Source: Pseudomonadota bacterium (GTDB lineage: Bacteria; Pseudomonadota; Gammaproteobacteria; Burkholderiales; Sulfuriferulaceae). Taken from it: a DNA stretch of 64,000 nt. The stretch spans positions 1 to 64,000 of the forward strand of contig JAJZUW010000007.1 of NCBI GenBank assembly GCA_021845925.1. Direction: 5' to 3'. The notes under the pieces were generated by a model. That model ran no database searches, was not told the DNA's origin, and saw only the letters and a program-made list of their open reading frames with translations. The stretch's first letter is position 1, and every line of letters begins with the position of its first letter. Position numbers and translations under genes: made by a program. Shown here one piece after another: positions 1 to 64,000 of the stretch.

Positions 1-87
1 GCCTGGATGAAAGACACGCTGGAAAAACTACCCGCCTGGCCGAACAGTCGGCTGGATGAACTGCTGCCGCTCAAAGCAGAAGCATAA
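1..87 (+). CDS. IS66 family transposase, C-terminal 28 residues only
   Basis: Frame 1 is open from the first base to TAA at 85-87 and ends in a tail with WMKDTLEKLPAWPNSRLDEL followed by LPLKAEA. This matches the known C-terminal tail of IS66 TnpC transposases, where a WxxDxLxRLPxWPNxRxxELLP pattern is conserved. The DDE catalytic core lies upstream, outside the window, so activity cannot be judged. The terminal inverted repeat follows 39 bases after the stop, the normal spacing for this family. It is too short to be called by an ORF length cut-off and would be missed if only long frames were examined. Confidence 0.8.
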   Translation, partial: AWMKDTLEKLPAWPNSRLDELLPLKAEA

Positions 88-126
88 ATCAACGGCCGGT
101 CATAGATGGGAGGGCTGGCCGCTTAC
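1..126 (+). mobile_element. Right end of an IS66-family insertion sequence (partial)
   Basis: The window opens inside an insertion sequence. It holds the last codons of an IS66-type transposase (stop at 85-87), then about 39 bases ending in GGCCGCTTAC at 126. Read from outside inward the end is GTAAGCGGCCAGCC, which has the GTAAGCG start known for IS66-family terminal repeats. The left end and accessory genes lie outside the window, so neither the full length nor the target duplication can be checked. The eight bases just outside the end (127-134, GGATCATA) are the expected copy of the family's 8-bp duplication. The element abuts the attC-like cassette region and may have truncated a cassette there. 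Confidence 0.75.
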
Positions 127-241
127 GGATCATAGATGACAGGTACTGTTGAACCAACTTTTAATAACCTGTATTCCGATCGGCCAAACCGGACATTGTT
201 TGTCAGCTCGTGCTACTTCAGCTTTATACAGGAAAGCAGAC

Positions 242-304
242 GTTTAACGTCTAAGCTCAGGGGCGCACCGCTTGCGGCGCGTCCCTTGGAGCGAAATGTT
301 AGAT
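242..304 (-). other. Candidate integron attC site (63 bp)
   Basis: Read on the minus strand, the site begins with ATCTAAC (304-298), which fits the RYYYAAC inverse core. It ends with GTTAAAC (248-242), which fits the GTTRRRY core where integrases cut. Between them is an imperfect palindrome whose inner arms (GGGACGCGCCGC and its near-complement GCGGTGCGCCCC) flank a short AA-type loop, with unpaired bases on one arm as attC folds require. The site starts only four bases after the stop codon of the minus-strand gene at 309, exactly where an attC sits in a gene cassette. No integrase gene is in the window, and a second attC was not found upstream of that gene. Called from motif and geometry only. 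Confidence 0.6.
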
Positions 305-308
305 TTCT

Positions 309-1766
309 TCACGAGACAACAGTGGAGGTTGAAATGATGATTTGCTCCGCGACGAACCTAAGCAGCGGGATTTCACGTAATAACACACGGTCATCACGAA
401 ATGGAACGAAGCGTGCCCGTTCGGATTCTTTGCTGTGAACAATCGAATTGCGGATGCGGTATATGCGTTGCGCTAGCCGCTTAACGATTGCATCACGATC
501 AGTTTCGGTAAGGTCGATTTCATCGGCATTTGCGAATCCAACCTTTGAGGTCCGATAGTAAGTAAGCAGATTCGGATCGTATGCTTCAACCTGGCTCCGC
601 AAATTGTCTACGTCGACGTATCTTTCCAGCGTTAAACGCAACGCTTCTTGCTCACTGAAGGTGATGCGTTCATTTCGAATCTGAAGGCTACGGCTGATGT
701 CTTTGATAAGCCCGCCTATATCCTTCTTTCGCTTGTATGAAAAATCCGGCTGTGTAATTTTGTGTTTTATCTTTTCCACCAAGTCCTCGTTGAACACCTC
801 TTCGAAGAAATGCTCCGCGATGTGGTAATACGAAAGATACTCTAGGAATGGATTGTCACCAGCAACTGCAAGCTGATAGTGATGAACAAGGTCTGGCAAA
901 TAGTGTCGGCGTGGCGGGTCTATTTCTGAAAGATTTGCTCTTCTAATATCAGTAATTCGTCCCGTTCGCATCAATTCATCAATGTGCCTCTGCGGCACTA
1001 AAGCAGAATCAAGGTTATAGCTAAGCTGAAATAGGAACGCCGTGGAGAAGCGTTCGAAATCTGTTGAACTCCGATTACGATCCGAGGAAATCTGTAACGT
1101 GATGAACCTAACGAAGAAGCGTTTGAGCATGTCGAAGGCATCCGACTCTCCGTTAGCCTCACCTCTCTCAGCAATTCGATTCATTGAAACAGGGCCCGCT
1201 AGTCGCCTTGGGCTACCAAGGGATGCAGCGCTCATTAGGAGGAATAGGAAATACGCGTCACTTGGTTGCGTCAGAGAGTAACGAAGACCGTTGTCATTGT
1301 CGGATATCACAAGAGGTTCCTCGCGCATTCGCATACGAATACGCGGGAATGGAGATTCATCTCTCAGTAGCACCTCATGGGAGCGTGAGTCCCAAAGTGT
1401 TGTCTCGTCTGATACGTCCAGCGCTTTTAACTGTGCAATAGCCTCAGTTAGCCGTGATTTTTCGAGAGAAGTCTTGAGTTCCCGAGAAACGCGGGTCATG
1501 TCGAAGTCATACGTGGCATCCGTTTCCGTTACATCGGCGCGGAGAACGTCTGCAATCCAGGAGACAAATTCGTCTGTGGTGGCGTTTATTTGCATAGTGG
1601 CGATGTGTTGAGGTTCAATTTCTGAATAAATCAGATTCTCAACCGAATGGCGGTTTAACGCAACACAGCGGCCTAAATTGGATGAATTATCGAATGTCTG
1701 CTTTGGCCGAGGACCTGTCAGCCAGCGGCTCCTTGAAATGTCTGCTGTACTTTGTTTACTTGCCAT
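309..1766 (-). CDS. Uncharacterised 485-residue protein with a C-terminal HEPN-like RNxxxH motif; candidate integron cassette gene
   Basis: I do not recognise the family. The protein has no signal peptide or membrane segment and is rich in charged helices. Near its end it carries RIRNSIVHSK, with R439-N-S-I-V-H444. This matches the RX4-6H motif of HEPN domains, with the usual polar residue after the arginine, and it lies between predicted helices as in HEPN ribonucleases and ApeA-like proteins. The start at 1766 is supported by AGAGG five bases upstream; Met58 (1595) is an alternative but has no clear ribosome site. Base composition is visibly poorer in GC than the flanking core genes. It lies between an IS66 end and lipA, with an attC-like site right after the stop, which suggests recent acquisition. 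HEPN proteins are often defence or toxin RNases; that role here is inference. Confidence 0.72.
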   Translation of the reverse strand: MASKQSTADISRSRWLTGPRPKQTFDNSSNLGRCVALNRHSVENLIYSEIEPQHIATMQINATTDEFVSWIADVLRADVTETDATYDFDMTRVSRELKTSLEKSRLTEAIAQLKALDVSDETTLWDSRSHEVLLRDESPFPRIRMRMREEPLVISDNDNGLRYSLTQPSDAYFLFLLMSAASLGSPRRLAGPVSMNRIAERGEANGESDAFDMLKRFFVRFITLQISSDRNRSSTDFERFSTAFLFQLSYNLDSALVPQRHIDELMRTGRITDIRRANLSEIDPPRRHYLPDLVHHYQLAVAGDNPFLEYLSYYHIAEHFFEEVFNEDLVEKIKHKITQPDFSYKRKKDIGGLIKDISRSLQIRNERITFSEQEALRLTLERYVDVDNLRSQVEAYDPNLLTYYRTSKVGFANADEIDLTETDRDAIVKRLAQRIYRIRNSIVHSKESERARFVPFRDDRVLLREIPLLRFVAEQIIISTSTVVS

Positions 1767-1955
1767 GCAGCCTCTGATGACGCGAGCGGCGGCTCCAGGC
1801 CGGTAAGAGCCATTCAGATTCCAATCAAACCAGTAAGTTAGTCAACATGTGATTTCCAAGCACGGCATCTGTTCATGTGTTCCAGCTCGATGGTTCAGTT
1901 CCAACCTTAAAATGCAAATAGCTTGTTTTCTCAGTACCCATATCGATGTCGAGTA

Positions 1956-2909
1956 CTATTTATCGTTGTCAATGTCATGCGCCCCGGCAGCGCGTGCCTG
2001 TTCGTCTGCGTGGTAGCTGCTGCGCACCATCGGGCCACAGGCTGCGTGGGTGAAGCCCATCGTTTCGGCTGCCTGGCCAAACGCTTCGAACTGTTCCGGT
2101 GTCACAAAACGTTCCAGCGCGATATGGTGGGCGGATGGCTGCAGGTACTGGCCGATGGTCAGCATGTCAATCTGGTGTTCGCGCATGTCGCGCATCACTT
2201 CCAGTACTTCGTCATCGGTTTCGCCAAGACCGACCATGATGCCCGACTTCGTCGGGATATCCGGATGCCGGGCTTTGAACTCGGCCAGCAGGCGGAGTGA
2301 ATGCCGGTAGTCGGCACCGGGACGTGCTGCCTTGTACAGACGCGGAATGGTTTCCAGATTGTGGTTCATCACGTCAGGCAGCGCTGTGGCCAGAATATCC
2401 AGTGCGGTTTCCAGCCGGCCACGAAAATCGGGCACCAGAATTTCGATGCGGGTTTGCGGGGAAACCTCACGCACCGCACGTATGCAATCGGCGAAGTGCT
2501 GCGCGCCGCCATCACGCAGATCGTCGCGATCCACGCTGGTGATGACGACATAACGCAGTTGCATGGCGGCAATGGTGCGGGCCAGGTTGGCTGGCTCTTC
2601 GGCATCTGGCGGCAGTGGAGTGCCATGGCCGACATCGCAGAATGGACATCGGCGGGTACACAGGTCACCCAGAATCATGAAGGTGGCGGTGCCATGACCG
2701 AAACATTCGCCCAGGTTCGGACAGGAGGCTTCTTCGCAAACCGTATGCAGGTGGTTGTCGCGCAGGATCTGTTTGAGCTGGATCACCCGCGCGGAATTGG
2801 GCGCCTTGGCACGGATCCACGCCGGCATGCGCTGGCGGGGTTTTGGCACGATGGGAATCGGAATACGGGACGTCTTGGCGGCGCCCTTGTGCTGAAGCTT
2901 GTCGGCCAC
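1956..2909 (-). CDS. lipA: Lipoyl synthase
   Basis: Radical-SAM enzyme that inserts two sulfurs into the octanoyl group on the E2 subunits of 2-oxoacid dehydrogenases and on GcvH. The 317 residues are the normal length. C58, C63 and C69 ([12 protein letters not shown]) form the auxiliary cluster typical of LipA that is consumed as sulfur donor. C84, C88 and C91 (CTRRCPFC) hold the radical-SAM cluster. The C-terminal RSSYHA motif, whose serine contacts the auxiliary cluster, is present. It is the last gene of the leftward operon, 14 bases after lipB, which makes its octanoyl substrate. Downstream lies the accessory HEPN/IS66 patch. Confidence 0.97.
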
Positions 2910-2923
2910 GGCGAAAGGTCCTG

Positions 2924-3544
2924 TCAGGTTGTTGACCGGCCAATGTTCTGCACAAGCAGTCCGGCCAGCTGGGATTGTGTGGTCCCGATTGTAACATTGT
3001 CTGCCAGGTCACGCAGTTGGGTGACTGCCATGCCGGCATAACCGCATGGATTGATGGCCGAAAACGGTTGCAGGTCCATGTCGGTATTCAGTGCCAGTCC
3101 ATGGTAACTGCGCCCGTGACGGACGCGCAGGCCCAACGAGGCAATCTTGCGACCATCGACATAGACGCCCGGAGCCGATTCGCGTCGCTCGCCAGTGATG
3201 CCATACCCGGCCAGCAGCATGATCACGGCCTGCTCCATGCGATTGACCAGTTCCCTGACGCCATATCCGCGTCTGGGCAGATCAACCATCAGATAGGCGA
3301 TGATCTGGCCCGGGCCATGATAAGTGATCTGGCCGCCACGGTCAGTCCTGACCAGCGGAATCGCATTGCGCTGCAACAGATGGCTTTCCAGTCCTGCCTG
3401 CCCCAGGGTGTAGACCGGCGTGTGGCTGGTCAGCCAGAGCTCGTCCGCTGTATCGGCCTGACGGGCCAGCGTGAATGCCTGCATGGCCTGCCAGGTGGCC
3501 AGATAATCGGTTTGTCCGAGGTCGCGTACCAGCAAGGCTGTCAT
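2924..3544 (-). CDS. lipB: Octanoyl-[acyl-carrier-protein]:protein N-octanoyltransferase
   Basis: Transfers octanoate from acyl carrier protein to the lipoyl-domain lysine, the step before LipA. The open frame extends to 3670, but the family N-terminus ([10 protein letters not shown]) begins at 3544. There ATG overlaps the stop of the preceding gene as TGATG, giving 206 residues. The substrate-pocket motif [12 protein letters not shown] (69-80), the catalytic lysine in GRKIASLG (K133) and the thioester cysteine in INPCGYAG (C167) are all present. It lies in the operon dacA-ybeD-lipB-lipA, an arrangement known from many proteobacteria. Confidence 0.96.
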
Positions 3545-3807
3545 CAGAGCACGACTTTGACCAGAGGATGCGCCGACAGCTCCCGGTACAGATTGTCGAG
3601 CTGTTCGCGCGAAACGGCCCGGATGGTACAGGTGAGGCTCAGGTAATTGCCTGAGCTGCTGGGACGGCACTCCATGCTGGCCGGATCGAAGTCGGGTGCA
3701 TGACGGGTAACCACTTCCAGCAGCACCGTGCTGAATCCATCTGCCGCTTGTCCCATGATCTTGATCGGAAAATCGCAGGGGTATTCGATCAGTGAATCTT
3801 CATGCAT
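3544..3807 (-). CDS. ybeD: DUF493 family protein, YbeD-like
   Basis: Small 87-residue protein of the YbeD/DUF493 family, which has an ACT-like alpha/beta fold resembling the regulatory domain of serine/threonine metabolic enzymes. The biochemical role is not established. The gene lies between dacA and lipB as in Escherichia coli, nine bases after dacA and overlapping lipB as TGATG, so translation is likely coupled. The sequence has the family pattern of an N-terminal strand ([11 protein letters not shown]), a central VVTRHAPDF and a C-terminal [15 protein letters not shown]. Linkage to lipoate genes suggests a regulatory tie, but this is inference. Confidence 0.9.
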
Positions 3808-3816
3808 GGCTGTCTC

Positions 3817-4977
3817 TCAGTGAAACATGAGCATCAGGCTGTCCCAGGCCCGTCCCAGCGCGCTGGCGACCGGAACATTGTCGAGGGCTTGCAGCGGATA
3901 CTGGGCCAGTACCTTGCCTTGCAGGCTCACCGTCAGCGTACCGATGGTTTGTCCTGCAGTGAGCGGAGCCAGCAGAGGCTGGTGGGTGGTCAGCCGGGTG
4001 ACCAGCTGATGCGCCTGACCATGTGGCACGCTCAGCGTGATGTCGTGGGTGAAGCCGGCGTTGACCATGGCGGATTTGCCCCGCCATACCTTGATTCGGG
4101 TAATGGGCTGGTTGGCGCGGTACAGACGGATGCCATCAAAAAACTGGAATCCGTAGTTGAGCAGTTTCTGGCTTTCGCTGGCACGCAGGGCGTCGGTCGG
4201 CGTGCCCAGCACGACGGATACCAGCCGGCGTTCGCCACGGTGTGCCGTGGCGATCAGGCAGTAACCGGCTTCCTCGGTGTGGCCGGTTTTCATGCCGTCC
4301 ACGCTCGGGTCAGACCACAGCAGGCGATTGCGGTTGGCCTGGGTAATGTTGTTGTAACGGTACTCGCGGATCGAGAACAGCGGCATGTACTGCGGAAATT
4401 CGCGGATGATTGCCGCCGTTAGCGTCGCCAGATCGCGTGCGGTGGTGTAGTGCTGCGGATCGGGCAGTCCGGTGGCTGTGACAAAATGCGTGTGATTCAT
4501 GCCCAGTTGTGCGGCAGCCTTGTTCATCATGACGACAAATCCCGCTTCGCTGCCACCGAGCCGTTCGGCAAGCGCCACCGTGGCATCGTTGCCGGACTGG
4601 ACGATCATGCCATGCAGCAGATCGTCGACGCTGACCGGCTTGCCGGGGTTGATGAACATGCGCGAACCGCCGGTCTGCCAGGCATGTACGGAAGGTTCAA
4701 CAGTATCGGTCAGTTTGAGCGCTCCCTGCTGCAGTGCGGAAAACACCAGGTATGCGGTCATCAGTTTGGTGAGCGAGGCTGGCTGGATCCGGTTGTCCGC
4801 ATTGGCGCTGTCCAGAATCTGGTTGCTGGACAGGTCAAGCAGCAGCCACGCGGAAGCATCCAGCTGGGGAGGTGGTGGTGGCGGCAGGTCCAGGGCAAGG
4901 GCGGTTTTGACGGACAGTAACAGGGCCAGCAGGACAAGCAGGGTGCGTTTCATCATATGGATTCCATGGGGTTGCAT
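3817..4977 (-). CDS. dacA: D-alanyl-D-alanine carboxypeptidase, PBP5/6 type
   Basis: Periplasmic DD-carboxypeptidase that trims the terminal D-alanine of peptidoglycan stem peptides. All active-site motifs are present: SLTK (S68-K71), SGN (128-130) and KTG (230-232). A C-terminal all-beta domain follows, ending in an amphipathic tail (LGRAWDSLMLMF) of the kind that anchors PBP5 in the inner membrane. An N-terminal signal peptide (KRTLLVLLALLL, cleavage near ALA) is evident. The ATG at 4977 overlaps the rlpA stop as TGATG; Met8 at 4956 would give a more typical short signal-peptide start and cannot be excluded. It belongs to the mre-mrd-rlpA morphogenesis operon. Confidence 0.94.
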   Translation of the reverse strand: MQPHGIHMMKRTLLVLLALLLSVKTALALDLPPPPPPQLDASAWLLLDLSSNQILDSANADNRIQPASLTKLMTAYLVFSALQQGALKLTDTVEPSVHAWQTGGSRMFINPGKPVSVDDLLHGMIVQSGNDATVALAERLGGSEAGFVVMMNKAAAQLGMNHTHFVTATGLPDPQHYTTARDLATLTAAIIREFPQYMPLFSIREYRYNNITQANRNRLLWSDPSVDGMKTGHTEEAGYCLIATAHRGERRLVSVVLGTPTDALRASESQKLLNYGFQFFDGIRLYRANQPITRIKVWRGKSAMVNAGFTHDITLSVPHGQAHQLVTRLTTHQPLLAPLTAGQTIGTLTVSLQGKVLAQYPLQALDNVPVASALGRAWDSLMLMFH

Positions 4978-5831
4978 CAGTGAGAGACAAGCCGGATCGG
5001 GTCAAGGTTCATTCGCAGTCTGACTTCGGCTGCAGCCTGGTCCAGACTGTCCTGGTCGTCGTACGGACCGAGAACCACGCGAAAATGACCGTCCTGGTTC
5101 AGAATGGCCAGCGCTGCGACATCATTGCTCAGCCGCGTGCTGGTGTCGGCCAGAAAACGGGCGGCATTGTCATGGTCGCTGAAACTGGCCAGTTGCAGGA
5201 ATGTGCCGCGTGTGCGGGGAGGGACATCCTTGCCTTTGGCAATCTGGTCCGGCGTGATGGCTTCGACCTTAACCTTGCCACTACCGTGCTGGACCAGCCC
5301 GAGTTTGTAGGCTGCGGTATAGGACAGGTCGATGATCCGGTTGCTGCGGAAAGGTCCCCGGTCATTGATGCGCACGATCACGCTGCGACCGGTGTCCAGC
5401 GCTGTGACCCTGGCGTAGCTGGGAATCGGCAGCGTGCGATGGGCGGCGGTCATGGCGTACATGTGGTAGGTTTCGCCCGACGAGGTTGACTGCCCGTCAA
5501 ACCGTCTGCCATACCAGGAGGCGATGCCGGTCTCGTGGTAGGGCGCCAGTGTGGTCATGGGCACGTAATACTGACCGAGCGCCTCATATGGTTTGTTGGC
5601 AGCGGTGCGCAGGGGTTCGACGCGCGGGACTGCATCGGGGATGCTGGCAATATCAGGCGGCGGATTGTCGCCCGGACCATCGTCAAGATAATAACCGCCG
5701 CCATGACGCGGTGCCGGCTCGCCAGACTGGATGGCAGGAGCGCCTGATGGTCGTGGCTGTCCGGTCGTTACCGGTGGCCGGGTTGCGCAGCCAGTCATTG
5801 CCAGCAGAAGGATCACCAACAGGAATTTCAT
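4977..5831 (-). CDS. rlpA: Septal ring lytic transglycosylase RlpA, lipoprotein with SPOR domain
   Basis: Outer-membrane lipoprotein of 284 residues. The signal peptide ends in a lipobox (AMTGC, C15). A proline/glycine-rich linker leads to the double-psi beta-barrel, which starts at GIASWYG near residue 105 and contains INDRGPF, where RlpA enzymes keep the catalytic aspartate. The C-terminus (about 205-284) is a SPOR domain that binds denuded glycan strands. In characterised relatives RlpA cleaves such strands at the septum. The start overlaps the rodA stop as ATGA and the end overlaps dacA as TGATG, so the gene is tightly coupled in the cell-wall operon. Confidence 0.94.
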   Translation of the reverse strand: MKFLLVILLLAMTGCATRPPVTTGQPRPSGAPAIQSGEPAPRHGGGYYLDDGPGDNPPPDIASIPDAVPRVEPLRTAANKPYEALGQYYVPMTTLAPYHETGIASWYGRRFDGQSTSSGETYHMYAMTAAHRTLPIPSYARVTALDTGRSVIVRINDRGPFRSNRIIDLSYTAAYKLGLVQHGSGKVKVEAITPDQIAKGKDVPPRTRGTFLQLASFSDHDNAARFLADTSTRLSNDVAALAILNQDGHFRVVLGPYDDQDSLDQAAAEVRLRMNLDPIRLVSH

Positions 5832-6925
5832 GACTTGATCAGTGTTCTGTGCGTTTTGAGGCTCATGATGATGCCGAAGCCGATCATGACGATGGTCATG
5901 GCGGTCCCGCCGTAACTCATCATGGGCAGTGGCACGCCAACCACTGGAAGGATACCCGATACCATGCCGATATTCACCATCACGTAAGTGAAAAAGGCCA
6001 GCACCAGGCTGCCGGACAGCAGACGGGCAAACTGGTTCGGCGCGTGCGCAGCAATCGAGAGCCCACGCAGGATGATGGCGAGATAGATGGCGATCAGCAG
6101 AATGGCGCCTAGCAGTCCGAATTCTTCGCCGAACACGGCAAAAATGAAGTCAGTGGTGTGTTCCGGCAAGAAATCCAGATGGGATTGTGTGCCCTGCAGC
6201 CAGCCCTTGCCAAAAACGCCGCCCGAGCCGATGGCAATGCTGGACTGGATGATATGGTATCCGGCGCCCAGCGGGTCCCGGCCGGGGTCCAGCAGGGTGA
6301 GAATCCGCTTTTTCTGGTAGTCATGCATGAAATGCCAGACCAGCGGTGCGCTGGCGCTGCCGGCCAGGATGAACCCGAACATGACTTTCCATGGCAAACC
6401 GGCAAAAAACAGCACATAGAATCCGGAAGCCGCAATCAGCAGGGCGGTACCCAGATCCGGCTGTCTGGCGACCAGAGCCACCGGCAACAGCAGCAGTCCG
6501 CCAGCGATGGCATAGTGGCGCGGCTTCAGCGTGCTGCCCCAGGTGTGGAACAGCCAGGCCAGCATCAGGGGAACGCCCAGTTTCATGATCTCGGATGGCT
6601 GGATGCGCATGATGCCGAGATTCAGCCAGCGTCGCGAACCATTGACCACATCGCCGAACAACGCCACGCCCACCAGCAGGACAATCCCTGCCACATATAC
6701 CGGCAAGGCGATTGCCATCAGATAGGGTGGCGATACATTGGCGACGATGACCAGCAGCACCAGGGCAAACAGCATGTTGCCGGAATGCATGAGCAGGTGT
6801 GGCATGCTTTCGTTGCTGGCACTGTATTGTACAAACAGGCTGAGCAGCATCAGGGTGAACAGCAAGGCCAGCAGTGGATAATCCAGATGCCCCGAAATCT
6901 GTGCGATGCGGCGTTTAATCAGCAT
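5828..6925 (-). CDS. rodA: Peptidoglycan glycosyltransferase RodA (SEDS family)
   Basis: Polytopic SEDS glycosyltransferase that polymerises lipid II for side-wall growth together with PBP2. The open frame runs to 7243, but the first ~106 residues are arginine/proline-rich out-of-phase translation of the mrdA end. The real start is MLIKRRIAQISGHLDYPL at 6925, overlapping mrdA by 11 bases and giving 365 residues with about ten membrane helices. SEDS hallmarks are visible, including NGSRRWLNLG, QPSEIMKLG, ARQPDLGTAL, PEHTTDFIFAVFGEEFG and the late GVPLPMMSYGGTA. It sits between its partner mrdA and rlpA. Confidence 0.95.
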   Translation of the reverse strand: MLIKRRIAQISGHLDYPLLALLFTLMLLSLFVQYSASNESMPHLLMHSGNMLFALVLLVIVANVSPPYLMAIALPVYVAGIVLLVGVALFGDVVNGSRRWLNLGIMRIQPSEIMKLGVPLMLAWLFHTWGSTLKPRHYAIAGGLLLLPVALVARQPDLGTALLIAASGFYVLFFAGLPWKVMFGFILAGSASAPLVWHFMHDYQKKRILTLLDPGRDPLGAGYHIIQSSIAIGSGGVFGKGWLQGTQSHLDFLPEHTTDFIFAVFGEEFGLLGAILLIAIYLAIILRGLSIAAHAPNQFARLLSGSLVLAFFTYVMVNIGMVSGILPVVGVPLPMMSYGGTAMTIVMIGFGIIMSLKTHRTLIKS

Positions 6926-8822
6926 TGGCGGTATTTCCGGTTGTCGCTGCAGGCGTCGTTGCCGGTTTTGGCAGTTTGCCCAGCAGGTAATAGTCCATGA
7001 CGGCGCGGGCGATCGGCCCCGCAGCAGTGCCACCATGCCCACCGTTCTCGACCAGCACCGCGACAGCGATTTTCGGATTGTCGGCCGGAGCAAAGGCAAT
7101 GAATACCGCATGGTCGCGGTGGTCGGCTTCCATGTGCGAGGCGTTGTATTTTTCGTTCTGGCGCAATCCGACCACCTGGGCAGTGCCGGTTTTGGCGGCA
7201 ACCGTATAGGGCGCACCCGCAAACGCCGAAACTGCGGTGCCACCCGGTCGGGTCACATCGATCATGGCGTCCACGATGACTTGACGCTGTTCGGGGGGCA
7301 GGTCAATGGTGCGGATCACATCCGGGGCGATACTGGTCCGTTTGCCGGTGGCGCTGTCGATGACGGTTTTGACCAGTTCCGGCCGGAGCAGTTTGCCGCC
7401 ATTGGCCAGCGCGGCAGTTGCCATGGCCAGTTGCAACGGTGTGGTCAGGTTGTAGCCCTGGCCGATGCCGCAGATCACCGTTTCACCGGGGAACCAGGGC
7501 TGTTTTGAAAAACGGGCCTTCCAGGCGCGGGAAGGCAACACACCGGCAACTTCGCCCGACAGATCAATGCCGGTTTTGTGTCCGAAACCAAACTGGGACA
7601 GATAGTCGTGCATGCGATCGATGCCCAGATCGTTGGCCAGATGGTAATAGTACGTATCGCAGGATACGACAATCGACCGGTGCATATCCACCATGCCGTG
7701 GCCGTTTGGCGCCCAGTCCCGGTAACGGTGGCTCGAACCGGGAAACCGGAAATAGCCGGGATCGGCAATGGTGTCGGTCGGCGTGCGCACGCCGTCGTGC
7801 AGGCCGGCCAGTGCCATGAACGGCTTGATGGTCGAGCCCTCCGGGTAGGCGGCGCGCAGAGCGCGGTTGATCAGGGGGTGGTCGGGGGAATTGTTCAGGC
7901 TGTCCCAGTCGCTGGTATCAATCCCGTCGACAAACAGGTTGGGATCAAATTCTGGCATGCTGACCAGGGCGAGGATGCCGCCGGTGCGTGGATCCAGGGC
8001 GACCAGAGCGCCTTTGTGGTCGCCAAAGGCCTGTTCGGCAATTGCCTGCATGCGGGCATCGAGCCACAGTACCAGATCATCGCCGGACACCGGATCGCGA
8101 TGGGCAAGCGTGCGCACCGCATGGCCTTGCGCATCGGTTTCCACCAGATCGGAACCAGGGGTGCCGCGCAGCTGGTTTTCAAAGCTTTGTTCGATGCCGG
8201 TCTTGCCGATATGATCCGTTCCCCGGTAGTTGTCGTAACGGCCTTCGGATTCCAGTTGCCTGATGTCGGCATCACTCATGCGCCCGATATACCCCAGCAA
8301 ATGGGCCGCTTCCGTCTGGTGCGGGTACTGACGGAACAGTCTGGCCTTGACTTCCACGCCTGGCAGCCGGTAACGGTTGGCGGCAACCCTGGCCACTTCT
8401 GCGTCGGTCAACCGGTTGCGTAACGGCAGGGTTTCAAAATTGTGGCTTTGCTGCAGCAGTTTGAAAAAATTGCGCCGGTTGGCCGGGCTGATTTCGACCA
8501 GGGTGGCCAGCTGATCAATGGTGGTATTCAGATCGTGAATCTTGCCTGGGGTCAGTTCAAGGGTATACGCGGCGTAATTGTGCGCCAGCACGTCCCCGTG
8601 ACTGTCGAGGATAATGCCCCGGTTCGGCGCCACCGGTACGACAGTGATGCGGTTGTTTTCTGCCAGGGTGTGGAAGTAGTCATACCGCCAGATCTGCAGG
8701 TAAACCAGCCTGGCCAGCAAAATGGTGAATGCCAGGCCGACGAGGATGGCCGCGACCCAGGCACGCTGGGTGAAACCGGACAGCTCTTCGTGATAGGTGC
8801 GGATCGATATGCGCGACTTCAT
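6915..8822 (-). CDS. mrdA: Penicillin-binding protein 2, DD-transpeptidase
   Basis: Class B PBP that cross-links side-wall peptidoglycan as the partner of RodA. The preferred start is ATG 8822 (MKSRISIRTYHEEL), which overlaps mreD as ATGA; the frame is open a little further upstream. The 635 residues comprise a short cytoplasmic tail, one membrane anchor (about 20-44), the pedestal domain with RNRLTD and RGTDHIGKTGIEQ, and the transpeptidase domain. Its motifs are STIK (S330-K333), SCD (387-389, the usual SxD of PBP2) and KTG (544-546). The C-terminal tail is short and threonine/alanine-rich. Confidence 0.96.
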   Translation of the reverse strand: MKSRISIRTYHEELSGFTQRAWVAAILVGLAFTILLARLVYLQIWRYDYFHTLAENNRITVVPVAPNRGIILDSHGDVLAHNYAAYTLELTPGKIHDLNTTIDQLATLVEISPANRRNFFKLLQQSHNFETLPLRNRLTDAEVARVAANRYRLPGVEVKARLFRQYPHQTEAAHLLGYIGRMSDADIRQLESEGRYDNYRGTDHIGKTGIEQSFENQLRGTPGSDLVETDAQGHAVRTLAHRDPVSGDDLVLWLDARMQAIAEQAFGDHKGALVALDPRTGGILALVSMPEFDPNLFVDGIDTSDWDSLNNSPDHPLINRALRAAYPEGSTIKPFMALAGLHDGVRTPTDTIADPGYFRFPGSSHRYRDWAPNGHGMVDMHRSIVVSCDTYYYHLANDLGIDRMHDYLSQFGFGHKTGIDLSGEVAGVLPSRAWKARFSKQPWFPGETVICGIGQGYNLTTPLQLAMATAALANGGKLLRPELVKTVIDSATGKRTSIAPDVIRTIDLPPEQRQVIVDAMIDVTRPGGTAVSAFAGAPYTVAAKTGTAQVVGLRQNEKYNASHMEADHRDHAVFIAFAPADNPKIAVAVLVENGGHGGTAAGPIARAVMDYYLLGKLPKPATTPAATTGNTANAD

Positions 8823-9340
8823 GGTGCGTTGGGCGGCATGCGAACCTGCAGGCGGTGCATGATGCCCCACCAGGGAAACCAGACCAGCGTTCCGGTAACC
8901 AGCGATGCCATCCAGGGCAGGACATCGCGCGAATCACCCATGAAAGTGGCGATCAGGATGTTGCTGACCTGTTCGAGCAGCAGAAACGCCATGACCGGTA
9001 AAGCCTGCTGCCATGGCGGAAAATTGTACAGCCGGCGCTGGAATAGCGTCAGGGCATACACAGCCAGGGCGTAACTGATGGCATGCTGGCCGATGTGGGC
9101 GCCATCGCTGAAGTCGGTCAGCAGGCCCAGCCACCAGGCTGAACCAACGCCAATCCGCGTGGGTTGGTAAATTGCCCAGTACAGGGTGGCCAGCAGCAGA
9201 AAATCCGGACGCAGCCACAACAGATCGATTCGCCACGGCAACAGGTTGAGCAGCCATCCAGCCAGAAGGGAGCCGGCCAGAATACGCAGGCTATGGCCGG
9301 CGTGAATGGTAGGACCTTGGGGATGTGCGAACTGTTTCAT
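8819..9340 (-). CDS. mreD: Rod shape-determining protein MreD
   Basis: Inner-membrane protein of 173 residues with five or six hydrophobic helices. It belongs to the MreBCD elongasome that links MreB filaments to RodA/PBP2. The family features GAWLLN-like first helix, WRIDLLWLRPDFLLLATLYWA and GLLTDFSDGAHIGQHAISYAL are recognisable. The gene overlaps both neighbours by four bases (ATGA), so mreC, mreD and mrdA are probably translated in a coupled way and in fixed ratio. MreD is poorly conserved in sequence, so the position between mreC and mrdA adds to the call. Confidence 0.94.
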   Translation of the reverse strand: MKQFAHPQGPTIHAGHSLRILAGSLLAGWLLNLLPWRIDLLWLRPDFLLLATLYWAIYQPTRIGVGSAWWLGLLTDFSDGAHIGQHAISYALAVYALTLFQRRLYNFPPWQQALPVMAFLLLEQVSNILIATFMGDSRDVLPWMASLVTGTLVWFPWWGIMHRLQVRMPPNAP

Positions 9341-10179
9341 CGTGGCTGGGGATGGGTGTCAACAATCAGTACCTGCTGTTCGCGGTCGATGGCAGCGAGC
9401 GGCTGGCAGGAGACAATATCGAAGGCCCGGGCCGAACGGTTGTCGATGCTGGTGATGCGGGCAACATCGAGTCCGGCCGGGAAAACGCCGCCCAGTCCGG
9501 AAGTGACCAGCAGGTCTCCCGGACGAATATCGGTGCTGTGCGGCAGGTAGCGCAATTCGACCCCCTGGCCAGTGCCAAACATGATGGCGTTCTGTCCTGT
9601 GCGCTGGACGCGGACGGGTACCGACTGATCCTTGTCGGTGATCAAGGTCACTGTGCTGGTCAGCGGATACGTGCTGGTGATCTGTCCGACCAGTCCGGTT
9701 TCATCGATGACGGCAGAGCCTGGCTGAATGCCGGACAGGCTGCCACGATCGAGGCTGATCAGGGCCTGGTAGGGATTCCGGCTGATACCGACGATTTCTG
9801 CGGCATGGCTGGTCAGGCCGGATTTGCTGCGCAGGTCTAGCAGGGCGCGCAGGTGGTGGTTTTCGGCGGACAGAGACCGCAGTTGCTGGCTTTCCAGTTG
9901 CCAGCGCACAGCCTGGCGGCGCAATTGCCGGTTTTCGGTCAGCAAGGTACCTTGCTTGACGAAGAATGCGCTCATGTTGCCAAAGGCGCTGACAGGAATC
10001 TGCTCGATCGCCTGCAATGGATAGATCAGGCTGTTGGCTGCCGCGCGCAGCCAGAACAGGCCGTGGTAACGCGCATCCAGTGTCAATAGCAGAATGCTGG
10101 CCAGCAGATAGATCACCAGCCTCGCACCCGGCGTCAGGCCATGTGGAAAGAGTGCCGGATTGGAGTGGTGTTCTGCCAT
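9337..10179 (-). CDS. mreC: Rod shape-determining protein MreC
   Basis: Bitopic periplasmic scaffold that activates PBP2. The frame opens at 10299, but the likely start is ATG 10179 (MAEHHSNPALFPHG), giving 280 residues. After a ~20-residue cytoplasmic part comes one membrane helix (LVIYLLASILLLTLD). A coiled coil follows (about 75-115: ENRQLRRQAVRWQLESQQL and onward), then the two beta-barrel domains with GISRNPYQALISLDRGS and GLVGQITSTYP. No strong ribosome site precedes 10179, so translation may depend on the 49-base gap from mreB. The unlikely upstream extension is proline/arginine-rich and not family-like. Confidence 0.94.
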   Translation of the reverse strand: MAEHHSNPALFPHGLTPGARLVIYLLASILLLTLDARYHGLFWLRAAANSLIYPLQAIEQIPVSAFGNMSAFFVKQGTLLTENRQLRRQAVRWQLESQQLRSLSAENHHLRALLDLRSKSGLTSHAAEIVGISRNPYQALISLDRGSLSGIQPGSAVIDETGLVGQITSTYPLTSTVTLITDKDQSVPVRVQRTGQNAIMFGTGQGVELRYLPHSTDIRPGDLLVTSGLGGVFPAGLDVARITSIDNRSARAFDIVSCQPLAAIDREQQVLIVDTHPQPR

Positions 10180-10228
10180 GAGGTCGTCGGAATCGGGCGG
10201 GCCGGGTGCTGCCGGCCCGGTTTTGTTG

Positions 10229-11427
<1,199 letters not shown>

Positions 11428-11715
11428 ATGTCGTTAAGCCTGCAGGATGTAGAACGGGTCGCCAGTCTGGCCCGGATTGCCATCGCCCCCGGCGAGGCCG
11501 AAACCTGGCAAAGCCAGATCAATGGAATCTTTGAACTGATCGCCGGTATGCAGGCGGTCGATACGAATGGCATCGAGCCGATGGCGCATGCCAGGGACCC
11601 GGTTCAGCGTCTTCGAACGGATGAAGTCACAGAGCCGGATTTGCGCGAAAAGTTCCAGGCGATCGCGCCTCAGGTTGAAGCCGGTTTGTATCTTGTGCCA
11701 CAAGTGATTGAATAA
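11428..11715 (+). CDS. gatC: Asp-tRNA(Asn)/Glu-tRNA(Gln) amidotransferase subunit C
   Basis: Small 95-residue subunit that wraps around GatA and GatB and stabilises the amidotransferase. The family pattern is clear: [13 protein letters not shown] at the N-terminus, central [23 protein letters not shown], and a C-terminal [13 protein letters not shown], where P and VIE are near-invariant. First gene of gatCAB, with gatA starting two bases after its stop. Presence of gatCAB indicates that Gln-tRNA and/or Asn-tRNA are made by transamidation in this organism. Confidence 0.96.
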
Positions 11716-11716
11716 C

Positions 11717-13174
11717 ATGATCAACGAAGGACTGAAGCAGTTGTCGGCCGCGCTGGCGGCACGCCGCATTTCCAGCGAGGAACTGGCCCGGGAATACCTG
11801 GCACGCATTGACCAGCTCAACCCGCAGATCAATGCATTCATTACGGTCAATCCGGATGCCACGATGCAGGAGGCGAAGACTGCCGATGCGATGCTGGCGG
11901 CCGGTACGGCCGGACCGTTAACCGGCATTCCACTGGCCCACAAGGATATTTTCTGCATGGATGGCTGGCGGACCACCTGCGCATCACGCATGCTGGAAAA
12001 CTTTGTGGCGCCCTATGATGCCCATGTGGTAGGTCTGTGCCGCCAGGCTGGCATGGTCTGTCTTGGCAAGACCAACATGGATGAATTCGCCATGGGGTCG
12101 TCCAACGAGACTTCGTGGTTCGGCCCGGTCAGGAACCCGTGGGACATGCAGGCCGTGCCGGGTGGATCATCCGGCGGCTCTGCTGCGGCAGTCGCGGCCA
12201 GGCTGGCGCCGGTGGCGACGGGCACCGATACCGGTGGTTCAATACGCCAGCCGGCAGCCATGACCGGCATCACCGGGCTCAAGCCCACCTACGGCGTGGT
12301 GTCCCGCTATGGCATGATTGCATTTGCCTCCAGCCTGGATCAGGCCGGGCCGATGGCCAGGTCTGCGGAAGACTGCGCCATGCTGATGAATGCAATGGCC
12401 GGATTCGATGCGCGCGATTCCACCAGTCTGGAACGCGAACGGGAAGACTACACGCGCGATCTGGGCCAGCCGCTGGCCGGGTTGCGCATCGGCCTGCCGA
12501 AAGAATTTTTTGCCGCCGGTCTGAGTGGCGACGTTGCCCGGGCAGTGGACGAAGCCCTGGCAGAATATCGTCGCCTTGGCGCCGTGACGGTAGAGGTTTC
12601 CCTGCCGTCCAGTGCCTTGTCGATACCGGTTTATTATGTGCTGGCTCCGGCGGAGGCATCGGCAAACCTGTCGCGGTTCGACGGCGTGCGGTACGGTCAT
12701 CGCGCGGCAGAATACGGCGACCTGACCGACATGTACCAGAAGACGCGTGCCGAGGGGTTTGGTGCCGAAGTCAAACGGCGCATCATGATCGGAACGTACG
12801 TGCTCTCGCACGGATATTATGACGCCTACTACATCAAGGCCCAGAAAATCCGCCGCCTGATTGCGGAAGATTTTGCCAAAGCCTTTGCGGAATGTGATGT
12901 CATCATGGGGCCGACGGCACCAGAGACTGCTTTTGACCTGGGCGCCAAAAACAGTGATCCGGTGGCCATGTACCTGTCTGATATCTACACCATTGCCGTC
13001 AATCTGGCCGGATTGCCCGGAATGTCGATTCCGTGCGGTTTTGACAGCCGCCAGCGTCCGGTTGGCCTGCAATTGATCGGCAATTATTTTGGCGAGGCGC
13101 GTTTGCTGGGCATCGCTCACCAGTATCAACTGGCCACTGACTGGCACCAGCGCGTGCCGGCAGCTGTGGCCTGA
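11717..13174 (+). CDS. gatA: Asp-tRNA(Asn)/Glu-tRNA(Gln) amidotransferase subunit A
   Basis: Amidase-signature subunit that releases ammonia from glutamine (or asparagine) and feeds it to GatB. The 485 residues are normal. The Ser-cisSer-Lys catalytic machinery is visible: the lysine in HKDIFC, the [12 protein letters not shown] loop with the cis-serine, and the nucleophile in [12 protein letters not shown]. The ATG at 11717 is preferred over the TTG three codons upstream, which would overlap gatC. Next is gatB, 13 bases after the stop. The C-terminal substrate-pocket segment [14 protein letters not shown] is typical. Confidence 0.98.
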
Positions 13175-13187
13175 ATGGAGTTGCAAC

Positions 13188-14624
13188 ATGCAGTGGGAAG
13201 TCGTGATTGGCCTGGAAGTTCACGCGCAGCTGGCAACGCGCAGCAAGATTTTTTCCGGCGCATCCACCGCCTTTGGTGCGGAGCCCAACACCCAGGCCAG
13301 TGCTGTTGACATTGCGCTGCCAGGTGTCCTGCCGGTACTGAACCGGGCCGCCGTCGAACATGCGATCCGTTTCGGACTGGCTGTTGACGCCGAAATCAAC
13401 CCGAAATCGGTATTTGCGCGCAAGAATTACTTTTACCCGGATCTGCCGAAAGGCTACCAGATCAGCCAGATGGATGAACCTGTGGTCAAGGGTGGTTCGC
13501 TGAGACTGATTCTGCCCGATGGTGAAAAAACCATTCGCCTGACCCGCGCGCACCTGGAAGAAGATGCCGGCAAATCGCTGCATGGCGATTTCCATGGCAT
13601 GACCGGCATCGACCTCAACCGTGCCGGCACGCCGTTGCTGGAAATCGTGTCCGAACCGGACATGCGCAGTGCTGTCGAAGCAGTGGCGTATGCGCGGACA
13701 TTGCATGGGCTGGTGACCTGGCTTGGTATCTGCGATGGCAACATGCAGGAAGGCAGTTTTCGCTGCGATGCCAACGTATCGGTGAGGCCGCGTGGCCAGG
13801 CAGCATTTGGCACCCGTTGCGAAATCAAGAATCTCAATTCGTTCCGGTTTCTGGAGCGGGCTATCGAATTCGAGGTGCGGCGCCAGATCGAACTGATTGA
13901 AGACGGTGGCACGGTACGTCAGGAAACCCGTCTGTATGATGCTGACCGCGATGAAACCCGCACAATGCGCACCAAGGAAGACGCATTCGATTACCGTTAT
14001 TTCCCGGATCCCGATCTGTTGCCACTGGTCATCGGGCAGCAATGGATTGAAGAGGTGCGGGCCTCGATGCCGGAACTGCCTTCGGCCATGCACAACCGGT
14101 TGGTCGCGCAATATGGCTTGCCGGCCTATGATGCCAGCATTCTGACCGCCAGCCGGGGCATGGCTGACTATTTCGAACAGGCGGTGGCTGCATCGGGTGG
14201 TGCTGCCAAACAGTGCGCCAACTGGATCATGGGCGACCTGTCAGCAGCATTGAACCGTCATGGCATCGATATCGGTGCCAGTCCGGTAACGGCAGCACAG
14301 CTTGGTCAGCTCGTGGCCCGGGTGCAGGATGGGACATTGTCAGGCAAGCTGGGCAAGACGGTGTTTGAAGCTCTGTGGCAGGGCGAGGGCGAGGTGGATG
14401 TCATCATCGATAATCGCGGTCTGCGGCAGGTATCCGATACCGGCGCCATTGCTGCGATCGTGGACGGGGTATTGCAGGCACATCCCGCCCAGGTGGCCGA
14501 ATTCCGCGCCGGCAAGGAAAAAATGCTCGGTTTTCTGATCGGGCAAGCCATGAAGGCGAGCAAAGGCAAGGCCAATCCGCAGCAGCTGAACGAAATGATG
14601 CTGGCGCGGCTGCGGGCCGACTGA
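13188..14624 (+). CDS. gatB: Asp-tRNA(Asn)/Glu-tRNA(Gln) amidotransferase subunit B
   Basis: tRNA-binding and kinase-like subunit that activates the misacylated Glu- or Asp-tRNA and amidates it with ammonia from GatA. The start is [15 protein letters not shown] at 13188, with GGAG eight bases upstream, giving 478 residues; the frame open from 13089 is gatA read out of phase. Family motifs [42 protein letters not shown] and [10 protein letters not shown] are present. The C-terminal YqeY-like tail domain ends in [17 protein letters not shown]. It converges on the DUF4124 gene 17 bases downstream. Confidence 0.98.
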
Positions 14625-14641
14625 GTCCGGCTGCTGCTGGA

Positions 14642-15316
14642 TCAGGGCTTTCCGTTATCTGGTTTGGGCAACGCCGGCGCGGAGGCGTTGCTGCCGGTGT
14701 TGTTCGTTTTGTTCTGGGTCAGTTCGACGAACCGTTGCTTGTCGGCTTCGAATCTGGCTCTGGTGGCCGACAATTCCTGTTTTTTGGTGTCCAGCTGCTG
14801 GTTCAGGTCCTGTATGCGCTGTTCGTTGGCCTGAAACCGTTCCGCCTGCAGGCCGGATACCGGCGGCTGGTTGTGGCTGGCCGCCAGCATTTCCTGCCGT
14901 TTTTGCAGCAGTGGCTGCATCTGGGCTTCGATGCCCGTGATCACCTGACGGATCTGCTGCAGGTTGTCATGGCGGGCGATGTCGATTTCCTGGGCTGAAC
15001 TGTACGTATTGAGCAGGGCGCTGTCATGCCGTTTCTGCTCGGTCAGGTCGCGTTGCCGCTTTGCTGATGCGGCCTGTTCGGCGGCTTCCTGCTGGCGTTG
15101 TTCGGCCGTGGGAGCCGGACCGGACCGCTGGATGACAACGCCGCGCTTGTCGAAGGTGGTGACAGGCCGTCCGGCCGCCTGTGCCGGCATCACATTGCCA
15201 TAGTGGACGATGCCGTCGGCGTCGGTCCACTTGTAGATTGGATCGGCATGAACGCAGGTTGCCAGGCTGGCAAACAGAACGAGATGACAGAGCGGAATCC
15301 GGCATGTGTGTGTCAC
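14642..15316 (-). CDS. Exported DUF4124 domain protein with coiled coil
   Basis: Probable periplasmic protein of 224 residues. A signal peptide (cleavage after VHA, about residue 24) is followed directly by a DUF4124 module, [19 protein letters not shown], ending near residue 60. A long charged coiled coil (about 75-200) with many Gln/Glu/Lys residues follows, then a short Asn/Pro tail. DUF4124 proteins are common in beta- and gammaproteobacteria and their function is not established. The start overlaps the pyrE stop as ATGA, so the gene is co-transcribed with pyrE. A second DUF4124 protein lies at 57226-57807. Confidence 0.85.
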
Positions 15317-15960
15317 GTGGTTGCGACTCCATAGGTTGAGCGATAGCGCTCGATGGCTTGCATGTATTGTTTCATGTCTGCTGATGTTTGCAAATAGGCC
15401 AGCAGATCGTCCAGTGTGGCGATGGCAAATACCGGAATGCCGTGGCTGGCCCGGACTTCTTGGGCTGCGGACATTTCGCCAAGTCCGCGTTCCATGCGGT
15501 CGATTGCAATCACGACCCCGGCTGGCTCTGCGCCGTGCTGTCGGATGATGTCGATCGATTCGCGCACCGAGGTCCCTGCAGAAATGACGTCGTCAATGAT
15601 CAGCACGCGTCCGGTCAGTGGCGCACCGACCAGCTGGCCGCCTTCGCCGTGGTCCTTGGCTTCCTTGCGGTTGAAACACCACGGCCGGTTGTGGCCGGCA
15701 TGGGCCAGGGCGATGCTGGTGGCGGCGGCCAACGGAATGCCCTTGTAGGCGGGGCCGAACAGAATGTCGAACGGAATCCCGGCGGTGAGAATCGCTTTGG
15801 CGTAAAATTCTCCCAGTTTGCCTAGCATGGCACCATCGTTGAACAGACCGGCATTGAAAAAATAGGGGCTGGACCGGCCAGCCTTGGTGGTGAATTCGCC
15901 AAAGCGCAATACCTGGCTGTCGATGGAAAACTGGAGAAACTGTTGTCTGAAATCGTGCAT
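15313..15960 (-). CDS. pyrE: Orotate phosphoribosyltransferase
   Basis: Converts orotate and PRPP to orotidine monophosphate in pyrimidine synthesis. The start is ATG 15960 ([13 protein letters not shown]), giving 215 residues. The frame open to 16125 lies over the divergent exonuclease gene and is rejected. The PRPP-binding motif [17 protein letters not shown] is intact, as are the substrate segments [21 protein letters not shown] and the flexible-loop [11 protein letters not shown]. Only 25 bases separate it from the divergent exonuclease III gene. The pyrE-exoIII pairing also occurs in other betaproteobacteria. Confidence 0.97.
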
Positions 15961-15985
15961 CGCGCACTCCACTGGAAATGGTTCA

Positions 15986-16762
15986 ATGCGTATTATAACG
16001 GCTAACCTGAACGGCATTCGTTCTGCTTGCAGCAAAGGGTTTTTTGACTGGTTGCCGGCCCAGGCAGCCGATTTTGTCTGTGTCCAGGAACTGAAGGCCC
16101 AGGAGGGTGATCTGGACGAAACCATGCGTTCCCCGATGGGTTACCAGGGTTATTTTCATTGTGCAGAAAAAAAAGGCTACAGTGGCGTGGGCATTTATGC
16201 CAGACACGAGCCACAATCGGTGACGGTTGGGTTGGGTATCGATGAAATCGATGCCGAAGGACGCTATCTGGAGCTGGTTTATGAGCAGTTTTCCGTGGTG
16301 TCCCTGTATCTGCCGTCCGGATCCAGCGGCGAACACCGGCAGGCGGCCAAATTTCGTTTCATGGAACTGTTCTATCCGCGCCTGGCCGACATGATGGCCG
16401 ATGGTCGTCCACGCATCCTGTGCGGCGACTGGAACATTGCCCACCGCCAGGCCGATCTGAAAAACTGGAAATCCAACCAGAAAAATTCCGGATTCCTGCC
16501 CGAAGAACGGGCCTGGATGGACCGGGTTCTTGATGGTCTTGGCTGGCAGGATGTTTACCGGCGTCTGTATCCGGATGCCACGGACGACTGCTACACATGG
16601 TGGAGCAATCGCGGTCAGGCGCGGCAGAAAAACGTTGGCTGGCGGATTGACTATCAGCTTGCCACTCCGGACATGGCTGCACGTGCACGTTCGGCAACCG
16701 TTTACAAGGCGCAGTGGTTTTCCGATCATGCCCCGCTGACAGTGGACTACGCGGATGACTGA
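15986..16762 (+). CDS. Exodeoxyribonuclease III (first of two ExoIII-family proteins)
   Basis: Mg-dependent DNA-repair nuclease of the exonuclease-phosphatase fold, 258 residues. It starts at [14 protein letters not shown] (15986); upstream in-frame residues lie over pyrE. Catalytic features are present: N in TANLNGIR, E in VQELKAQ, DWN in CGDWNIAH, and SDHAPL near the C-terminus. The GVGIYAR segment is typical. It likely acts as AP endonuclease and/or 3'-repair exonuclease. A paralogue of identical length is at 57807-58583, and the two differ throughout, so they are old paralogues, as in Neisseria where two such enzymes split the tasks. Its stop overlaps the AmpG-like gene by eight bases. 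Confidence 0.94.
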
Positions 16763-18056
16763 TTTTGCTGCCGTGTGGCGGGTTTATGCGCATCCCAAGG
16801 TGCGCGCCATGCTGTTGCTTGGTTTCTCTTCCGGCTTGCCGCTGCTGCTGGTAATCAACACCCTGTCGTTCCGGTTGCGGGAATCCGGCATGGATCGCGC
16901 CCTGATCGGAGAGGTGACCTGGGTGGCCATGATCTGGGGTTTCAAGTGGTTGTGGGCGCCGTTGCTCGACCGCATCCGTTTGCCCTGGCTTGGTCGCCGG
17001 CTGGGCAGGCGCAGGTCATGGCTGCTGGTCGCCCAGGCCGGGGTGATGGTCGGACTGGCGGGCATGGGCTGGCAGGACCCTCGGCTGGCTTTGCCGGCGA
17101 TGGTCTGGTTTGCTGCGCTGACAGCATTTTCGGCGGCCAGTCAGGATGTGGTGGTGGATGCCTGGCGTATCGAGGCCGTCGCCGCCGACTGGCAGGGAGC
17201 GATGGCCGCCGCTTACCAGGCCGGATACCGGCTGGGCATGATCGTTGCAGGTGCCGGCGTGCTCTGGCTGGTGGCATGGCTGGCCGGTACCCCCGGCTAT
17301 CATCCGGCGGCATGGCAAACTGCGTATCTGGTCATGGCCGCTCTGATGGCGGTCATCATGCTGGCAGTGCTGCTGGTTCTGGATGAAGCGCCCTGGCACG
17401 AACATCTGCAAAGATCTGGCGACAATGCCGGTGTCTGGCTGGTGCAAGCCATCGTTGAACCACTGTCCGATTTTTTTTGTCGTTATGGTGGCGGAGCCGT
17501 GCTGATTCTGGTGCTGGCGGCCGCGTACCGGATTCCGGATGTGGTGCTGGGTGTGATGAGCAACACGTTTTACGTCGACATGGGGTTTACCAAGTCCGAA
17601 GTCGCCATGGTGTCCAAGATTTATGGCGTGGCCATGACCCTGGCTGGCGCAGGCATGGGCGGGCTGATGATCGCCCGGTTCGGGCTGTGGCGCATGTTGT
17701 GGCTGGGGCCGCTTTTTTCTGGCATCGGCGCATTGTGTTACGCCTGGCTGGCAGGTCGGGGACATGATGTCAGCGGGCTGGTTCTGACCATTTCGGTAGA
17801 TAATCTGGCCGGCGGACTGGCCTCAACGGCATTCATTGCCTGGTTGTCTGGCCTGACCAGCCGCGAATTTTCGGCAGGACAGTATGCTTTGCTGAGTTCG
17901 GTCCAGATGCTGTTGCCCAAGTTTATTGCCGGATTTTTCGGTTTTCTGGTCAATGCGTGGGGTTATCCGGCATTTTTCCGGGGATTGGCCTTGCTGGCTC
18001 TGCCGGCCTTGCTGCTTTTGTGGTTGTTGCAACGCTCCGGTCGGGGGGTGCCATGA
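16755..18056 (+). CDS. ampG: AmpG-like muropeptide permease (MFS)
   Basis: Major-facilitator protein of 433 residues with about 12 membrane helices. The N-terminal signature is AmpG-like: MLLLGFSSGLPLLLV, then the first-loop region WVAMIWGFKWLWAPLLDR, GRRRSWL, and SAASQDVVVDAWRIE in helix 5. AmpG imports GlcNAc-anhydroMurNAc peptides released during wall turnover, which fits a window rich in wall genes. It overlaps the upstream exonuclease gene by eight bases and the downstream TauE-like gene as ATGA, so the three are likely co-transcribed. Confidence 0.88.
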   Translation: MTDFAAVWRVYAHPKVRAMLLLGFSSGLPLLLVINTLSFRLRESGMDRALIGEVTWVAMIWGFKWLWAPLLDRIRLPWLGRRLGRRRSWLLVAQAGVMVGLAGMGWQDPRLALPAMVWFAALTAFSAASQDVVVDAWRIEAVAADWQGAMAAAYQAGYRLGMIVAGAGVLWLVAWLAGTPGYHPAAWQTAYLVMAALMAVIMLAVLLVLDEAPWHEHLQRSGDNAGVWLVQAIVEPLSDFFCRYGGGAVLILVLAAAYRIPDVVLGVMSNTFYVDMGFTKSEVAMVSKIYGVAMTLAGAGMGGLMIARFGLWRMLWLGPLFSGIGALCYAWLAGRGHDVSGLVLTISVDNLAGGLASTAFIAWLSGLTSREFSAGQYALLSSVQMLLPKFIAGFFGFLVNAWGYPAFFRGLALLALPALLLLWLLQRSGRGVP

Positions 18057-18727
18057 GTCATGATGTACTGTTGTCAGTGTTTCTGGTGGGCTGGCTGGGC
18101 GGCGTGCACTGTCTTGGCATGTGTGGCGGACTGGTGGGCGCCATGTCGCTGTCGGCGCCTGGCGGGCGTGCTGGCTGGCCGGTGCTGTTTGGCTACAACA
18201 TTGGCCGGGTGGTCAGTTACACCCTGGCGGGCGCGCTGGCCGGACTGCTTGGCGCCGGTAGTCTGATGCTGGAACGGGTGTTTCCGGTTTCGCTGGTGTT
18301 GTACGTGCTGGCCAACAGCATGCTGATTCTGCTGGGCTTGTATCTGGCCGGGTGGTCACAGGTGGTTTTGCATGTGGAATCGCTGGGCGCTGGGCTCTGG
18401 CGCGGATTGCGTCCGCTGATGGCGCGGTTTTTGCCGCCACGTCATTACTGGCAGGCGATTCCGGCCGGGCTGGTGTGGGGCTGGTTGCCCTGCGGCCTGG
18501 TGTATTCGGTATTGCTGACGGCGCTGGCCAGTGGCAGTGCTGCTCGTGGTGCCCAGATCATGCTGGTGTTCGGGCTTGGCACCTTGCCCAACCTGCTGGC
18601 CATGGGCTGGTTTGCCCACCGCCTGCAGGCGGTCCGGCGGGAAGTGTGGGTTCGTCGTGCAGCAGGTCTGCTGGTGATGCTGTTTGGTGTGGTTGGTCTG
18701 GTGCATGTTCTGCACCGGTTCTGGTGA
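18053..18727 (+). CDS. TauE/SafE-family (COG2836-type) membrane protein
   Basis: Inner-membrane protein of 224 residues with about six helices. It starts in the ATGA junction with the AmpG-like gene; the longer frame from 17957 is AmpG read out of phase. The first helix carries GGVHCLGMCGGLVGA. This HCxGMCGG pattern is typical of the COG2836 branch of the TauE/SafE family, which is often found near cytochrome-oxidase or metal-handling genes. A second conserved segment, VWGWLPCGLVYSVL, is present. Substrate unknown; a role in metal or sulfur-compound transport is family-based inference. Confidence 0.82.
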   Translation: MSHDVLLSVFLVGWLGGVHCLGMCGGLVGAMSLSAPGGRAGWPVLFGYNIGRVVSYTLAGALAGLLGAGSLMLERVFPVSLVLYVLANSMLILLGLYLAGWSQVVLHVESLGAGLWRGLRPLMARFLPPRHYWQAIPAGLVWGWLPCGLVYSVLLTALASGSAARGAQIMLVFGLGTLPNLLAMGWFAHRLQAVRREVWVRRAAGLLVMLFGVVGLVHVLHRFW

Positions 18728-18735
18728 GGTCTGGT

Positions 18736-19998
18736 ATGGTAAGGCAGCAACCCCTGCGCAAACTCATCACACGTGCGGCTGGTCTGGTAGCCGGCGTGCT
18801 TCATGATGGGCGCAATCTGGATCATCTGCTGGCGCGTGAACAGCCGGATGGTCGACCGGCAGTGCAGGATATGGCCTATTCCGTGCTGCGTGAACTGGGA
18901 CGTCTGACAGCGGTGCGCGATCAGGCTTTGAGCCGACCGCTGCGTGACAATCGCGTGGCAGCGCTGCTGCTGGTGGCGCTTCACCTGCTGGATTCGGGGC
19001 GGACGGAGCCGCACGTGGTGGTGAATGAAGCGGTAGCGGCGGCCGGCGATCTGCATGCCTGGGCGCGCGGACTGGTGAATGCGGTGCTGCGCACCGTGCT
19101 GCGCGAAAACCGGCTTGATGCGGAACCGGCAACGCTGGTGGCCAGATGGAATTATCCAGACTGGTGGATTCGACAAATCAGTGTCTCATTTCCGCAACAT
19201 TGGCAAGGCATACTGGCGGCCGGAAATGGTCATCCACCCATGACGTTACGTGTGAACCGGCGCAAGACCACGCCGGCCGACTATCTGGTCGAACTGCAGA
19301 ATGCCGGGATTTCGGCTACGCTGGCAGGAGGGATGGCGGTTCGTCTTGACCATCCGATGCCGGTGGACCGGTTGCCCGGTTTTCTGGCAGGGCAGGTTTC
19401 GGTGCAGGACATGGCTGCACAGCAGGCAGCCCGGTTGCTGGATGTGCATGACGGCATGCGGGTGCTGGATGCATGTGCCGCTCCCGGCGGCAAAACCGGT
19501 CATTTGCTTGAGCTGGCCGATGTCCGCCTGCTGGCACTGGATGCCGACAGCACGCGCCTGCAGCGCGTGCAGGCCAATCTGGACCGGCTTGGCCTGCACG
19601 CACAGTTGATGACGGGCGATGCCGCGGCTCCGCATGACTGGTGGGATGGTGTACCATTCGACCGGATTCTGGCGGATGTTCCCTGTTCGGCTTCCGGCGT
19701 GGTGCGCAGGCACCCCGATATTCGCTGGTTGCGGCGGGAAAGCGACATCGCCGGATTTGCCAGCCAGCAGGCGCGCATTCTGGATGCGCTGTGGGAATGT
19801 CTGGCTTCCGGTGGCAAGTTGCTGTATGTTACCTGCTCGGTATTTGCAGAAGAAAATGGTTCACAGATCAACGGGTTCCTCGTCCGGCACGCGAATGCAA
19901 AACGGTTGCCGCTTGCGCTGGATGGCGACCATGACGGACAGTTGTTGCCGGATGAAACGGGTGACGGATTTTATTATGCCCTGCTGGAAAAAATCTGA
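18736..19998 (+). CDS. rsmB: 16S rRNA (cytosine(967)-C(5))-methyltransferase
   Basis: SAM-dependent methyltransferase of small-subunit rRNA, 420 residues. The start is ATG 18736, eight bases after the TauE-like stop; the frame to 18352 overlaps that gene and is rejected. An N-terminal NusB-like RNA-binding domain (about 1-140, with VVNEAVAAAG) is followed by the Rossmann domain. SAM site VLDACAAPGGKTGH is present. The two m5C cysteines lie in DVPCSASG (C317, release) and YVTCSVFAEEN (C367, nucleophile). It heads rsmB-DUF4390-ntrY-ntrX, an order conserved in betaproteobacteria. Confidence 0.96.
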   Translation: MVRQQPLRKLITRAAGLVAGVLHDGRNLDHLLAREQPDGRPAVQDMAYSVLRELGRLTAVRDQALSRPLRDNRVAALLLVALHLLDSGRTEPHVVVNEAVAAAGDLHAWARGLVNAVLRTVLRENRLDAEPATLVARWNYPDWWIRQISVSFPQHWQGILAAGNGHPPMTLRVNRRKTTPADYLVELQNAGISATLAGGMAVRLDHPMPVDRLPGFLAGQVSVQDMAAQQAARLLDVHDGMRVLDACAAPGGKTGHLLELADVRLLALDADSTRLQRVQANLDRLGLHAQLMTGDAAAPHDWWDGVPFDRILADVPCSASGVVRRHPDIRWLRRESDIAGFASQQARILDALWECLASGGKLLYVTCSVFAEENGSQINGFLVRHANAKRLPLALDGDHDGQLLPDETGDGFYYALLEKI

Positions 19999-20578
19999 AC
20001 GCAAGCCGACCGGAAAGGGTCTCCGGTGGCAACGGGTTTTGCTGTCATGGCTGCTGGTTGCCTGGTTCGGGTTTGCCGGTCCGGCGCAGGCGGATGGCAT
20101 TCGTATTGCCAATGCCGAGTTGCGTCAGGTCAATGACGAATACCAGTTGTTTGCGACGCTGGATGTGGCATTGACCCCTCTGCTGCAGGATGCCGTCAAC
20201 CGGGGCATGTCGCTGTATTTCATCATCGATTTCGATTTTGTCAAACCGCGCTGGTACTGGTTGCCGGAGCAGATGGCGCATGTCTCGCGGGTGGAGCGGC
20301 TGTCTTACAACACCCTGTTACGTCAGTACTTCATTTCCGGCGTGAACGTGCGCACCCGGGCATTCGACCGGCTTGGATCTGCCCTGGCCGCTTTGGGCGA
20401 AATCGATGGCTGGCCGGTCATCGCGCGTGACCGGTTGAGCAAGACCGAGCCCTACCGGGCCACGCTCAGCATGAAACTGGATACCAGCCAGTTGCCGAAA
20501 CCCCTGCAGATCAATGCTATTGCCACTGGTCGCTGGGACCTGGAATCTGCACCGCTGGTCTGGATGATGACCCCGTGA
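19976..20578 (+). CDS. DUF4390 exported protein
   Basis: Predicted periplasmic protein of 200 residues. A lysine/arginine-rich start and a hydrophobic stretch (VLLSWLLVAWFGFAGPAQA) form a signal peptide. The DUF4390 domain follows, with characteristic IRIANAELRQVNDEYQLFA, RGMSLYFIIDFD, SYNTLLRQYFIS and a late WPVIARDRLSKTEPY. Function unknown. The preferred ATG at 19976 overlaps rsmB by 23 bases; a later alternative start cannot be ruled out. The stop overlaps ntrY as GTGA, so it may be a periplasmic accessory of the NtrY sensor. This is inferred from conserved linkage, not shown. Confidence 0.86.
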   Translation: MPCWKKSERKPTGKGLRWQRVLLSWLLVAWFGFAGPAQADGIRIANAELRQVNDEYQLFATLDVALTPLLQDAVNRGMSLYFIIDFDFVKPRWYWLPEQMAHVSRVERLSYNTLLRQYFISGVNVRTRAFDRLGSALAALGEIDGWPVIARDRLSKTEPYRATLSMKLDTSQLPKPLQINAIATGRWDLESAPLVWMMTP

Positions 20579-22716
20579 AATACCTGGTCCTGACCAGTTT
20601 CATCGCGGTCGTCGGACTGGTGCTTGTCCTGTCGGGAGCCAGCTCCAACAGTGATTTTTTTGCCAGGGACTTTTCCGTGCTGCTGTACGGAACGGGGTTG
20701 CTCATTCTGGGCATGGCCACGCTGATTGTGTATCAGGTGGTGCAATTGCGCCGCCGCATCCGTTCGGGCATGTTTGGCGCCAAACTGACGGTCCGCCTGT
20801 TGCTGGTGTTTGGCGGCATGGCGCTGGTGCCGGGCACGGTGGTGTATGTCGTGTCCGTGCAGTTCATGGCGCGCAGCATTGAATCCTGGTTTGATGTCCG
20901 TGTCGACCGTGCGCTGCAAAGCGGACTGAATCTGGGCCAGACTGCGCTGGACAATCTGCAGCACGATGTCAGCGGTATTGCCGGATCGATGGCGCAGCGG
21001 CTTGCCGAGGAGCCTGCGGCCAGGCAGGCGGGGGAACTCAACGTCCTGCGCGAGCTGTATGGCATCCAGCAGGCGGCCATTTTTTCCGAACGTGGCAGTC
21101 TGCTGTCGTTTTCGGGTGGCGATGGCACCACCAGTCTGCCGCAGCCACCAGACAGCCGGATACTGGCCAAGGTGCGTCAGCAGCATGTCTATTCCCACAT
21201 CGACTCCGGCCCGCAGGGAATGATGATCCGTGTTGTGGTGCCGGTGAATGTCCTGTCGCTGACCGAAACCCTGCGCGTGCTGCAACTGGTCCAGCCAGTG
21301 CCGGCACGCCTGGCTGCCGATGCGGAAGCCGTTCGGTCGGCGTATCAGGATTATCAGGGCCTGTCGTTGTCGCGAGTCGGACTCAAGCGGTTGTATGGCA
21401 TGACCCTGACCCTGACCACGCTGTTGACATTGCTGACGACCGTGGTCGTCGCATTTCTGGTCAGCGAGCAGATATCCGCCCCCCTGCGCGCCCTGGTGCG
21501 CGGGACCAGGGCCGTCGCGCAGGGGGATTTCAGACAGATGCACGCAGTCAGCAGCCGGGATGAGCTGGGTATGCTGACCCAGTCGTTCAACCGGATGATC
21601 CGCCAGCTGGCCGATGCCCGCAATGTGGCGGAAGAGCGGCGCACCCAGCTGGAAAAATCGCATACTTATCTGGAAACCGTGCTGGCCAGTCTGACATCCG
21701 GCGTGATAACGTTTGACGAACAGATGCGCGTACGCGGCGTCAATCCGGCAGCAGAACACATGTTAGGTGTGGCGCCGGAAAGTCTGACCGGCCTGCTGTT
21801 GCTGCAATGGTCTCACGTTGCCCCCGGACTGGCCGATCTGGCCAACCTGGTGCGCGAGCGGTTTCATGAGCCGGCGGATGGCGAGTGGCAGCGCCAGGTC
21901 GAACTGGAGATTGCCGGAGTCCGGCATACCCTGCTCGTACGTGGAACGCGCTTGCCCAGAGGGATGGACAGTGGTTTTGTGCTGGTGCTGGATGACATCA
22001 CCGGCCTGTTGCGCGCCCAGCGCGATGCCGCCTGGGGTGAAGTGGCCCGCCGGCTGGCGCATGAGATCAAGAATCCGCTGACGCCGATCCAGCTGTCTGC
22101 CGAACGTCTGGAACACAAGCTGGGCGAGCGGTTGTCGCCAGCCGATGCAGATACGCTGCACCGGGCAACACGGACGATCGTCAACCAGGTGTCGGCCATG
22201 AAGGACATGGTGAATGCTTTTGCTGAATATGCCCGCACGCCACGGGCTGAAATGCAGACAGTCAACCTGAACAGCCTGGTGCGCGAGGTGATGGAGCTGT
22301 ATGGTCATGAACCGACCATCCATTTGTTGCTGACAGAGGATTTGCCGATGGTGAGCGGGGACCCGCGTCTGTTGCGCCAGGTGATTCACAATCTGTTGCA
22401 AAATGCTCAGGATGCCCTGTCTGATCACCCCGCGCCGCGCATTGACGTGGCAACGCACGTGGATGGGACAATGGTGGAGCTGACCGTGCGCGACAATGGC
22501 AGCGGCCTGTCTGCCCAGGTGCGCGACCGGTTGTTTGAGCCTTATGCCACCACCAAGGCCAAGGGAACCGGACTGGGGCTTGCGATCGTCAAGAAAATTG
22601 TGGAGGAACACCATGGCAGCATCCTGCTGGATAATGTAGAAGAAGGTGGCGTGGTGGCACGGGTGCGCCTGAACCGGGCGCAGCAATGGCAGGAACAAGA
22701 ACAACGGGTGATGTGA
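20575..22716 (+). CDS. ntrY: NtrY-like membrane sensor histidine kinase
   Basis: Sensor kinase of 713 residues starting at GTG in a GTGA overlap with the DUF4390 gene. Order of parts: three or four N-terminal membrane helices around a periplasmic region (about 1-300), HAMP (starting near APLRALVRGTRAVAQGD), PAS (about 355-460), HisKA with H496 in RRLAHEIKNPLTP, and HATPase with N-box NLLQNAQDAL, G1 box VRDNGSGL and G2 GTGLGLAIVKK. This matches NtrY of the NtrYX system, linked in other bacteria to nitrogen metabolism, redox or envelope stress. The ligand here is unknown. It is followed by its regulator as TGATG. Confidence 0.92.
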   Translation: MKYLVLTSFIAVVGLVLVLSGASSNSDFFARDFSVLLYGTGLLILGMATLIVYQVVQLRRRIRSGMFGAKLTVRLLLVFGGMALVPGTVVYVVSVQFMARSIESWFDVRVDRALQSGLNLGQTALDNLQHDVSGIAGSMAQRLAEEPAARQAGELNVLRELYGIQQAAIFSERGSLLSFSGGDGTTSLPQPPDSRILAKVRQQHVYSHIDSGPQGMMIRVVVPVNVLSLTETLRVLQLVQPVPARLAADAEAVRSAYQDYQGLSLSRVGLKRLYGMTLTLTTLLTLLTTVVVAFLVSEQISAPLRALVRGTRAVAQGDFRQMHAVSSRDELGMLTQSFNRMIRQLADARNVAEERRTQLEKSHTYLETVLASLTSGVITFDEQMRVRGVNPAAEHMLGVAPESLTGLLLLQWSHVAPGLADLANLVRERFHEPADGEWQRQVELEIAGVRHTLLVRGTRLPRGMDSGFVLVLDDITGLLRAQRDAAWGEVARRLAHEIKNPLTPIQLSAERLEHKLGERLSPADADTLHRATRTIVNQVSAMKDMVNAFAEYARTPRAEMQTVNLNSLVREVMELYGHEPTIHLLLTEDLPMVSGDPRLLRQVIHNLLQNAQDALSDHPAPRIDVATHVDGTMVELTVRDNGSGLSAQVRDRLFEPYATTKAKGTGLGLAIVKKIVEEHHGSILLDNVEEGGVVARVRLNRAQQWQEQEQRVM

Positions 22717-23360
22717 TGGGCAAGGATATTCTGATCGTTGATGATGAAATTGGCATTCGTGAATTGTTGTCTGAAATCCTGATGGATGAAGGCTATGATG
22801 TGGTCCTGGCCGAAAGCGCCGTCGAGGCCCGCCAGTTCCGCCACAAATCCCGGCCGGATCTGGTGCTGCTGGATATCTGGATGCCGGAAATCGATGGCAT
22901 CAGCCTGCTGAAAACCTGGAAGGACAGTGGCGAACTGGATATGCCGGTTGTCATGATGTCAGGACACGGCACAATCGATACTGCCGTTGAAGCCATGCGG
23001 ATTGGTGCGGTCGGATTTCTTGAAAAACCCATTGCCCTGAAAAAACTGCTCGAAGGTGTGGCGAATGGCTTGCGCGCGTCGCCCGGAATTCAGACAGCAC
23101 CGGCCGCCGCAGCGATGTCCGCAGCCGGCGAGAGCGAGGAAAGCGCCAGCGAGCCGCATCTGGTGGTCCCGCTCAATCTGCCGTTGCGGGAGGCGCGCGA
23201 TCTGTTCGAACGGCGCTATTTCGAGTGGCTGATCGAACAGACGGAAGGCAACATGAGCCGCGCCGCCGATCTTGCCGGTGTCGAGCGCACTCACCTGTAC
23301 CGCAAGCTGAAGCAGCTTGGCGTGCATGTTGGCAAACGTGGATTGCAGGAGGAAGCATGA
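22716..23360 (+). CDS. ntrX: NtrX-like response regulator lacking the AAA+ domain
   Basis: Response regulator of 214 residues, partner of the upstream NtrY (TGATG overlap). The receiver domain (1-120) has D9, D10, phospho-acceptor D53 in LLDIWMPEIDG, and the lysine in EKPIALKK. An alanine/glutamate-rich linker (about 128-155) leads directly to a Fis-type helix-turn-helix (about 170-207, with NMSRAADLAGVERTHLYRKL). Classical NtrX has a ~240-residue sigma-54-binding AAA+ ATPase domain between these parts; it is absent and no frameshift is evident. It therefore probably acts without sigma-54. The stop overlaps metZ as ATGA. Confidence 0.9.
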   Translation: MGKDILIVDDEIGIRELLSEILMDEGYDVVLAESAVEARQFRHKSRPDLVLLDIWMPEIDGISLLKTWKDSGELDMPVVMMSGHGTIDTAVEAMRIGAVGFLEKPIALKKLLEGVANGLRASPGIQTAPAAAAMSAAGESEESASEPHLVVPLNLPLREARDLFERRYFEWLIEQTEGNMSRAADLAGVERTHLYRKLKQLGVHVGKRGLQEEA

Positions 23361-24562
23361 GCGATACGTTCGATCCGGATGCCCTCGACCCAAAGACCCT
23401 CGACCCGCAGACCCTGGCGGTCAGGGCCGGTAGCTGGCGCAGTGAAATGGCTGAACACAGCGAAGCCATTTTCCTGACTTCCAGTTATGTGTTCGCCAGT
23501 GCCGCCGAAGCGGCAGCCCGGTTCTCTGGCGCCGAGCCGGGTCATGTGTACAGCAGGGTCAGCAATCCCGGCGTGGCGATGTTCGAGAACCGACTGGCCG
23601 CCATCGAGGGCGCGCAACGCTGTCTGGCAACTTCTTCGGGCATGTCGGCCATCCTGTCGGCCATCATGGGACTGCTTTCGGCCGGTGATCATGTGGTGGC
23701 TTCACGTTCGCTGTTCGGTTCGACCATGCAGCTTCTAAGCCAGATATTGCCCCGTTTCGGCATCCAGACCACATTTGTGTCAGCCACGGACGCGGCGGAA
23801 TGGCAGGCAGCCGTGCGTCCGGAAACCCGCCTGCTGTTTGTCGAATCTCCATCCAATCCGCAGATTGAGCTGTCCGACATTGCTGCCTTGTCAGGAATGG
23901 CGCATCAGGCAGGTGCCTGGCTGATGGTGGATAACAGTTTCTGTTCGCCGGCTCTGCAACGTCCGCTGGTGCTGGGAGCCGACCTGGTGGTCTATTCGGC
24001 GACCAAATATCTGGATGGACAGGGGCGTGTGCTGGGTGGCGCGATTCTCGGCGGTGATGAACTGCTGACGCGCATCCACACCTTCATGCGTTCGGCTGGT
24101 CCGGCCCTGAGCCCGTTCAATGCCTGGATTCTGCTCAAAGGGCTGGAGACGCTCGATTTGCGCATGCAGGCGCATTCTGCCAATGCTCTGGCGGTTGCTG
24201 AATGGTTGTCTGCGCAGCCGGCCGTCACGTCGGTCCGTTATCCGGGGCTGGCCAGTCATCCTCAGCATGAATTGGCCCTGCGCCAGCAGCGTACGGGTGG
24301 GGCAATGATTGCTTTCGAAGTCCGTGGTGGGCGCGAAGCGGCCTGGAAAGTGGTTGATGCGACGCGACTGATTTCAATTACCGCCAATCTGGGCGATACA
24401 CGCACCACCATCACCCATCCTGCCACCACGACCCACGGTCGTATCACGCCGGAACAGCGCGCGGCAGCTGGCGTCACCGATGGCATGCTGCGTCTGGCGA
24501 TCGGGCTGGAATCACCGCGCGACATCTGCGCGGATCTGGCGCGCGGCCTGGTGGCCTGCTGA
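23357..24562 (+). CDS. metZ: O-succinylhomoserine sulfhydrylase
   Basis: PLP enzyme that makes homocysteine from O-succinylhomoserine and sulfide, 401 residues. It starts at ATG 23357 after AGGAGGAAGC, overlapping ntrX as ATGA. The N-terminus has a short internal repeat (LDPKTLDPQTL) before the Cys/Met-metabolism fold begins at LAVRAGSWRSEMAEH. PLP lysine K217 lies in SATKYLDGQGRVLGG. The phosphate-binding SSGMSAI and the C-terminal GDTRTTITHPATTTH are typical of MetZ rather than MetB or MetC. Substrate choice within the family is by similarity. It converges on lpxH with a seven-base gap. Confidence 0.92.
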   Translation: MSDTFDPDALDPKTLDPQTLAVRAGSWRSEMAEHSEAIFLTSSYVFASAAEAAARFSGAEPGHVYSRVSNPGVAMFENRLAAIEGAQRCLATSSGMSAILSAIMGLLSAGDHVVASRSLFGSTMQLLSQILPRFGIQTTFVSATDAAEWQAAVRPETRLLFVESPSNPQIELSDIAALSGMAHQAGAWLMVDNSFCSPALQRPLVLGADLVVYSATKYLDGQGRVLGGAILGGDELLTRIHTFMRSAGPALSPFNAWILLKGLETLDLRMQAHSANALAVAEWLSAQPAVTSVRYPGLASHPQHELALRQQRTGGAMIAFEVRGGREAAWKVVDATRLISITANLGDTRTTITHPATTTHGRITPEQRAAAGVTDGMLRLAIGLESPRDICADLARGLVAC

Positions 24563-24569
24563 TCTGTCG

Positions 24570-25340
24570 TCAGGCTGTCCTGGCAAAATCGATCGGGCCG
24601 GCGAAATCTTCATACTGGCATGACTGTGCGGTACAACGCAGCCATCCGGTCCGGTCCGGTCGCCAGTCCGGTAGAACCCAGCGCTCGCACAGATGGCCAT
24701 CCAGCGCGGTCTGGTGCAGCATCGGGCGATGCGTATGGCCGTGAATCAAGCGGGGATATCCCTGACTGCGCAGCACCGTGGCGACGGCATCGGCGTTGAT
24801 ATCCATGATCTCGTCTGTCTTGTCGCGCTGTGCAGCCTGGCTTTGCGCGCGCGCATCCTTTGCCATGGCAATCCGTTCAGCCAGTGAGCGGGACAGGAAA
24901 TGCTGCTGCCACAACGGATTGCGGACTTGCTGGCGAAACGCCATGTAACCGGTATCGTCGGTACACAGGCTGTCGCCATGCATCAGCAGGGTGCTGGTGC
25001 CATGCAGATCCACCAGTGTCGGGTCATCCAGCAAGGTCATGGCGCAGCTTGCGGCAAATGACTGGCCGATCAGGAAATCGCGGTTGCCATGCATGAAATA
25101 CAGCCGGGTTCCGCTATCCGCCAGTCTGGCAAATGCGTTGCACACTCCGGTGTGCAGTGGATCTGCCAGCGTGTCGTCACCCAGCCAGACCTCGAACAGA
25201 TCGCCCAGTACATACAGTGCGTGCGCACCGGGAGCCACCTGGTCCAGAAACCGGTACAGGTGTTCCACCAGTGCCGGTTCTGTCCTGCTCAGGTGCAGGT
25301 CGGATATCAGCAGGCTGAAAGGCTGGCTGGATGATGTCAT
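24570..25340 (-). CDS. lpxH: UDP-2,3-diacylglucosamine diphosphatase
   Basis: Cytoplasmic-face metallophosphatase that makes lipid X from UDP-diacylglucosamine in lipid A synthesis, 256 residues. The ATG at 25340 overlaps the ppiB stop as TGATG; a GTG one codon earlier is less likely. Metal-ligand motifs of the calcineurin-like fold are present: SDLHLS, GDLFEVWLGDD, GNRDFLIG, HGDSLCTDD and HGHTHRP. It is translated with ppiB, a pairing common in proteobacteria. Presence of lpxH supports a Gram-negative with lipid A. Confidence 0.96.
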   Translation of the reverse strand: MTSSSQPFSLLISDLHLSRTEPALVEHLYRFLDQVAPGAHALYVLGDLFEVWLGDDTLADPLHTGVCNAFARLADSGTRLYFMHGNRDFLIGQSFAASCAMTLLDDPTLVDLHGTSTLLMHGDSLCTDDTGYMAFRQQVRNPLWQQHFLSRSLAERIAMAKDARAQSQAAQRDKTDEIMDINADAVATVLRSQGYPRLIHGHTHRPMLHQTALDGHLCERWVLPDWRPDRTGWLRCTAQSCQYEDFAGPIDFARTA

Positions 25341-25834
25341 CACTCGGTGATTTCGGCGCGTTCGATGATGACGTCTTCTACCGGCACATCCTGGTGACCG
25401 GAGCGGTTGCCGGTCTTGACACCCTTGATCCGGTCAACCACATCCTGACCTTCCACCACCTTGCCAAAGACGCAGTAACCATACCCCTGCAAGGTCGGTG
25501 CGCTGTGGTTGAGGAAGCCATTGTCCTTGACGTTGATGAAAAATTGCGCGGTTGCCGAATGCGGGTCGGATGTGCGTGCCATGGCAATGGTGTAGCGCTG
25601 GTTGGCAAGGCCGTTGCCCGCTTCATTGGTGATCGGTGCGTCGGTGGGCTTCTGTTTCATGCCGGGTTCAAAACCACCACCCTGGATCATGAAGCCGTCG
25701 ATGACCCGGTGAAAAATGGTGTTGTCGTAGAATCCCTTGCTGACATAGGACAGGAAATTGGCGACGGTGGCGGGCGCCTTTTCCGCATCGAGTTCCAGGG
25801 TGATGGTGCCGTGGTTGGTATGAAGTTTGACCAT
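25340..25834 (-). CDS. ppiB: Peptidyl-prolyl cis-trans isomerase B (cyclophilin)
   Basis: Cytoplasmic cyclophilin of 164 residues with no signal peptide. Active-site elements are visible: the catalytic arginine in [35 protein letters not shown] and [15 protein letters not shown]. It catalyses proline isomerisation in folding proteins. The gene follows the L,D-transpeptidase gene by 48 bases and overlaps lpxH, so it is likely part of a leftward unit TPR gene - L,D-transpeptidase - ppiB - lpxH. Confidence 0.96.
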
Positions 25835-25882
25835 GATCTTTCTTTCGGGCTGGTGGTGGAAGGATAAATCCGGCGTGCCGGA

Positions 25883-27118
25883 TCAGACGCCGTTTTCAGC
25901 AATGATTTTCCAGTGATCGTCCTGCTGGATCCAGTACTGGTGCTTGTGCATCTGATTGTTGAGATTGTTGCTGCGGTAATCCTGGACGAAATCGGCCATC
26001 AGCATTCGCTGCGACCCCGGATACTCGAACAGGCTGAGATTGTCCAGGTTGACCTTGATCCAGCTTTTGGTCTGGTTGACGCGGCGTTTGTTGGCTGCCC
26101 AGTTGCCAAACGGTGTCCCGTCGGCCGTGAACTGGCTGGCATATTCGGACAGATAGCGATTGGTGTCGAGGCTTTCCCAGTCATTCTGCCATTGATGCAG
26201 CATGTTCAGCGCCGCTGTCCGCCGCTTGTCGAGGTGGTCTTTGTCCACCCAGCGGATGCGATCTGTGATCACCACGATGGTGTTGCCTGGTGTCAGGTAC
26301 TGGGCGAGGCTGTCGAGATCATTGTTGGTCAGCACGACACAGCCATCACTGGCATGGGGAGGCCGACTGTAAGTGCCGCTGAATGTGCCGTGCAGCCAGA
26401 TGCCATGACCTCCGATGCCCTGCATGTGATCCCAGTCATTGGGAAAGCTGAGCGGGAATGCCTGCGGACCATATGTGTCCGGCAATTTTTTGCCGGACAG
26501 ATGGCCGGTGATCGAATAGACGCCCAGCGGCGTGCGTTCATCGCCTTCTCGGGCCTTGCCTGCACCCTTGCGCCCGATGGTCACGTAGAAATCGGCCAGA
26601 TAGTGCAGCCCGCCCGGCTGGTTGGCAAACACATACAGGCGCGATTTCTCGGTGTCTACAATCAGGGCAGTGTGAATGCTGGTGGACAATTGCAGGATCT
26701 GTTCCGGATACTGACCGGCGGGTGGAGGCGCCAGCAGGCTGTCCAGCCGGGCGCGCGCTTCTTCGCGCAGGCTGTCCAGGGCGGGTGTATGCAGATTGGT
26801 ATTGCCGATCGTATCCAGTGTCTGGGCGTGCGCCAGCAGAAGATCGCCACGAATCAGCTGTGCCAGGCGGAAATCCGGCTGAATGCGCAGCAAGGCTTCA
26901 ATCTGGTGCAGGGCGGCATCCAGTTGTCCGGCACGCATGGCATCCATGGCATCGGCGAGCAGTTTTTCGTCGCGGTCCAGCTTGCGCAACCATGTCTGGT
27001 CATGGGCAAGGGCGAGATCATCCGCCAGTGATTCCGGCAGACAGACCAGGCTGGTTGCCAGGATCAGCGCAAGCAGGATGACACGGCGCAGTGCGTGCCT
27101 GGAACCGTGGTGTTTCAA
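25883..27118 (-). CDS. L,D-transpeptidase (YkuD domain) with C-terminal Cds6/NTF2-like domain
   Basis: Exported peptidoglycan enzyme of about 411 residues. The best start is TTG 27118, overlapping the upstream stop as TTGA and giving a textbook signal peptide (KHHGSRHALRRVILLALILA); GTG 27145 is the longer option. A helical TPR-like part (about 30-130) precedes the YkuD domain. Catalytic residues are in GIGGHGIWLHG and HASDGCVVL (C260). The C-terminal ~110 residues form an NTF2-like domain with W-W-Y spacing, FVQDYRS and WKIIAENGV. It could cross-link wall peptides or attach proteins. The adjacent gene carries the same type of C-terminal domain. Confidence 0.87.
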   Translation of the reverse strand: MKHHGSRHALRRVILLALILATSLVCLPESLADDLALAHDQTWLRKLDRDEKLLADAMDAMRAGQLDAALHQIEALLRIQPDFRLAQLIRGDLLLAHAQTLDTIGNTNLHTPALDSLREEARARLDSLLAPPPAGQYPEQILQLSTSIHTALIVDTEKSRLYVFANQPGGLHYLADFYVTIGRKGAGKAREGDERTPLGVYSITGHLSGKKLPDTYGPQAFPLSFPNDWDHMQGIGGHGIWLHGTFSGTYSRPPHASDGCVVLTNNDLDSLAQYLTPGNTIVVITDRIRWVDKDHLDKRRTAALNMLHQWQNDWESLDTNRYLSEYASQFTADGTPFGNWAANKRRVNQTKSWIKVNLDNLSLFEYPGSQRMLMADFVQDYRSNNLNNQMHKHQYWIQQDDHWKIIAENGV

Positions 27119-28170
27119 TGGGTCACTTCCTCTGCGATCAGCCACTGGTGATGGACGCGCACCAGATGCAGGGTCTTGTGACTGCTTTCTGCCAGCCGGT
27201 CGGAGTGGTAGTCCTGGATGAAGCTGGCCGTGGCATGCTGGTCATCCTGCTGGCTGATCTGCATGTCATGCACCACCACGCTGATCGATTTCGGATGGCT
27301 GATGCGACGGGACCGCATGGCCTCCCAGTCATCGCGTGACTGGCCGCCTGGCACATGGAAATCCGGAGCATAGGCAGCGAAGTAGGTGTGCAGGTCCTTG
27401 GTTGACCAGGCGTGAGCCCAGTTTTCCACTGCGGTACGGATTCCCGCGTCAGCTGTCGGCACCTGGCTGGCGGCGGACGGCGAGGTCACGGCCGAACCGT
27501 TTGCTGGTTGCTGGCTGGCTGTCGCATTGTCATTGTGGGCGCCGGATGCTGCAGCTGGCGCTGCTGGCTGTGGGCGAGCATCGGCAGTGGCCTTCTGTCC
27601 GGCTGGCCTGGCGGGCTGGGCCGGTGGCGTATCGCTCGTTGGGCAGTCGGATGGCTTGCTGGCAAAAATTTCACTGATCAGAGCCAGTTTGGTGTGGATT
27701 TTGGCATTGCTCTTGTCAAGCTGCAGAGCCTTGTCATAAGCCATGGACGCCATGCGTGCATACAGGTCACCCAGGTTTTCATTGGCCGTGGCGTAACTGG
27801 GATTGGTGTGGATGGCGACTTCAAGGGCGTGGCGCGCCTGGTCATATTTGCCTTCCGAGGCATAGAGAACCGCCAGGTTGTTCCAGGGTTCCGGCAATTC
27901 CGGGTAATCTTCCGTCAGCTTGCTGAGGATGGCAATGGCATCGTCGGTCTTGTTCTGCTCGGACAGAATGAACGCCTTGAGGAAACGCGCCTGGGCGTCT
28001 TTCGGGTTCTTGGCGATCAGCTGGTTGGTCTTGTCCAGTGCATCCGGCAACCTGTTTTGCCTGATCAGGGACTGGATGGCCTGGTACGCGGGTGAGCTCG
28101 CTGCACCGGCAGGCAGGGCGCCAAGAAGCAGGGCGGCGATGAAAATGGCGAAAAAAGTGGAACGGTTCAC
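27115..28170 (-). CDS. Exported TPR protein with C-terminal Cds6/NTF2-like domain
   Basis: Periplasmic protein of 351 residues beginning at GTG 28170 without an obvious ribosome site. A signal peptide (cleavage near AGA) leads to three or four TPR repeats (about 28-160). A long Ala/Pro/Gln/Ser linker follows (about 175-240), then a C-terminal NTF2-like domain with VENWAHAWSTKDLHTYFAAY, FIQDYHSD and HHQWLIAEEV. That domain resembles the end of the next gene's product, the L,D-transpeptidase, to which it is joined by a TTGA overlap. The pair may work as one envelope module in which the TPR protein recruits the enzyme. This is inference. Confidence 0.83.
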   Translation of the reverse strand: MNRSTFFAIFIAALLLGALPAGAASSPAYQAIQSLIRQNRLPDALDKTNQLIAKNPKDAQARFLKAFILSEQNKTDDAIAILSKLTEDYPELPEPWNNLAVLYASEGKYDQARHALEVAIHTNPSYATANENLGDLYARMASMAYDKALQLDKSNAKIHTKLALISEIFASKPSDCPTSDTPPAQPARPAGQKATADARPQPAAPAAASGAHNDNATASQQPANGSAVTSPSAASQVPTADAGIRTAVENWAHAWSTKDLHTYFAAYAPDFHVPGGQSRDDWEAMRSRRISHPKSISVVVHDMQISQQDDQHATASFIQDYHSDRLAESSHKTLHLVRVHHQWLIAEEVTH

Positions 28171-28172
28171 TA

Positions 28173-28181
28173 TGGTATACT
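28173..28181 (+). promoter_or_regulatory. Possible extended -10 promoter for cysS
   Basis: TGGTATACT at 28173-28181 matches an extended -10 element (TGn followed by TATACT), 37 bases before the cysS start. No good -35 is seen, as is common with extended -10 promoters. It lies in the 48-base divergent gap between cysS and the TPR gene and slightly overlaps the region that would drive the latter. Assigned by eye. Confidence 0.4.
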
Positions 28182-28218
28182 CACTGGGCGTCGGTCAACC
28201 TCGGAATTTTAACAAGTT

Positions 28219-29586
28219 ATGCTGTCTGTTTTCAATTCGCTCGGGCGGGAAATGCAAGTATTTCACCCGCTTGTTCCCGGTCAGGTACGAATGTATGTGT
28301 GCGGGATGACGGTTTACGACTACTGTCATGTCGGCCATGCTCGCGTTCTGGTGGCATTCGACATCATCAGCCGCTGGTTGCGGGAGTCGGGTTACAGCGT
28401 CGAATATATCCGCAACATCACGGATATTGATGACAAAATCATTCGCCGCGCGGCAGAAAACAATGAATCGATCACGAGTCTGACCGATCGGTTCATCGCT
28501 GCCATGCACGAAGATGAGGCATTGCTGGGCGTACTGCCACCGGATGCAGAGCCTCGGGCAACCGCATTCGTGCCGGCGATGATCAGCATGATCGCCAGCC
28601 TGATTGACAAGGGACTGGCTTATCCGGCGGACAATGGCGATGTCTATTATGCGGTGCGCGGGTTTGCAGGATACGGCAAGTTGTCCGGCAAGTCGCTCGA
28701 CGAATTGCGCGCCGGGGAGCGAGTGGATGTCGATCCGTACAAGCGCGATCCGCTGGATTTCGTTCTGTGGAAAGCGGCGCGTGCCGGTGAACCCTCCTGG
28801 CCATCGCCATGGGGGGCCGGCCGGCCGGGCTGGCATATCGAATGTTCGGCCATGAGCGAGCATTACCTCGGACAGCATTTCGATATTCATGGTGGTGGGC
28901 AGGATCTGCAGTTTCCGCACCATGAAAATGAAATCGCCCAATCCGAGGGCGCGCATGGTTGCAGCATGGCCAACTACTGGCTGCATAACGGGTTTGTACG
29001 GGTGGACGGCGAGAAAATGGCCAAGTCGCTCGGCAATTTTTTTACCATCCGGGAAGTGTTGCAGCAGTACGACGCTGAAACCGTGCGGTTTTTTATTGCG
29101 CGCGCGCATTACCGCAGTCCGCTGAATTATGCGGATGTTCATCTGGAAGATGCGCGTCAGGGTCTCAACCGCCTGTATACCGCGCTGAGGGATGTGCCGC
29201 CGGCGGACGAGGCGGTGAACTGGAATGATCCGCAGGCTGTCCGCTTTCGTGCTGCCATGAACGATGATTTCAACACCCCGCAGGCTGTTGCAGTCCTGTT
29301 CGAACTGGCGGGCGAAGTGCACAAGACCCGTTCTGTCGCATCCGCTACGCTGCTCAGGGGGCTGGGACGCATTCTTGGCCTGCTGCAGACCAATCCGCTG
29401 GGGCATCTGCAACAGTTGACGGGCTGTCCGTTTTCACCGGCGGACATTGCTGTGCTCATTGAACAGCGTGCCGAGGCAAGACGGGCCAGACAGTATGCAG
29501 AAGGCGATGCCATCCGTCAGCGTCTGCTGGAGGCTGGTATCGTACTGGAAGATGGGCCCGGCGGAACGACCTGGCGACGCAGTTGA
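28219..29586 (+). CDS. cysS: Cysteinyl-tRNA synthetase
   Basis: Class I aminoacyl-tRNA synthetase of 455 residues. The HIGH-type motif is HVGH within [15 protein letters not shown], with the zinc-ligand cysteine in VCGMTVY. Further zinc-ligand segments are [10 protein letters not shown] and [16 protein letters not shown]. The KMSKS-type loop is [10 protein letters not shown]. The DALR-like helical domain and the C-terminal [20 protein letters not shown], typical of CysS, close the protein. A possible extended -10 promoter lies just upstream. The next gene begins 84 bases downstream on the same strand. Confidence 0.98.
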
Positions 29587-29670
29587 GTTGTGCTGTGTCC
29601 TGACGGAGCCGCTGCGGCCTGCGGTGTCGGGCAGAGGTTCCCGCTGGACGGAAAACCTGGAGGGTAAGGC

Positions 29671-31065
29671 ATGACGGGATTCAGCACTGGCTGGCAAGGG
29701 CCGCTCAGGCTCGCGGATATTGTGGCGGCCATGAGTCATGCCCTGGACATGACCGAGGGATTGCCCGCCGGCCACTGTCTGCGCTGCTGCTGGATCGGAA
29801 TGCGAATCGGCAATACTCTGGAACTGGCCGAAGTCGAGCGATCCCATCTTTACTATACCCTGTTGCTCAAGGATGCCGGCTGTAGCAGCAACGCCGCCCG
29901 CCTGTTCGAACTGTACGGTGCGGATGACCGTGAAATCAAGCGCGCGTTCAAACAGGTGGATTCAGACAGTTTCTTCCAGTTGGGGCGCTTCGTACTCTCG
30001 CATGCGGGCGCTGGCAAAGCCATGCATGACCGGATCCATCGTTTGCTTGATCTGGCCGGTCATGGTGAAACCTATGCACATGAACTGATTGCCACCCGTT
30101 GCGAACGGGGTGCGGAAATCGTCAGCCAGCTGGGTTTTGATCAGTCGGTAGCAGATGGTGTGCGTCATCTGGATGAGCACTGGAATGGGCAGGGCAAGCC
30201 GTTCGGGCTGCGCGGCGAGGCCATTCCCCTGCATGCACGGGTTGCCCTGCTGGCTCAGGTGGTCGAGGTTTTTCATGCGGCTGGTGGGCCTTCCGCTGCT
30301 GTCAATCAAGTCACCCGGCGTTCCGGCAGCTGGTTTGATCCGCTGCTGGTGCAGGCGTTTTTGTCCGAGCAGTCGCGCTCCGGATTCTGGGAAGGGCTGG
30401 TGGAGCAGGATTTGCAGCAGCGGGTGACAGGGCTCGAACCACAAGCGCACGCCTGCGATGTGGATGAGCAACGCCTGGACCGGATTGCAGAAGCCTTTGC
30501 CCGTGTGGTCGATGCCAAAAGTCCGTATACCTTCGGACACAGCAATCGGGTGGCGGCTTATGCCATGGCTGTTGCGCGTGTACTCGGACTGACGGAACTG
30601 CGCCAGCGCTGGCTGTACCGCGCCGCGTTGCTGCATGACATCGGCAAGCTTGGTGTGAGCAACAGCATTCTCGACAAGCCAGGGCGGCTGGATGAGGAGG
30701 AATGGGCAAAGGTCAGGTTGCATGCCAACTATTCGGAACAGATCCTGTCGCGTTTGCATGTGTTTGAAGAGCTGGCCCGCGTGGCCGGCGCCCATCATGA
30801 GCGGCTGGATGGCAAGGGATATCCGCGCGGGTTGTCAGGCGGGCAGATTACCCTGGAAACGCGCATCATTACCGTGGCCGACATCTTCGATGCCATCACT
30901 GCAGAACGACCCTATCGCGGTCCGATTCCGCTGGCCGATGCGTTGCAGATCATGGACAAGGAACGCGGGACGTCCATTGACGACCGCTGTCTGGACGCAC
31001 TGATTCAGGTATTGCCGGAACTGGAAGCAGGCGGATTGCTCAATTCTCCGGTTGGAACTGGCTAA
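29671..31065 (+). CDS. Tandem HD / HD-GYP protein, probable cyclic-di-GMP phosphodiesterase
   Basis: Soluble protein of 464 residues, start ATG after GGAGGG. The C-terminal half (about 275-455) is a complete HD-GYP domain: LLHDIGKLG near 321, HHERLDGKGYPRG near 374-386, and VADIFDAITAERPYR. The N-terminal half looks like a second, decayed copy: LKDAGCSSNAAR replaces the HD core and RHLDEHWNGQGKPFGLRG replaces HHE...GYP, with VALLAQVVEVFHAA after it. The N-terminal copy is probably regulatory. No receiver or sensor domain is attached. The stop overlaps the SpoU gene as TAATG. A GGDEF cyclase lies at 33455, so both sides of c-di-GMP turnover are close together. Confidence 0.88.
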   Translation: MTGFSTGWQGPLRLADIVAAMSHALDMTEGLPAGHCLRCCWIGMRIGNTLELAEVERSHLYYTLLLKDAGCSSNAARLFELYGADDREIKRAFKQVDSDSFFQLGRFVLSHAGAGKAMHDRIHRLLDLAGHGETYAHELIATRCERGAEIVSQLGFDQSVADGVRHLDEHWNGQGKPFGLRGEAIPLHARVALLAQVVEVFHAAGGPSAAVNQVTRRSGSWFDPLLVQAFLSEQSRSGFWEGLVEQDLQQRVTGLEPQAHACDVDEQRLDRIAEAFARVVDAKSPYTFGHSNRVAAYAMAVARVLGLTELRQRWLYRAALLHDIGKLGVSNSILDKPGRLDEEEWAKVRLHANYSEQILSRLHVFEELARVAGAHHERLDGKGYPRGLSGGQITLETRIITVADIFDAITAERPYRGPIPLADALQIMDKERGTSIDDRCLDALIQVLPELEAGGLLNSPVGTG

Positions 31066-31859
31066 TGACGGCTACAGACGAGATCCTGTCGGCACAGAAT
31101 CCCCGGTTCAAGGCGCTGAAAAAACTGGCTGAATCTGCGCAGGCGCGGCGTGAAGCCGGCATGACCTTGCTGGACGGCGAACATTTGCTGGATGCCCTGT
31201 TGTGCTCTGGCGGCCGGCCACGCCAGTTGCTGGTGGCCGATACGGAGTTGCCGGCCGGTATTGCCGGACGATGTGAGGATGTTCCGCTGCTCAGGCTTGC
31301 ACCCGCCCTGCTAGCCGCCCTGTCGCCGGTGAAGACGCCGACCGGCCTCATGGCGCTGGTGGACATTCCGGTGCCGGCACATCCGCCAAGACCGCATTTC
31401 TGCGTGATGCTGGAGCAGATCCAGGATCCGGGCAACCTGGGCGCCATGCTGCGCAGTGCTGCCGCAGCCGGCGTCGATACGGTGCTTCTTTCCCCGGGCT
31501 GCGCCGATGTCTGGTCGCCCAAGGTGTTGCGCGGAGGCATGGGGGCACATTTTGTGCTGCGGCTGGAAGAGGGGGCCGATCTTGCCGACTGGGCCCGCCG
31601 CCTGCCCGGACAGGTGGTGGCGACCGTTCCGGATAGCGAGCACTCGCTGTACGATGTCGATCTGCACGGCCCAGTGGCATTTGCAGTCGGCAACGAAGGT
31701 GCCGGGCTGTCTGCCGGTATGCAGGCAGCGGCCAGCCTGCGCGTGCGCATTCCGATGCCAGGGCGCATGGAATCCCTTAACGCGGCGGCGGCACTGGCGG
31801 TTTGTCTGTTTGAGCGTGTGCGGCAGACGCGGACTGATCAGCCGGTCCTGCTGGCCTGA
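31065..31859 (+). CDS. TrmH/SpoU-family RNA methyltransferase
   Basis: SPOUT-class 2'-O-methyltransferase of 264 residues. An N-terminal substrate-binding part (about 1-95, with NPRFKALKKLAESAQARR and LLDGEHLLDALL) precedes the knotted domain. SPOUT motifs are present: LEQIQDPGNLGAMLRSAAAAG, FAVGNEGAGLSAGM and IPMPGRMESLNAAAALAVCLFE. The exact RNA target (rRNA or tRNA) cannot be set from sequence alone. Its 3' end overlaps the convergent sbcB gene by 22 bases. Confidence 0.9.
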   Translation: MTATDEILSAQNPRFKALKKLAESAQARREAGMTLLDGEHLLDALLCSGGRPRQLLVADTELPAGIAGRCEDVPLLRLAPALLAALSPVKTPTGLMALVDIPVPAHPPRPHFCVMLEQIQDPGNLGAMLRSAAAAGVDTVLLSPGCADVWSPKVLRGGMGAHFVLRLEEGADLADWARRLPGQVVATVPDSEHSLYDVDLHGPVAFAVGNEGAGLSAGMQAAASLRVRIPMPGRMESLNAAAALAVCLFERVRQTRTDQPVLLA

Positions 31860-33280
31860 TCGGCCAGTGATTCGGCATAGTCATAGACTTCGCCCAGAAT
31901 GGTTTCCGCCCGGTCGCCAGGATCCTGCGCAGCCAGCGTTTCGATCTGTTCAATCACCTGTTCTACAGTGCGGGCATTGTTTTCGCCGTGCAGGAGTCGC
32001 CCGGCGCAATGGGTGTGCCAGCGTTCCTGTTCGGTTTCGTTCAGCGTGGCCGGAAAGTTGCGCGCCCGGTAGCGGAACAGCAGTTCATCCAGTCGTCGGT
32101 CTTCGAACCATGGTGTCTGGCCGGCCAGGGTGGCGCCATCCATCTGACGCAGGGATTCCAGTGTGCGGCGGTCGGTCTGACCGATGAATCCGTTGTACAG
32201 GTCGCAATCAACATCCTGCGGTGGTGTGGGGTTGCGTTGCCAGACTGCCTGCCAGAGCGAAGAAAGGTCGGGCGCGTGGGCAAATTTTGCGGCATGTTCC
32301 AGCTGACGTGGAATATCCATGCCATAGCGTTCGGCCTGGCTGGCGCTGATGGTCTTCAACTGGCTGATCACCACTGGCGCCCGGTTGATGTGGATGGTTT
32401 TTAGCGGCAGACGCTGTTCGCCGAGAGCATCCAGTTGTTCTTTCTTGCTGAACAGGCGCCGGCTTACGGTGCTGGCATCCAGGTCGAACAGTTCTTCCGG
32501 ATCGTGGGCCAGATCCCAGGCGATGATTTCATTCTTGTTGGTCGGGTGCACCGCGATCGGCCAGGCCAGCATCATGCATCCGTGTTCAACCGGGACCATG
32601 CCGGTAATGTGCAGAAACGGGCGTGGCGCAAGCGGATTGACCTGTTCCTGCACCCGGGTTTTCTGACGCAATGTCAGACAGTAGTCGAACAGGCGTGGCT
32701 GCGCGTCGCGCAGGCGTCGCGCCAGTGCAATCGTCGCCTGCACGTCGGACAGGGCATCGTGGGCCTGTTCATGCAGCAGCCCGTTGGCCGCCGCCAGGTG
32801 TTCCAGGCGGAAGCTGGTCTGTCCCTTGTCGTTCAGCGGCCACTGCACGCCGTCCGGACGCAGTGCCCAGGCAGCGCGGGCAACATTGAGCAGATCCCAG
32901 CGGCCGCACTGGTTCTGCCACTCGCGCGCATAAGGGTCGATCAGATTGCGCCAGAACAGATGCCGGCTGACTTCATCGTCAAAGTGATAACTGTTGTAAC
33001 CGGTGCTGATGGTGCCGGATTCGCCCATCAGCTGGCTGATCCGCCTGGCAAATTCATGTTCTGGCAGGCCGTTTTCCTGACAGTGTTGCGGGGTGATTCC
33101 GGTCAGCAGGCAGGCTTCCGGATCGGGCAGGTAGTCTGTCTGCGGTTGACAGAACCAGCTGACCGGTTCGCCGACCGGATTGAGTTCGGCATCGGTTCGG
33201 ATAGCGGCAAACTGGGATGGCCGGTCGCGGCAGGCGCTGACGCCGAATGTTTCGTAATCGTGCCAGAGAAAAGTGTGCAT
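31838..33280 (-). CDS. sbcB: Exodeoxyribonuclease I
   Basis: Processive 3'-5' single-strand DNA exonuclease used in mismatch repair and recombination, 480 residues. DEDDh residues are recognisable: D8 and E10 in WHDYETFG, the second aspartate in TGYNSYHFDDEVSRH, and HDALSDVQATIALA with the histidine and last aspartate. The SH3-like and helical C-terminal domains follow. The C-terminus overlaps the convergent SpoU-type methyltransferase gene by 22 bases, so both reading frames are fixed there. The nearby ssb product binds ExoI in E. coli. Confidence 0.95.
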   Translation of the reverse strand: MHTFLWHDYETFGVSACRDRPSQFAAIRTDAELNPVGEPVSWFCQPQTDYLPDPEACLLTGITPQHCQENGLPEHEFARRISQLMGESGTISTGYNSYHFDDEVSRHLFWRNLIDPYAREWQNQCGRWDLLNVARAAWALRPDGVQWPLNDKGQTSFRLEHLAAANGLLHEQAHDALSDVQATIALARRLRDAQPRLFDYCLTLRQKTRVQEQVNPLAPRPFLHITGMVPVEHGCMMLAWPIAVHPTNKNEIIAWDLAHDPEELFDLDASTVSRRLFSKKEQLDALGEQRLPLKTIHINRAPVVISQLKTISASQAERYGMDIPRQLEHAAKFAHAPDLSSLWQAVWQRNPTPPQDVDCDLYNGFIGQTDRRTLESLRQMDGATLAGQTPWFEDRRLDELLFRYRARNFPATLNETEQERWHTHCAGRLLHGENNARTVEQVIEQIETLAAQDPGDRAETILGEVYDYAESLADQASRTG

Positions 33281-33454
33281 GGCGAAGTTGCCTGAACGGA
33301 ATGAGCGAAAAACGGATTATGCCAGAACCCGACTCCACGGATGGACTCAGGCCATACAATGCTTCCGGTTATTATGATCTGGTGACGCAGGTATGTTCGC
33401 ACCCATGAATGTGGTAACATGCGCCAGCAGACTGTTTCACATGGAGATTCCCTG

Positions 33455-34477
33455 ATGCAAATGCCGGACGGCAAACTGGCGTGGCTGAGTGACCTGGCCC
33501 AGCAGGCGCTGGCTTGGCTGGCCAACCAGCAGATCCAGCCGGATCCGGTAAACTACGCAGTGGCGTGGGCTTATTTCGGTGACGGGCTGCCGGAACTGAA
33601 GGCGGCCATCAATCACAGAAAGTCGCATGGAAAGCCGCTGGAAGGCAAGGATCTGGCTGAACTGCATCAGCGCTTCCTGGCGCCAGTTCCGGATTACGAC
33701 ATGGGCCGCATCGGCCATGAACTCAATTCCATGCTGCAGGGCTTGCTGCAGTGTCTTGCCGATGCAGGCAGTGAAATGTCCGAGTTCGGCCAGTCGCTTG
33801 GTCGCCAGATCGAACGCATGGAACAGGACCCCTCGCCGGCCGTGTTTGAGGCGGTCGCCCGCGAACTGATGGTGGCAACCTATGCTGCCCAGGCGCGCAA
33901 CCAGACCTTGCACCAGCGGCTGGAAGAAACCCGTCGCGAAAGCGAGCGGCTGCGCGAAGAACTGGAAATCAGCCGGCGAGAAGTGCTGATTGATTCGCTG
34001 ACCGGACTCAGCAATCGCCGTGCGCTGGATAAACGTCTGGAAGAAATTCTGGTGGATCCCGCTTGTACGACGCTCAGCATGCTGGTCGCCGATATCGACA
34101 ATTTCAAGTCCATTAACGATACATATGGCCACGCGATTGGCGATGTGGTGATCCGTAACGTGGCGGATATCCTGCGACGAACCGTTCGCGGAGATGACAT
34201 GGCTGCCCGCTTCGGTGGCGAAGAATTCGTAGTCTTGCTGCCAAATACGCCGCTGGCGGGTGCGCTCAAGGTGGCGGAAACCATCCGCAGCCGGATCGAA
34301 CAATTGCGTCTCGTCCGCAAGCACGACAACTTTCATCTGGAACCATTCACCATTTCTGTCGGCGCGGCAATGCTCAGAACCAACGAATCGGCTGAAAACC
34401 TGTTTGACCGTGCCGATGCCCTGATGTATCAGGCCAAACGGGAAGGCCGCAACCGGGTGATGGGCGAGGCGGCCTGA
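33455..34477 (+). CDS. Diguanylate cyclase (GGDEF) with intact I-site
   Basis: Soluble 340-residue protein that should make cyclic di-GMP from GTP. The start at 33455 (MQMPDGKLAWL) has GGAG eight bases upstream and is preferred over 33419. The N-terminal ~150 residues form an unassigned helical domain with NYAVAWAYFGDGLPELK. A coiled coil (about 150-175) leads to the GGDEF domain. The active site is GGEEF (254-258) and the inhibitory RxxD site is RGDD (245-248), five residues before it. The metal and substrate segments DSLTGLSNRRALD and VADIDNFKSINDTYGH are complete, so it is likely active and product-inhibited. Confidence 0.92.
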   Translation: MQMPDGKLAWLSDLAQQALAWLANQQIQPDPVNYAVAWAYFGDGLPELKAAINHRKSHGKPLEGKDLAELHQRFLAPVPDYDMGRIGHELNSMLQGLLQCLADAGSEMSEFGQSLGRQIERMEQDPSPAVFEAVARELMVATYAAQARNQTLHQRLEETRRESERLREELEISRREVLIDSLTGLSNRRALDKRLEEILVDPACTTLSMLVADIDNFKSINDTYGHAIGDVVIRNVADILRRTVRGDDMAARFGGEEFVVLLPNTPLAGALKVAETIRSRIEQLRLVRKHDNFHLEPFTISVGAAMLRTNESAENLFDRADALMYQAKREGRNRVMGEAA

Positions 34478-34478
34478 G

Positions 34479-35321
34479 TTGTTCAGTTACCGTCATGCCT
34501 TTCATGCCGGCAATCATGCCGATGTGCTGAAACACATCGTGTTGTTGCAGGTACTGGATTATTTCAACCAGAAAGACAAGCCATACCTGGTGATCGACAC
34601 CCATGCCGGTGCCGGTCTGTATGCGCTGGATCAGGGTTACGCCCAACAGAATGCCGAGTACCGGGACGGTATTGGCCGTCTGGCAGCCGCGAGCCGGCTG
34701 TCGCCGGCACTGGATGCCTTGCTGGCACTGGTGCGTGCCTGCAATGATACCCCGGAGCTCCGGGTCTATCCGGGATCTCCGGTGATCGCTCTGCACCGGT
34801 TGCGTGATTCCGACAAACTGCGCCTGTTTGAAATGCATCCGACCGATACCGATATCCTCCGGCAGAACATGGCTGCTGCCGGGCGGCAGGTCAAGGTCGA
34901 AACCAGCGACGGGTTTGCCGGTCTGCGGGCATTGCTACCACCACCAACCCGTCGGGCGCTGGTTCTGATAGACCCTCCCTACGAAAACAAGGATGATTAC
35001 CAGACCGTCACCCGAGCGCTCAAGGACGGGTTGACCCGGTTTGCCACTGGCACATTTGCGGTCTGGTACCCTTTGCTGCAGCGACAAGAACCCCTGCGCA
35101 TGGTGGATAGCCTGAAACGGCTGGGCAGTGACTGGCTGGATGTCCGTTTGCAGGTCAGCCGTCCTGCCGCCAGCGGATTCGGCATGTTCGGCAGCGGCAT
35201 GTTCATCGTGAATCCGCCCTGGACCTTTCCGGCACTGCTGAAGGGCTTTATGCCGGAACTGGTCGGATTGCTGGCGCAGGATGATGGTGCCGGTTATCAC
35301 CTCGATTTCAGTATTGCCTGA
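34479..35321 (+). CDS. rlmJ: 23S rRNA (adenine(2030)-N(6))-methyltransferase
   Basis: SAM-dependent methyltransferase for A2030 of 23S rRNA, 280 residues. It begins at TTG 34479, one base after the GGDEF stop; the resulting FSYRHAFHAGNHADVLKH matches the strongly conserved RlmJ N-terminus, so the rare start is well supported. Methyltransferase motifs are VIDTHAGAGLYAL (SAM site) and ALVLIDPPYENKDDY (catalytic DPPY). FGMFGSGMFIVNPPW near the end is also typical. It converges on the SNF2 helicase gene. Confidence 0.95.
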   Translation: MFSYRHAFHAGNHADVLKHIVLLQVLDYFNQKDKPYLVIDTHAGAGLYALDQGYAQQNAEYRDGIGRLAAASRLSPALDALLALVRACNDTPELRVYPGSPVIALHRLRDSDKLRLFEMHPTDTDILRQNMAAAGRQVKVETSDGFAGLRALLPPPTRRALVLIDPPYENKDDYQTVTRALKDGLTRFATGTFAVWYPLLQRQEPLRMVDSLKRLGSDWLDVRLQVSRPAASGFGMFGSGMFIVNPPWTFPALLKGFMPELVGLLAQDDGAGYHLDFSIA

Positions 35322-35327
35322 GCGCAC

Positions 35328-35347
35328 GGACGCCCTGGCCTGCGTCC
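35328..35347. terminator. Weak hairpin between convergent rlmJ and the helicase gene
   Basis: GGACGC (35328-35333) and GCGTCC (35342-35347) form a six-base-pair stem with an eight-base loop in the 43-base gap between the two convergent genes. There is no run of T after either arm, so it is at best a weak or factor-assisted terminator. It is listed because it is the only structure in the gap. Confidence 0.3.
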
Positions 35348-35364
35348 ATGCTGCTGGCAGGGCA

Positions 35365-38300
35365 TCAATCGGGCTCGAAAAGACTGATCAGTTCGTCCGG
35401 GGTGAATGACCCAACGCCAGTGCCGGCATCGCCCAGGATGCCTTCAGTCAGGCTGCGTTTCTTTTCCTGCATGCCAAGGATTTTTTCTTCTACCGTGCCG
35501 ACGGTGATCAGTTTCCAGGCAAACACCGGATTGGTCTGGCCAATGCGGTGGGCGCGACCGGTGGCTTGTTCTTCGACCGCCGGATTCCACCATGGGTCAT
35601 AGTGGATCACGGTATCGGCGGCAGTCAGGTTAAGCCCGACCCCACCGGCTTTCAGGCTGATGAGAAACAAAGGCACTTCGCCATTCTGGAACCGTTGCAC
35701 AGGTTGCGCCCGGTCATGGGTTTCGCCGGTCAGGCGCACGAAGGGAATCTTGAGCAGGTGCATTTCCGGTTCAATCAGGTCCAGCATGCTGGTGAACTGG
35801 GAAAACACCAGGATGCGGCGCCCTTCTTCGATCATTTCGGGCAACAGGCTGGTCAACATGTCCAGTTTGGCCGATTGCTGGACTTTGCGGGCCGCAGTGA
35901 GTTTGAGCAGGCGCGGATCGCAGCAGACCTGACGCAACTTGAGTAGTGCATCCAGAATGACGATCTGGCTCTTGCGGAATCCCTTGGCATCGATTTCACG
36001 GCGGATCTTGTCGTGCATCACGCTGCGTACGGATTCATACAGATCGCGCTGGGCACCAACCAGTTCACAACTGCGGATGATGTCGGTGCGTGGTGGCAGT
36101 TCGGTAACCACCTGGGATTTGGTGCGACGCAGCAGGAATGGCCGCACCCGTTGTGCCAGTGCCATGGCACGTGCCTTGTCGTCGAATTTTTCGATTGGGT
36201 TGCGGAATTGCTGTTTGAAGCTCTCGGCACTGCCAAGCAGTCCTGGCAACAGGAAATGGAACAGCGACCACAGTTCGCCGAGATGGTTTTCCAGCGGCGT
36301 GCCGGTCATTGCGAGGCGGTGGCGGGCATTGATCTGGTGGACGATCTGGGTGGCCAGTGCCTTCGGATTCTTGATGGCATGCGCTTCGTCAAGGATCAGC
36401 AGATGAAAGCGCTGGGCTGTGAGGAACTCCCGGTCGCGTGGCAGTAACGGATACGTGGTGAGAACCAGGTCGTATCCGGCAATCAGGTCGAAATGCTGTT
36501 TTCGGTCATTGCCATGCAGCACCAGCACGCGCAGGTCTGGCGCAAAGCGTTCGGCTTCGGCTTTCCAGTTGAACATCAGGCTGGTGGGCGCAATCACCAG
36601 CGAAGGCAGGCTGGCGCGGCCACTCTGTTTTTCCATCAGGATGTGCGCCAGTGCCTGCAATGTCTTGCCAAGTCCCATGTCATCGGCCAGGATGCCGGCC
36701 AGACTGTATTCGCGCAGAAATTGCAGCCAGTTCAGTCCTTCCTGCTGGTAGCCACGCAAGACCGCATTCAGGCCAGCCGGAGGTTCTACTGGCGTGATGC
36801 CGCGGAAATCGCGCAGTCGGCGACCCAGCTCAAGCAATCGTTCGCCACCCAGCCAGCGGGTTCCGGCGTGCGATTCAAGTTCTGCCAGCCGGGCAGCATG
36901 CAGGCTGTGCAGTTCCAGTCGCCCATCGGCGGTCAGCCGGGTGTTGCTGTCAAACAACTCGACCAGAATCGACAAAATGCCCTGCATGCGCACCAACGGC
37001 AGGCCGATCATGCGGCCATCCGGCAATACACACACCAGCTTGCGCGGGGGATCTTGCTCGGGTCTGGTCAGGTCGCGGATCTGATCCGGCGAATACTGCT
37101 GCAGGGTTTGTGCCAGAATCGGCAACAGACTGATGCGTTCGCCGTCGATTTCAATGCCAAGATCAAGGCCGAACCAGTCGGCGCCGGAGCGTTCGTCGAT
37201 GTCGAGTTCGAATTCGCCGTTGTGTTCGGCAACCTGGTACGGGAAATCATCGCGGATGTTCACCTGCCAGCCCAGATTGCGCAGGCGGGGAATGTCGTCC
37301 AGCATCAGGTTGAGCCATTCGCCAGCATGCGTCAGCCCCAGGGCCTGGCCTTGTTCGCCGTGGTCGGACAGCGAAGAAAACAGCTGGCTGAGTGGCATCA
37401 GATCGGTTTCCTGACGCAGCTGGCGCAGCAGCTCCTGTTCCTGCTGCAGATCCCGGCGGACGATCAGGCGCTGGCCATTCTGGCGGACACTGATATTGGG
37501 TGATGAAGATCCGGCTTCGGTTTCCAGGCCGTGGTAGGCAAATTTCACGGTGGCTGCAGGCAGACGGTTCTGGCCGGATTCATCGCGGCGTTTCCATTGC
37601 GGCAGCATGCGCACCGGCATTTCCAGCAACGTGAGAATGGGGTGCGGTGCTGTGTCGGCCAGATGAACCGGCTGCAGGGATTCCGGTTCCGGCAGGTTGC
37701 TGGTGGGCAGCTGCTCTTTCAGCTGGCTGGCGATTTCTGTCACCATTTCTGCCGGAATGCTCGGCGACTGCAGCAGGACGGCGGCCAGAGCGTCCGGCAG
37801 GCCGGTATCCACCTGGCAGCATTCGCCGGATACCGGTTGAATGGCCCAGGGAGGTTCGGTTACCAGCGGGCGCCAGCCTTCGGGCAAACTGAGCGTCAAT
37901 TGCTGGTTGTCCTGTTCATCGGCCAGCCAGACAAACGTGCTGGCCATGCTTTCACCGACGCGCAGAGGTTCGCCTTCTGTATCCAGCCACCAGGTGCGGC
38001 CAGTCAGAATCAGGTCCCGCAGCAGATCGCCACTGCCTGGTCCGGCCAGGCGCGGCCAGTCGGGGTTATGCGGGTGGCTGTGAAAGATGCGTGCGCACAG
38101 AAGCCGGTCTTCCTGGCTGGCCAGCGGCCCACCACGACCGAGGGCAATTTCGCTGAACTGGGTGTAGCGCATCGCCTTGCCCAGTGTCTGGTCTTTTTTG
38201 ATCCGTGCCCGCATCAGACGGACATCCAGACCATTGCCTCGCGCAGCCGGCGAAATCACATAAAGCAAACGGCTGGATTCTTCTTCTGTCTGGGGGTCGA

Positions 38301-38709
38301 CCGGCGTGGACAGCTGGCGAATCTGCGCCAGCCATAACCGCGCCTGCTGTTCGCCACTCATCGCGGGCCCGTTGGACGTGCGTGGAGCAATTGCCGCCGT
38401 TTGCGCCGGCGGTATGTCCGGCGGGGATTGCAGCGCCTGCAGCAGCACGGCAATCACGTGTTTGCAGTTGCGGCCGATTGGACAGTCGCACGAACCTTCG
38501 ATCATCAGTTTGCCATTACGGATGCCAAGCTGGATGCGCTGGTGATAGGGCAGGGTGCGGCTACCTTGCACTTCGCCCAGCAGGGTCTGGTTGTCTTCGG
38601 CATATTGAAGCTGACGGATACGGTTTTGCTGGCTGATGGCCAGTCCGCGTTCATAAAATACCGCAGGGAAGGTGTTCCGGATATCGGCCAGAGTGTAATG
38701 TACGGGCAT
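35365..38709 (-). CDS. SWIM zinc-finger / SNF2-family DEAD-box ATPase (RapA/HepA-like)
   Basis: Large DNA- or RNA-translocase of 1114 residues. An N-terminal SWIM finger has C74, C76, C82 and H84 (CDCPIGRNCKH). A long middle region (about 100-630) has no motif I recognise. The SNF2 ATPase core begins near 650, with Walker A in DDMGLGKTLQ (about 678), LILDEAHAIKN, TGTPLENHLGELWSL and the helicase-C part with LVFSQFTSMLD, SLKAGGVGLNLTAAD and RAHRIGQ. Such SWIM-SNF2 proteins are widespread in bacteria, and their role in repair or transcription is not settled. It lies 19 bases after uvrA on the same strand, so co-expression with excision repair is likely. Confidence 0.92.
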   Translation of the reverse strand: MPVHYTLADIRNTFPAVFYERGLAISQQNRIRQLQYAEDNQTLLGEVQGSRTLPYHQRIQLGIRNGKLMIEGSCDCPIGRNCKHVIAVLLQALQSPPDIPPAQTAAIAPRTSNGPAMSGEQQARLWLAQIRQLSTPVDPQTEEESSRLLYVISPAARGNGLDVRLMRARIKKDQTLGKAMRYTQFSEIALGRGGPLASQEDRLLCARIFHSHPHNPDWPRLAGPGSGDLLRDLILTGRTWWLDTEGEPLRVGESMASTFVWLADEQDNQQLTLSLPEGWRPLVTEPPWAIQPVSGECCQVDTGLPDALAAVLLQSPSIPAEMVTEIASQLKEQLPTSNLPEPESLQPVHLADTAPHPILTLLEMPVRMLPQWKRRDESGQNRLPAATVKFAYHGLETEAGSSSPNISVRQNGQRLIVRRDLQQEQELLRQLRQETDLMPLSQLFSSLSDHGEQGQALGLTHAGEWLNLMLDDIPRLRNLGWQVNIRDDFPYQVAEHNGEFELDIDERSGADWFGLDLGIEIDGERISLLPILAQTLQQYSPDQIRDLTRPEQDPPRKLVCVLPDGRMIGLPLVRMQGILSILVELFDSNTRLTADGRLELHSLHAARLAELESHAGTRWLGGERLLELGRRLRDFRGITPVEPPAGLNAVLRGYQQEGLNWLQFLREYSLAGILADDMGLGKTLQALAHILMEKQSGRASLPSLVIAPTSLMFNWKAEAERFAPDLRVLVLHGNDRKQHFDLIAGYDLVLTTYPLLPRDREFLTAQRFHLLILDEAHAIKNPKALATQIVHQINARHRLAMTGTPLENHLGELWSLFHFLLPGLLGSAESFKQQFRNPIEKFDDKARAMALAQRVRPFLLRRTKSQVVTELPPRTDIIRSCELVGAQRDLYESVRSVMHDKIRREIDAKGFRKSQIVILDALLKLRQVCCDPRLLKLTAARKVQQSAKLDMLTSLLPEMIEEGRRILVFSQFTSMLDLIEPEMHLLKIPFVRLTGETHDRAQPVQRFQNGEVPLFLISLKAGGVGLNLTAADTVIHYDPWWNPAVEEQATGRAHRIGQTNPVFAWKLITVGTVEEKILGMQEKKRSLTEGILGDAGTGVGSFTPDELISLFEPD

Positions 38710-38728
38710 TGGGGCGACTTCGTTTCGA

Positions 38729-41557
38729 TCAGGGAGTTGTCTTGGGCAGCGATTTCAGCAGGGGACGCAGATAAATTCCGGTAACGCTACGTTGTGCGCC
38801 GGCGATCTGCTCGGGACTGCCTGTGGCAATGATTTCACCACCGCGGGCACCGCCTTCCGGACCGATATCAATGATCCAGTCGGCGGTCTTGATCACATCG
38901 AGATTGTGTTCGATCACCACGATCGTATTGCCCTGGTCAGCCAGGCGGTGCAACACTTTCAGCAGCATTGCAATGTCGTGGAAATGCAGGCCGGTCGTCG
39001 GCTCGTCGAGAATGTACAGCGTGCGGCCGGTATCCCGGCGTGACAGTTCGAGCGACAGTTTGACCCGCTGGGCTTCGCCACCCGACAGGGTCGTGGCTGC
39101 CTGGCCCAGGCGGATGTAACCGAGACCGACATCCATCAGTGTGCCAAGCTTGCGCGACACGGTGGGCACCGCAGCAAAAAAGGCAAGTGCATCTTCCACA
39201 GTGAGATCGAGCACGTCGGTGATGGTTTTGCCCTTGTACTGGATTTCCAGGGTTTCCCGGTTGTAACGCTTGCCCTTGCAGACATCGCAGGGTACATAGA
39301 CATCTGGCAGAAAGTGCATTTCGACCCGGATCACACCATCGCCTTGACAGGCTTCGCAGCGACCACCCTTGACATTGAACGAGAAACGTCCAGGCCCGTA
39401 TCCCCGCTCGCGGGCTGCCGGGACACCGGCAAACAATTCGCGGATCGGCGTGAACAGACCGGTGTAAGTGGCCGGGTTCGAACGCGGCGTCCTGCCAATC
39501 GGGCTTTGGTCAATGTTGATGATCTTGTCGAACAGTTCTTCGCCGGTCAGGCCGTCGAACGGTTGCGGTTCAATGGACGATCCGTTCAGATGGCGTGCCA
39601 TGGCGGCATACAGCGTGTCGTTGATCAGGGTCGATTTTCCGGAACCGGAGACACCGGTGACACAGGTCAATAATCCGGCCGGCAGGTCGAGAGTGACGTT
39701 TTTCAGGTTGTTGCCACGCGCGCCGGTCAGTGTCAGCCGGCGGTTGCCGTCTGGCTGGCGGCGCATTGCCGGCACATCGATGCTGAGCCTGCCAGACAGA
39801 TAAGCCCCTGTCAGTGAGCGCTCGCATTGCATGATGGCGGCGACGTCGCCGCTGGCCACAACCTCGCCACCATGAACGCCGGCACCCGGTCCCATGTCGA
39901 CCACGAAATCCGCCGTGCGGATCGCATCTTCGTCATGCTCGACCACAATGACCGAATTGCCGAGGTCGCGCAGGTGGCGCAGGGTGGCAAGCAACCGGTT
40001 GTTGTCGTGCTGGTGCAGTCCGATGGAGGGTTCGTCCAGTACGTACATCACGCCTGTCAGTCCGGAACCGATCTGCGAGGCCAGGCGGATGCGTTGCGCC
40101 TCGCCGCCCGACAGGGTCTCTGCCGAGCGGTCGAGTGACAGGTATTCCAGGCCGACATTGGTCAGAAACTGCAGACGGGAAGTGATTTCGCGAACGATGC
40201 GTTCGGCAATGGCTGCCCGGCTGCCGTGCAGGTTCAGGTCGTTGAAAAACGCAAGCGCACGGGCAAGCGGCATGGCGGCAACCTGGTGCAGGGCCTGGTC
40301 GCCGACATGCACATGACGGGCTTCCCGTCTCAAACGTGCGCCCTGACATTCCGGGCAGGACTGGCTGTTGAGGTAGCGGGCCAGTTCTTCGCGCAGTGCA
40401 CTGGAATCGGTTTCACGGTAACGGCGTTCCAGAACACGCAGCACGCCCTCGAATGTCTGGTTGCGTGGCCGACGTTCGTCCGGGTATTGCAGCGGAATCT
40501 GTTCCCGTCCGCTGCCGTTCAGGATGATCTGGCGAACGCCTTCGGTCAGTTGCTCCCATGGCTGGTCAAGATCAAATCCGTAGTGGCGCGCCAGACTCTG
40601 CAGCAGGTGAAAGTAAAACGGGTTGCGGCGGTCCCAGCCTTTGATGGCGCCGCTGGCGAGAGACAGGTGCGGAAAGGCCACCACCCGCTTTGGGTCAAAA
40701 AAGGAGATCTGCCCGAGGCCATCGCATTTTGGGCAGGCACCGGCGGGATTGTTGAACGAGAACAGCCGGGGTTCCAGTTCGGACAGTGAGTAATCACAAA
40801 TCGGGCAGGCGAAACGGGCCGAAAACAGATGTTCGGTACCGTTGTCCAGATCGACCGCCACTGCGCGGCCATCGGCATGGCGCAGTGCCGTTTCAAAAGA
40901 TTCGGCCAGGCGTTGCTGCATGTCCGGCCGGACGCGCAGACGATCGACCACCACATCGACCGAATGCTTCTTCAGCTTGTCCAGTTGCGGCAGGTTGTCC
41001 ATCTCGTGCACATTGCCATCGATGCGCACGCGCACAAATCCCTGCGCACGCAATTCTTCGAGCAGGTCGAGATGGCTGCCCTTGCGGCCGGCAACCACCG
41101 GTGCCAGGATCATCAGGCGGGTGTCAGCTGGCAGTGTCATGATGTGATCTACCATCTGCGACACGGTTTGCGCTGTCAGAGGCTGATGGTGTTCCGGACA
41201 TTCCGGTACGCCAATCCGTGCGTAGAGGAGGCGCAGGTAGTCATGAATTTCGGTCACAGTACCGACAGTAGAACGCGGGTTATGGCTGGCAGTTTTCTGT
41301 TCGATGGAAATGGCAGGCGATAACCCTTCAATCAGGTCGACATCCGGTTTTTCCATCAATTGCAGGAACTGGCGGGCATAAGCGGACAGAGATTCGACAT
41401 AACGGCGCTGTCCTTCGGCGTACAGAGTGTCGAATGCCAGCGAAGATTTGCCCGAGCCGGACAGTCCGGTAATGACGACCAGCTGGTGACGTGGCAGATC
41501 AAGACTGATGTCCTTGAGATTGTGCGTCCGGGCGCCGCGTATGCGTATGCTGTCCAA
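38729..41557 (-). CDS. uvrA: Excinuclease ABC subunit A
   Basis: Damage-recognition ATPase of nucleotide excision repair, 942 residues. The frame opens at 41785, but the true start is almost certainly TTG 41557: it gives the conserved (M)[17 protein letters not shown]-terminus, and ACGGAG lies nine bases upstream. Two ABC modules are present, with Walker [15 protein letters not shown] and [15 protein letters not shown] and ABC signatures [12 protein letters not shown] and [12 protein letters not shown]. Zinc-finger cysteines occur in CPICDYSL...CPKCDG and CEACQGDG...[10 protein letters not shown] good sigma-70-like promoter lies just upstream; no LexA box (CTG-N10-CAG) was found there. Confidence 0.97.
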
Positions 41558-41588
41558 CGATCTGTACTCCGTGACTTGCCAACCTGCT

Positions 41589-41617
41589 AATATACCGGCT
41601 TTTGATGATGTTCCCAA
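41589..41617 (-). promoter_or_regulatory. Probable sigma-70 promoter of uvrA
   Basis: On the minus strand TTGGGA (41617-41612) and TATATT (41594-41589) are separated by exactly 17 bases, and the -10 box ends 31 bases before the TTG start of uvrA. The box pair matches the housekeeping consensus at 4 of 6 and 5 of 6 positions. The rightward transporter gene may share the same AT-rich spot (TAATAT, 41588-41593) as its -10, but no -35 is evident for that direction. Confidence 0.55.
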
Positions 41618-41621
41618 GCAT

Positions 41622-43025
41622 ATGAAGACTGCGAACGAAAATTCAGAAAAAATGACCCCGCTCGAAAAACGGGCCAGCAGCGGACTTGCCAGCATTTTTG
41701 GCCTGCGCATGCTGGGCATGTTCCTGATCCTGCCGGTGTTTGCGTTATACGCGAACCATCTGCCTGGCGGCAACGACAAGACCATGGTCGGGCTTGCCCT
41801 GGGTGCCTATGGCCTCACTCAGGCGCTTCTGCAGTTGCCATACGGCATGGCATCCGACCGCTTTGGCCGCAAACCGGTGATCTATTTCGGATTGCTCCTG
41901 TTTGCCATTGGCAGTTTCGTGGCTGCGTCGGCCACCAATATCCAGATGATCATTCTGGGACGCATCATCCAGGGTTCTGGCGCCATCTCGGCCGCCGTGA
42001 CAGCATTGCTGGCCGATTCGACCCGCGAAGAACACCGCACGCATGCCATGGCCATGATCGGTGGCACCATCGGCATGACGTTTGCCGCATCACTGGTGCT
42101 GGGCCCCGCCCTGTATCAGTTTATCGGCATGCCGGGCATTTTTGCCCTGACTGGCATATTGACGCTGCTGGCCATGGCGGTGGTCAAGTGGTACATCCCT
42201 GATCCGCCGGTCAGCCGGTTTCACAGTGATGCCGAAGCCAATGTGGCCCGGTTAGGTGAAGTGCTGCGCAATCCGCAGCTGCTGCGGCTTGATTTCGGCA
42301 TTTTCTCGCTGCATGCCGCGCAGATGGCGATGTTTGTGGTGATCCCGTTTGCGCTGGAAAAAACCGGCCACCTGGATGCCAATCACCATTGGGAAGTTTA
42401 TCTGCCCGTTGTGGTCATTGCTTTCATCCTGATGGTGCCGGCGATCATTTATGGCGAAAAGAAGGGCAGGCTGAAGCAGGTTTTTGTCAGTGGCATTGCG
42501 CTGCTGCTGGCATCCCAGCTTGGCATGGCAGCCAGCATGAACGCATTCTGGGGCATTGTGGCATCCCTGACCGGCTATTTCATTGCATTCAATGTGCTGG
42601 AGGCCAGTCTGCCATCGCTGATTTCCAAGATTGCACCACCCACAGCCAAGGGAACCGCCATGGGGGTGTACAATACTGCCCAGTCCCTGGGGCTGTTTTT
42701 CGGTGGTGCGATGGGCGGCTGGCTGTCGCAACATGCCGGTTTTTCGGCAGTGTACGAATTCGCAGCCGGTATCGTGGTGGTATGGCTGCTGCTGGCACTT
42801 GGCATGCAACCGCCGCCCGCGGTGAAGACTAAAATGTATCATTTGGGTAACATAACACCTCAGCAGGCGAAAGAATTGCTCGGTCGTCTGCGGGGGGTGG
42901 AAGGTGTGTTTGACGTCAGCATCGTGGCGGAAGAGCAGATAGCCATTCTCAAGGTTTCCCAGCGCGGCTGGGATGAAGCAGCAGCCCAACAATACCTGGA
43001 AGGATATGCAAATGGCATCGGTTAA
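41622..43025 (+). CDS. YajR-like MFS transporter with C-terminal cytoplasmic domain
   Basis: Major-facilitator transporter of 467 residues beginning [17 protein letters not shown] at 41622; the longer frame from 41508 runs into uvrA. Twelve membrane helices span about 20-395, with the MFS motif A in [14 protein letters not shown] and motif C-like [16 protein letters not shown]. After the last helix a ~65-residue soluble domain ([18 protein letters not shown] to the end) resembles the ferredoxin-like YAM domain of E. coli YajR. Substrate unknown. It sits between uvrA and ssb, an order common in Burkholderiales. Confidence 0.88.
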
Positions 43026-43506
43026 CAAGGTCATCCTGATCGGCAATCTGGGGCGCGACCCTGAATCGCGCCACATGCCCAGTGGCGAGCAGGTGGTGAA
43101 CATTGCGCTTGCCACGACCGATAGCTGGAAAGACAAGAACGGTGAAAAGCAGGAACGCACCGAATGGCACCGGATAGTCATCTTTGGCAAGCTGGCCGAT
43201 ATTGCCGCGCAGTACCTGCGCAAGGGATCACCGGTTTATTTTGAAGGCAGTCTGCGTACCCGCAAATGGCAGAACAAGGAAGGCCAGGATCAATACACCA
43301 CCGAAATCGTGGCGGACAAGATGCAGATGCTGGGCAGCCGCAGTAGCGGCGGTTCTGCGCCTATGGATGACGATGATTTTGGCCGGTCATCAGCTCGCAG
43401 CAGCTCATCGCCACAGGCAGGCAGCAGCAACCGGCAGCAGCCGGCCCAGCGCCAAAACGCTCAGCCGGAATATGGCGATCTGCCGGATGATGATATTCCG
43501 TTTTAA
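43012..43506 (+). CDS. ssb: Single-stranded DNA-binding protein
   Basis: SSB of 164 residues. The start [18 protein letters not shown] at 43012 overlaps the transporter gene by 14 bases, with AAGGATA upstream. The OB fold covers about 1-110, with [20 protein letters not shown] and [14 protein letters not shown] Ser/Gln-rich disordered linker follows and ends in the conserved acidic tip DDDIPF, which recruits repair proteins such as ExoI (sbcB in this window). A strong terminator follows 35 bases after the stop. Confidence 0.98.
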
Positions 43507-43540
43507 AATACACCTGCGACAGTAAGTGTAAAGTTATCTC

Positions 43541-43568
43541 AAAAGCCCAGTATTTGCTGGGCTTTTTT
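43541..43568 (+). terminator. Rho-independent terminator after ssb
   Basis: AAAGCCCAG (43542-43550), a six-base loop TATTTG, and CTGGGCTTT (43557-43565) form a GC-centred hairpin followed by a continuing T-run. Because A-runs precede the left arm, it could also stop leftward transcription from the TetR-family gene at 43625. It closes the transporter-ssb unit. Confidence 0.88.
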
Positions 43569-43624
43569 AATTTACTGGGGTGATTTTTTTGTAAATTATT
43601 CTTGCCGGGATTTTTTCTTTGCCC

Positions 43625-44266
43625 TTATTCGGCATCACTTGAAGCGTAAAGCCGCATAAAGGCTTCCGTGGCCCGCTTTGCGCGTCGTTTCAGCGCCTGC
43701 TCATCTGGGCGTTCGGCGATATCCAGCAACAGTCTCATCAGCAAGTCTCCCCAGAGCAAGGCCAGGAACCGCTCGACCATATCCGCGACATCGCCCTCGA
43801 CAAGTCCGGTTGCCTTTGCATGTGCAAACAGGATGCGCAGGGCGTCGCGACTGGTGGCTCTGCCGATGTTGTCCAGTGTTCGGGCGACTTCCGGGGCGCG
43901 TCTGGCCTCCGAGATCGCCAGTCGGAACACCGAGACGACGATGGGATCGGTGACTTCCAGAAGCAGTTGATAGCCAAAGCGTTCCAGACCGGCAGCCAGG
44001 GATTCGTGATTGTGAGGCGAAGGGATGTCTTGCGGCCATCTGAGCCGTGTTGCCCGATCGGTAATGCAGGTGTTGAGCATGTCCTCCTTCTTGCCGACCA
44101 GAGCATAGAGATCCCGTTTTGACACTTTGGCAAGCGTGGCAATGTCGAGCGTGTTGGTCTCGACATAGCCACGGCTTGTAAACAGGGCGAAGGCCGCGTC
44201 AAGGATGCGCTGACGGGCTTCTGGCTCACCGGCCTGCTGGCTGTTGATCGGTGACGTGGATGCCAT
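43625..44266 (-). CDS. TetR/AcrR-family transcriptional regulator
   Basis: Repressor-like protein of 213 residues. The DNA-binding helix-turn-helix covers about 17-62 (ARQRILDAAFALFTSRGY, then TLDIATLAKVSKRDLYALVG). The remaining helical domain (about 80-205) would bind the inducer and dimerise, and is not assigned to a subfamily. A perfect 20-base palindrome lies 53 bases upstream of its start, within the promoter of the divergent membrane-protein gene. It is therefore very likely a local repressor of that gene and possibly of itself. The ligand is unknown. Confidence 0.93.
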   Translation of the reverse strand: MASTSPINSQQAGEPEARQRILDAAFALFTSRGYVETNTLDIATLAKVSKRDLYALVGKKEDMLNTCITDRATRLRWPQDIPSPHNHESLAAGLERFGYQLLLEVTDPIVVSVFRLAISEARRAPEVARTLDNIGRATSRDALRILFAHAKATGLVEGDVADMVERFLALLWGDLLMRLLLDIAERPDEQALKRRAKRATEAFMRLYASSDAE

Positions 44267-44281
44267 TTTTCTGTTCCTTGA

Positions 44282-44338
44282 TTGACAGGGTGTTTGTTAG
44301 TGGATATATTGATTTTACATGGTACCGTACGGTACCAT
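44282..44338 (+). promoter_or_regulatory. Consensus promoter with perfect palindromic TetR-type operator
   Basis: TTGACA (44282-44287) and TATATT (44305-44310) are 17 bases apart, a near-perfect sigma-70 promoter pointing right. The palindrome ATGGTACCGTACGGTACCAT at 44319-44338 is identical to its own reverse complement over all 20 bases and covers the expected transcription start. A repressor bound there would block this promoter. The divergent TetR gene is the obvious source. Which genes besides the small membrane protein respond is unknown. Confidence 0.8.
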
Positions 44339-44359
44339 TCGCTGCAAAAGGTGGGCGCT

Positions 44360-44479
44360 ATGAAACTCTTTCCGACAAAGCCTGGCGTGTCCCGGCCATC
44401 CGGATGGCGCAACGTCGAGCTTGCTCAAGTCGGCAATACCATCACCGTTGCGAGATTGCCATTGCAGAAGTCATCCTGA
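44360..44479 (+). CDS. Possible 39-residue leader peptide or gene remnant
   Basis: A short frame, MKLFPTKPGVSRPSGWRNVE to LPLQKSS, opens 22 bases after the operator. An AAGGT ribosome-site-like sequence lies eight to twelve bases before its ATG. It is unlike any family I recognise and has no membrane segment. It would be the first translated frame of the mRNA that also carries the membrane-protein gene at 44507. It could be a true small protein, a leader peptide, or the relic of a longer gene. Confidence 0.35.
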   Translation: MKLFPTKPGVSRPSGWRNVELAQVGNTITVARLPLQKSS

Positions 44480-44506
44480 ATCCCGTCTGAACCGAAGGAG
44501 TTGAAC

Positions 44507-44992
44507 ATGAAAATGCGTGCATTGTTTGGTTTGAGCGTCCTGTCTGGTTTTCTGGCCTGGGGCCTCATCGCAGGTCTTTACGCCTGGCCCGAGCTGAAAA
44601 CTGCTCCATTGAAAGTAGCATTGATGGCCCTGATAGCGCCCCACATGTTCCGTTTCGTCGGCTTGAGTTTTCTTGTGCCGGGTGTCGTATCCGAAAAATT
44701 ACCAGCCGAATTTGCGGGTCCGGCGGCATGGGGCGACCTGATCGCCGCCTTTCTGGCAATGGCTGCCATGCTTGGCGTCGCCAATGACGCGCCGTGGGCT
44801 CTCGTAGCCGTCTGGATATTCAATGTGTTCGGGACAATCGATTTGCTGAATGCCATGTACCAGGGACCGCGGAAGCTGGATGCGGTAGGGCCTGGTGTGC
44901 TTGGTGCCGCGTTTTACATTCCCACCTTGCTTGTACCCGGTCTTTTGGCCAGTCATGCCCTGATCTTCCAGGCTTTGCTGGGCGCCGCGTAA
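44507..44992 (+). CDS. Small four-helix inner-membrane protein under TetR-type control
   Basis: Hydrophobic protein of 161 residues, family not recognised. The start at ATG 44507 has GAAGGAG seven bases upstream; TTG 44501 lies on the ribosome site and is rejected. Four to five membrane helices are visible: LFGLSVLSGFLAWGLIAGLY; VALMALIAPHMFRFVGLSFL; WGDLIAAFLAMAAMLGVA; WALVAVWIFNVFGTIDLL; and AFYIPTLLVPGLLASHALIF. It is the main target of the strong promoter and palindromic operator at 44282-44338. TetR control suggests a role in coping with a small toxic or lipophilic compound, but this is inference. Confidence 0.8.
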   Translation: MKMRALFGLSVLSGFLAWGLIAGLYAWPELKTAPLKVALMALIAPHMFRFVGLSFLVPGVVSEKLPAEFAGPAAWGDLIAAFLAMAAMLGVANDAPWALVAVWIFNVFGTIDLLNAMYQGPRKLDAVGPGVLGAAFYIPTLLVPGLLASHALIFQALLGAA

Positions 44993-45076
44993 ACGCTTGC
45001 ATCAAGGATTGTCAGGGCCTGCCTTGTATCGGCCGTCATGCCGGCGCACAGGACAAACGCCCGCTATGCGGGACAG

Positions 45077-45829
45077 TCAGCTGCGGCGCTGGCGGGTAAT
45101 CATGCCAATCAAGCCCAGACCGGCAAGCAGCAGGGCCAGGTTGCCTGGTTCCGGCACGCTCGAAACTGGTGAAAAACGTGTGATGGTTTGCAGCGATTCA
45201 TCGCCGCCGGTGGCGCCGGTAAAGCCGGCAATCATGGTCGGACCAAACTTTTGGGCCAGGTTGATGCTGGCGTTCTGATTGAACTGGAAGCCATCGATGC
45301 TGGCCTGCAGGCTGAGCAGATTGTTCTGCGCGTTGTAGCTGACGGTTTCGGTGCCGGATACCGTCTTGCGCAACCCCATCCATTCATTGGGATTGAAACT
45401 GGTGTCGTTGGCATTGCCATTCAGGTTCAGGCCAACACGGTTGTTGGTGTAGGTCTGCACGATCGAACCAACGCCATTCAGTCCGTTGTAACCTAGGTTT
45501 CCGCCATTGGCACCCACGGCCCCGGTGCCAATATTCTGCAGGGCAAACGTGATGCCATCGGCCTGAAAATAGGGAAGCGCTTGATACTGGCCGAGGTTTT
45601 GCAGCGTGAAACTGAAGGTTTCACTGAATGACTGGCTGGTTGACAGCGGGGTGCTGAACCAGGCGGCACCTGCCTGACCGAAGCCGTTGGTCAGCTGGAT
45701 GCCGCCATTTGCGTTTTGTGAGGCACTGCCAACCAGAGAAAGCTGAGCCTGCGCCTGGCCACTGCAGGCAAGGACACCGACAATCATGATGCCAGCGGTC
45801 TGAAACAGAAAACGGGCGGTGATTGTCAT
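45077..45829 (-). CDS. PEP-CTERM surface protein with L-type (legume-like) lectin domain
   Basis: Exported protein of 250 residues; start ATG 45829 follows AGGAGCAGGACC. The signal peptide ends near QAQA (about residue 29). The body resembles L-type lectin domains: SFSETFSFTLQN, ADGITFALQNIGTGAVGANG, then NNRVGLNLNGN and TVSYNAQNNLLSLQ, in the order of legume-lectin strands. The C-terminus is a classic PEP-CTERM sorting signal: VPEPGN, a hydrophobic helix, then RQRRS. Such proteins are cut and anchored by exosortase (EpsH/XrtA), linked to exopolysaccharide. No exosortase gene is in this window. Confidence 0.88.
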   Translation of the reverse strand: MTITARFLFQTAGIMIVGVLACSGQAQAQLSLVGSASQNANGGIQLTNGFGQAGAAWFSTPLSTSQSFSETFSFTLQNLGQYQALPYFQADGITFALQNIGTGAVGANGGNLGYNGLNGVGSIVQTYTNNRVGLNLNGNANDTSFNPNEWMGLRKTVSGTETVSYNAQNNLLSLQASIDGFQFNQNASINLAQKFGPTMIAGFTGATGGDESLQTITRFSPVSSVPEPGNLALLLAGLGLIGMITRQRRS

Positions 45830-46059
45830 GGTCCTGCTCCTCAGGTAGGTCGCTATGGAGTGCCGGAGCGCACGTCCAGTGCCGGTGCGACGAGTGTGGC
45901 AGTTGTGTCGGGTTTTGTAAGTATTGTCGATTAGCCATTGTGCGTCAAGGGTTTTCTGAATCCGCCGATCAAAGTCAGACCGGCTCGGAATTGTTGCAAT
46001 CCTGGCTGCTAAAACCGGTAGAATGTGGCAGGCGGAATAGCCTGTCACGGAGAAAAATC

Positions 46060-46845
46060 ATGCGTAGACTTATGTTGTGTCTGGCTGTATTACTGCTTTC
46101 GCCTGGTCTGGCCTGTGCCGACGGGCTGGGTGGTTTGCTGAATGGCAATCCGTTGCAGACTCTGGAACAACAGGGGCAGGCTGCTTTGCAGGGGCAAGCC
46201 CCGTCCGCCGGACAGAATGGCAGCGGGTTGCAGGGCATCAGTCAGGCAGACCAGGAAGGCGGACTGCGGCAGGCATTGGTGCAGGGAGCGGAGAGCGCGG
46301 TAAGCAGCCTGGGACGAACCAATGGTTATCTGGACAATCCGCAGGTCAGGATTCCGTTGCCGGGACGCCTGCAGCAGGTTGACGGACTGATGCATCAGGT
46401 TGGTCTTGGCCGTTATTCTGATGATCTGGTGGCGTCGATGAACCACGCTGCCGAACAGGCCGTGCCTCAGGCCAGAACCATTCTGGTCAATGCAGTCAAA
46501 AACATGAGCGTGAGTGATGTGCGCCAGATTCTGACCGGTGGAGACGATGCTGCCACCCAGTATTTCCGTCGGACCACCAGTCCGGCGATTGCTGCCCGTT
46601 TCCAGCCGATCATTCACCAGACCATGAACAAGGTGGGCGTGGCCAGCATCTATGACCGTTACGCCGGACAGGCTGCCCAATTCGGTCTGGTCAACCAGCA
46701 GGACAGTTCACTGGAGGGTTATATTACCCAGAAGGCGCTGGATGGTTTGTTTCTGATGATGGCGAATGAAGAAAGGCAGATCCGCCAGCATCCCATGGAA
46801 GCTGTGGGTGGTCTGGCCCGTCGGGTGTTTTCCGCGCTGCAGTGA
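46060..46845 (+). CDS. DUF4197 exported protein
   Basis: Predicted periplasmic protein of 261 residues. The start MRRLMLCLAVLLL at 46060 has GGAG ten bases upstream; the frame from 45823 has no family-like sequence before it. A signal peptide (cleavage near ACA) and a Gln/Gly-rich segment (about 30-80) precede the helical DUF4197 domain. Typical segments are NPQVRIPLPGRLQQVDGLMHQ, LVASMNHAAEQAVPQA, SVSDVRQILTGGDDAATQYF and YITQKALDGLFLMMANEER. Function unknown. It converges on the MFS gene 20 bases downstream. Confidence 0.88.
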   Translation: MRRLMLCLAVLLLSPGLACADGLGGLLNGNPLQTLEQQGQAALQGQAPSAGQNGSGLQGISQADQEGGLRQALVQGAESAVSSLGRTNGYLDNPQVRIPLPGRLQQVDGLMHQVGLGRYSDDLVASMNHAAEQAVPQARTILVNAVKNMSVSDVRQILTGGDDAATQYFRRTTSPAIAARFQPIIHQTMNKVGVASIYDRYAGQAAQFGLVNQQDSSLEGYITQKALDGLFLMMANEERQIRQHPMEAVGGLARRVFSALQ

Positions 46846-46864
46846 TTCTGTACAGTCTGGCCGT

Positions 46865-48082
46865 TCATGACCGCAATGTTTGCAGGCGATTGCGGTAAAG
46901 ATACACGGTCAGCAAGGCAAACAACCCGGAGGTTCCGCCAGCAAACATGGCGGTGCGCGGGCCGAACTGGTCTGCAATCCAGCCCATGAGCGGGGCGCCG
47001 AGCGGGGTGCTGCCCATGGCAATCGCAAACAGGATGGCAATTACGCGGCCGCGCATGGCGGATTCGGTGGCGAGTTGCACCAGACTGTTGGTCGAGGTCA
47101 TGAAGGTTTGCGTGCTGATGCCGACCGCGATCAGCACAAAGCCGAAACTGATCAGTCCCGGCATCAGGGCGGCCAGACAGACGCTCGCGCCAAAACCGGA
47201 TGCTGCCAGCGCAAGCAGGCGCACAGACGGCGCCGTGCGGTGGGCCGCCATCAGCGCGCCAGCGACCGAGCCGATGGCCATGACCGAACTCAGGATGCCG
47301 TAAGTCTGCGCATTGGCATGAAACACATCCACATCCATGGTGGAAATGAAAATCGGAAAATTGATGCCGAAGGTGCTGATGAAAAACATCATCCACAGCG
47401 CCAGTTGCAGATCCGCCCTGCGGCCGACATAACGGAATCCGTCCAGCAACCGGTTGTTGCTGCTGTCAGGTTTGCTGACCGGATGCATCCGGTGGGTATC
47501 CAGCATCAGCAGAGAAACCAGAACAGCCAGGTAGGACAGGGCATTCAGGATGAATGCCCAGCCACATCCCACCCACTCGATGACCAGTCCGGCAATGGCT
47601 GGTCCTATCATGCGGGCAGCATTGAACGAGGTGGAATTGAGCGCGACGGCGTTGGGCAGATCGGTTTCGCCGACCAGGTCGGAGACAAAGGTCTGTCGCG
47701 CCGGCGTGTCAAATGCGGAAACGCAACCCAACAGGAACGCTAGCAGATACACATGCCACAATGCAACCAGTCCGGTAATGCTGAGCACGCCAAGAATCAG
47801 CGCCAGCAGCCCCGAAGCCGTCTGGGTGGCAAACAGCAGCCAGCGCCGGTCCAGGTGGTCGGCAGCCATGCCGGTCACCGGTAACAGCAGGAATTGCGGC
47901 CCGAATTGCAAGGACATGATGATGCCGACGGCAGCTGCGTTGTGGTGGGTCAGTTCGGTCAGCACCAGCCAGTCCTGTGCCACACGCTGCATCCAGGTGC
48001 CCACGTTGGAGACAATGGCGCCAGCCGCCCAAATCCGGTAGTTGCGTTGTTTCAGGGAGCGAAAAGTCGTTTGGAAAGGCAC
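46865..48082 (-). CDS. MFS transporter, EntS/MFS_3-like
   Basis: Twelve-helix transporter of 405 residues. It begins MPFQTTFRSLKQRNYRIWAA, with the FRSLKQRNYRIW entry and the VSNVGTWMQRVAQDWLV first helix of the MFS_3 group (enterobactin-exporter-like and other drug/siderophore exporters). Mid-protein VSDLVGETDLPNAVALNST and ARMIGPAIAGLVIE are typical. Substrate unknown; no siderophore genes are nearby. Its start lies 229 bases from the start of the divergent solute-binding protein gene. That gap is the longest non-coding piece nearby and shows no clear promoter. Confidence 0.88.
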   Translation of the reverse strand: MPFQTTFRSLKQRNYRIWAAGAIVSNVGTWMQRVAQDWLVLTELTHHNAAAVGIIMSLQFGPQFLLLPVTGMAADHLDRRWLLFATQTASGLLALILGVLSITGLVALWHVYLLAFLLGCVSAFDTPARQTFVSDLVGETDLPNAVALNSTSFNAARMIGPAIAGLVIEWVGCGWAFILNALSYLAVLVSLLMLDTHRMHPVSKPDSSNNRLLDGFRYVGRRADLQLALWMMFFISTFGINFPIFISTMDVDVFHANAQTYGILSSVMAIGSVAGALMAAHRTAPSVRLLALAASGFGASVCLAALMPGLISFGFVLIAVGISTQTFMTSTNSLVQLATESAMRGRVIAILFAIAMGSTPLGAPLMGWIADQFGPRTAMFAGGTSGLFALLTVYLYRNRLQTLRS

Positions 48083-48311
48083 TCTGTCAAATCCGGAATC
48101 AACACATGGCAGTCAACCCATCATTTTACGCGTTGCTGGCAGGCTTGTCCTGTCTGGCATGGTGTCGGGTCGGATTGTGTTTCAGAAACAATACCGACAC
48201 ATGAGAAGGCTTATGCTGCGAACCTGTTCTGACTGGTCAGCCAGCAGGACATGGCTGCACCGGACGGCCCATGATCCAGACCAATGTCCGGCATCCACAC
48301 GGGAGATTCGC

Positions 48312-49448
48312 ATGAAAATGCACAGAAAGCATCATCAGATGTTGCGCTGCTCGCGGTTGTTGCAGCGCGTATCGCAGTTGCTGGCCGTCAGTTTTCTGTT
48401 CGGGCTGGCCAGTGCCCACGCTGCCGGTTTGCCGGCTTCCGCAACGCCAGTGTCGCTGGATGTTGCGGCAACCCCCAATCCGAATGTGTTTCCGTTGTTG
48501 CTGGCGATGAGCGAAAATCCGTCCCTGGCGGTGAACCTGCTGCCGGTGACCACCAGCGGAGCGGCAGCAACGGAACTGGCTTCCGGAGCAGCGGATGCGC
48601 TACTGTCCATGACGTATGTGGCCGCACAGGATGTCACCACAGGCCAGGTGCCGGACCTGCAGCTGGTGTCGGTCAATTTCTGGAACGGTTTCTACATGAT
48701 GGCGCCACGAGGTGCCCACGTCACCGGTTTTGCCAGTCTGGTTGGTCACGGTGTTCTGGTGGCAGGACCCACATCCGGAGGCAAGGGTGGCGGGCCGGAC
48801 CTGATTTTTCAGGCTGCCGCCAGGCGAGCGGGGTACAGCGTCAGCAGTTTCGATGTCTGCTACCTGTCGGTGATGCAGGCGGTGCCTTTGCTGTTACAGC
48901 AGCAGCCGATGAATGCCAGCAGTGCCTGTGATCCGGAATACAGCGAGGCACCGATGGCGCTTTCGCTGGTTGAACCGGCAGCGACCGGGCTGGTGATGGA
49001 CAGCATGAGCAGCACGACTCAATCGGGGCTGGTGGTGCGTGCGATCAGTTTTCAGTCGCTGTTTACCGGTTATGCCGAATGGCCGCAGGACGAATTACCG
49101 CATGGTGGCATTTCCGTACGTGGTTCGGTGCTGGCCAGTCCGGCTGGACGGGTGCGGGTGAATGCCTTTGTTACGGCTTACCGTGCAGCAGTGGACGAGA
49201 TGATGAATGCCACTCGCAACCCGATTCGTCTGATGCGGATTTCAGAAGCCATTTCTGCCGGCATTACCCGGTATTATGGCCAGTACGGCTTGTCGGTTCC
49301 GCCAGTGGTGGTGGCGGCTGCGCTGGCAAGCGGTCATCTGGTCTACCGCACCGACCTGTCGGTCAACGACATCCATGGCGACCTGAACAGCTTCCTGACC
49401 GAGGTGGTTGGTAGCGAACCACCAGCATCGTTTTATCACGCCATGTGA
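48312..49448 (+). CDS. Orphan periplasmic solute-binding protein, NMT1/TauA-like
   Basis: Exported protein of 378 residues starting at ATG 48312 with GGGAG upstream; the frame open from 48042 is unsupported. After a long signal peptide (cleavage near AHA) comes a type-II periplasmic-binding fold like those of nitrate/sulfonate/taurine/thiamine-precursor transporters. It has ATPNPNVFPLLLAMSENPSL, ASGAADALLSMTYVAAQDV, VNFWNGFYMMAPRGAHVTG and GVLVAGPTSGGKGGGPD. No permease or ATPase gene is adjacent, so the partner must be elsewhere or the protein has a sensing role. Ligand unknown. Confidence 0.8.
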   Translation: MKMHRKHHQMLRCSRLLQRVSQLLAVSFLFGLASAHAAGLPASATPVSLDVAATPNPNVFPLLLAMSENPSLAVNLLPVTTSGAAATELASGAADALLSMTYVAAQDVTTGQVPDLQLVSVNFWNGFYMMAPRGAHVTGFASLVGHGVLVAGPTSGGKGGGPDLIFQAAARRAGYSVSSFDVCYLSVMQAVPLLLQQQPMNASSACDPEYSEAPMALSLVEPAATGLVMDSMSSTTQSGLVVRAISFQSLFTGYAEWPQDELPHGGISVRGSVLASPAGRVRVNAFVTAYRAAVDEMMNATRNPIRLMRISEAISAGITRYYGQYGLSVPPVVVAAALASGHLVYRTDLSVNDIHGDLNSFLTEVVGSEPPASFYHAM

Positions 49449-49460
49449 GTCAGTCCGGCT

Positions 49461-50330
49461 TCAGGGCTGGCCCAGGCGGCCGGAACGGTAATCGTCCAGT
49501 GTCTGGCGAATCTCCGCCTCGCTGTTCATGACAAACGGGCCATACTGGACAATCGGTTCGCCGAGCGGCTGGCCTGCCACCAGAATGACGCGGCTGTCTG
49601 TGCCGGCTTCCAGCACGATGCCATCGCTGGCCGGATCGTTGGCCAGGATGGCCATCCGTCCCTGGGGAACCTGGGTGCCGGCAATGCTGACACTACCACG
49701 GTAAACGTAGACGAATGCATTCATGCCGGGCGCCAGGAGCTGGTCAAACCGGCTGTTGGCGGGCAGATGCAGATCCAGATAGAGCGGACGGGTTTTGTCG
49801 CGGCTGACCAGCCCGTCGTGGCCATGGCTGCTGCCGGCAATCAGGATGCATTCCACGCCTGAAGGCGTCGTGAAACGGGGCAATTCGCTGGCGGACAGGT
49901 CGCGATACCATGGCGCGCACATCTTGTCGGTCGCCGGCAGGTTGAGCCAGAGCTGAAAGCCTTCCATGCGGCCGTGTTCCTGCTGCGGGATTTCGGAGTG
50001 AATGATGCCACGTCCGGCAGTCATCCATTGCACGCCACCGTTTTCCAGCAGGCCGGCATGGCCTGCGCTGTCGTGATGCTGCATGCGCCCGGCGATCATG
50101 TAGGTGATGGTTTCAAAGCCACGGTGCGGGTGATCGGGAAAACCGGCAATGTAGTCATCCGGGTTGTCGCTGCCAAAGGCATCCAGCATCAGAAATGGGT
50201 CAAGCCGTTGCTGAAGGTCTCCGGTCAGCACGCGGGTCAGTTTGACGCCGGCGCCGTCGGAAGTCTGGCGACCGCTGATCAGCTGTTCAACGGGCCGGCT
50301 GTGGTGGACGGCGTTCGGATCTGCATTCAT
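49461..50330 (-). CDS. Pirin family protein
   Basis: Bicupin protein of 289 residues. The N-terminal cupin has the metal-binding histidines in GFPDHPHRGFETITYM and QHHDSAG, and GRGIIHSEIPQ with the glutamate nearby. The C-terminal Pirin_C cupin begins near residue 170. Some bacterial pirins are quercetinases and others interact with metabolic enzymes; the role here is not determined. The gene precedes none of its leftward neighbours closely; its end lies 12 bases from the convergent solute-binding protein. Its own start is 21 bases after the argA stop, so co-transcription from argA is possible. Confidence 0.93.
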   Translation of the reverse strand: MNADPNAVHHSRPVEQLISGRQTSDGAGVKLTRVLTGDLQQRLDPFLMLDAFGSDNPDDYIAGFPDHPHRGFETITYMIAGRMQHHDSAGHAGLLENGGVQWMTAGRGIIHSEIPQQEHGRMEGFQLWLNLPATDKMCAPWYRDLSASELPRFTTPSGVECILIAGSSHGHDGLVSRDKTRPLYLDLHLPANSRFDQLLAPGMNAFVYVYRGSVSIAGTQVPQGRMAILANDPASDGIVLEAGTDSRVILVAGQPLGEPIVQYGPFVMNSEAEIRQTLDDYRSGRLGQP

Positions 50331-50351
50331 GCGGGTTCTCCTGTCTGGCAG

Positions 50352-51665
50352 TCAGAGTTGTTTGACGAATACCTTGGAACGACGTTCGTTGTTGTAAGTG
50401 GCCTGTTTTTCGTGCGGTAGATCGGCTACGCTGGCTGGCCGGAAGCCCCGTTCGATGAACCAGTGTTCGGTGTGCGTGGTGAGTGCCCACAATTTTTTCA
50501 GGTGCAGCGCGCGGGCATTCTGTTCGATCGCCTGCAGCAGGCGGTCACCCAGATCGTGGCCGCGATAATCGGGATGAACCACCAGACAGGCCATTTCGCC
50601 GGCCTGTTCGTTGGCAAACGGGTACAGTGCCGCGCAGCCGATCACATGGCCATCGTATTCGAGTACCTGAAAACGCTGGATGTCCATTTCGAGGCGTTCG
50701 CGCGACCGGCGCACCAGTGCGCCGCCTTCTTCCAGAGGACGAATCAGCTGCAGGATGCGACCCACATCGTCCAGTGTTGCCGGACGCAGTGTTTCCAGCC
50801 GTGCCTGGGTCAGCATGGTGCCGATGCCTTCATGGGTGAACAGCTCGGCCAGCAGCCCGCCGTCCCGGTGACGGCTGATGAAATGACAGCGCAGGACACC
50901 AGCCTGGCAGGCGGCAATTGCCGCCGGCAGGTAGTAAGCCGTGTCATCCTCTTTTGAGGCATGTGCGACCAGATATTGGCGGGCTTCCGGGACCGTCATC
51001 TGCTGAATGACCTGGTCATCGGCATCCAGAATGCCTTCCTGGTCCATCAGGAATATCAGTTTGTCTGCCTTCAGCGCGCTGGCTGTAGCGCGCGCCACTT
51101 CTTCCAGCGACAGGTTGAAGATTTCACCGGTGGGCGAATACCCGAGTGGTGACAGCAGCACCACGTCCTGGTCGTCCAGTCGCTGCTGGATGGCAACCTG
51201 ATTGATTTTGCGGACATTTCCGGTGTGCAGCAGATCGACGCCATTGCGCACGCCCATGGGTTGCGCAGTGACATAATTGCCGGAAACAACACGGATATCA
51301 GCGTTGGCCATCGGCGTGTTCAGCATGCCCATCGACAACTGGGCTTCGATCTCGACGCGGACTTCGCCGACGGCTTCCTTGACGCAGGCCAGCGCATTGT
51401 CGTCGGTCACACGCACGCCTTCCACATAACGGATTTCCGCCTTGCGTTCGAGCAGATGCTCCTCGACCTGCGGCCGTACGCCATGTACCAGCACCAGCCT
51501 GACATCCAGACTGTTCAGCAGGTTAAGATCGTGTGCCAGCCCGGTAAACTGGCCATCGACCAGCATTTCGCCGCCAAATGCAACGACAAAGGTTTTGTCG
51601 CGAAATGCATTGATGAACGGGGCCGCAGCACGGAACCAGTGAACGAATTCAGGAAAGTTCGGCAT
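50352..51665 (-). CDS. argA: Amino-acid N-acetyltransferase (N-acetylglutamate synthase)
   Basis: First enzyme of arginine synthesis, 437 residues, classical two-domain ArgA. The amino-acid-kinase-like domain (about 1-280) binds the arginine inhibitor, with FVVAFGGEML, LVLVHGVRPQVEEHL and VVLLSPLGYSPTGEIFNLS. The GNAT domain follows, with CLVVHPDYRGHDLGDRLLQAIEQNA and FIERGFRPAS. The start [18 protein letters not shown] at 51665 is preferred and overlaps purK by 17 bases. ArgB, the next enzyme, is at 53456 on the other strand. Confidence 0.95.
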   Translation of the reverse strand: MPNFPEFVHWFRAAAPFINAFRDKTFVVAFGGEMLVDGQFTGLAHDLNLLNSLDVRLVLVHGVRPQVEEHLLERKAEIRYVEGVRVTDDNALACVKEAVGEVRVEIEAQLSMGMLNTPMANADIRVVSGNYVTAQPMGVRNGVDLLHTGNVRKINQVAIQQRLDDQDVVLLSPLGYSPTGEIFNLSLEEVARATASALKADKLIFLMDQEGILDADDQVIQQMTVPEARQYLVAHASKEDDTAYYLPAAIAACQAGVLRCHFISRHRDGGLLAELFTHEGIGTMLTQARLETLRPATLDDVGRILQLIRPLEEGGALVRRSRERLEMDIQRFQVLEYDGHVIGCAALYPFANEQAGEMACLVVHPDYRGHDLGDRLLQAIEQNARALHLKKLWALTTHTEHWFIERGFRPASVADLPHEKQATYNNERRSKVFVKQL

Positions 51666-52836
51666 GCGTATGCTCCGGCTGGCGACCAAAGTTCAGCTGC
51701 CGGCGGATGATGTCGGCCAGCTTAAGGGCGGCATCTGCGGTGCCGGCAAGACAGGTGAAATGGCCCATCTTGCGGCCTGGCCTGGCATCGCGTTTGCCAT
51801 ACAGATGCAGTTTTGCCTGCGGATGGCGCAGGATTTCCTGCCATTCCGGCGTGCCGGCCTGCCACAGATCGCCCAGCAGATTGACCATCACAGCCGGGGT
51901 GTGCAGTTCGGTGGCGCCCAGCGGAAGGTTGCACAGGGCTCTGACCTGGAGCTGAAACTGGTCGGTCCGGCAGGCATCCAGTGTGTAATGTCCGCTGTTG
52001 TGCGGCCGGGGTGCCATTTCATTCACCAGCAGGCTGCCATCACGGGTGATGAAGAATTCAACCCCGAGCACGCCCTGGTAAGCCAGTTGGTCGGCAATTT
52101 CCAGTGCGGTCTGGCGAGCCTTGTCCTGCAGACGCTGCCCGATGCGGGCCGGTGCGATGCTGATGTCCAGGATTCCATTCCGGTGCAGGTTTTCTGCAAC
52201 CGGAAAACAGGCAGTCTGGCCACAGGCATTGCGTGCCAGCACCACTGACAACTCGGTCTGCAATTCCACCCGCCGTTCCAGAATGCAGGTTTGCCCGCCA
52301 AAGTCGGCAAAGGCGCTGGCTGCCTGTGCAGCATCCAGCACGACAGCCTGCCCCTTGCCGTCATACCCGAAGCGGGCCACTTTGAGAATGGCCGGAAAAC
52401 CGACCTGTTGCACAGCCTCGGTCAGATCGTCGCCAGTCCGGATGACCGCAAACGGCGCCGTTGCAAAACCATGATCGCGCAGCCAGCTTTTTTCGGCGAT
52501 TCGGTCCTGGGCGATACGGACAGCCATTGCTCCTGGCCTGACCGGCAACTGAGCGGCCAGCTGTTCCAGCACACTGGCTGGGATGTTTTCGAATTCGGTG
52601 GTGACGGCAGCGCACAGACTCGCGATGTCGGCCAGCGCATCGGTATCGTGGTAATCTGCCTTCAGGTGGATGTCGGCAATCTGTCCCGCCGGACTGTCGG
52701 CATCCGGGTCCACCACCAGCACCCGATATCCCATGGTGCGTGCGGCTACCACAAACATGCGGCCCAACTGGCCACCACCCAGCATGCCAAGAGTGGCGCC
52801 CGGCAGAATCATGGCTCCGGTATCAGAGTTCAACAT
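51649..52836 (-). CDS. purK: N5-carboxyaminoimidazole ribonucleotide synthetase
   Basis: ATP-grasp enzyme of purine synthesis that carboxylates AIR, 395 residues. The start is ATG 52836 ([17 protein letters not shown]), with GGAG eight bases upstream and a 14-base overlap with purE; ATG 52815 is an alternative. The family signature [13 protein letters not shown] is followed by [34 protein letters not shown] and [14 protein letters not shown]. It acts with PurE, translated just before it. Confidence 0.96.
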
Positions 52837-53320
52837 CCGGTAACTCCATGTCGAGAACCAGCTGGCGCTGACTGGCGCGGAAGGCAGACAGACGGTCGGG
52901 CAATCCGGGCAGGGTGTCTCCCAGCAGCGCGGCAGCAAACAGGGCTGCGTTCGCGGCGCCTGCTTCGCCAATGGCAAACGTGGCGACAGGAATGCCTTTG
53001 GGCATCTGCACAATGGACAGCAGGGAATCCATGCCCTTCAGATAACGCGATGGGATCGGTACGCCAAGCACCGGCACCAGCGTCTTGGCTGCCAGCATGC
53101 CCGGCAGATGGGCGGCGCCGCCGGCCCCGGCGATAATGCCACGCAATCCGCGCCCAGCAGCAGTCGCTGCATAGTCGAACAGCAAGTCCGGAGTCCGGTG
53201 TGCAGAGACCACCCGTGCTTCATAAGGCACGGCCAGCGCTTTCAGCTGTGCCGCCGCATATTGCATGACAGGCCAGTCGCTCTGGCTGCCCATCACGATT
53301 CCGATAAGGGGTTTTTCCAT
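52823..53320 (-). CDS. purE: N5-carboxyaminoimidazole ribonucleotide mutase
   Basis: Class I PurE of 165 residues that moves the carboxyl group made by PurK. The N-terminal [14 protein letters not shown], the substrate loop [16 protein letters not shown], and [28 protein letters not shown] with the active-site histidine are all present. It is the first gene of the leftward purE-purK-argA unit and diverges from argB with a 135-base gap that should hold both promoters. Confidence 0.98.
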
Positions 53321-53347
53321 GATGACGATGGTGATTGCCGGCGTTAA

Positions 53348-54355
<1,008 letters not shown>

Positions 54356-54389
54356 AGCTGCTGCGCATCGATGATGCGGCGTTGTCGGC

Positions 54390-54437
54390 CGGCAAAAAAT
54401 CCTCATATACCATTTTGTACACTCCGGTTTTTTGCCG
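54390..54437. terminator. Long-armed inverted repeat between argB and the gamma-carbonic-anhydrase gene
   Basis: CGGCAAAAAA (54390-54399) and TTTTTTGCCG (54428-54437) are perfect inverted copies separated by 28 AT-rich bases. They sit in the 92-base gap between two convergent genes, where a bidirectional stop would be expected. The A/T runs are inside the arms and face the loop instead of following a GC stem, so it is not a standard intrinsic terminator. It may act as one or be a different signal. Confidence 0.4.
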
Positions 54438-54447
54438 ACCCGGTTCG

Positions 54448-55017
54448 TCACGGCGTGCCGGATGTTGTGTTGCTGGCGTAGGTGGCTGCAAGCTTGACAT
54501 AGTGCCGGGCGGAATAGAGCAACCAGTCTTTTTCTTCATCGGTGAGGCGGCGAACCGCCTTCGCCGGGCGGCCGAGGTAAAGCCAGCCGCTCTCCAGCCG
54601 TTTGCCTTCCGGCACCAGGCTGCCGGCGCCCAGGATGGTGTCCGGTTCCAGCATGGCGTGATCCATCACCAGGCTGCCCATGCCGACCAGCACGCGGTCA
54701 CCAATGGTGCAGCCGTGCAGGATGCAGCTGTGGCCGATGGTGACATCGTCGCCGATCACCAGGGGGGCTCCTTGCGGATCGCCGGCATGGGCATGCGAAA
54801 CGTGGAGCACGCTGTTGTCCTGCACGTTGCTGCGCTCGCCGATGCGGATGTGGTTGACGTCTCCGCGCACGACACTGCCGCACCACACCGAACTGTGTTC
54901 GCCGATGTCGACATGGCCAATGATCACGGCGCTGGCATGAACCCAGGCGCTGGTTGCCAGGCATGGAGTACGGTCAAGAAATGATTCGATGCAGGCGAAC
55001 TGATTGGGTGTGGCCAT
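54448..55017 (-). CDS. Gamma-carbonic-anhydrase-like protein (YrdA/PaaY type)
   Basis: Left-handed beta-helix protein of 189 residues made of hexapeptide repeats (IIGHVDIGEHSSVWCGSVVR and onward) with a C-terminal helix. The metal-site histidines of this group are visible in SVLHVSHA and VTIGHSCILHGC, and the QDNSVLH segment matches YrdA-type proteins. Some members have carbonic anhydrase activity, while others are inactive or act as thioesterases, so activity is uncertain. It converges on argB and diverges from the oligopeptidase gene with a 155-base gap. Confidence 0.9.
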   Translation of the reverse strand: MATPNQFACIESFLDRTPCLATSAWVHASAVIIGHVDIGEHSSVWCGSVVRGDVNHIRIGERSNVQDNSVLHVSHAHAGDPQGAPLVIGDDVTIGHSCILHGCTIGDRVLVGMGSLVMDHAMLEPDTILGAGSLVPEGKRLESGWLYLGRPAKAVRRLTDEEKDWLLYSARHYVKLAATYASNTTSGTP

Positions 55018-55172
55018 GGCGGTACTCTGTCGGGTTCATTTTCTGACCTTTTGTCCATCGCGGACAACATTGTGTCAGGTGTCAGTTGTTCATTGGGCTG
55101 TCAAAGCAGGTATCATGGAAAACATTATGTCACAATCCGGGTTTGCCCATGGCAGCCCTCGCAGGAGTTTTC

Positions 55173-57194
55173 ATGAACCCGTTGCTGGATTTTTCCGGAC
55201 TGCCCCGTTTTGGGGAAATCAAGGTCGAACACATCACACCGGCAATTGACCAGTTGCTGGCCGAAAATCAGGCTGTCATCGCCAGGTTGTCTGCGCAGGC
55301 CGCAGCGCCGGAATGGGACAGCTTTGTGATTCCGCTCGAGGACGCCAACGAGCGTCTTGGCCGGGCCTGGGGCACTGTTGCCCATCTCAATGCGGTGATG
55401 AACAGTCCGGAATGGCGCGCAGCCTACAATGAGAATTTGCCCAAGGTGACGGAATACTATGCCAGTCTGGCGCAGCATCCGGACTTGTACCAGGCATTTT
55501 CCAACATCCGGCAGCAAGCTGGTTTTGCCAGCATGTCGCGCGAGCGTCAGCGGGCTGTGGATAACGAATTGCGTGATTTCCGGCTCGGTGGTGCGGATCT
55601 GCCGGAAGAAGATCAGGACCGGTTTCGCAACATTCAGGCCGAGCTGGCCCGGCTGGGTGCCCGTTTTGAAGAAAACTTGCTGGACGCCACCAATGGCTGG
55701 GCGATGTGGCTGGAGCGGGACTCCGACCTGGCTGGTCTGCCGGACGATGTGATTCTGGCTGCACGCGAAGCAGCCGACCGTGAGGAGCGCAGTGAATGGA
55801 AGTTCACCCTGCATGCGCCTTCGTACATTCCATTCATGCAATATGCCGAATCACGAGCCCTGCGCGAGCGAATGTACCATGCCTATGTCACCCGTGCTTC
55901 CGAATTCGGTCCGCCGGAGCAGGACAATACCGCGCTGATCGAACGTATTCTGGAATTGCGGCAGCAGGCTGCCCGCCTGCTCGGTTTTGCCGATTATGCC
56001 GAACTGTCGCTGGCGACCAAAATGGCGGATACACCGGAACAGGTGATGGTGTTCCTGCGTGATCTGGCGGCGCGGGCACGTCCGTTTGCCGAACGGGATC
56101 TGGCGGAATTGCGCGAATTTGCCGCCACGCATCTCGGACTTGCCGACCTGCAGTCATGGGATATGGCCTGGGCCAGCGAAAAATTGCGCGTGGCCAGGTA
56201 CGATTTTTCGGATCAGGCGGTCAGACAGTATTTTCCGGAACCAGTGGTGCTGACCGGATTGTTCCGTCTGGTCAATACCCTGTACGGACTGGATGTGAAG
56301 CCAGGCCAGGCGCCGGTCTGGCATCCGGATGTCCGCTTTTTTGATGTGTTTGACGAGCATGGCGCACTGATCGGTCAGTTTTATCTGGATCTGTACGCCC
56401 GCGATCACAAACGCGGGGGTGCCTGGATGGATGATGCCATCACCCGCTGTCGCAAGGGCAACACGATCCAGTTGCCGGTGACCTGGCTGACCTGTAATTT
56501 TTCTGCTCCCGTCGGCGGTCGGCCAGCCCTGTTTACCCATGATGAGGTGCTGACACTGTTCCATGAATTCGGTCATGGGCTGCATCATCTGTTAACCCGC
56601 GTCGAAGAACGGGCGGTATCCGGTATCCATGGCGTTGAGTGGGATGCGGTTGAACTGCCTTCGCAGTTCATGGAAAACTTTTGCTGGGAGTGGGATGTGT
56701 TGCAGCACATGACTGCGCATGTCGACACGGGCGAACCATTGCCACGCGACCTGTTCGACCGCATGCTTGGCGCGCGGAATTTTCAGAGCGGGCTGGCAAC
56801 CCTGCGCCAGATCGAGTTTGCGCTGTTTGACATGCAGTTGCATGACCACAAACGACCAGCAGGCGAATGTGCACTTGATCTGCTGTTGCGTGTACGCAAT
56901 GAGGTGGCTGTTATGTTCCCGCCTGACTATAATCGTTTTGCCAACAGTTTTTCGCATATTTTTGCCGGTGGTTATGCAGCGGGATACTATAGTTACAAAT
57001 GGGCAGAAGTGCTGTCGGCAGATGTATACAGTCTGTTTGAAGAGCAGGGCGTTTTGTCGGGAGTCGTGGGGAGGCGTTTTCGCGATGAGGTTCTGGCGGT
57101 AGGCGGAGCGCGTCCGGCAAGAGAATCATTTTTGGCGTTTCGTGGCCGTGATCCGGAAGTGGCGGCCCTGTTGCGGCACAGCGGCATGGCATGA
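55173..57194 (+). CDS. prlC: Oligopeptidase A (M3 metallopeptidase)
   Basis: Cytoplasmic zinc peptidase of 673 residues that degrades short peptides, including cleaved signal peptides. The start MNPLLDFSGLPRFGEIK at 55173 has AGGAG six bases upstream; the frame from 55086 is rejected. The zinc motif is HEFGH (H464, E465, H468) in LFHEFGHGLHHLL, with the third ligand in GVEWDAVELPSQFMENF. The substrate loop FAGGYAAGYYSYKWAEVL is typical. The next gene starts 31 bases downstream. Confidence 0.96.
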   Translation: MNPLLDFSGLPRFGEIKVEHITPAIDQLLAENQAVIARLSAQAAAPEWDSFVIPLEDANERLGRAWGTVAHLNAVMNSPEWRAAYNENLPKVTEYYASLAQHPDLYQAFSNIRQQAGFASMSRERQRAVDNELRDFRLGGADLPEEDQDRFRNIQAELARLGARFEENLLDATNGWAMWLERDSDLAGLPDDVILAAREAADREERSEWKFTLHAPSYIPFMQYAESRALRERMYHAYVTRASEFGPPEQDNTALIERILELRQQAARLLGFADYAELSLATKMADTPEQVMVFLRDLAARARPFAERDLAELREFAATHLGLADLQSWDMAWASEKLRVARYDFSDQAVRQYFPEPVVLTGLFRLVNTLYGLDVKPGQAPVWHPDVRFFDVFDEHGALIGQFYLDLYARDHKRGGAWMDDAITRCRKGNTIQLPVTWLTCNFSAPVGGRPALFTHDEVLTLFHEFGHGLHHLLTRVEERAVSGIHGVEWDAVELPSQFMENFCWEWDVLQHMTAHVDTGEPLPRDLFDRMLGARNFQSGLATLRQIEFALFDMQLHDHKRPAGECALDLLLRVRNEVAVMFPPDYNRFANSFSHIFAGGYAAGYYSYKWAEVLSADVYSLFEEQGVLSGVVGRRFRDEVLAVGGARPARESFLAFRGRDPEVAALLRHSGMA

Positions 57195-57225
57195 CAGGCC
57201 GGAATAAAAAGCAGGAGGAGAGCAA

Positions 57226-57807
57226 ATGAATGCGGTTCGTATCGGAATGGCGCTGATGTTGCTGCTGACAGGCATTGCCAGCGCCGGCGAGGTGTATCGC
57301 TGGGTGGATCACGGCGGCGTGACCAATTACAGCGATGAACCACCTCCGCCGGGTATTGCCAGTCAACTGCAGCAGCGCCCGCTGACATCCAGTGTCGTGG
57401 AGAGTCAGACCACCGCGCAGGTGCGCAAGGCCATGGCCAGGAATCCTGTGCTGTTGTATGCCGGCGGATGTGGTGATCTGTGCGACCAGGCCAGGGCATT
57501 GCTCGACAAGCGAGGTGTGCCTTATACCGAGCGTGACCCGCAGGGCAGCAAGGACGATGAGAAGGCTTTGGTTGCCTTGGCCGGCAAGCCGTTGCTGCCG
57601 GTTCTGAAAGTGGGCGACAAGGTGCTGAAAGGGTTTCTGGCGGACAGTTGGAACAAGGCGCTGACGACAGCGGGTTATCCGGAAGGGCCGGTACATGTCA
57701 AACCGCATCTGACCCCTCCGGCTCCAGTCAAGCCTGCTCCGGTGGCGGCGTCACCGGATGCGTATCCTTTGCCTGACGTACCGGAAAATCCGGTTGAAAG
57801 CCGTTGA
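57226..57807 (+). CDS. Exported DUF4124-glutaredoxin fusion protein
   Basis: Secreted protein of 193 residues, ATG after AGGAGGAG. A signal peptide (cleavage near ASA, residue 20) leads to a DUF4124 module (EVYRWVDHGGVTNYSDEPPP). A glutaredoxin-like domain follows (about 65-145): VLLYAGGCGDLCDQARALLD with C-x-x-x-C spacing, VPYTERDP, the cis-proline region PLLPVLKVGDKVLKGF and the C-terminal helix. The last ~45 residues are proline/valine-rich. A periplasmic thiol or sensing role is likely but unproven. It overlaps the second exonuclease III gene as TGATG. Confidence 0.85.
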   Translation: MNAVRIGMALMLLLTGIASAGEVYRWVDHGGVTNYSDEPPPPGIASQLQQRPLTSSVVESQTTAQVRKAMARNPVLLYAGGCGDLCDQARALLDKRGVPYTERDPQGSKDDEKALVALAGKPLLPVLKVGDKVLKGFLADSWNKALTTAGYPEGPVHVKPHLTPPAPVKPAPVAASPDAYPLPDVPENPVESR

Positions 57808-58583
57808 TGCGGTTGGCAACCTGGAACGTCAACTCCCTGAAGGTGCGTTTGCCCCATTTGCTCGACTGGCTGGAGCAGGCTTCGCCGGATGTGGTCTGTC
57901 TGCAGGAAACCAAGCTGGAAGACAGCGTCTTTCCGGCGGATGTGCTGGCAGAAAAAGGCTGGCACGTTGCCTTCGCTGGTCAGAAAACCTACAACGGCGT
58001 CGCCATTCTGGCGCGCGAACCTCTGAAACAGGTGGACCGGGGGATCCCGGGGTTTGATGATCCGCAACAACGGGTTATCAGCGCGACCATACGTGGGATC
58101 CGTGTCGTGTGCGTGTATGTTCCGAACGGACAGGCCGTGGATAGCGACAAGTACCGTTACAAGCTGGCCTGGCTGGACGCCTTGCAGGGCTGGCTGGCTG
58201 GCGAGCTGAACAGGCATGAGCGAATGGCCGTGCTGGGTGATTACAATATCGCGCCACGGGATCAGGATGTGTATGACCCGGCAGCTTTTGGCGAAGGCAT
58301 TCTGGTGTCGCCGGCAGAGCGCCAGGCGTTTCAGCGTCTGTTGCAGCTGGGGTTGAATGACAGTTTTCCGGAAGAAGCGGGTGAGGAAGCCATCTTCACC
58401 TGGTGGGATTACCGGATGGCATCATTCCGGCGCAATCTTGGCTTGCGCATCGATCATATCCTGCTGTCCGGTAGTCTGGCCCGCCAGGCCAGCGGCTGGC
58501 GGGTAGATCGTACGCCACGGCGCCTGGATCGGCCTTCCGATCATGCGCCGGTGCTGGTGGATGTGCCGGATTCTGCGGACTGA
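57807..58583 (+). CDS. xthA: Exodeoxyribonuclease III (second of two ExoIII-family proteins)
   Basis: DNA-repair nuclease of 258 residues starting at ATG 57807 in a TGATG overlap. Motifs follow E. coli XthA closely: TWNVNSLKVRLPHLLDWL, CLQETKLED (metal glutamate), YNGVAILARE, VPNGQAVDSDKY, LGDYNIAPRDQDVYDP and FRIDH-like LGLRIDHIL, then SDHAPVLVD. The other copy (15986-16762) is more distant, with AHRQ/DWN variants, so this one is the better XthA orthologue. The two probably divide AP-endonuclease and exonuclease or phosphatase work. Confidence 0.94.
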   Translation: MRLATWNVNSLKVRLPHLLDWLEQASPDVVCLQETKLEDSVFPADVLAEKGWHVAFAGQKTYNGVAILAREPLKQVDRGIPGFDDPQQRVISATIRGIRVVCVYVPNGQAVDSDKYRYKLAWLDALQGWLAGELNRHERMAVLGDYNIAPRDQDVYDPAAFGEGILVSPAERQAFQRLLQLGLNDSFPEEAGEEAIFTWWDYRMASFRRNLGLRIDHILLSGSLARQASGWRVDRTPRRLDRPSDHAPVLVDVPDSAD

Positions 58584-58585
58584 AG

Positions 58586-58897
58586 TTACTGTGTCATGCG
58601 CTGGATGATGCCGTAGATCATCCGGATGGTCATGGCAACGTAAATGGCACCCAGCACGAAAATGACCGCGATCACCAGTTTGAGAACATAGGGCGGCAAC
58701 TGGTCGAAAAATGGCGCCGTCAGAAAGCCTGCCGTGAACAGCACAACCAGTACCGAAAGCATGTTCCAGTGACTGCCAACCCTGTCGTGCGGCACGGCTG
58801 ACCGCAATGCGAGCACAAGGTAGAGACAGTAAAACATGATGACGATAGCGGTAAAGTCGAGCACGGTGGTGACAATATCCAGTGCGCTGGATTCCAT
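58586..58897 (-). CDS. Small three-helix membrane protein, function unknown
   Basis: Hydrophobic protein of 103 residues. The start at 58897 (MESSALDIVTTVLDF) has AGGAG eight bases upstream; the longer frame from 58921 would place that ribosome site inside the coding region. Three membrane helices are visible (about 5-32, 48-70 and 75-97), with a short PPYVLK hinge. The family is not recognised. It converges on the exonuclease gene with a two-base gap. The 209 bases between it and glcF contain an AT-rich patch but no clear element. Confidence 0.72.
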   Translation of the reverse strand: MESSALDIVTTVLDFTAIVIMFYCLYLVLALRSAVPHDRVGSHWNMLSVLVVLFTAGFLTAPFFDQLPPYVLKLVIAVIFVLGAIYVAMTIRMIYGIIQRMTQ

Positions 58898-59106
58898 GTG
58901 ATATCTCCTGATCATTTTCATTTATGAGCGGAATCTGGTCGGGCCAGTTCCTGTCTTGTTGTTGCGTTTTCACTACAGGCAATTCCGCGCCGGTGCATTG
59001 CCAGCGATGATTCTGACCATAGTCTGATTATTATAACAGATTGATTACAAAACAAGCGTCTGGTGCGGGTCAATATGCCAATTCGCCGTTCAACCCGCGT
59101 TGCCTG

Positions 59107-60318
59107 TCAGGATGCCGGGTCAAACAGTTCGATCCAGTGCTGTACCGGTTGTTGTGTACCACTGGCCAGATGCAGCTGGCAGCCGATGTTGGCAGTGACC
59201 ACCCGTGCCGGATTGGCATGCAGCAGGGTGGCGAGCTTGTTGTCGCGCAGCTGGGTGGCCAGTTCGGGTTGCAGGATGGAATAGCTGCCGGCCGATCCGC
59301 AACACAGATGGCTGTCTGCAACCGGCGTCAATGTGTAACCTGCCCGTCGCAGCAAGTCGGGTAACAGGTCCGGTTTCTGCTGTCCGTGCTGCAGTGTGCA
59401 GGGAACATGGACTGCCAGAGGTTCTTCGCGGTGACGCGCAAGTGCAGACAGATCGTGTTCTGCCAGCACTTCTGCCAGATCGCGCATGAGTGGCTGCAAC
59501 CGTTGCGCGCGGGTGGCATAGACCGGGTCATCTGCCAGCAGATGGGCATATTCTTTCAGCATCAGCGTGCAGCCACTGGCAGAGCCAATGATGGCTTCAG
59601 CGCCGGATTCCACCAGTGGCCACCACGCATCGATATTGCGGCGTGCGGCTGCGCGGGCTTCTTCGCCGGCATCCAGATGTTGCGCCAGTGCGCCGCAGCA
59701 TCCGGCAAGGGGGCTTTCAATGGCGGAAATGCCCAACTGGTCAAATACGCGCGCAGCAGCGGCATTGGTCAGAGGTGTTGCTGCGGTCTGTGCGCAACCG
59801 GCCAGCAGTATGACCTTGCGTGAATGCCGGGGTGGCGGCCAGTTGCCGGTTTTCTGTCCGGCGGGCAGTTTGTTGCGCCAGACGGCTGGCAGCAGGGGCT
59901 GAAGCCGTCGAGCCAGATTCAGCAGCAGGCCAAACCGCTGCGGGTGTGGCAACACTTGCAGGATCAGTCTGCGCATCAGTCGTTGACCAGCGCTGCGTGG
60001 AACAACCTGGTTGACGTGATGTCGCCCGATGTCGATCAGACGGCCGTATTCCACGCCGGACGGGCAAGTGGTTTCGCAGGAGCGGCAGGTCAGGCAGCGA
60101 TCCAGATGATACTGGACGCGATCGTCGCCAGTGTCGCCTTCCAGCAGCTGCTTGATCAGATAAATCCGCCCGCGTGGCCCGTCGAGCTCATTGCCGGTCA
60201 ACTGGTAAGTCGGGCAGGTGGCAGTACAGAATCCGCAGTGAACACAGCTGCGCAGGATACGGTTGGCTTCCTGGCCTTCCGGCGTTGCAAGCAGGTCAGC
60301 AGGCAGGCGGGTTTGCAT
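59107..60318 (-). CDS. glcF: Glycolate oxidase iron-sulfur subunit
   Basis: Electron-transfer subunit of the membrane-associated glycolate dehydrogenase, 403 residues. Two [4Fe-4S] motifs lie near the N-terminus (CVHCGFCTATCP and CLTCRSCETTCP). Two CCG domains follow, with SPLAGCCGALAQH and DSHLCCGSAGSYSILQP. Start ATG 60318 lies three bases after the glcE stop. It works with GlcD and GlcE to oxidise glycolate to glyoxylate and passes electrons to the quinone pool. Confidence 0.96.
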   Translation of the reverse strand: MQTRLPADLLATPEGQEANRILRSCVHCGFCTATCPTYQLTGNELDGPRGRIYLIKQLLEGDTGDDRVQYHLDRCLTCRSCETTCPSGVEYGRLIDIGRHHVNQVVPRSAGQRLMRRLILQVLPHPQRFGLLLNLARRLQPLLPAVWRNKLPAGQKTGNWPPPRHSRKVILLAGCAQTAATPLTNAAAARVFDQLGISAIESPLAGCCGALAQHLDAGEEARAAARRNIDAWWPLVESGAEAIIGSASGCTLMLKEYAHLLADDPVYATRAQRLQPLMRDLAEVLAEHDLSALARHREEPLAVHVPCTLQHGQQKPDLLPDLLRRAGYTLTPVADSHLCCGSAGSYSILQPELATQLRDNKLATLLHANPARVVTANIGCQLHLASGTQQPVQHWIELFDPAS

Positions 60319-60321
60319 GGC

Positions 60322-61371
60322 TCAAAGCTCCGCGTAAAGACGACCCGGGTTGAGAATGCCCAACGGATCAAAGACGTGTTTCAGCCGCCGGTGCAGGGCC
60401 AGCAAGCCGGCCGGTAGCGGCTGGAAGACCGGGCCATCGCCTGCATGCCAGCGTTGAGCATGTCCACCTGCTTCACTGGCTATCTGCCGGATGGTGTTTG
60501 CGTCGGCCGGGCTGGACAGCCAGCGCTGGCCGCCAGCCCAGTCAATCAGCCAGTCGCCCGGCACGGGCGGCAATCCGCTTGTTGGCGTCACCGCCAGGCG
60601 CCACAAGGGGGCTTGCCGATCAAAGAACGGGTGTTGCAGGTTGCTGATGGCAGACCAGATATCAGGTCCGCGATCATATTCACTCAACTGATGCATGGCC
60701 TGGCGGACCGATTCGGGTGAACCTCCCAGGCGCAGATGGAGCTGGTTGTCCAGCCAGGCGGCACCAGTCAACGGCAACGGTTTGCCGCACAGCTGGTTCA
60801 TGGTGTTAATGGCTTCGTCAGCACCACATGTGCGCGCCAGCGTGACCGATTCTGGCGGGATCGGCAACACCTTCAGGCTGACCGACAGCAGAATGCCCAG
60901 CGTGCCATGGGCGCCGCACATCAGCCGGCTGACATCATAGCCGGCAACGTTCTTCATGACCTGACCGCCAAAGTTCAGTCGTTGGCCGCAGCCATCCAGA
61001 ATCTGGCAGCCAAGTACCGAATCGCGGGCAGCACCTGCCCACGGTCTGGCAGCGCCGGACCGGTTGCAGGCAATCGCGCCACCAATGGTACTGGCTGCGG
61101 AAAATATGGGTGGTTCAAACGCCAGCATCTGACCATGCTGTGCCAGCAATGCGCTGATTGCAGTCAGTGGCGTGCCACTGCGCACCGTGATGATCAGTTC
61201 TTCCGGAGCATAATCGATGACACCGGTGTGTCCGGTCAGGTTCACGGTTTCACCCTGCACCGGGTTGCCCGGTTGCGGCTGGCTGCCGCCGCCGCAGATG
61301 GCCAGGGCATATCCGGCGCTGGCTGCGCGCTGGACCTGATCCTGCAAGTCGACTGAGAGATCGTTGTCCAT
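60322..61371 (-). CDS. glcE: Glycolate oxidase FAD-binding subunit GlcE
   Basis: Second flavin-type subunit of glycolate dehydrogenase, 349 residues. The start is ATG 61371 (MDNDLSVDLQDQVQRA) in a TGATG overlap with glcD; the frame to 61548 is glcD read out of phase. The PCMH-type FAD fold is truncated compared with GlcD, with AICGGGSQP, LAFEPPIFSAASTIGGAIACNRSG and GQVMKNVAGYDVSRLMCGAHGT. The C-terminus ends in HVFDPLGILNPGRLYAEL, typical of GlcE. Confidence 0.95.
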   Translation of the reverse strand: MDNDLSVDLQDQVQRAASAGYALAICGGGSQPQPGNPVQGETVNLTGHTGVIDYAPEELIITVRSGTPLTAISALLAQHGQMLAFEPPIFSAASTIGGAIACNRSGAARPWAGAARDSVLGCQILDGCGQRLNFGGQVMKNVAGYDVSRLMCGAHGTLGILLSVSLKVLPIPPESVTLARTCGADEAINTMNQLCGKPLPLTGAAWLDNQLHLRLGGSPESVRQAMHQLSEYDRGPDIWSAISNLQHPFFDRQAPLWRLAVTPTSGLPPVPGDWLIDWAGGQRWLSSPADANTIRQIASEAGGHAQRWHAGDGPVFQPLPAGLLALHRRLKHVFDPLGILNPGRLYAEL

Positions 61372-62825
61372 CAGAAGCGTTCCAGACCGGGGAAAGGCAC
61401 TTGTCCCTGGTGCACATGCATGGCGGACAGTTCGGCACACCGGTGCAATTCGGGAATGGCCTTGCCAGGATTGAGCAGCCCTGCCGGGTCGAAAGCACGT
61501 TTGATGGCATGAAAGCAGGCCATTTCGTCTGCCTGGTATTGCAGGCACATCTGGTCGATCTTTTCCAGACCAACGCCATGTTCACCGGTGATGCTGCCAC
61601 CAACGGCCACGCTCAGGGCAAGGATGTCGGCGCCGAAGCTTTCGGCGCGTTCCAGCTCGCCGGGCTGGTTGGCGTCATACAGGATCAGTGGATGCAAATT
61701 GCCATCACCAGCATGAAAAACATTGGCCACCGCCAGACCGTACTGGCGGGACAGCTGTTCGATGCCGTCGAGCACTTCGGCCAGTTTGCGGCGCGGAATA
61801 CTGCCATCCATGCAGTAATAATCCGGCGCTAGCCGGCCCACTGCCGGAAATGCCGATTTGCGGCCTTTCCATAACAGGTTGCGCTGTTCTTCTGTTTCGG
61901 CATGCCGGATATGGCTGGCGCCGCTGTCGCGCAACAGGCTGTCGATCTGGCTGGTGCGGGCTTCCACTTCCGCCATTGCGCCATCGACTTCGCACAGCAG
62001 AATGGCGCTGGCATCGACCGGATAGCCGGCATGGACAAAATCTTCTGCCGCACGGATGGCGGGGTTGTCCATCATTTCCAGGCCGGCAGGAATGATGCCG
62101 GCAGCAATGATCCGGCTAACCGCATCCGCAGCCTGGTGAGTGCTGTTGAACGCAGCCATCACCAGTCGGGTGTGCTCGGGCAGTGGCAGCAGGCGCAACG
62201 TGACTTCGGTAACGATACCCAGCAATCCTTCCGAGCCGGTCAGCAGCGCAGTCAGGTCATAGCCTGCGCTGTCTGGTGATGTACCACCGAGGGTGAGAAT
62301 CTCACCATCCATGCACACCAGGCGCAGGGACTGGATGTTGTGCACGGTAAGTCCGTACTTGAGACAATGCACCCCACCGGAGTTTTCTGCGACATTGCCG
62401 CCAATGGTGCAGGCAATCTGTGATGATGGGTCCGGCGCATAGTACAGGCCCCATGGGCGAGCGGCCTGCGATACGGACAGATTGCGCACACCCGGTTGCA
62501 CGCGTGCCGTACGCAGCAATGGGTTGAGTTCAAGGATGGATTTCATGCGTGCCAGACTCAGCACAATGCCCTGTTCATGCGGCAGGGCGCCTCCCGACAG
62601 TCCAGTGCCCGCGCCACGTGGTACAACCGGAATGCCATGCCGCAGACAAAGCCGCAGCACCGCCTGTACTTCGGATTCTGCTGTTGGCAGCACCACGGCC
62701 AGCGGAACCCGCTTCATGGCGGACAGCCCGTCACATTCCCAGGCAGGCAGCGTGGATTGCCGGCTGACAATGGCGTCCGCCGGCAACAGTTCGCGCAATT
62801 CGGCCAGAAAGCTTGCTGGATTCAT
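61371..62825 (-). CDS. glcD: Glycolate oxidase FAD-linked subunit GlcD
   Basis: Catalytic subunit of glycolate dehydrogenase, 484 residues. The ATG at 62825 overlaps the upstream kinase stop as ATGA and is preferred to 62846, which overlaps by 25 bases; neither has a strong ribosome site. FAD-binding motifs are VVPRGAGTGLSGGALPHEQG, QIACTIGGNVAENSGGVHCLKYG and GSEGLLGIVTEVTLRLLP. The C-terminal FAD-oxidase domain has VFHAGDGNLHPLILYD and GSITGEHGVGLEK. It is the first glc gene of glcDEF. Confidence 0.96.
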   Translation of the reverse strand: MNPASFLAELRELLPADAIVSRQSTLPAWECDGLSAMKRVPLAVVLPTAESEVQAVLRLCLRHGIPVVPRGAGTGLSGGALPHEQGIVLSLARMKSILELNPLLRTARVQPGVRNLSVSQAARPWGLYYAPDPSSQIACTIGGNVAENSGGVHCLKYGLTVHNIQSLRLVCMDGEILTLGGTSPDSAGYDLTALLTGSEGLLGIVTEVTLRLLPLPEHTRLVMAAFNSTHQAADAVSRIIAAGIIPAGLEMMDNPAIRAAEDFVHAGYPVDASAILLCEVDGAMAEVEARTSQIDSLLRDSGASHIRHAETEEQRNLLWKGRKSAFPAVGRLAPDYYCMDGSIPRRKLAEVLDGIEQLSRQYGLAVANVFHAGDGNLHPLILYDANQPGELERAESFGADILALSVAVGGSITGEHGVGLEKIDQMCLQYQADEMACFHAIKRAFDPAGLLNPGKAIPELHRCAELSAMHVHQGQVPFPGLERF

Positions 62826-64000
62826 GTTGCGGACAGGCGTTGCCATACGGTGACCAGGGCATTGGCATCACCGACATTGCCGGGAAAAATCACCACCGGC
62901 AGTCCCGGATAACGTGGATGGTCGTCCGGGCAGCGCACCACCGAACAGCCAGCCAGAATCTGGCCGACTACCCGTGAGGCAGCAAGCGCGAGCCCGTCGC
63001 TCAGCACGTCGTTGGATGTGATGCCGCCCTTGCTGACCAGATAGCCAATGTCGGATGGCAATCCGCGTACGATATCCATCAGCAGCGCCGATACCTGCTC
63101 GCCAAATGCCAGACGGGTGGACTGGTCGGCAAAGGTTTTTTCCGTGCGGCTGGTATAAATGACCGGCGATTTGCCCAGATCATATGCCTGCTGTGCCAGG
63201 GTGAGCACCTCGACCAGCAGGTGGTCACGGTCATCGGCAATCCGGTTGACATCCACCATGATGCCGGTGACGCCAGGCTCGCGCAGCAGGGATTCCAGTT
63301 GTCGGGTGGTGGTTGGTACATGAGAACCCACGATGACGGCGCCCGGTTTGTTGCCGCGAACAAACCGGTGCATGTCGGCGGCTGCAACCGGCTGGGGCGG
63401 CAAATCGGCCAGAGCCGTGAGCAGACTGGCAGCGCTGCGGAACAGCAAGCGTTTGCCTTGTGCAACGGCGGCGCGAACATGCGCGGCAAAACGTTGCAGG
63501 TCGTCCGCCGATTCGGCATCCACCACCACACAGGCGTAATCGTGCAGGTCGGCCAGCGGTTGCCCGGCCGGCGCAAGCAGACTCTGGCGATCGAGGTGGC
63601 GCACATCGCTGGCGCGTATCCGGCCAGCGGTCTTTTCTTCCACATACGCCGGCAGATAGCTGTTCTGGTAGCCAAATACCGAATCGCGCGCGAATTCGGT
63701 CTGGTGCACTGGTACCGGTTCGCCATTCACCATCAGATAATGGGTGCCGCTGCGGGTGATGCGGCCACCTTCGAAAAAGGCCGGTACCAGAAAGTGGGCA
63801 TCAAACGGGCCGAGTTCCGCGTTGATGATATCGGTTTCCACCGGATAATGGCCGCGCAGCGTTGAATCCGAACGGCTGACCACCACCGGCAGGAGTGCGT
63901 CGCCAGCGGCCTGCAGTTCATCGAGCGCCTGGCGCAGGTTGCGGCAAACGGTGCGTGTGACATCCGCTGCCCGTGCTGCCGACATGCCCCGTGTGTTGGT
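62822..64000 (-). CDS. Four-carbon acid sugar kinase family protein (DUF1537), N-terminus outside window
   Basis: The reading frame continues off the window at 64000, where it reads TNTRGM; the TNTR motif is typical near residue 65-70 of this family, so about 65 residues are missing. Visible parts include VSRSDSTLRGHYPVE (substrate site), HFLVPAFFEGGRITRSGTHY, and the C-terminal ATP part with GSHVPTTTRQLESLL, LVSKGGITSNDVLS and FPGNVGDANAL. Related kinases phosphorylate D-threonate, L-threonate or D-erythronate. The gene overlaps glcD as ATGA, tying it to glycolate oxidation; the substrate here is not known. Confidence 0.88.
   Translation of the reverse strand, partial: TNTRGMSAARAADVTRTVCRNLRQALDELQAAGDALLPVVVSRSDSTLRGHYPVETDIINAELGPFDAHFLVPAFFEGGRITRSGTHYLMVNGEPVPVHQTEFARDSVFGYQNSYLPAYVEEKTAGRIRASDVRHLDRQSLLAPAGQPLADLHDYACVVVDAESADDLQRFAAHVRAAVAQGKRLLFRSAASLLTALADLPPQPVAAADMHRFVRGNKPGAVIVGSHVPTTTRQLESLLREPGVTGIMVDVNRIADDRDHLLVEVLTLAQQAYDLGKSPVIYTSRTEKTFADQSTRLAFGEQVSALLMDIVRGLPSDIGYLVSKGGITSNDVLSDGLALAASRVVGQILAGCSVVRCPDDHPRYPGLPVVIFPGNVGDANALVTVWQRLSAT

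What the first reader, a model, noticed from the sequence alone, without database searches (positions are those of the whole stretch)
242..1766. Orphan attC-linked cassette carrying an unrecognised HEPN-motif protein
A 485-residue protein of no family I recognise ends with an RNSIVH motif (R439-H444) that fits catalytic HEPN RNases. Four bases after its stop lies a 63-bp sequence with the full attC layout. It lies next to an IS66 end and lipA, in DNA poorer in GC than its surroundings. HEPN domains often serve as toxins or anti-phage nucleases, and integron cassettes are known to carry toxins and defence genes. A stand-alone cassette with its own effector, no integrase and no visible antitoxin would be an unusual candidate defence unit.
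Basis: partly seen in the sequence, partly recalled or inferred. Interest (0 to 1): 0.8.

Follow-up and report, generated by a model that had tools for sequence, protein, structure and literature searches.

The report
Integron cassette with HEPN ribonuclease-like protein
A bacterial chromosome carries a single leftover mobile gene cassette whose gene looks like a self-contained RNA-cutting switch, possibly a phage-triggered defence protein, of a rare family also found on other kinds of mobile DNA.

Summary
An intact ORF (309-1766, minus) ends four bases before a 63-bp attC (242-304). A covariance model of 17 attC from other genomes, this site excluded, scores it 69.1 bits (E 5.5e-14) on the gene's strand and 13.7 on the other. 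It is the only attC found in the genome, and no integron integrase passes the family cut-off. Homology starts at Met58 and a possible cassette 5' boundary (GTTAAAC, 1653-1659) lies inside the ORF, so the protein is probably 428 aa. The block sits between lipA and a gene that lies 38 bp from lipA in a congener; an IS66 copy cut the DNA after the attC. The C-terminal ~205 residues match PADLOC DzbB and, weakly, Pfam MauJ. RNxxVH is invariant in 11 of 11 aligned sequences (window plus 10) and ends a long predicted helix, as in HEPN. Fold comparison leans to HEPN but is not significant. Homologues are rare; 6 of 12 loci show mobile-element signs, one lies near a Borvo-like gene, none has an attC of this type. 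Best reading: a one-gene sensor-plus-HEPN RNase acting like Tha. HEPN in integron cassettes is already described; I found no report of this family there.

The parts
242..304 (-). attC site (R'' ATCTAAC at 304-298, R' GTTAAAC at 248-242 on the minus strand), oriented with the gene
   Evidence: Covariance model R2, this site excluded: 69.1 bits, E 5.5e-14; same layout as attC in integron arrays of other genomes
309..1595 (-). probable gene: 428-aa protein from Met58, N-terminal mixed alpha/beta part plus C-terminal HEPN-like domain
   Evidence: L001 starts here and the alignable part of L002-L009 starts near here; AlphaFold model pLDDT 76.4, pTM 0.71
312..929 (-). C-terminal HEPN-like domain (DzbB/MauJ-like)
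   Evidence: PADLOC DzbB 5.7e-12; domain model pLDDT 84.8, pTM 0.78
435..452 (-). RNSIVH motif (R439-H444; R382-H387 from Met58)
   Evidence: R, N, V, H invariant in 11 of 11 sequences; end of helix 145-164 of the domain model
1653..1659 (-). possible cassette 5' boundary, core site GTTAAAC (identical to the R' heptamer at 242-248)
   Evidence: Only GTTRRRY on this strand between Met58 and position 2000; weak by itself
1660..1955 (.). about 300 bp of low-GC DNA of unknown origin between lipA and the cassette
   Evidence: GC 0.467 for 1596-1955 and no match in the held loci; no attC of this type there; attI was not searched for
135..241 (-). start of the sequence after the attC: remnant of a second gene, interrupted by IS66
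   Evidence: A frame continues across the IS66 target duplication into contig C9; no Pfam match of either piece
127..134 (.). 8-bp IS66 target duplication GGATCATA
   Evidence: Same 8 bases next to the other IS end at C9:128-135
1..126 (+). right end of an IS66-family element; the contig edge lies inside it
   Evidence: Pfam DDE_Tnp_IS66_C 2e-7; 6 places in the genome, this one included
1956..2909 (-). lipA, co-directional upstream neighbour; read-through from it could express the cassette
   Evidence: ORF; near-full-length matches at 77-90% identity in 13 of the 17 other genomes of the genus; no terminator-like site between it and the gene; the name lipA is recalled

Best explanation
This is an integron gene cassette, stranded on the chromosome behind lipA without an integrase. 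It carries a one-gene toxin-like effector: an N-terminal part that senses a trigger, and a C-terminal HEPN domain that dimerises and cuts RNA when triggered, stopping phage growth at the cost of the infected cell, as Tha does. Shown: ORF, attC and its orientation, no second attC of this type and no integron integrase over cut-off, extra DNA relative to a congener, invariance of RNxxVH, helical C-terminal prediction. Inferred: HEPN fold (about 0.88), RNase activity (about 0.75), expression by read-through from lipA (about 0.5), sensing by the N-terminal part (about 0.5), anti-phage role (about 0.5).
For: attC: (and 45, where the model included this site). R, N, V, H of RNxxVH and the E of YYHxxEHFF invariant in 11 of 11 sequences. 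Motif at the end of a long helix, where PMC3710099 places Rx4-6H (passages). DzbB matches 10 of 10 A2 members, window included. In the domain fold comparison, 5 of the 8 listed rows with at least 105 aligned residues are HEPN-type (4nqf, 6tug, 5yjc, 6qzt, and MtlR 3brj, which PMC3710099 lists as HEPN) and 4nqf ranks first; the cut was mine, and at 100 residues it is 5 of 10. Mobile-element signs at 6 of 12 homologue loci. A Borvo BovA-like gene near the Priestia homologue. Tha: single protein, C-terminal HEPN, RNSIMH, non-specific RNase triggered by a phage tail protein (PMC11087260 passages).
Against: Foldseek gives no PDB match under E 0.001 for the whole model or the domain; all VIA Z are 5.0 or less and unrelated rows score alike. 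Pfam HEPN_Apea matches only 2 of 10 members, best 0.079, and not the window protein. hhalign with one ApeA-like protein gives 2.2% probability (a single sequence, so a weak test). No experiment and no expression data. No homologue beside an attC of this type. In the Streptomyces loci, NUDIX, HD and GntR genes recur near the homologue; I read them as element backbone, but a functional partner among them is not excluded. Only one homologue was seen near a recognised defence gene, out of the few neighbours tested.
Confidence: 0.5

Rival explanations
1. A HEPN RNase cassette that acts as a stress or dormancy switch, or as a stabilising (addiction-like) element, and not against phages.
For: Anantharaman et al. 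proposed a stress/dormancy role for integron-cassette HEPN proteins (PMC3710099 passage); homologues sit on plasmids and apparent integrative elements.
Against: No gene that looks like an antitoxin lies next to it at the window locus, and no neighbour recurs across phyla by eye, although NUDIX and HD genes recur among Streptomyces loci. The gene is tolerated alone, so it must be self-inhibited or triggered.
Confidence: 0.27
2. A stand-alone derivative of the Dazbog effector DzbB that once worked with the system's DUF262 protein.
For: DzbB model matches 10 of 10 A2 members over its C-terminal part.
Against: The match covers profile positions 185-336 of 341 only. The window locus has lipA on one side and IS66 on the other; no DUF262 match among the 3 locus proteins and 11 homologue neighbours given to Pfam, which is a part of the neighbours.
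Confidence: 0.12
3. A decayed, silent relic: a captured foreign gene with no present function.
For: Single cassette, no integrase, no consensus promoter on its strand (where about 2 would be expected by chance on both strands), cut array, found in 1 of 399 genomes of the order, its own.
Against: ORF intact over the full homologous length with all invariant residues; co-directional with lipA without a terminator-like site between.
Confidence: 0.1
4. A helical-bundle protein of another fold in which RNxxVH is structural.
For: No significant Foldseek match.
Against: Motif invariance, motif place, invariant acidic residue in a preceding helix, HEPN-type rows among the best-covering matches.
Confidence: 0.1

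Closest known systems
Integron-cassette HEPN family (PDB 3jrt, Vibrio Vpc_cass2; PMC3710099)
   Same: HEPN-type protein encoded by an integron cassette; proposed RNase (passages)
Tha of S. aureus prophages (PMC11087260)
   Same: Single protein, C-terminal HEPN, RNSIMH against RNSIVH; the working model is taken from it
   Different: 301 aa, prophage-encoded; no sequence comparison was made here
Dazbog DzbB (PADLOC PDLC03836)
   Same: C-terminal domain, 5.7e-12
   Different: Dazbog includes a DUF262 gene needed for resistance (PMC10952713 passages; that it is DzbA is recalled); none found here; N-terminal half unmatched
MauJ (Pfam PF17419)
   Same: 10 of 10 members match, best 1.3e-6
   Different: Window protein is at 17.6 bits against a cut-off of 28; no methylamine genes seen at the locus
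ApeA-type HEPN (Pfam PF18739)
   Same: C-terminal HEPN with a large N-terminal part
   Different: Window protein has no match; 2 of 10 members weak
Vibrio integron defence cassettes
   Same: Integron cassettes as carriers of anti-phage genes (passages in PMC12444791, and PMC12926258; primary papers not read)
   Different: There in large arrays; here one stranded cassette in a genome without an integron integrase

Membership tests
Integron gene cassette | attC directly after the gene, in the gene's orientation | tested here: met
   69.1 bits on the gene strand, 13.7 on the other; model excludes this site but its 17 sites were chosen by likeness to it
Integron gene cassette | 5' boundary G^TTRRRY | tested here: inconclusive
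   GTTAAAC at 1653-1659, 57 bp before Met58; a single degenerate heptamer
Complete integron | Integron integrase | tested here: not met
   TIGR02249: 0 of 1 genome over cut-off; two tyrosine-recombinase genes, Xer-like by inference, ring below it, as do 14 of 14 control genomes. The general domain PF13495 passes its cut-off in one of the two
Complete integron | attI | not tested
   No attI model was made
CALIN (two or more attC without integrase) | At least two attC | tested here: not met
   One attC in the genome with R1 at E up to 1; 150 of 775 candidates scored; other attC types could be missed. Definition: PMC12444791
HEPN superfamily | Rx4-6H with a polar residue after R | tested here: met
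   RNSIVH; R, N, H invariant in 11 of 11 sequences. The distant relative G312, not in that alignment, reads RCKIVH
HEPN superfamily | Motif at the end of helix-3, before the loop to helix-4 | tested here: met
   Predicted helix 145-164 with R160-H165, then helix 180-200; helix numbering is inference
HEPN superfamily | Fold match to solved HEPN domains | tested here: inconclusive
HEPN superfamily | RNase activity | not testable with these tools
   needs an assay
Dazbog | DUF262 gene beside DzbB | tested here: not met
   Neighbours are lipA, IS66 and, beyond it, a small gene without a Pfam family and an MFS transporter
Dazbog | DzbB model match | tested here: inconclusive
   C-terminal 152 of 341 positions only
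MauJ (PF17419) | Score over the gathering cut-off | tested here: not met
   17.3 and 17.6 bits against 28
ApeA-type HEPN (PF18739) | Score over the gathering cut-off | tested here: not met
   No match listed for the window protein
HEPN-MNT toxin-antitoxin | Adjacent MNT antitoxin | tested here: inconclusive
   No ORF that looks like one next to the gene, by eye; no MNT model was run on the small ORFs
Tha | Sequence homology to Tha-1/Tha-2 | not tested
   Only the published motif was compared

The most novel reading that the evidence does not exclude
A previously undescribed one-gene defence family: a sensor fused to a DzbB/MauJ-like HEPN RNase that needs no partner and has spread between phyla as cargo of unrelated carriers (integron cassette, cyanobacterial conjugative plasmid, Bacillota plasmid near a Borvo-like gene, streptomycete integrative elements).
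Probability: 0.4. Interest if true: 0.6.

Novelty: new variant of a known kind. Interest (0 to 1): 0.42.

Why it matters
If right, it adds a single-gene RNase effector to the defence repertoire, ties the MauJ/DzbB domain to HEPN nucleases, and shows one gene family entering the integron cassette pool as well as plasmids and integrative elements. It is directly testable in laboratory E. coli with one gene and one catalytic change.

Tried and rejected
Tried, nothing found: Rfam over window 1-4000 (none); NCBIfam (none); PHROGs with A2 (best 0.055); PDB by sequence with the protein, A2 and A4 (no credible match); phages (0 of 50,697 records); viral contigs (105 pattern hits, none confirmed); E. 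coli genomes with window 1-1980, near mode (none); viral predicted structures (none under 0.001). The flanks 127-241, 1596-1955 and C9:128-415 have no useful match among held loci; plasmid searches found only a 48-base match over the attC in a Klebsiella plasmid and a 44-base match of 1596-1955. The DzbB model rings in 4 of 398 phylum genomes, own included, all over the C-terminal part; PF18739 in 1 of 200 genomes of the order, not this one.

Rejected: that the plus-strand orientation of the attC is the real one (13.7 against 69.1 bits). My first impression that GTTAGAT at the right-hand end set the orientation was wrong. Considered and not claimed: membership in Dazbog, MauJ, ApeA or HEPN-MNT. 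The second-gene remnant looks DUF3592-like to me from recall only; Pfam gave nothing for either piece.

Limits of counts: R1 and R2 recognise one attC type, so others near homologues or in the genome could be missed. The genome samples overlap. The genome-contig scan starts from short peptides and is not exhaustive. The 12 homologue loci are L001-L010, L065 and L068; L005, L007, L010 and L068 are short or reach a contig end. Neighbours were given to Pfam or PADLOC at 8 of the 12 (L001, L002, L003, L004, L006, L008, L009, L065), a few proteins each; those of L005, L007, L010 and L068 were not. Dropped from alignment A2: L010 (fragment at a contig end), L065 and L068; L010 is in A4.

Full report
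What is there. The window is the left end of contig C3 of a 2.34-Mb, 15-contig genome. From the left: the right end of an IS66-family element (1-126; Pfam DDE_Tnp_IS66_C 2e-7), an 8-bp target duplication (127-134), about 107 bp of a gene remnant, a 63-bp attC (242-304), the gene (309-1595 or 1766, minus), about 300 bp of unknown low-GC DNA, and lipA (1956-2909, minus; name recalled). GC is 0.477 in the cassette and 0.606 in lipA.

The attC is real. BLAST with 232-308 found matches in 8 of 61 related genomes, own included. At G059 they form an array in which genes run towards an attC on the same strand. Model R1, from 14 sites including this one, finds it at 74.6 bits and nothing else in the genome at E up to 1 (150 of 775 first-look candidates were scored). 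Because R1 contained the site, I built R2 from 17 sites of other genomes: 69.1 bits, E 5.5e-14, gene strand; 13.7 bits on the other strand. The 17 sites were found through likeness to this attC or by regular expression in the same loci, so the test shows that it belongs to that attC type, not that it was found blindly. The orientation is the one expected for the cassette of this gene.

No integron integrase. TIGR02249 gives two tyrosine-recombinase genes, neither over the cut-off; it rings in 14 of 14 control genomes too, over the cut-off in none. PF13495, a general domain, passes its cut-off in one of the two. That they are Xer genes is inferred.

Where it inserted. In congener G005, whose lipA protein is 90% identical, a small gene ends 38 bp from the end of lipA, followed by an MFS gene. 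In this genome homologues of both lie at the start of contig C9 in the same arrangement: small gene 63% identical over 163 columns, MFS 86% over 310 (MFS_1 1.3e-49). The 8 bases GGATCATA stand next to an IS66-like terminal sequence there and next to the window's IS66 end. So C9, IS66 and C3 are most likely adjacent, and the block with the cassette is extra DNA between lipA and the small gene. Joining the flanks in a script shows a minus-strand frame running through the IS66 site, the remnant of another gene after the attC. No reads close the gap.

The start. L001 (60% identical) starts at the residue matching Met58, in ORF and annotation, and the alignable part of the others starts near it. 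The one GTTRRRY on this strand between Met58 and position 2000 is GTTAAAC at 1653-1659, the same heptamer as the attC's R'; one such match in about 400 bp is weak evidence. I read the cassette as G^TTAAAC (1658) to 248, 1411 bp. Against this, Met1 has an AGAGG just before it.

Relatives. Genome contigs gave 10 loci: one Sphaerospermopsis plasmid, seven Streptomyces, two Frankia. Plasmids: 2 of 72,556 records, one of them the same Sphaerospermopsis plasmid. Related genomes: 1 of 100, own; phylum sample 2 of 398 (own, and G312 over the C-terminal part); order sample 1 of 399, own. The family is rare and scattered. Mobile signs at 6 of 12 loci: L001 (plasmid typed conjugative), L065 (plasmid typed non-mobilizable), L002 (FtsK-like, just under cut-off; tRNA-Tyr about 139 bp downstream), L004 and L006 (FtsK_SpoIIIE), L008 (integrase fragment just under cut-off, beside tRNA-Gly, some 3 kb away). 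The FtsK candidate of L003 had no Pfam match. That the Streptomyces elements are integrative conjugative elements is inference. No neighbour recurs across phyla by eye, but NUDIX and HD genes recur at L002, L003 and L005, and GntR with NUDIX at L004 and L006 (family-tested for L003 NUDIX and HD and for L002 and L006 GntR). At the Priestia plasmid, a CHAT gene matching Borvo BovA at 3.9e-63 lies on the other strand, one small hypothetical gene away. No attC of this type in any of the 12 loci (best 12.5 bits, E 3.1, in L004).

Mechanism. Most likely a self-contained switch: N-terminal part as sensor or inhibitor, C-terminal HEPN dimer cutting RNA when released. Tha is the model: one protein, R265NSIMH270, non-specific RNase triggered by a phage tail protein (PMC11087260 passages). 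Expression may come by read-through from lipA: the scan shows no terminator-like site and no consensus promoter on the strand between them, though it found fewer sites than shuffles would give, so it says little; its one terminator-like site, 253-237, overlaps the end of the attC. All of this is inference from anatomy.

Novelty. HEPN proteins in integron cassettes are described (PMC3710099), and integrons as defence stores are described for Vibrio (passages in PMC12444791, and PMC12926258). Searches of the open-access library showed no title or abstract on a MauJ/DzbB-type HEPN cassette. The lists of 48 (15 of 31 papers), (25 of 564; 12 of 19; 8 of 805) were capped; subscription papers are mostly outside the library; I saw listings and passages, not whole papers.

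Noticed in passing
L065:1716-5748: Priestia megaterium plasmid: near the MauJ-annotated homologue, on the other strand and one small gene away, lies a CHAT gene that matches Borvo BovA (3.9e-63); a possible small defence cluster.
   Followed up: partly
window 127-241 with contig C9:128-415 (L099): Remnant of a second gene after the attC, interrupted by IS66; DUF3592-like by eye only, no Pfam match of either piece.
   Followed up: partly
G000 contig ends C3 start, C10 end, C14 start and end: Four contig ends lie about 126 bp inside near-identical IS66 copies: assembly breaks at a multi-copy element.
   Followed up: yes
L055 (G059:C1:1060000-1079999): Chromosomal array of at least six closely spaced attC of the same type; its cassette genes were not studied.
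   Followed up: no
L001:9696-10817: Gene downstream of the Sphaerospermopsis homologue with an HNH-like CxxC...EHII motif by eye; no Pfam or PADLOC match.
   Followed up: partly
region downstream of lipA in the genus (L024-L036): By eye, the DNA next to the end of lipA differs between the 13 congeners looked at, so it looks like a variable site.
   Followed up: partly
L068/L069 (G312): Distant C-terminal relative in which the motif reads RCKIVH, with C in place of the usual N.
   Followed up: no
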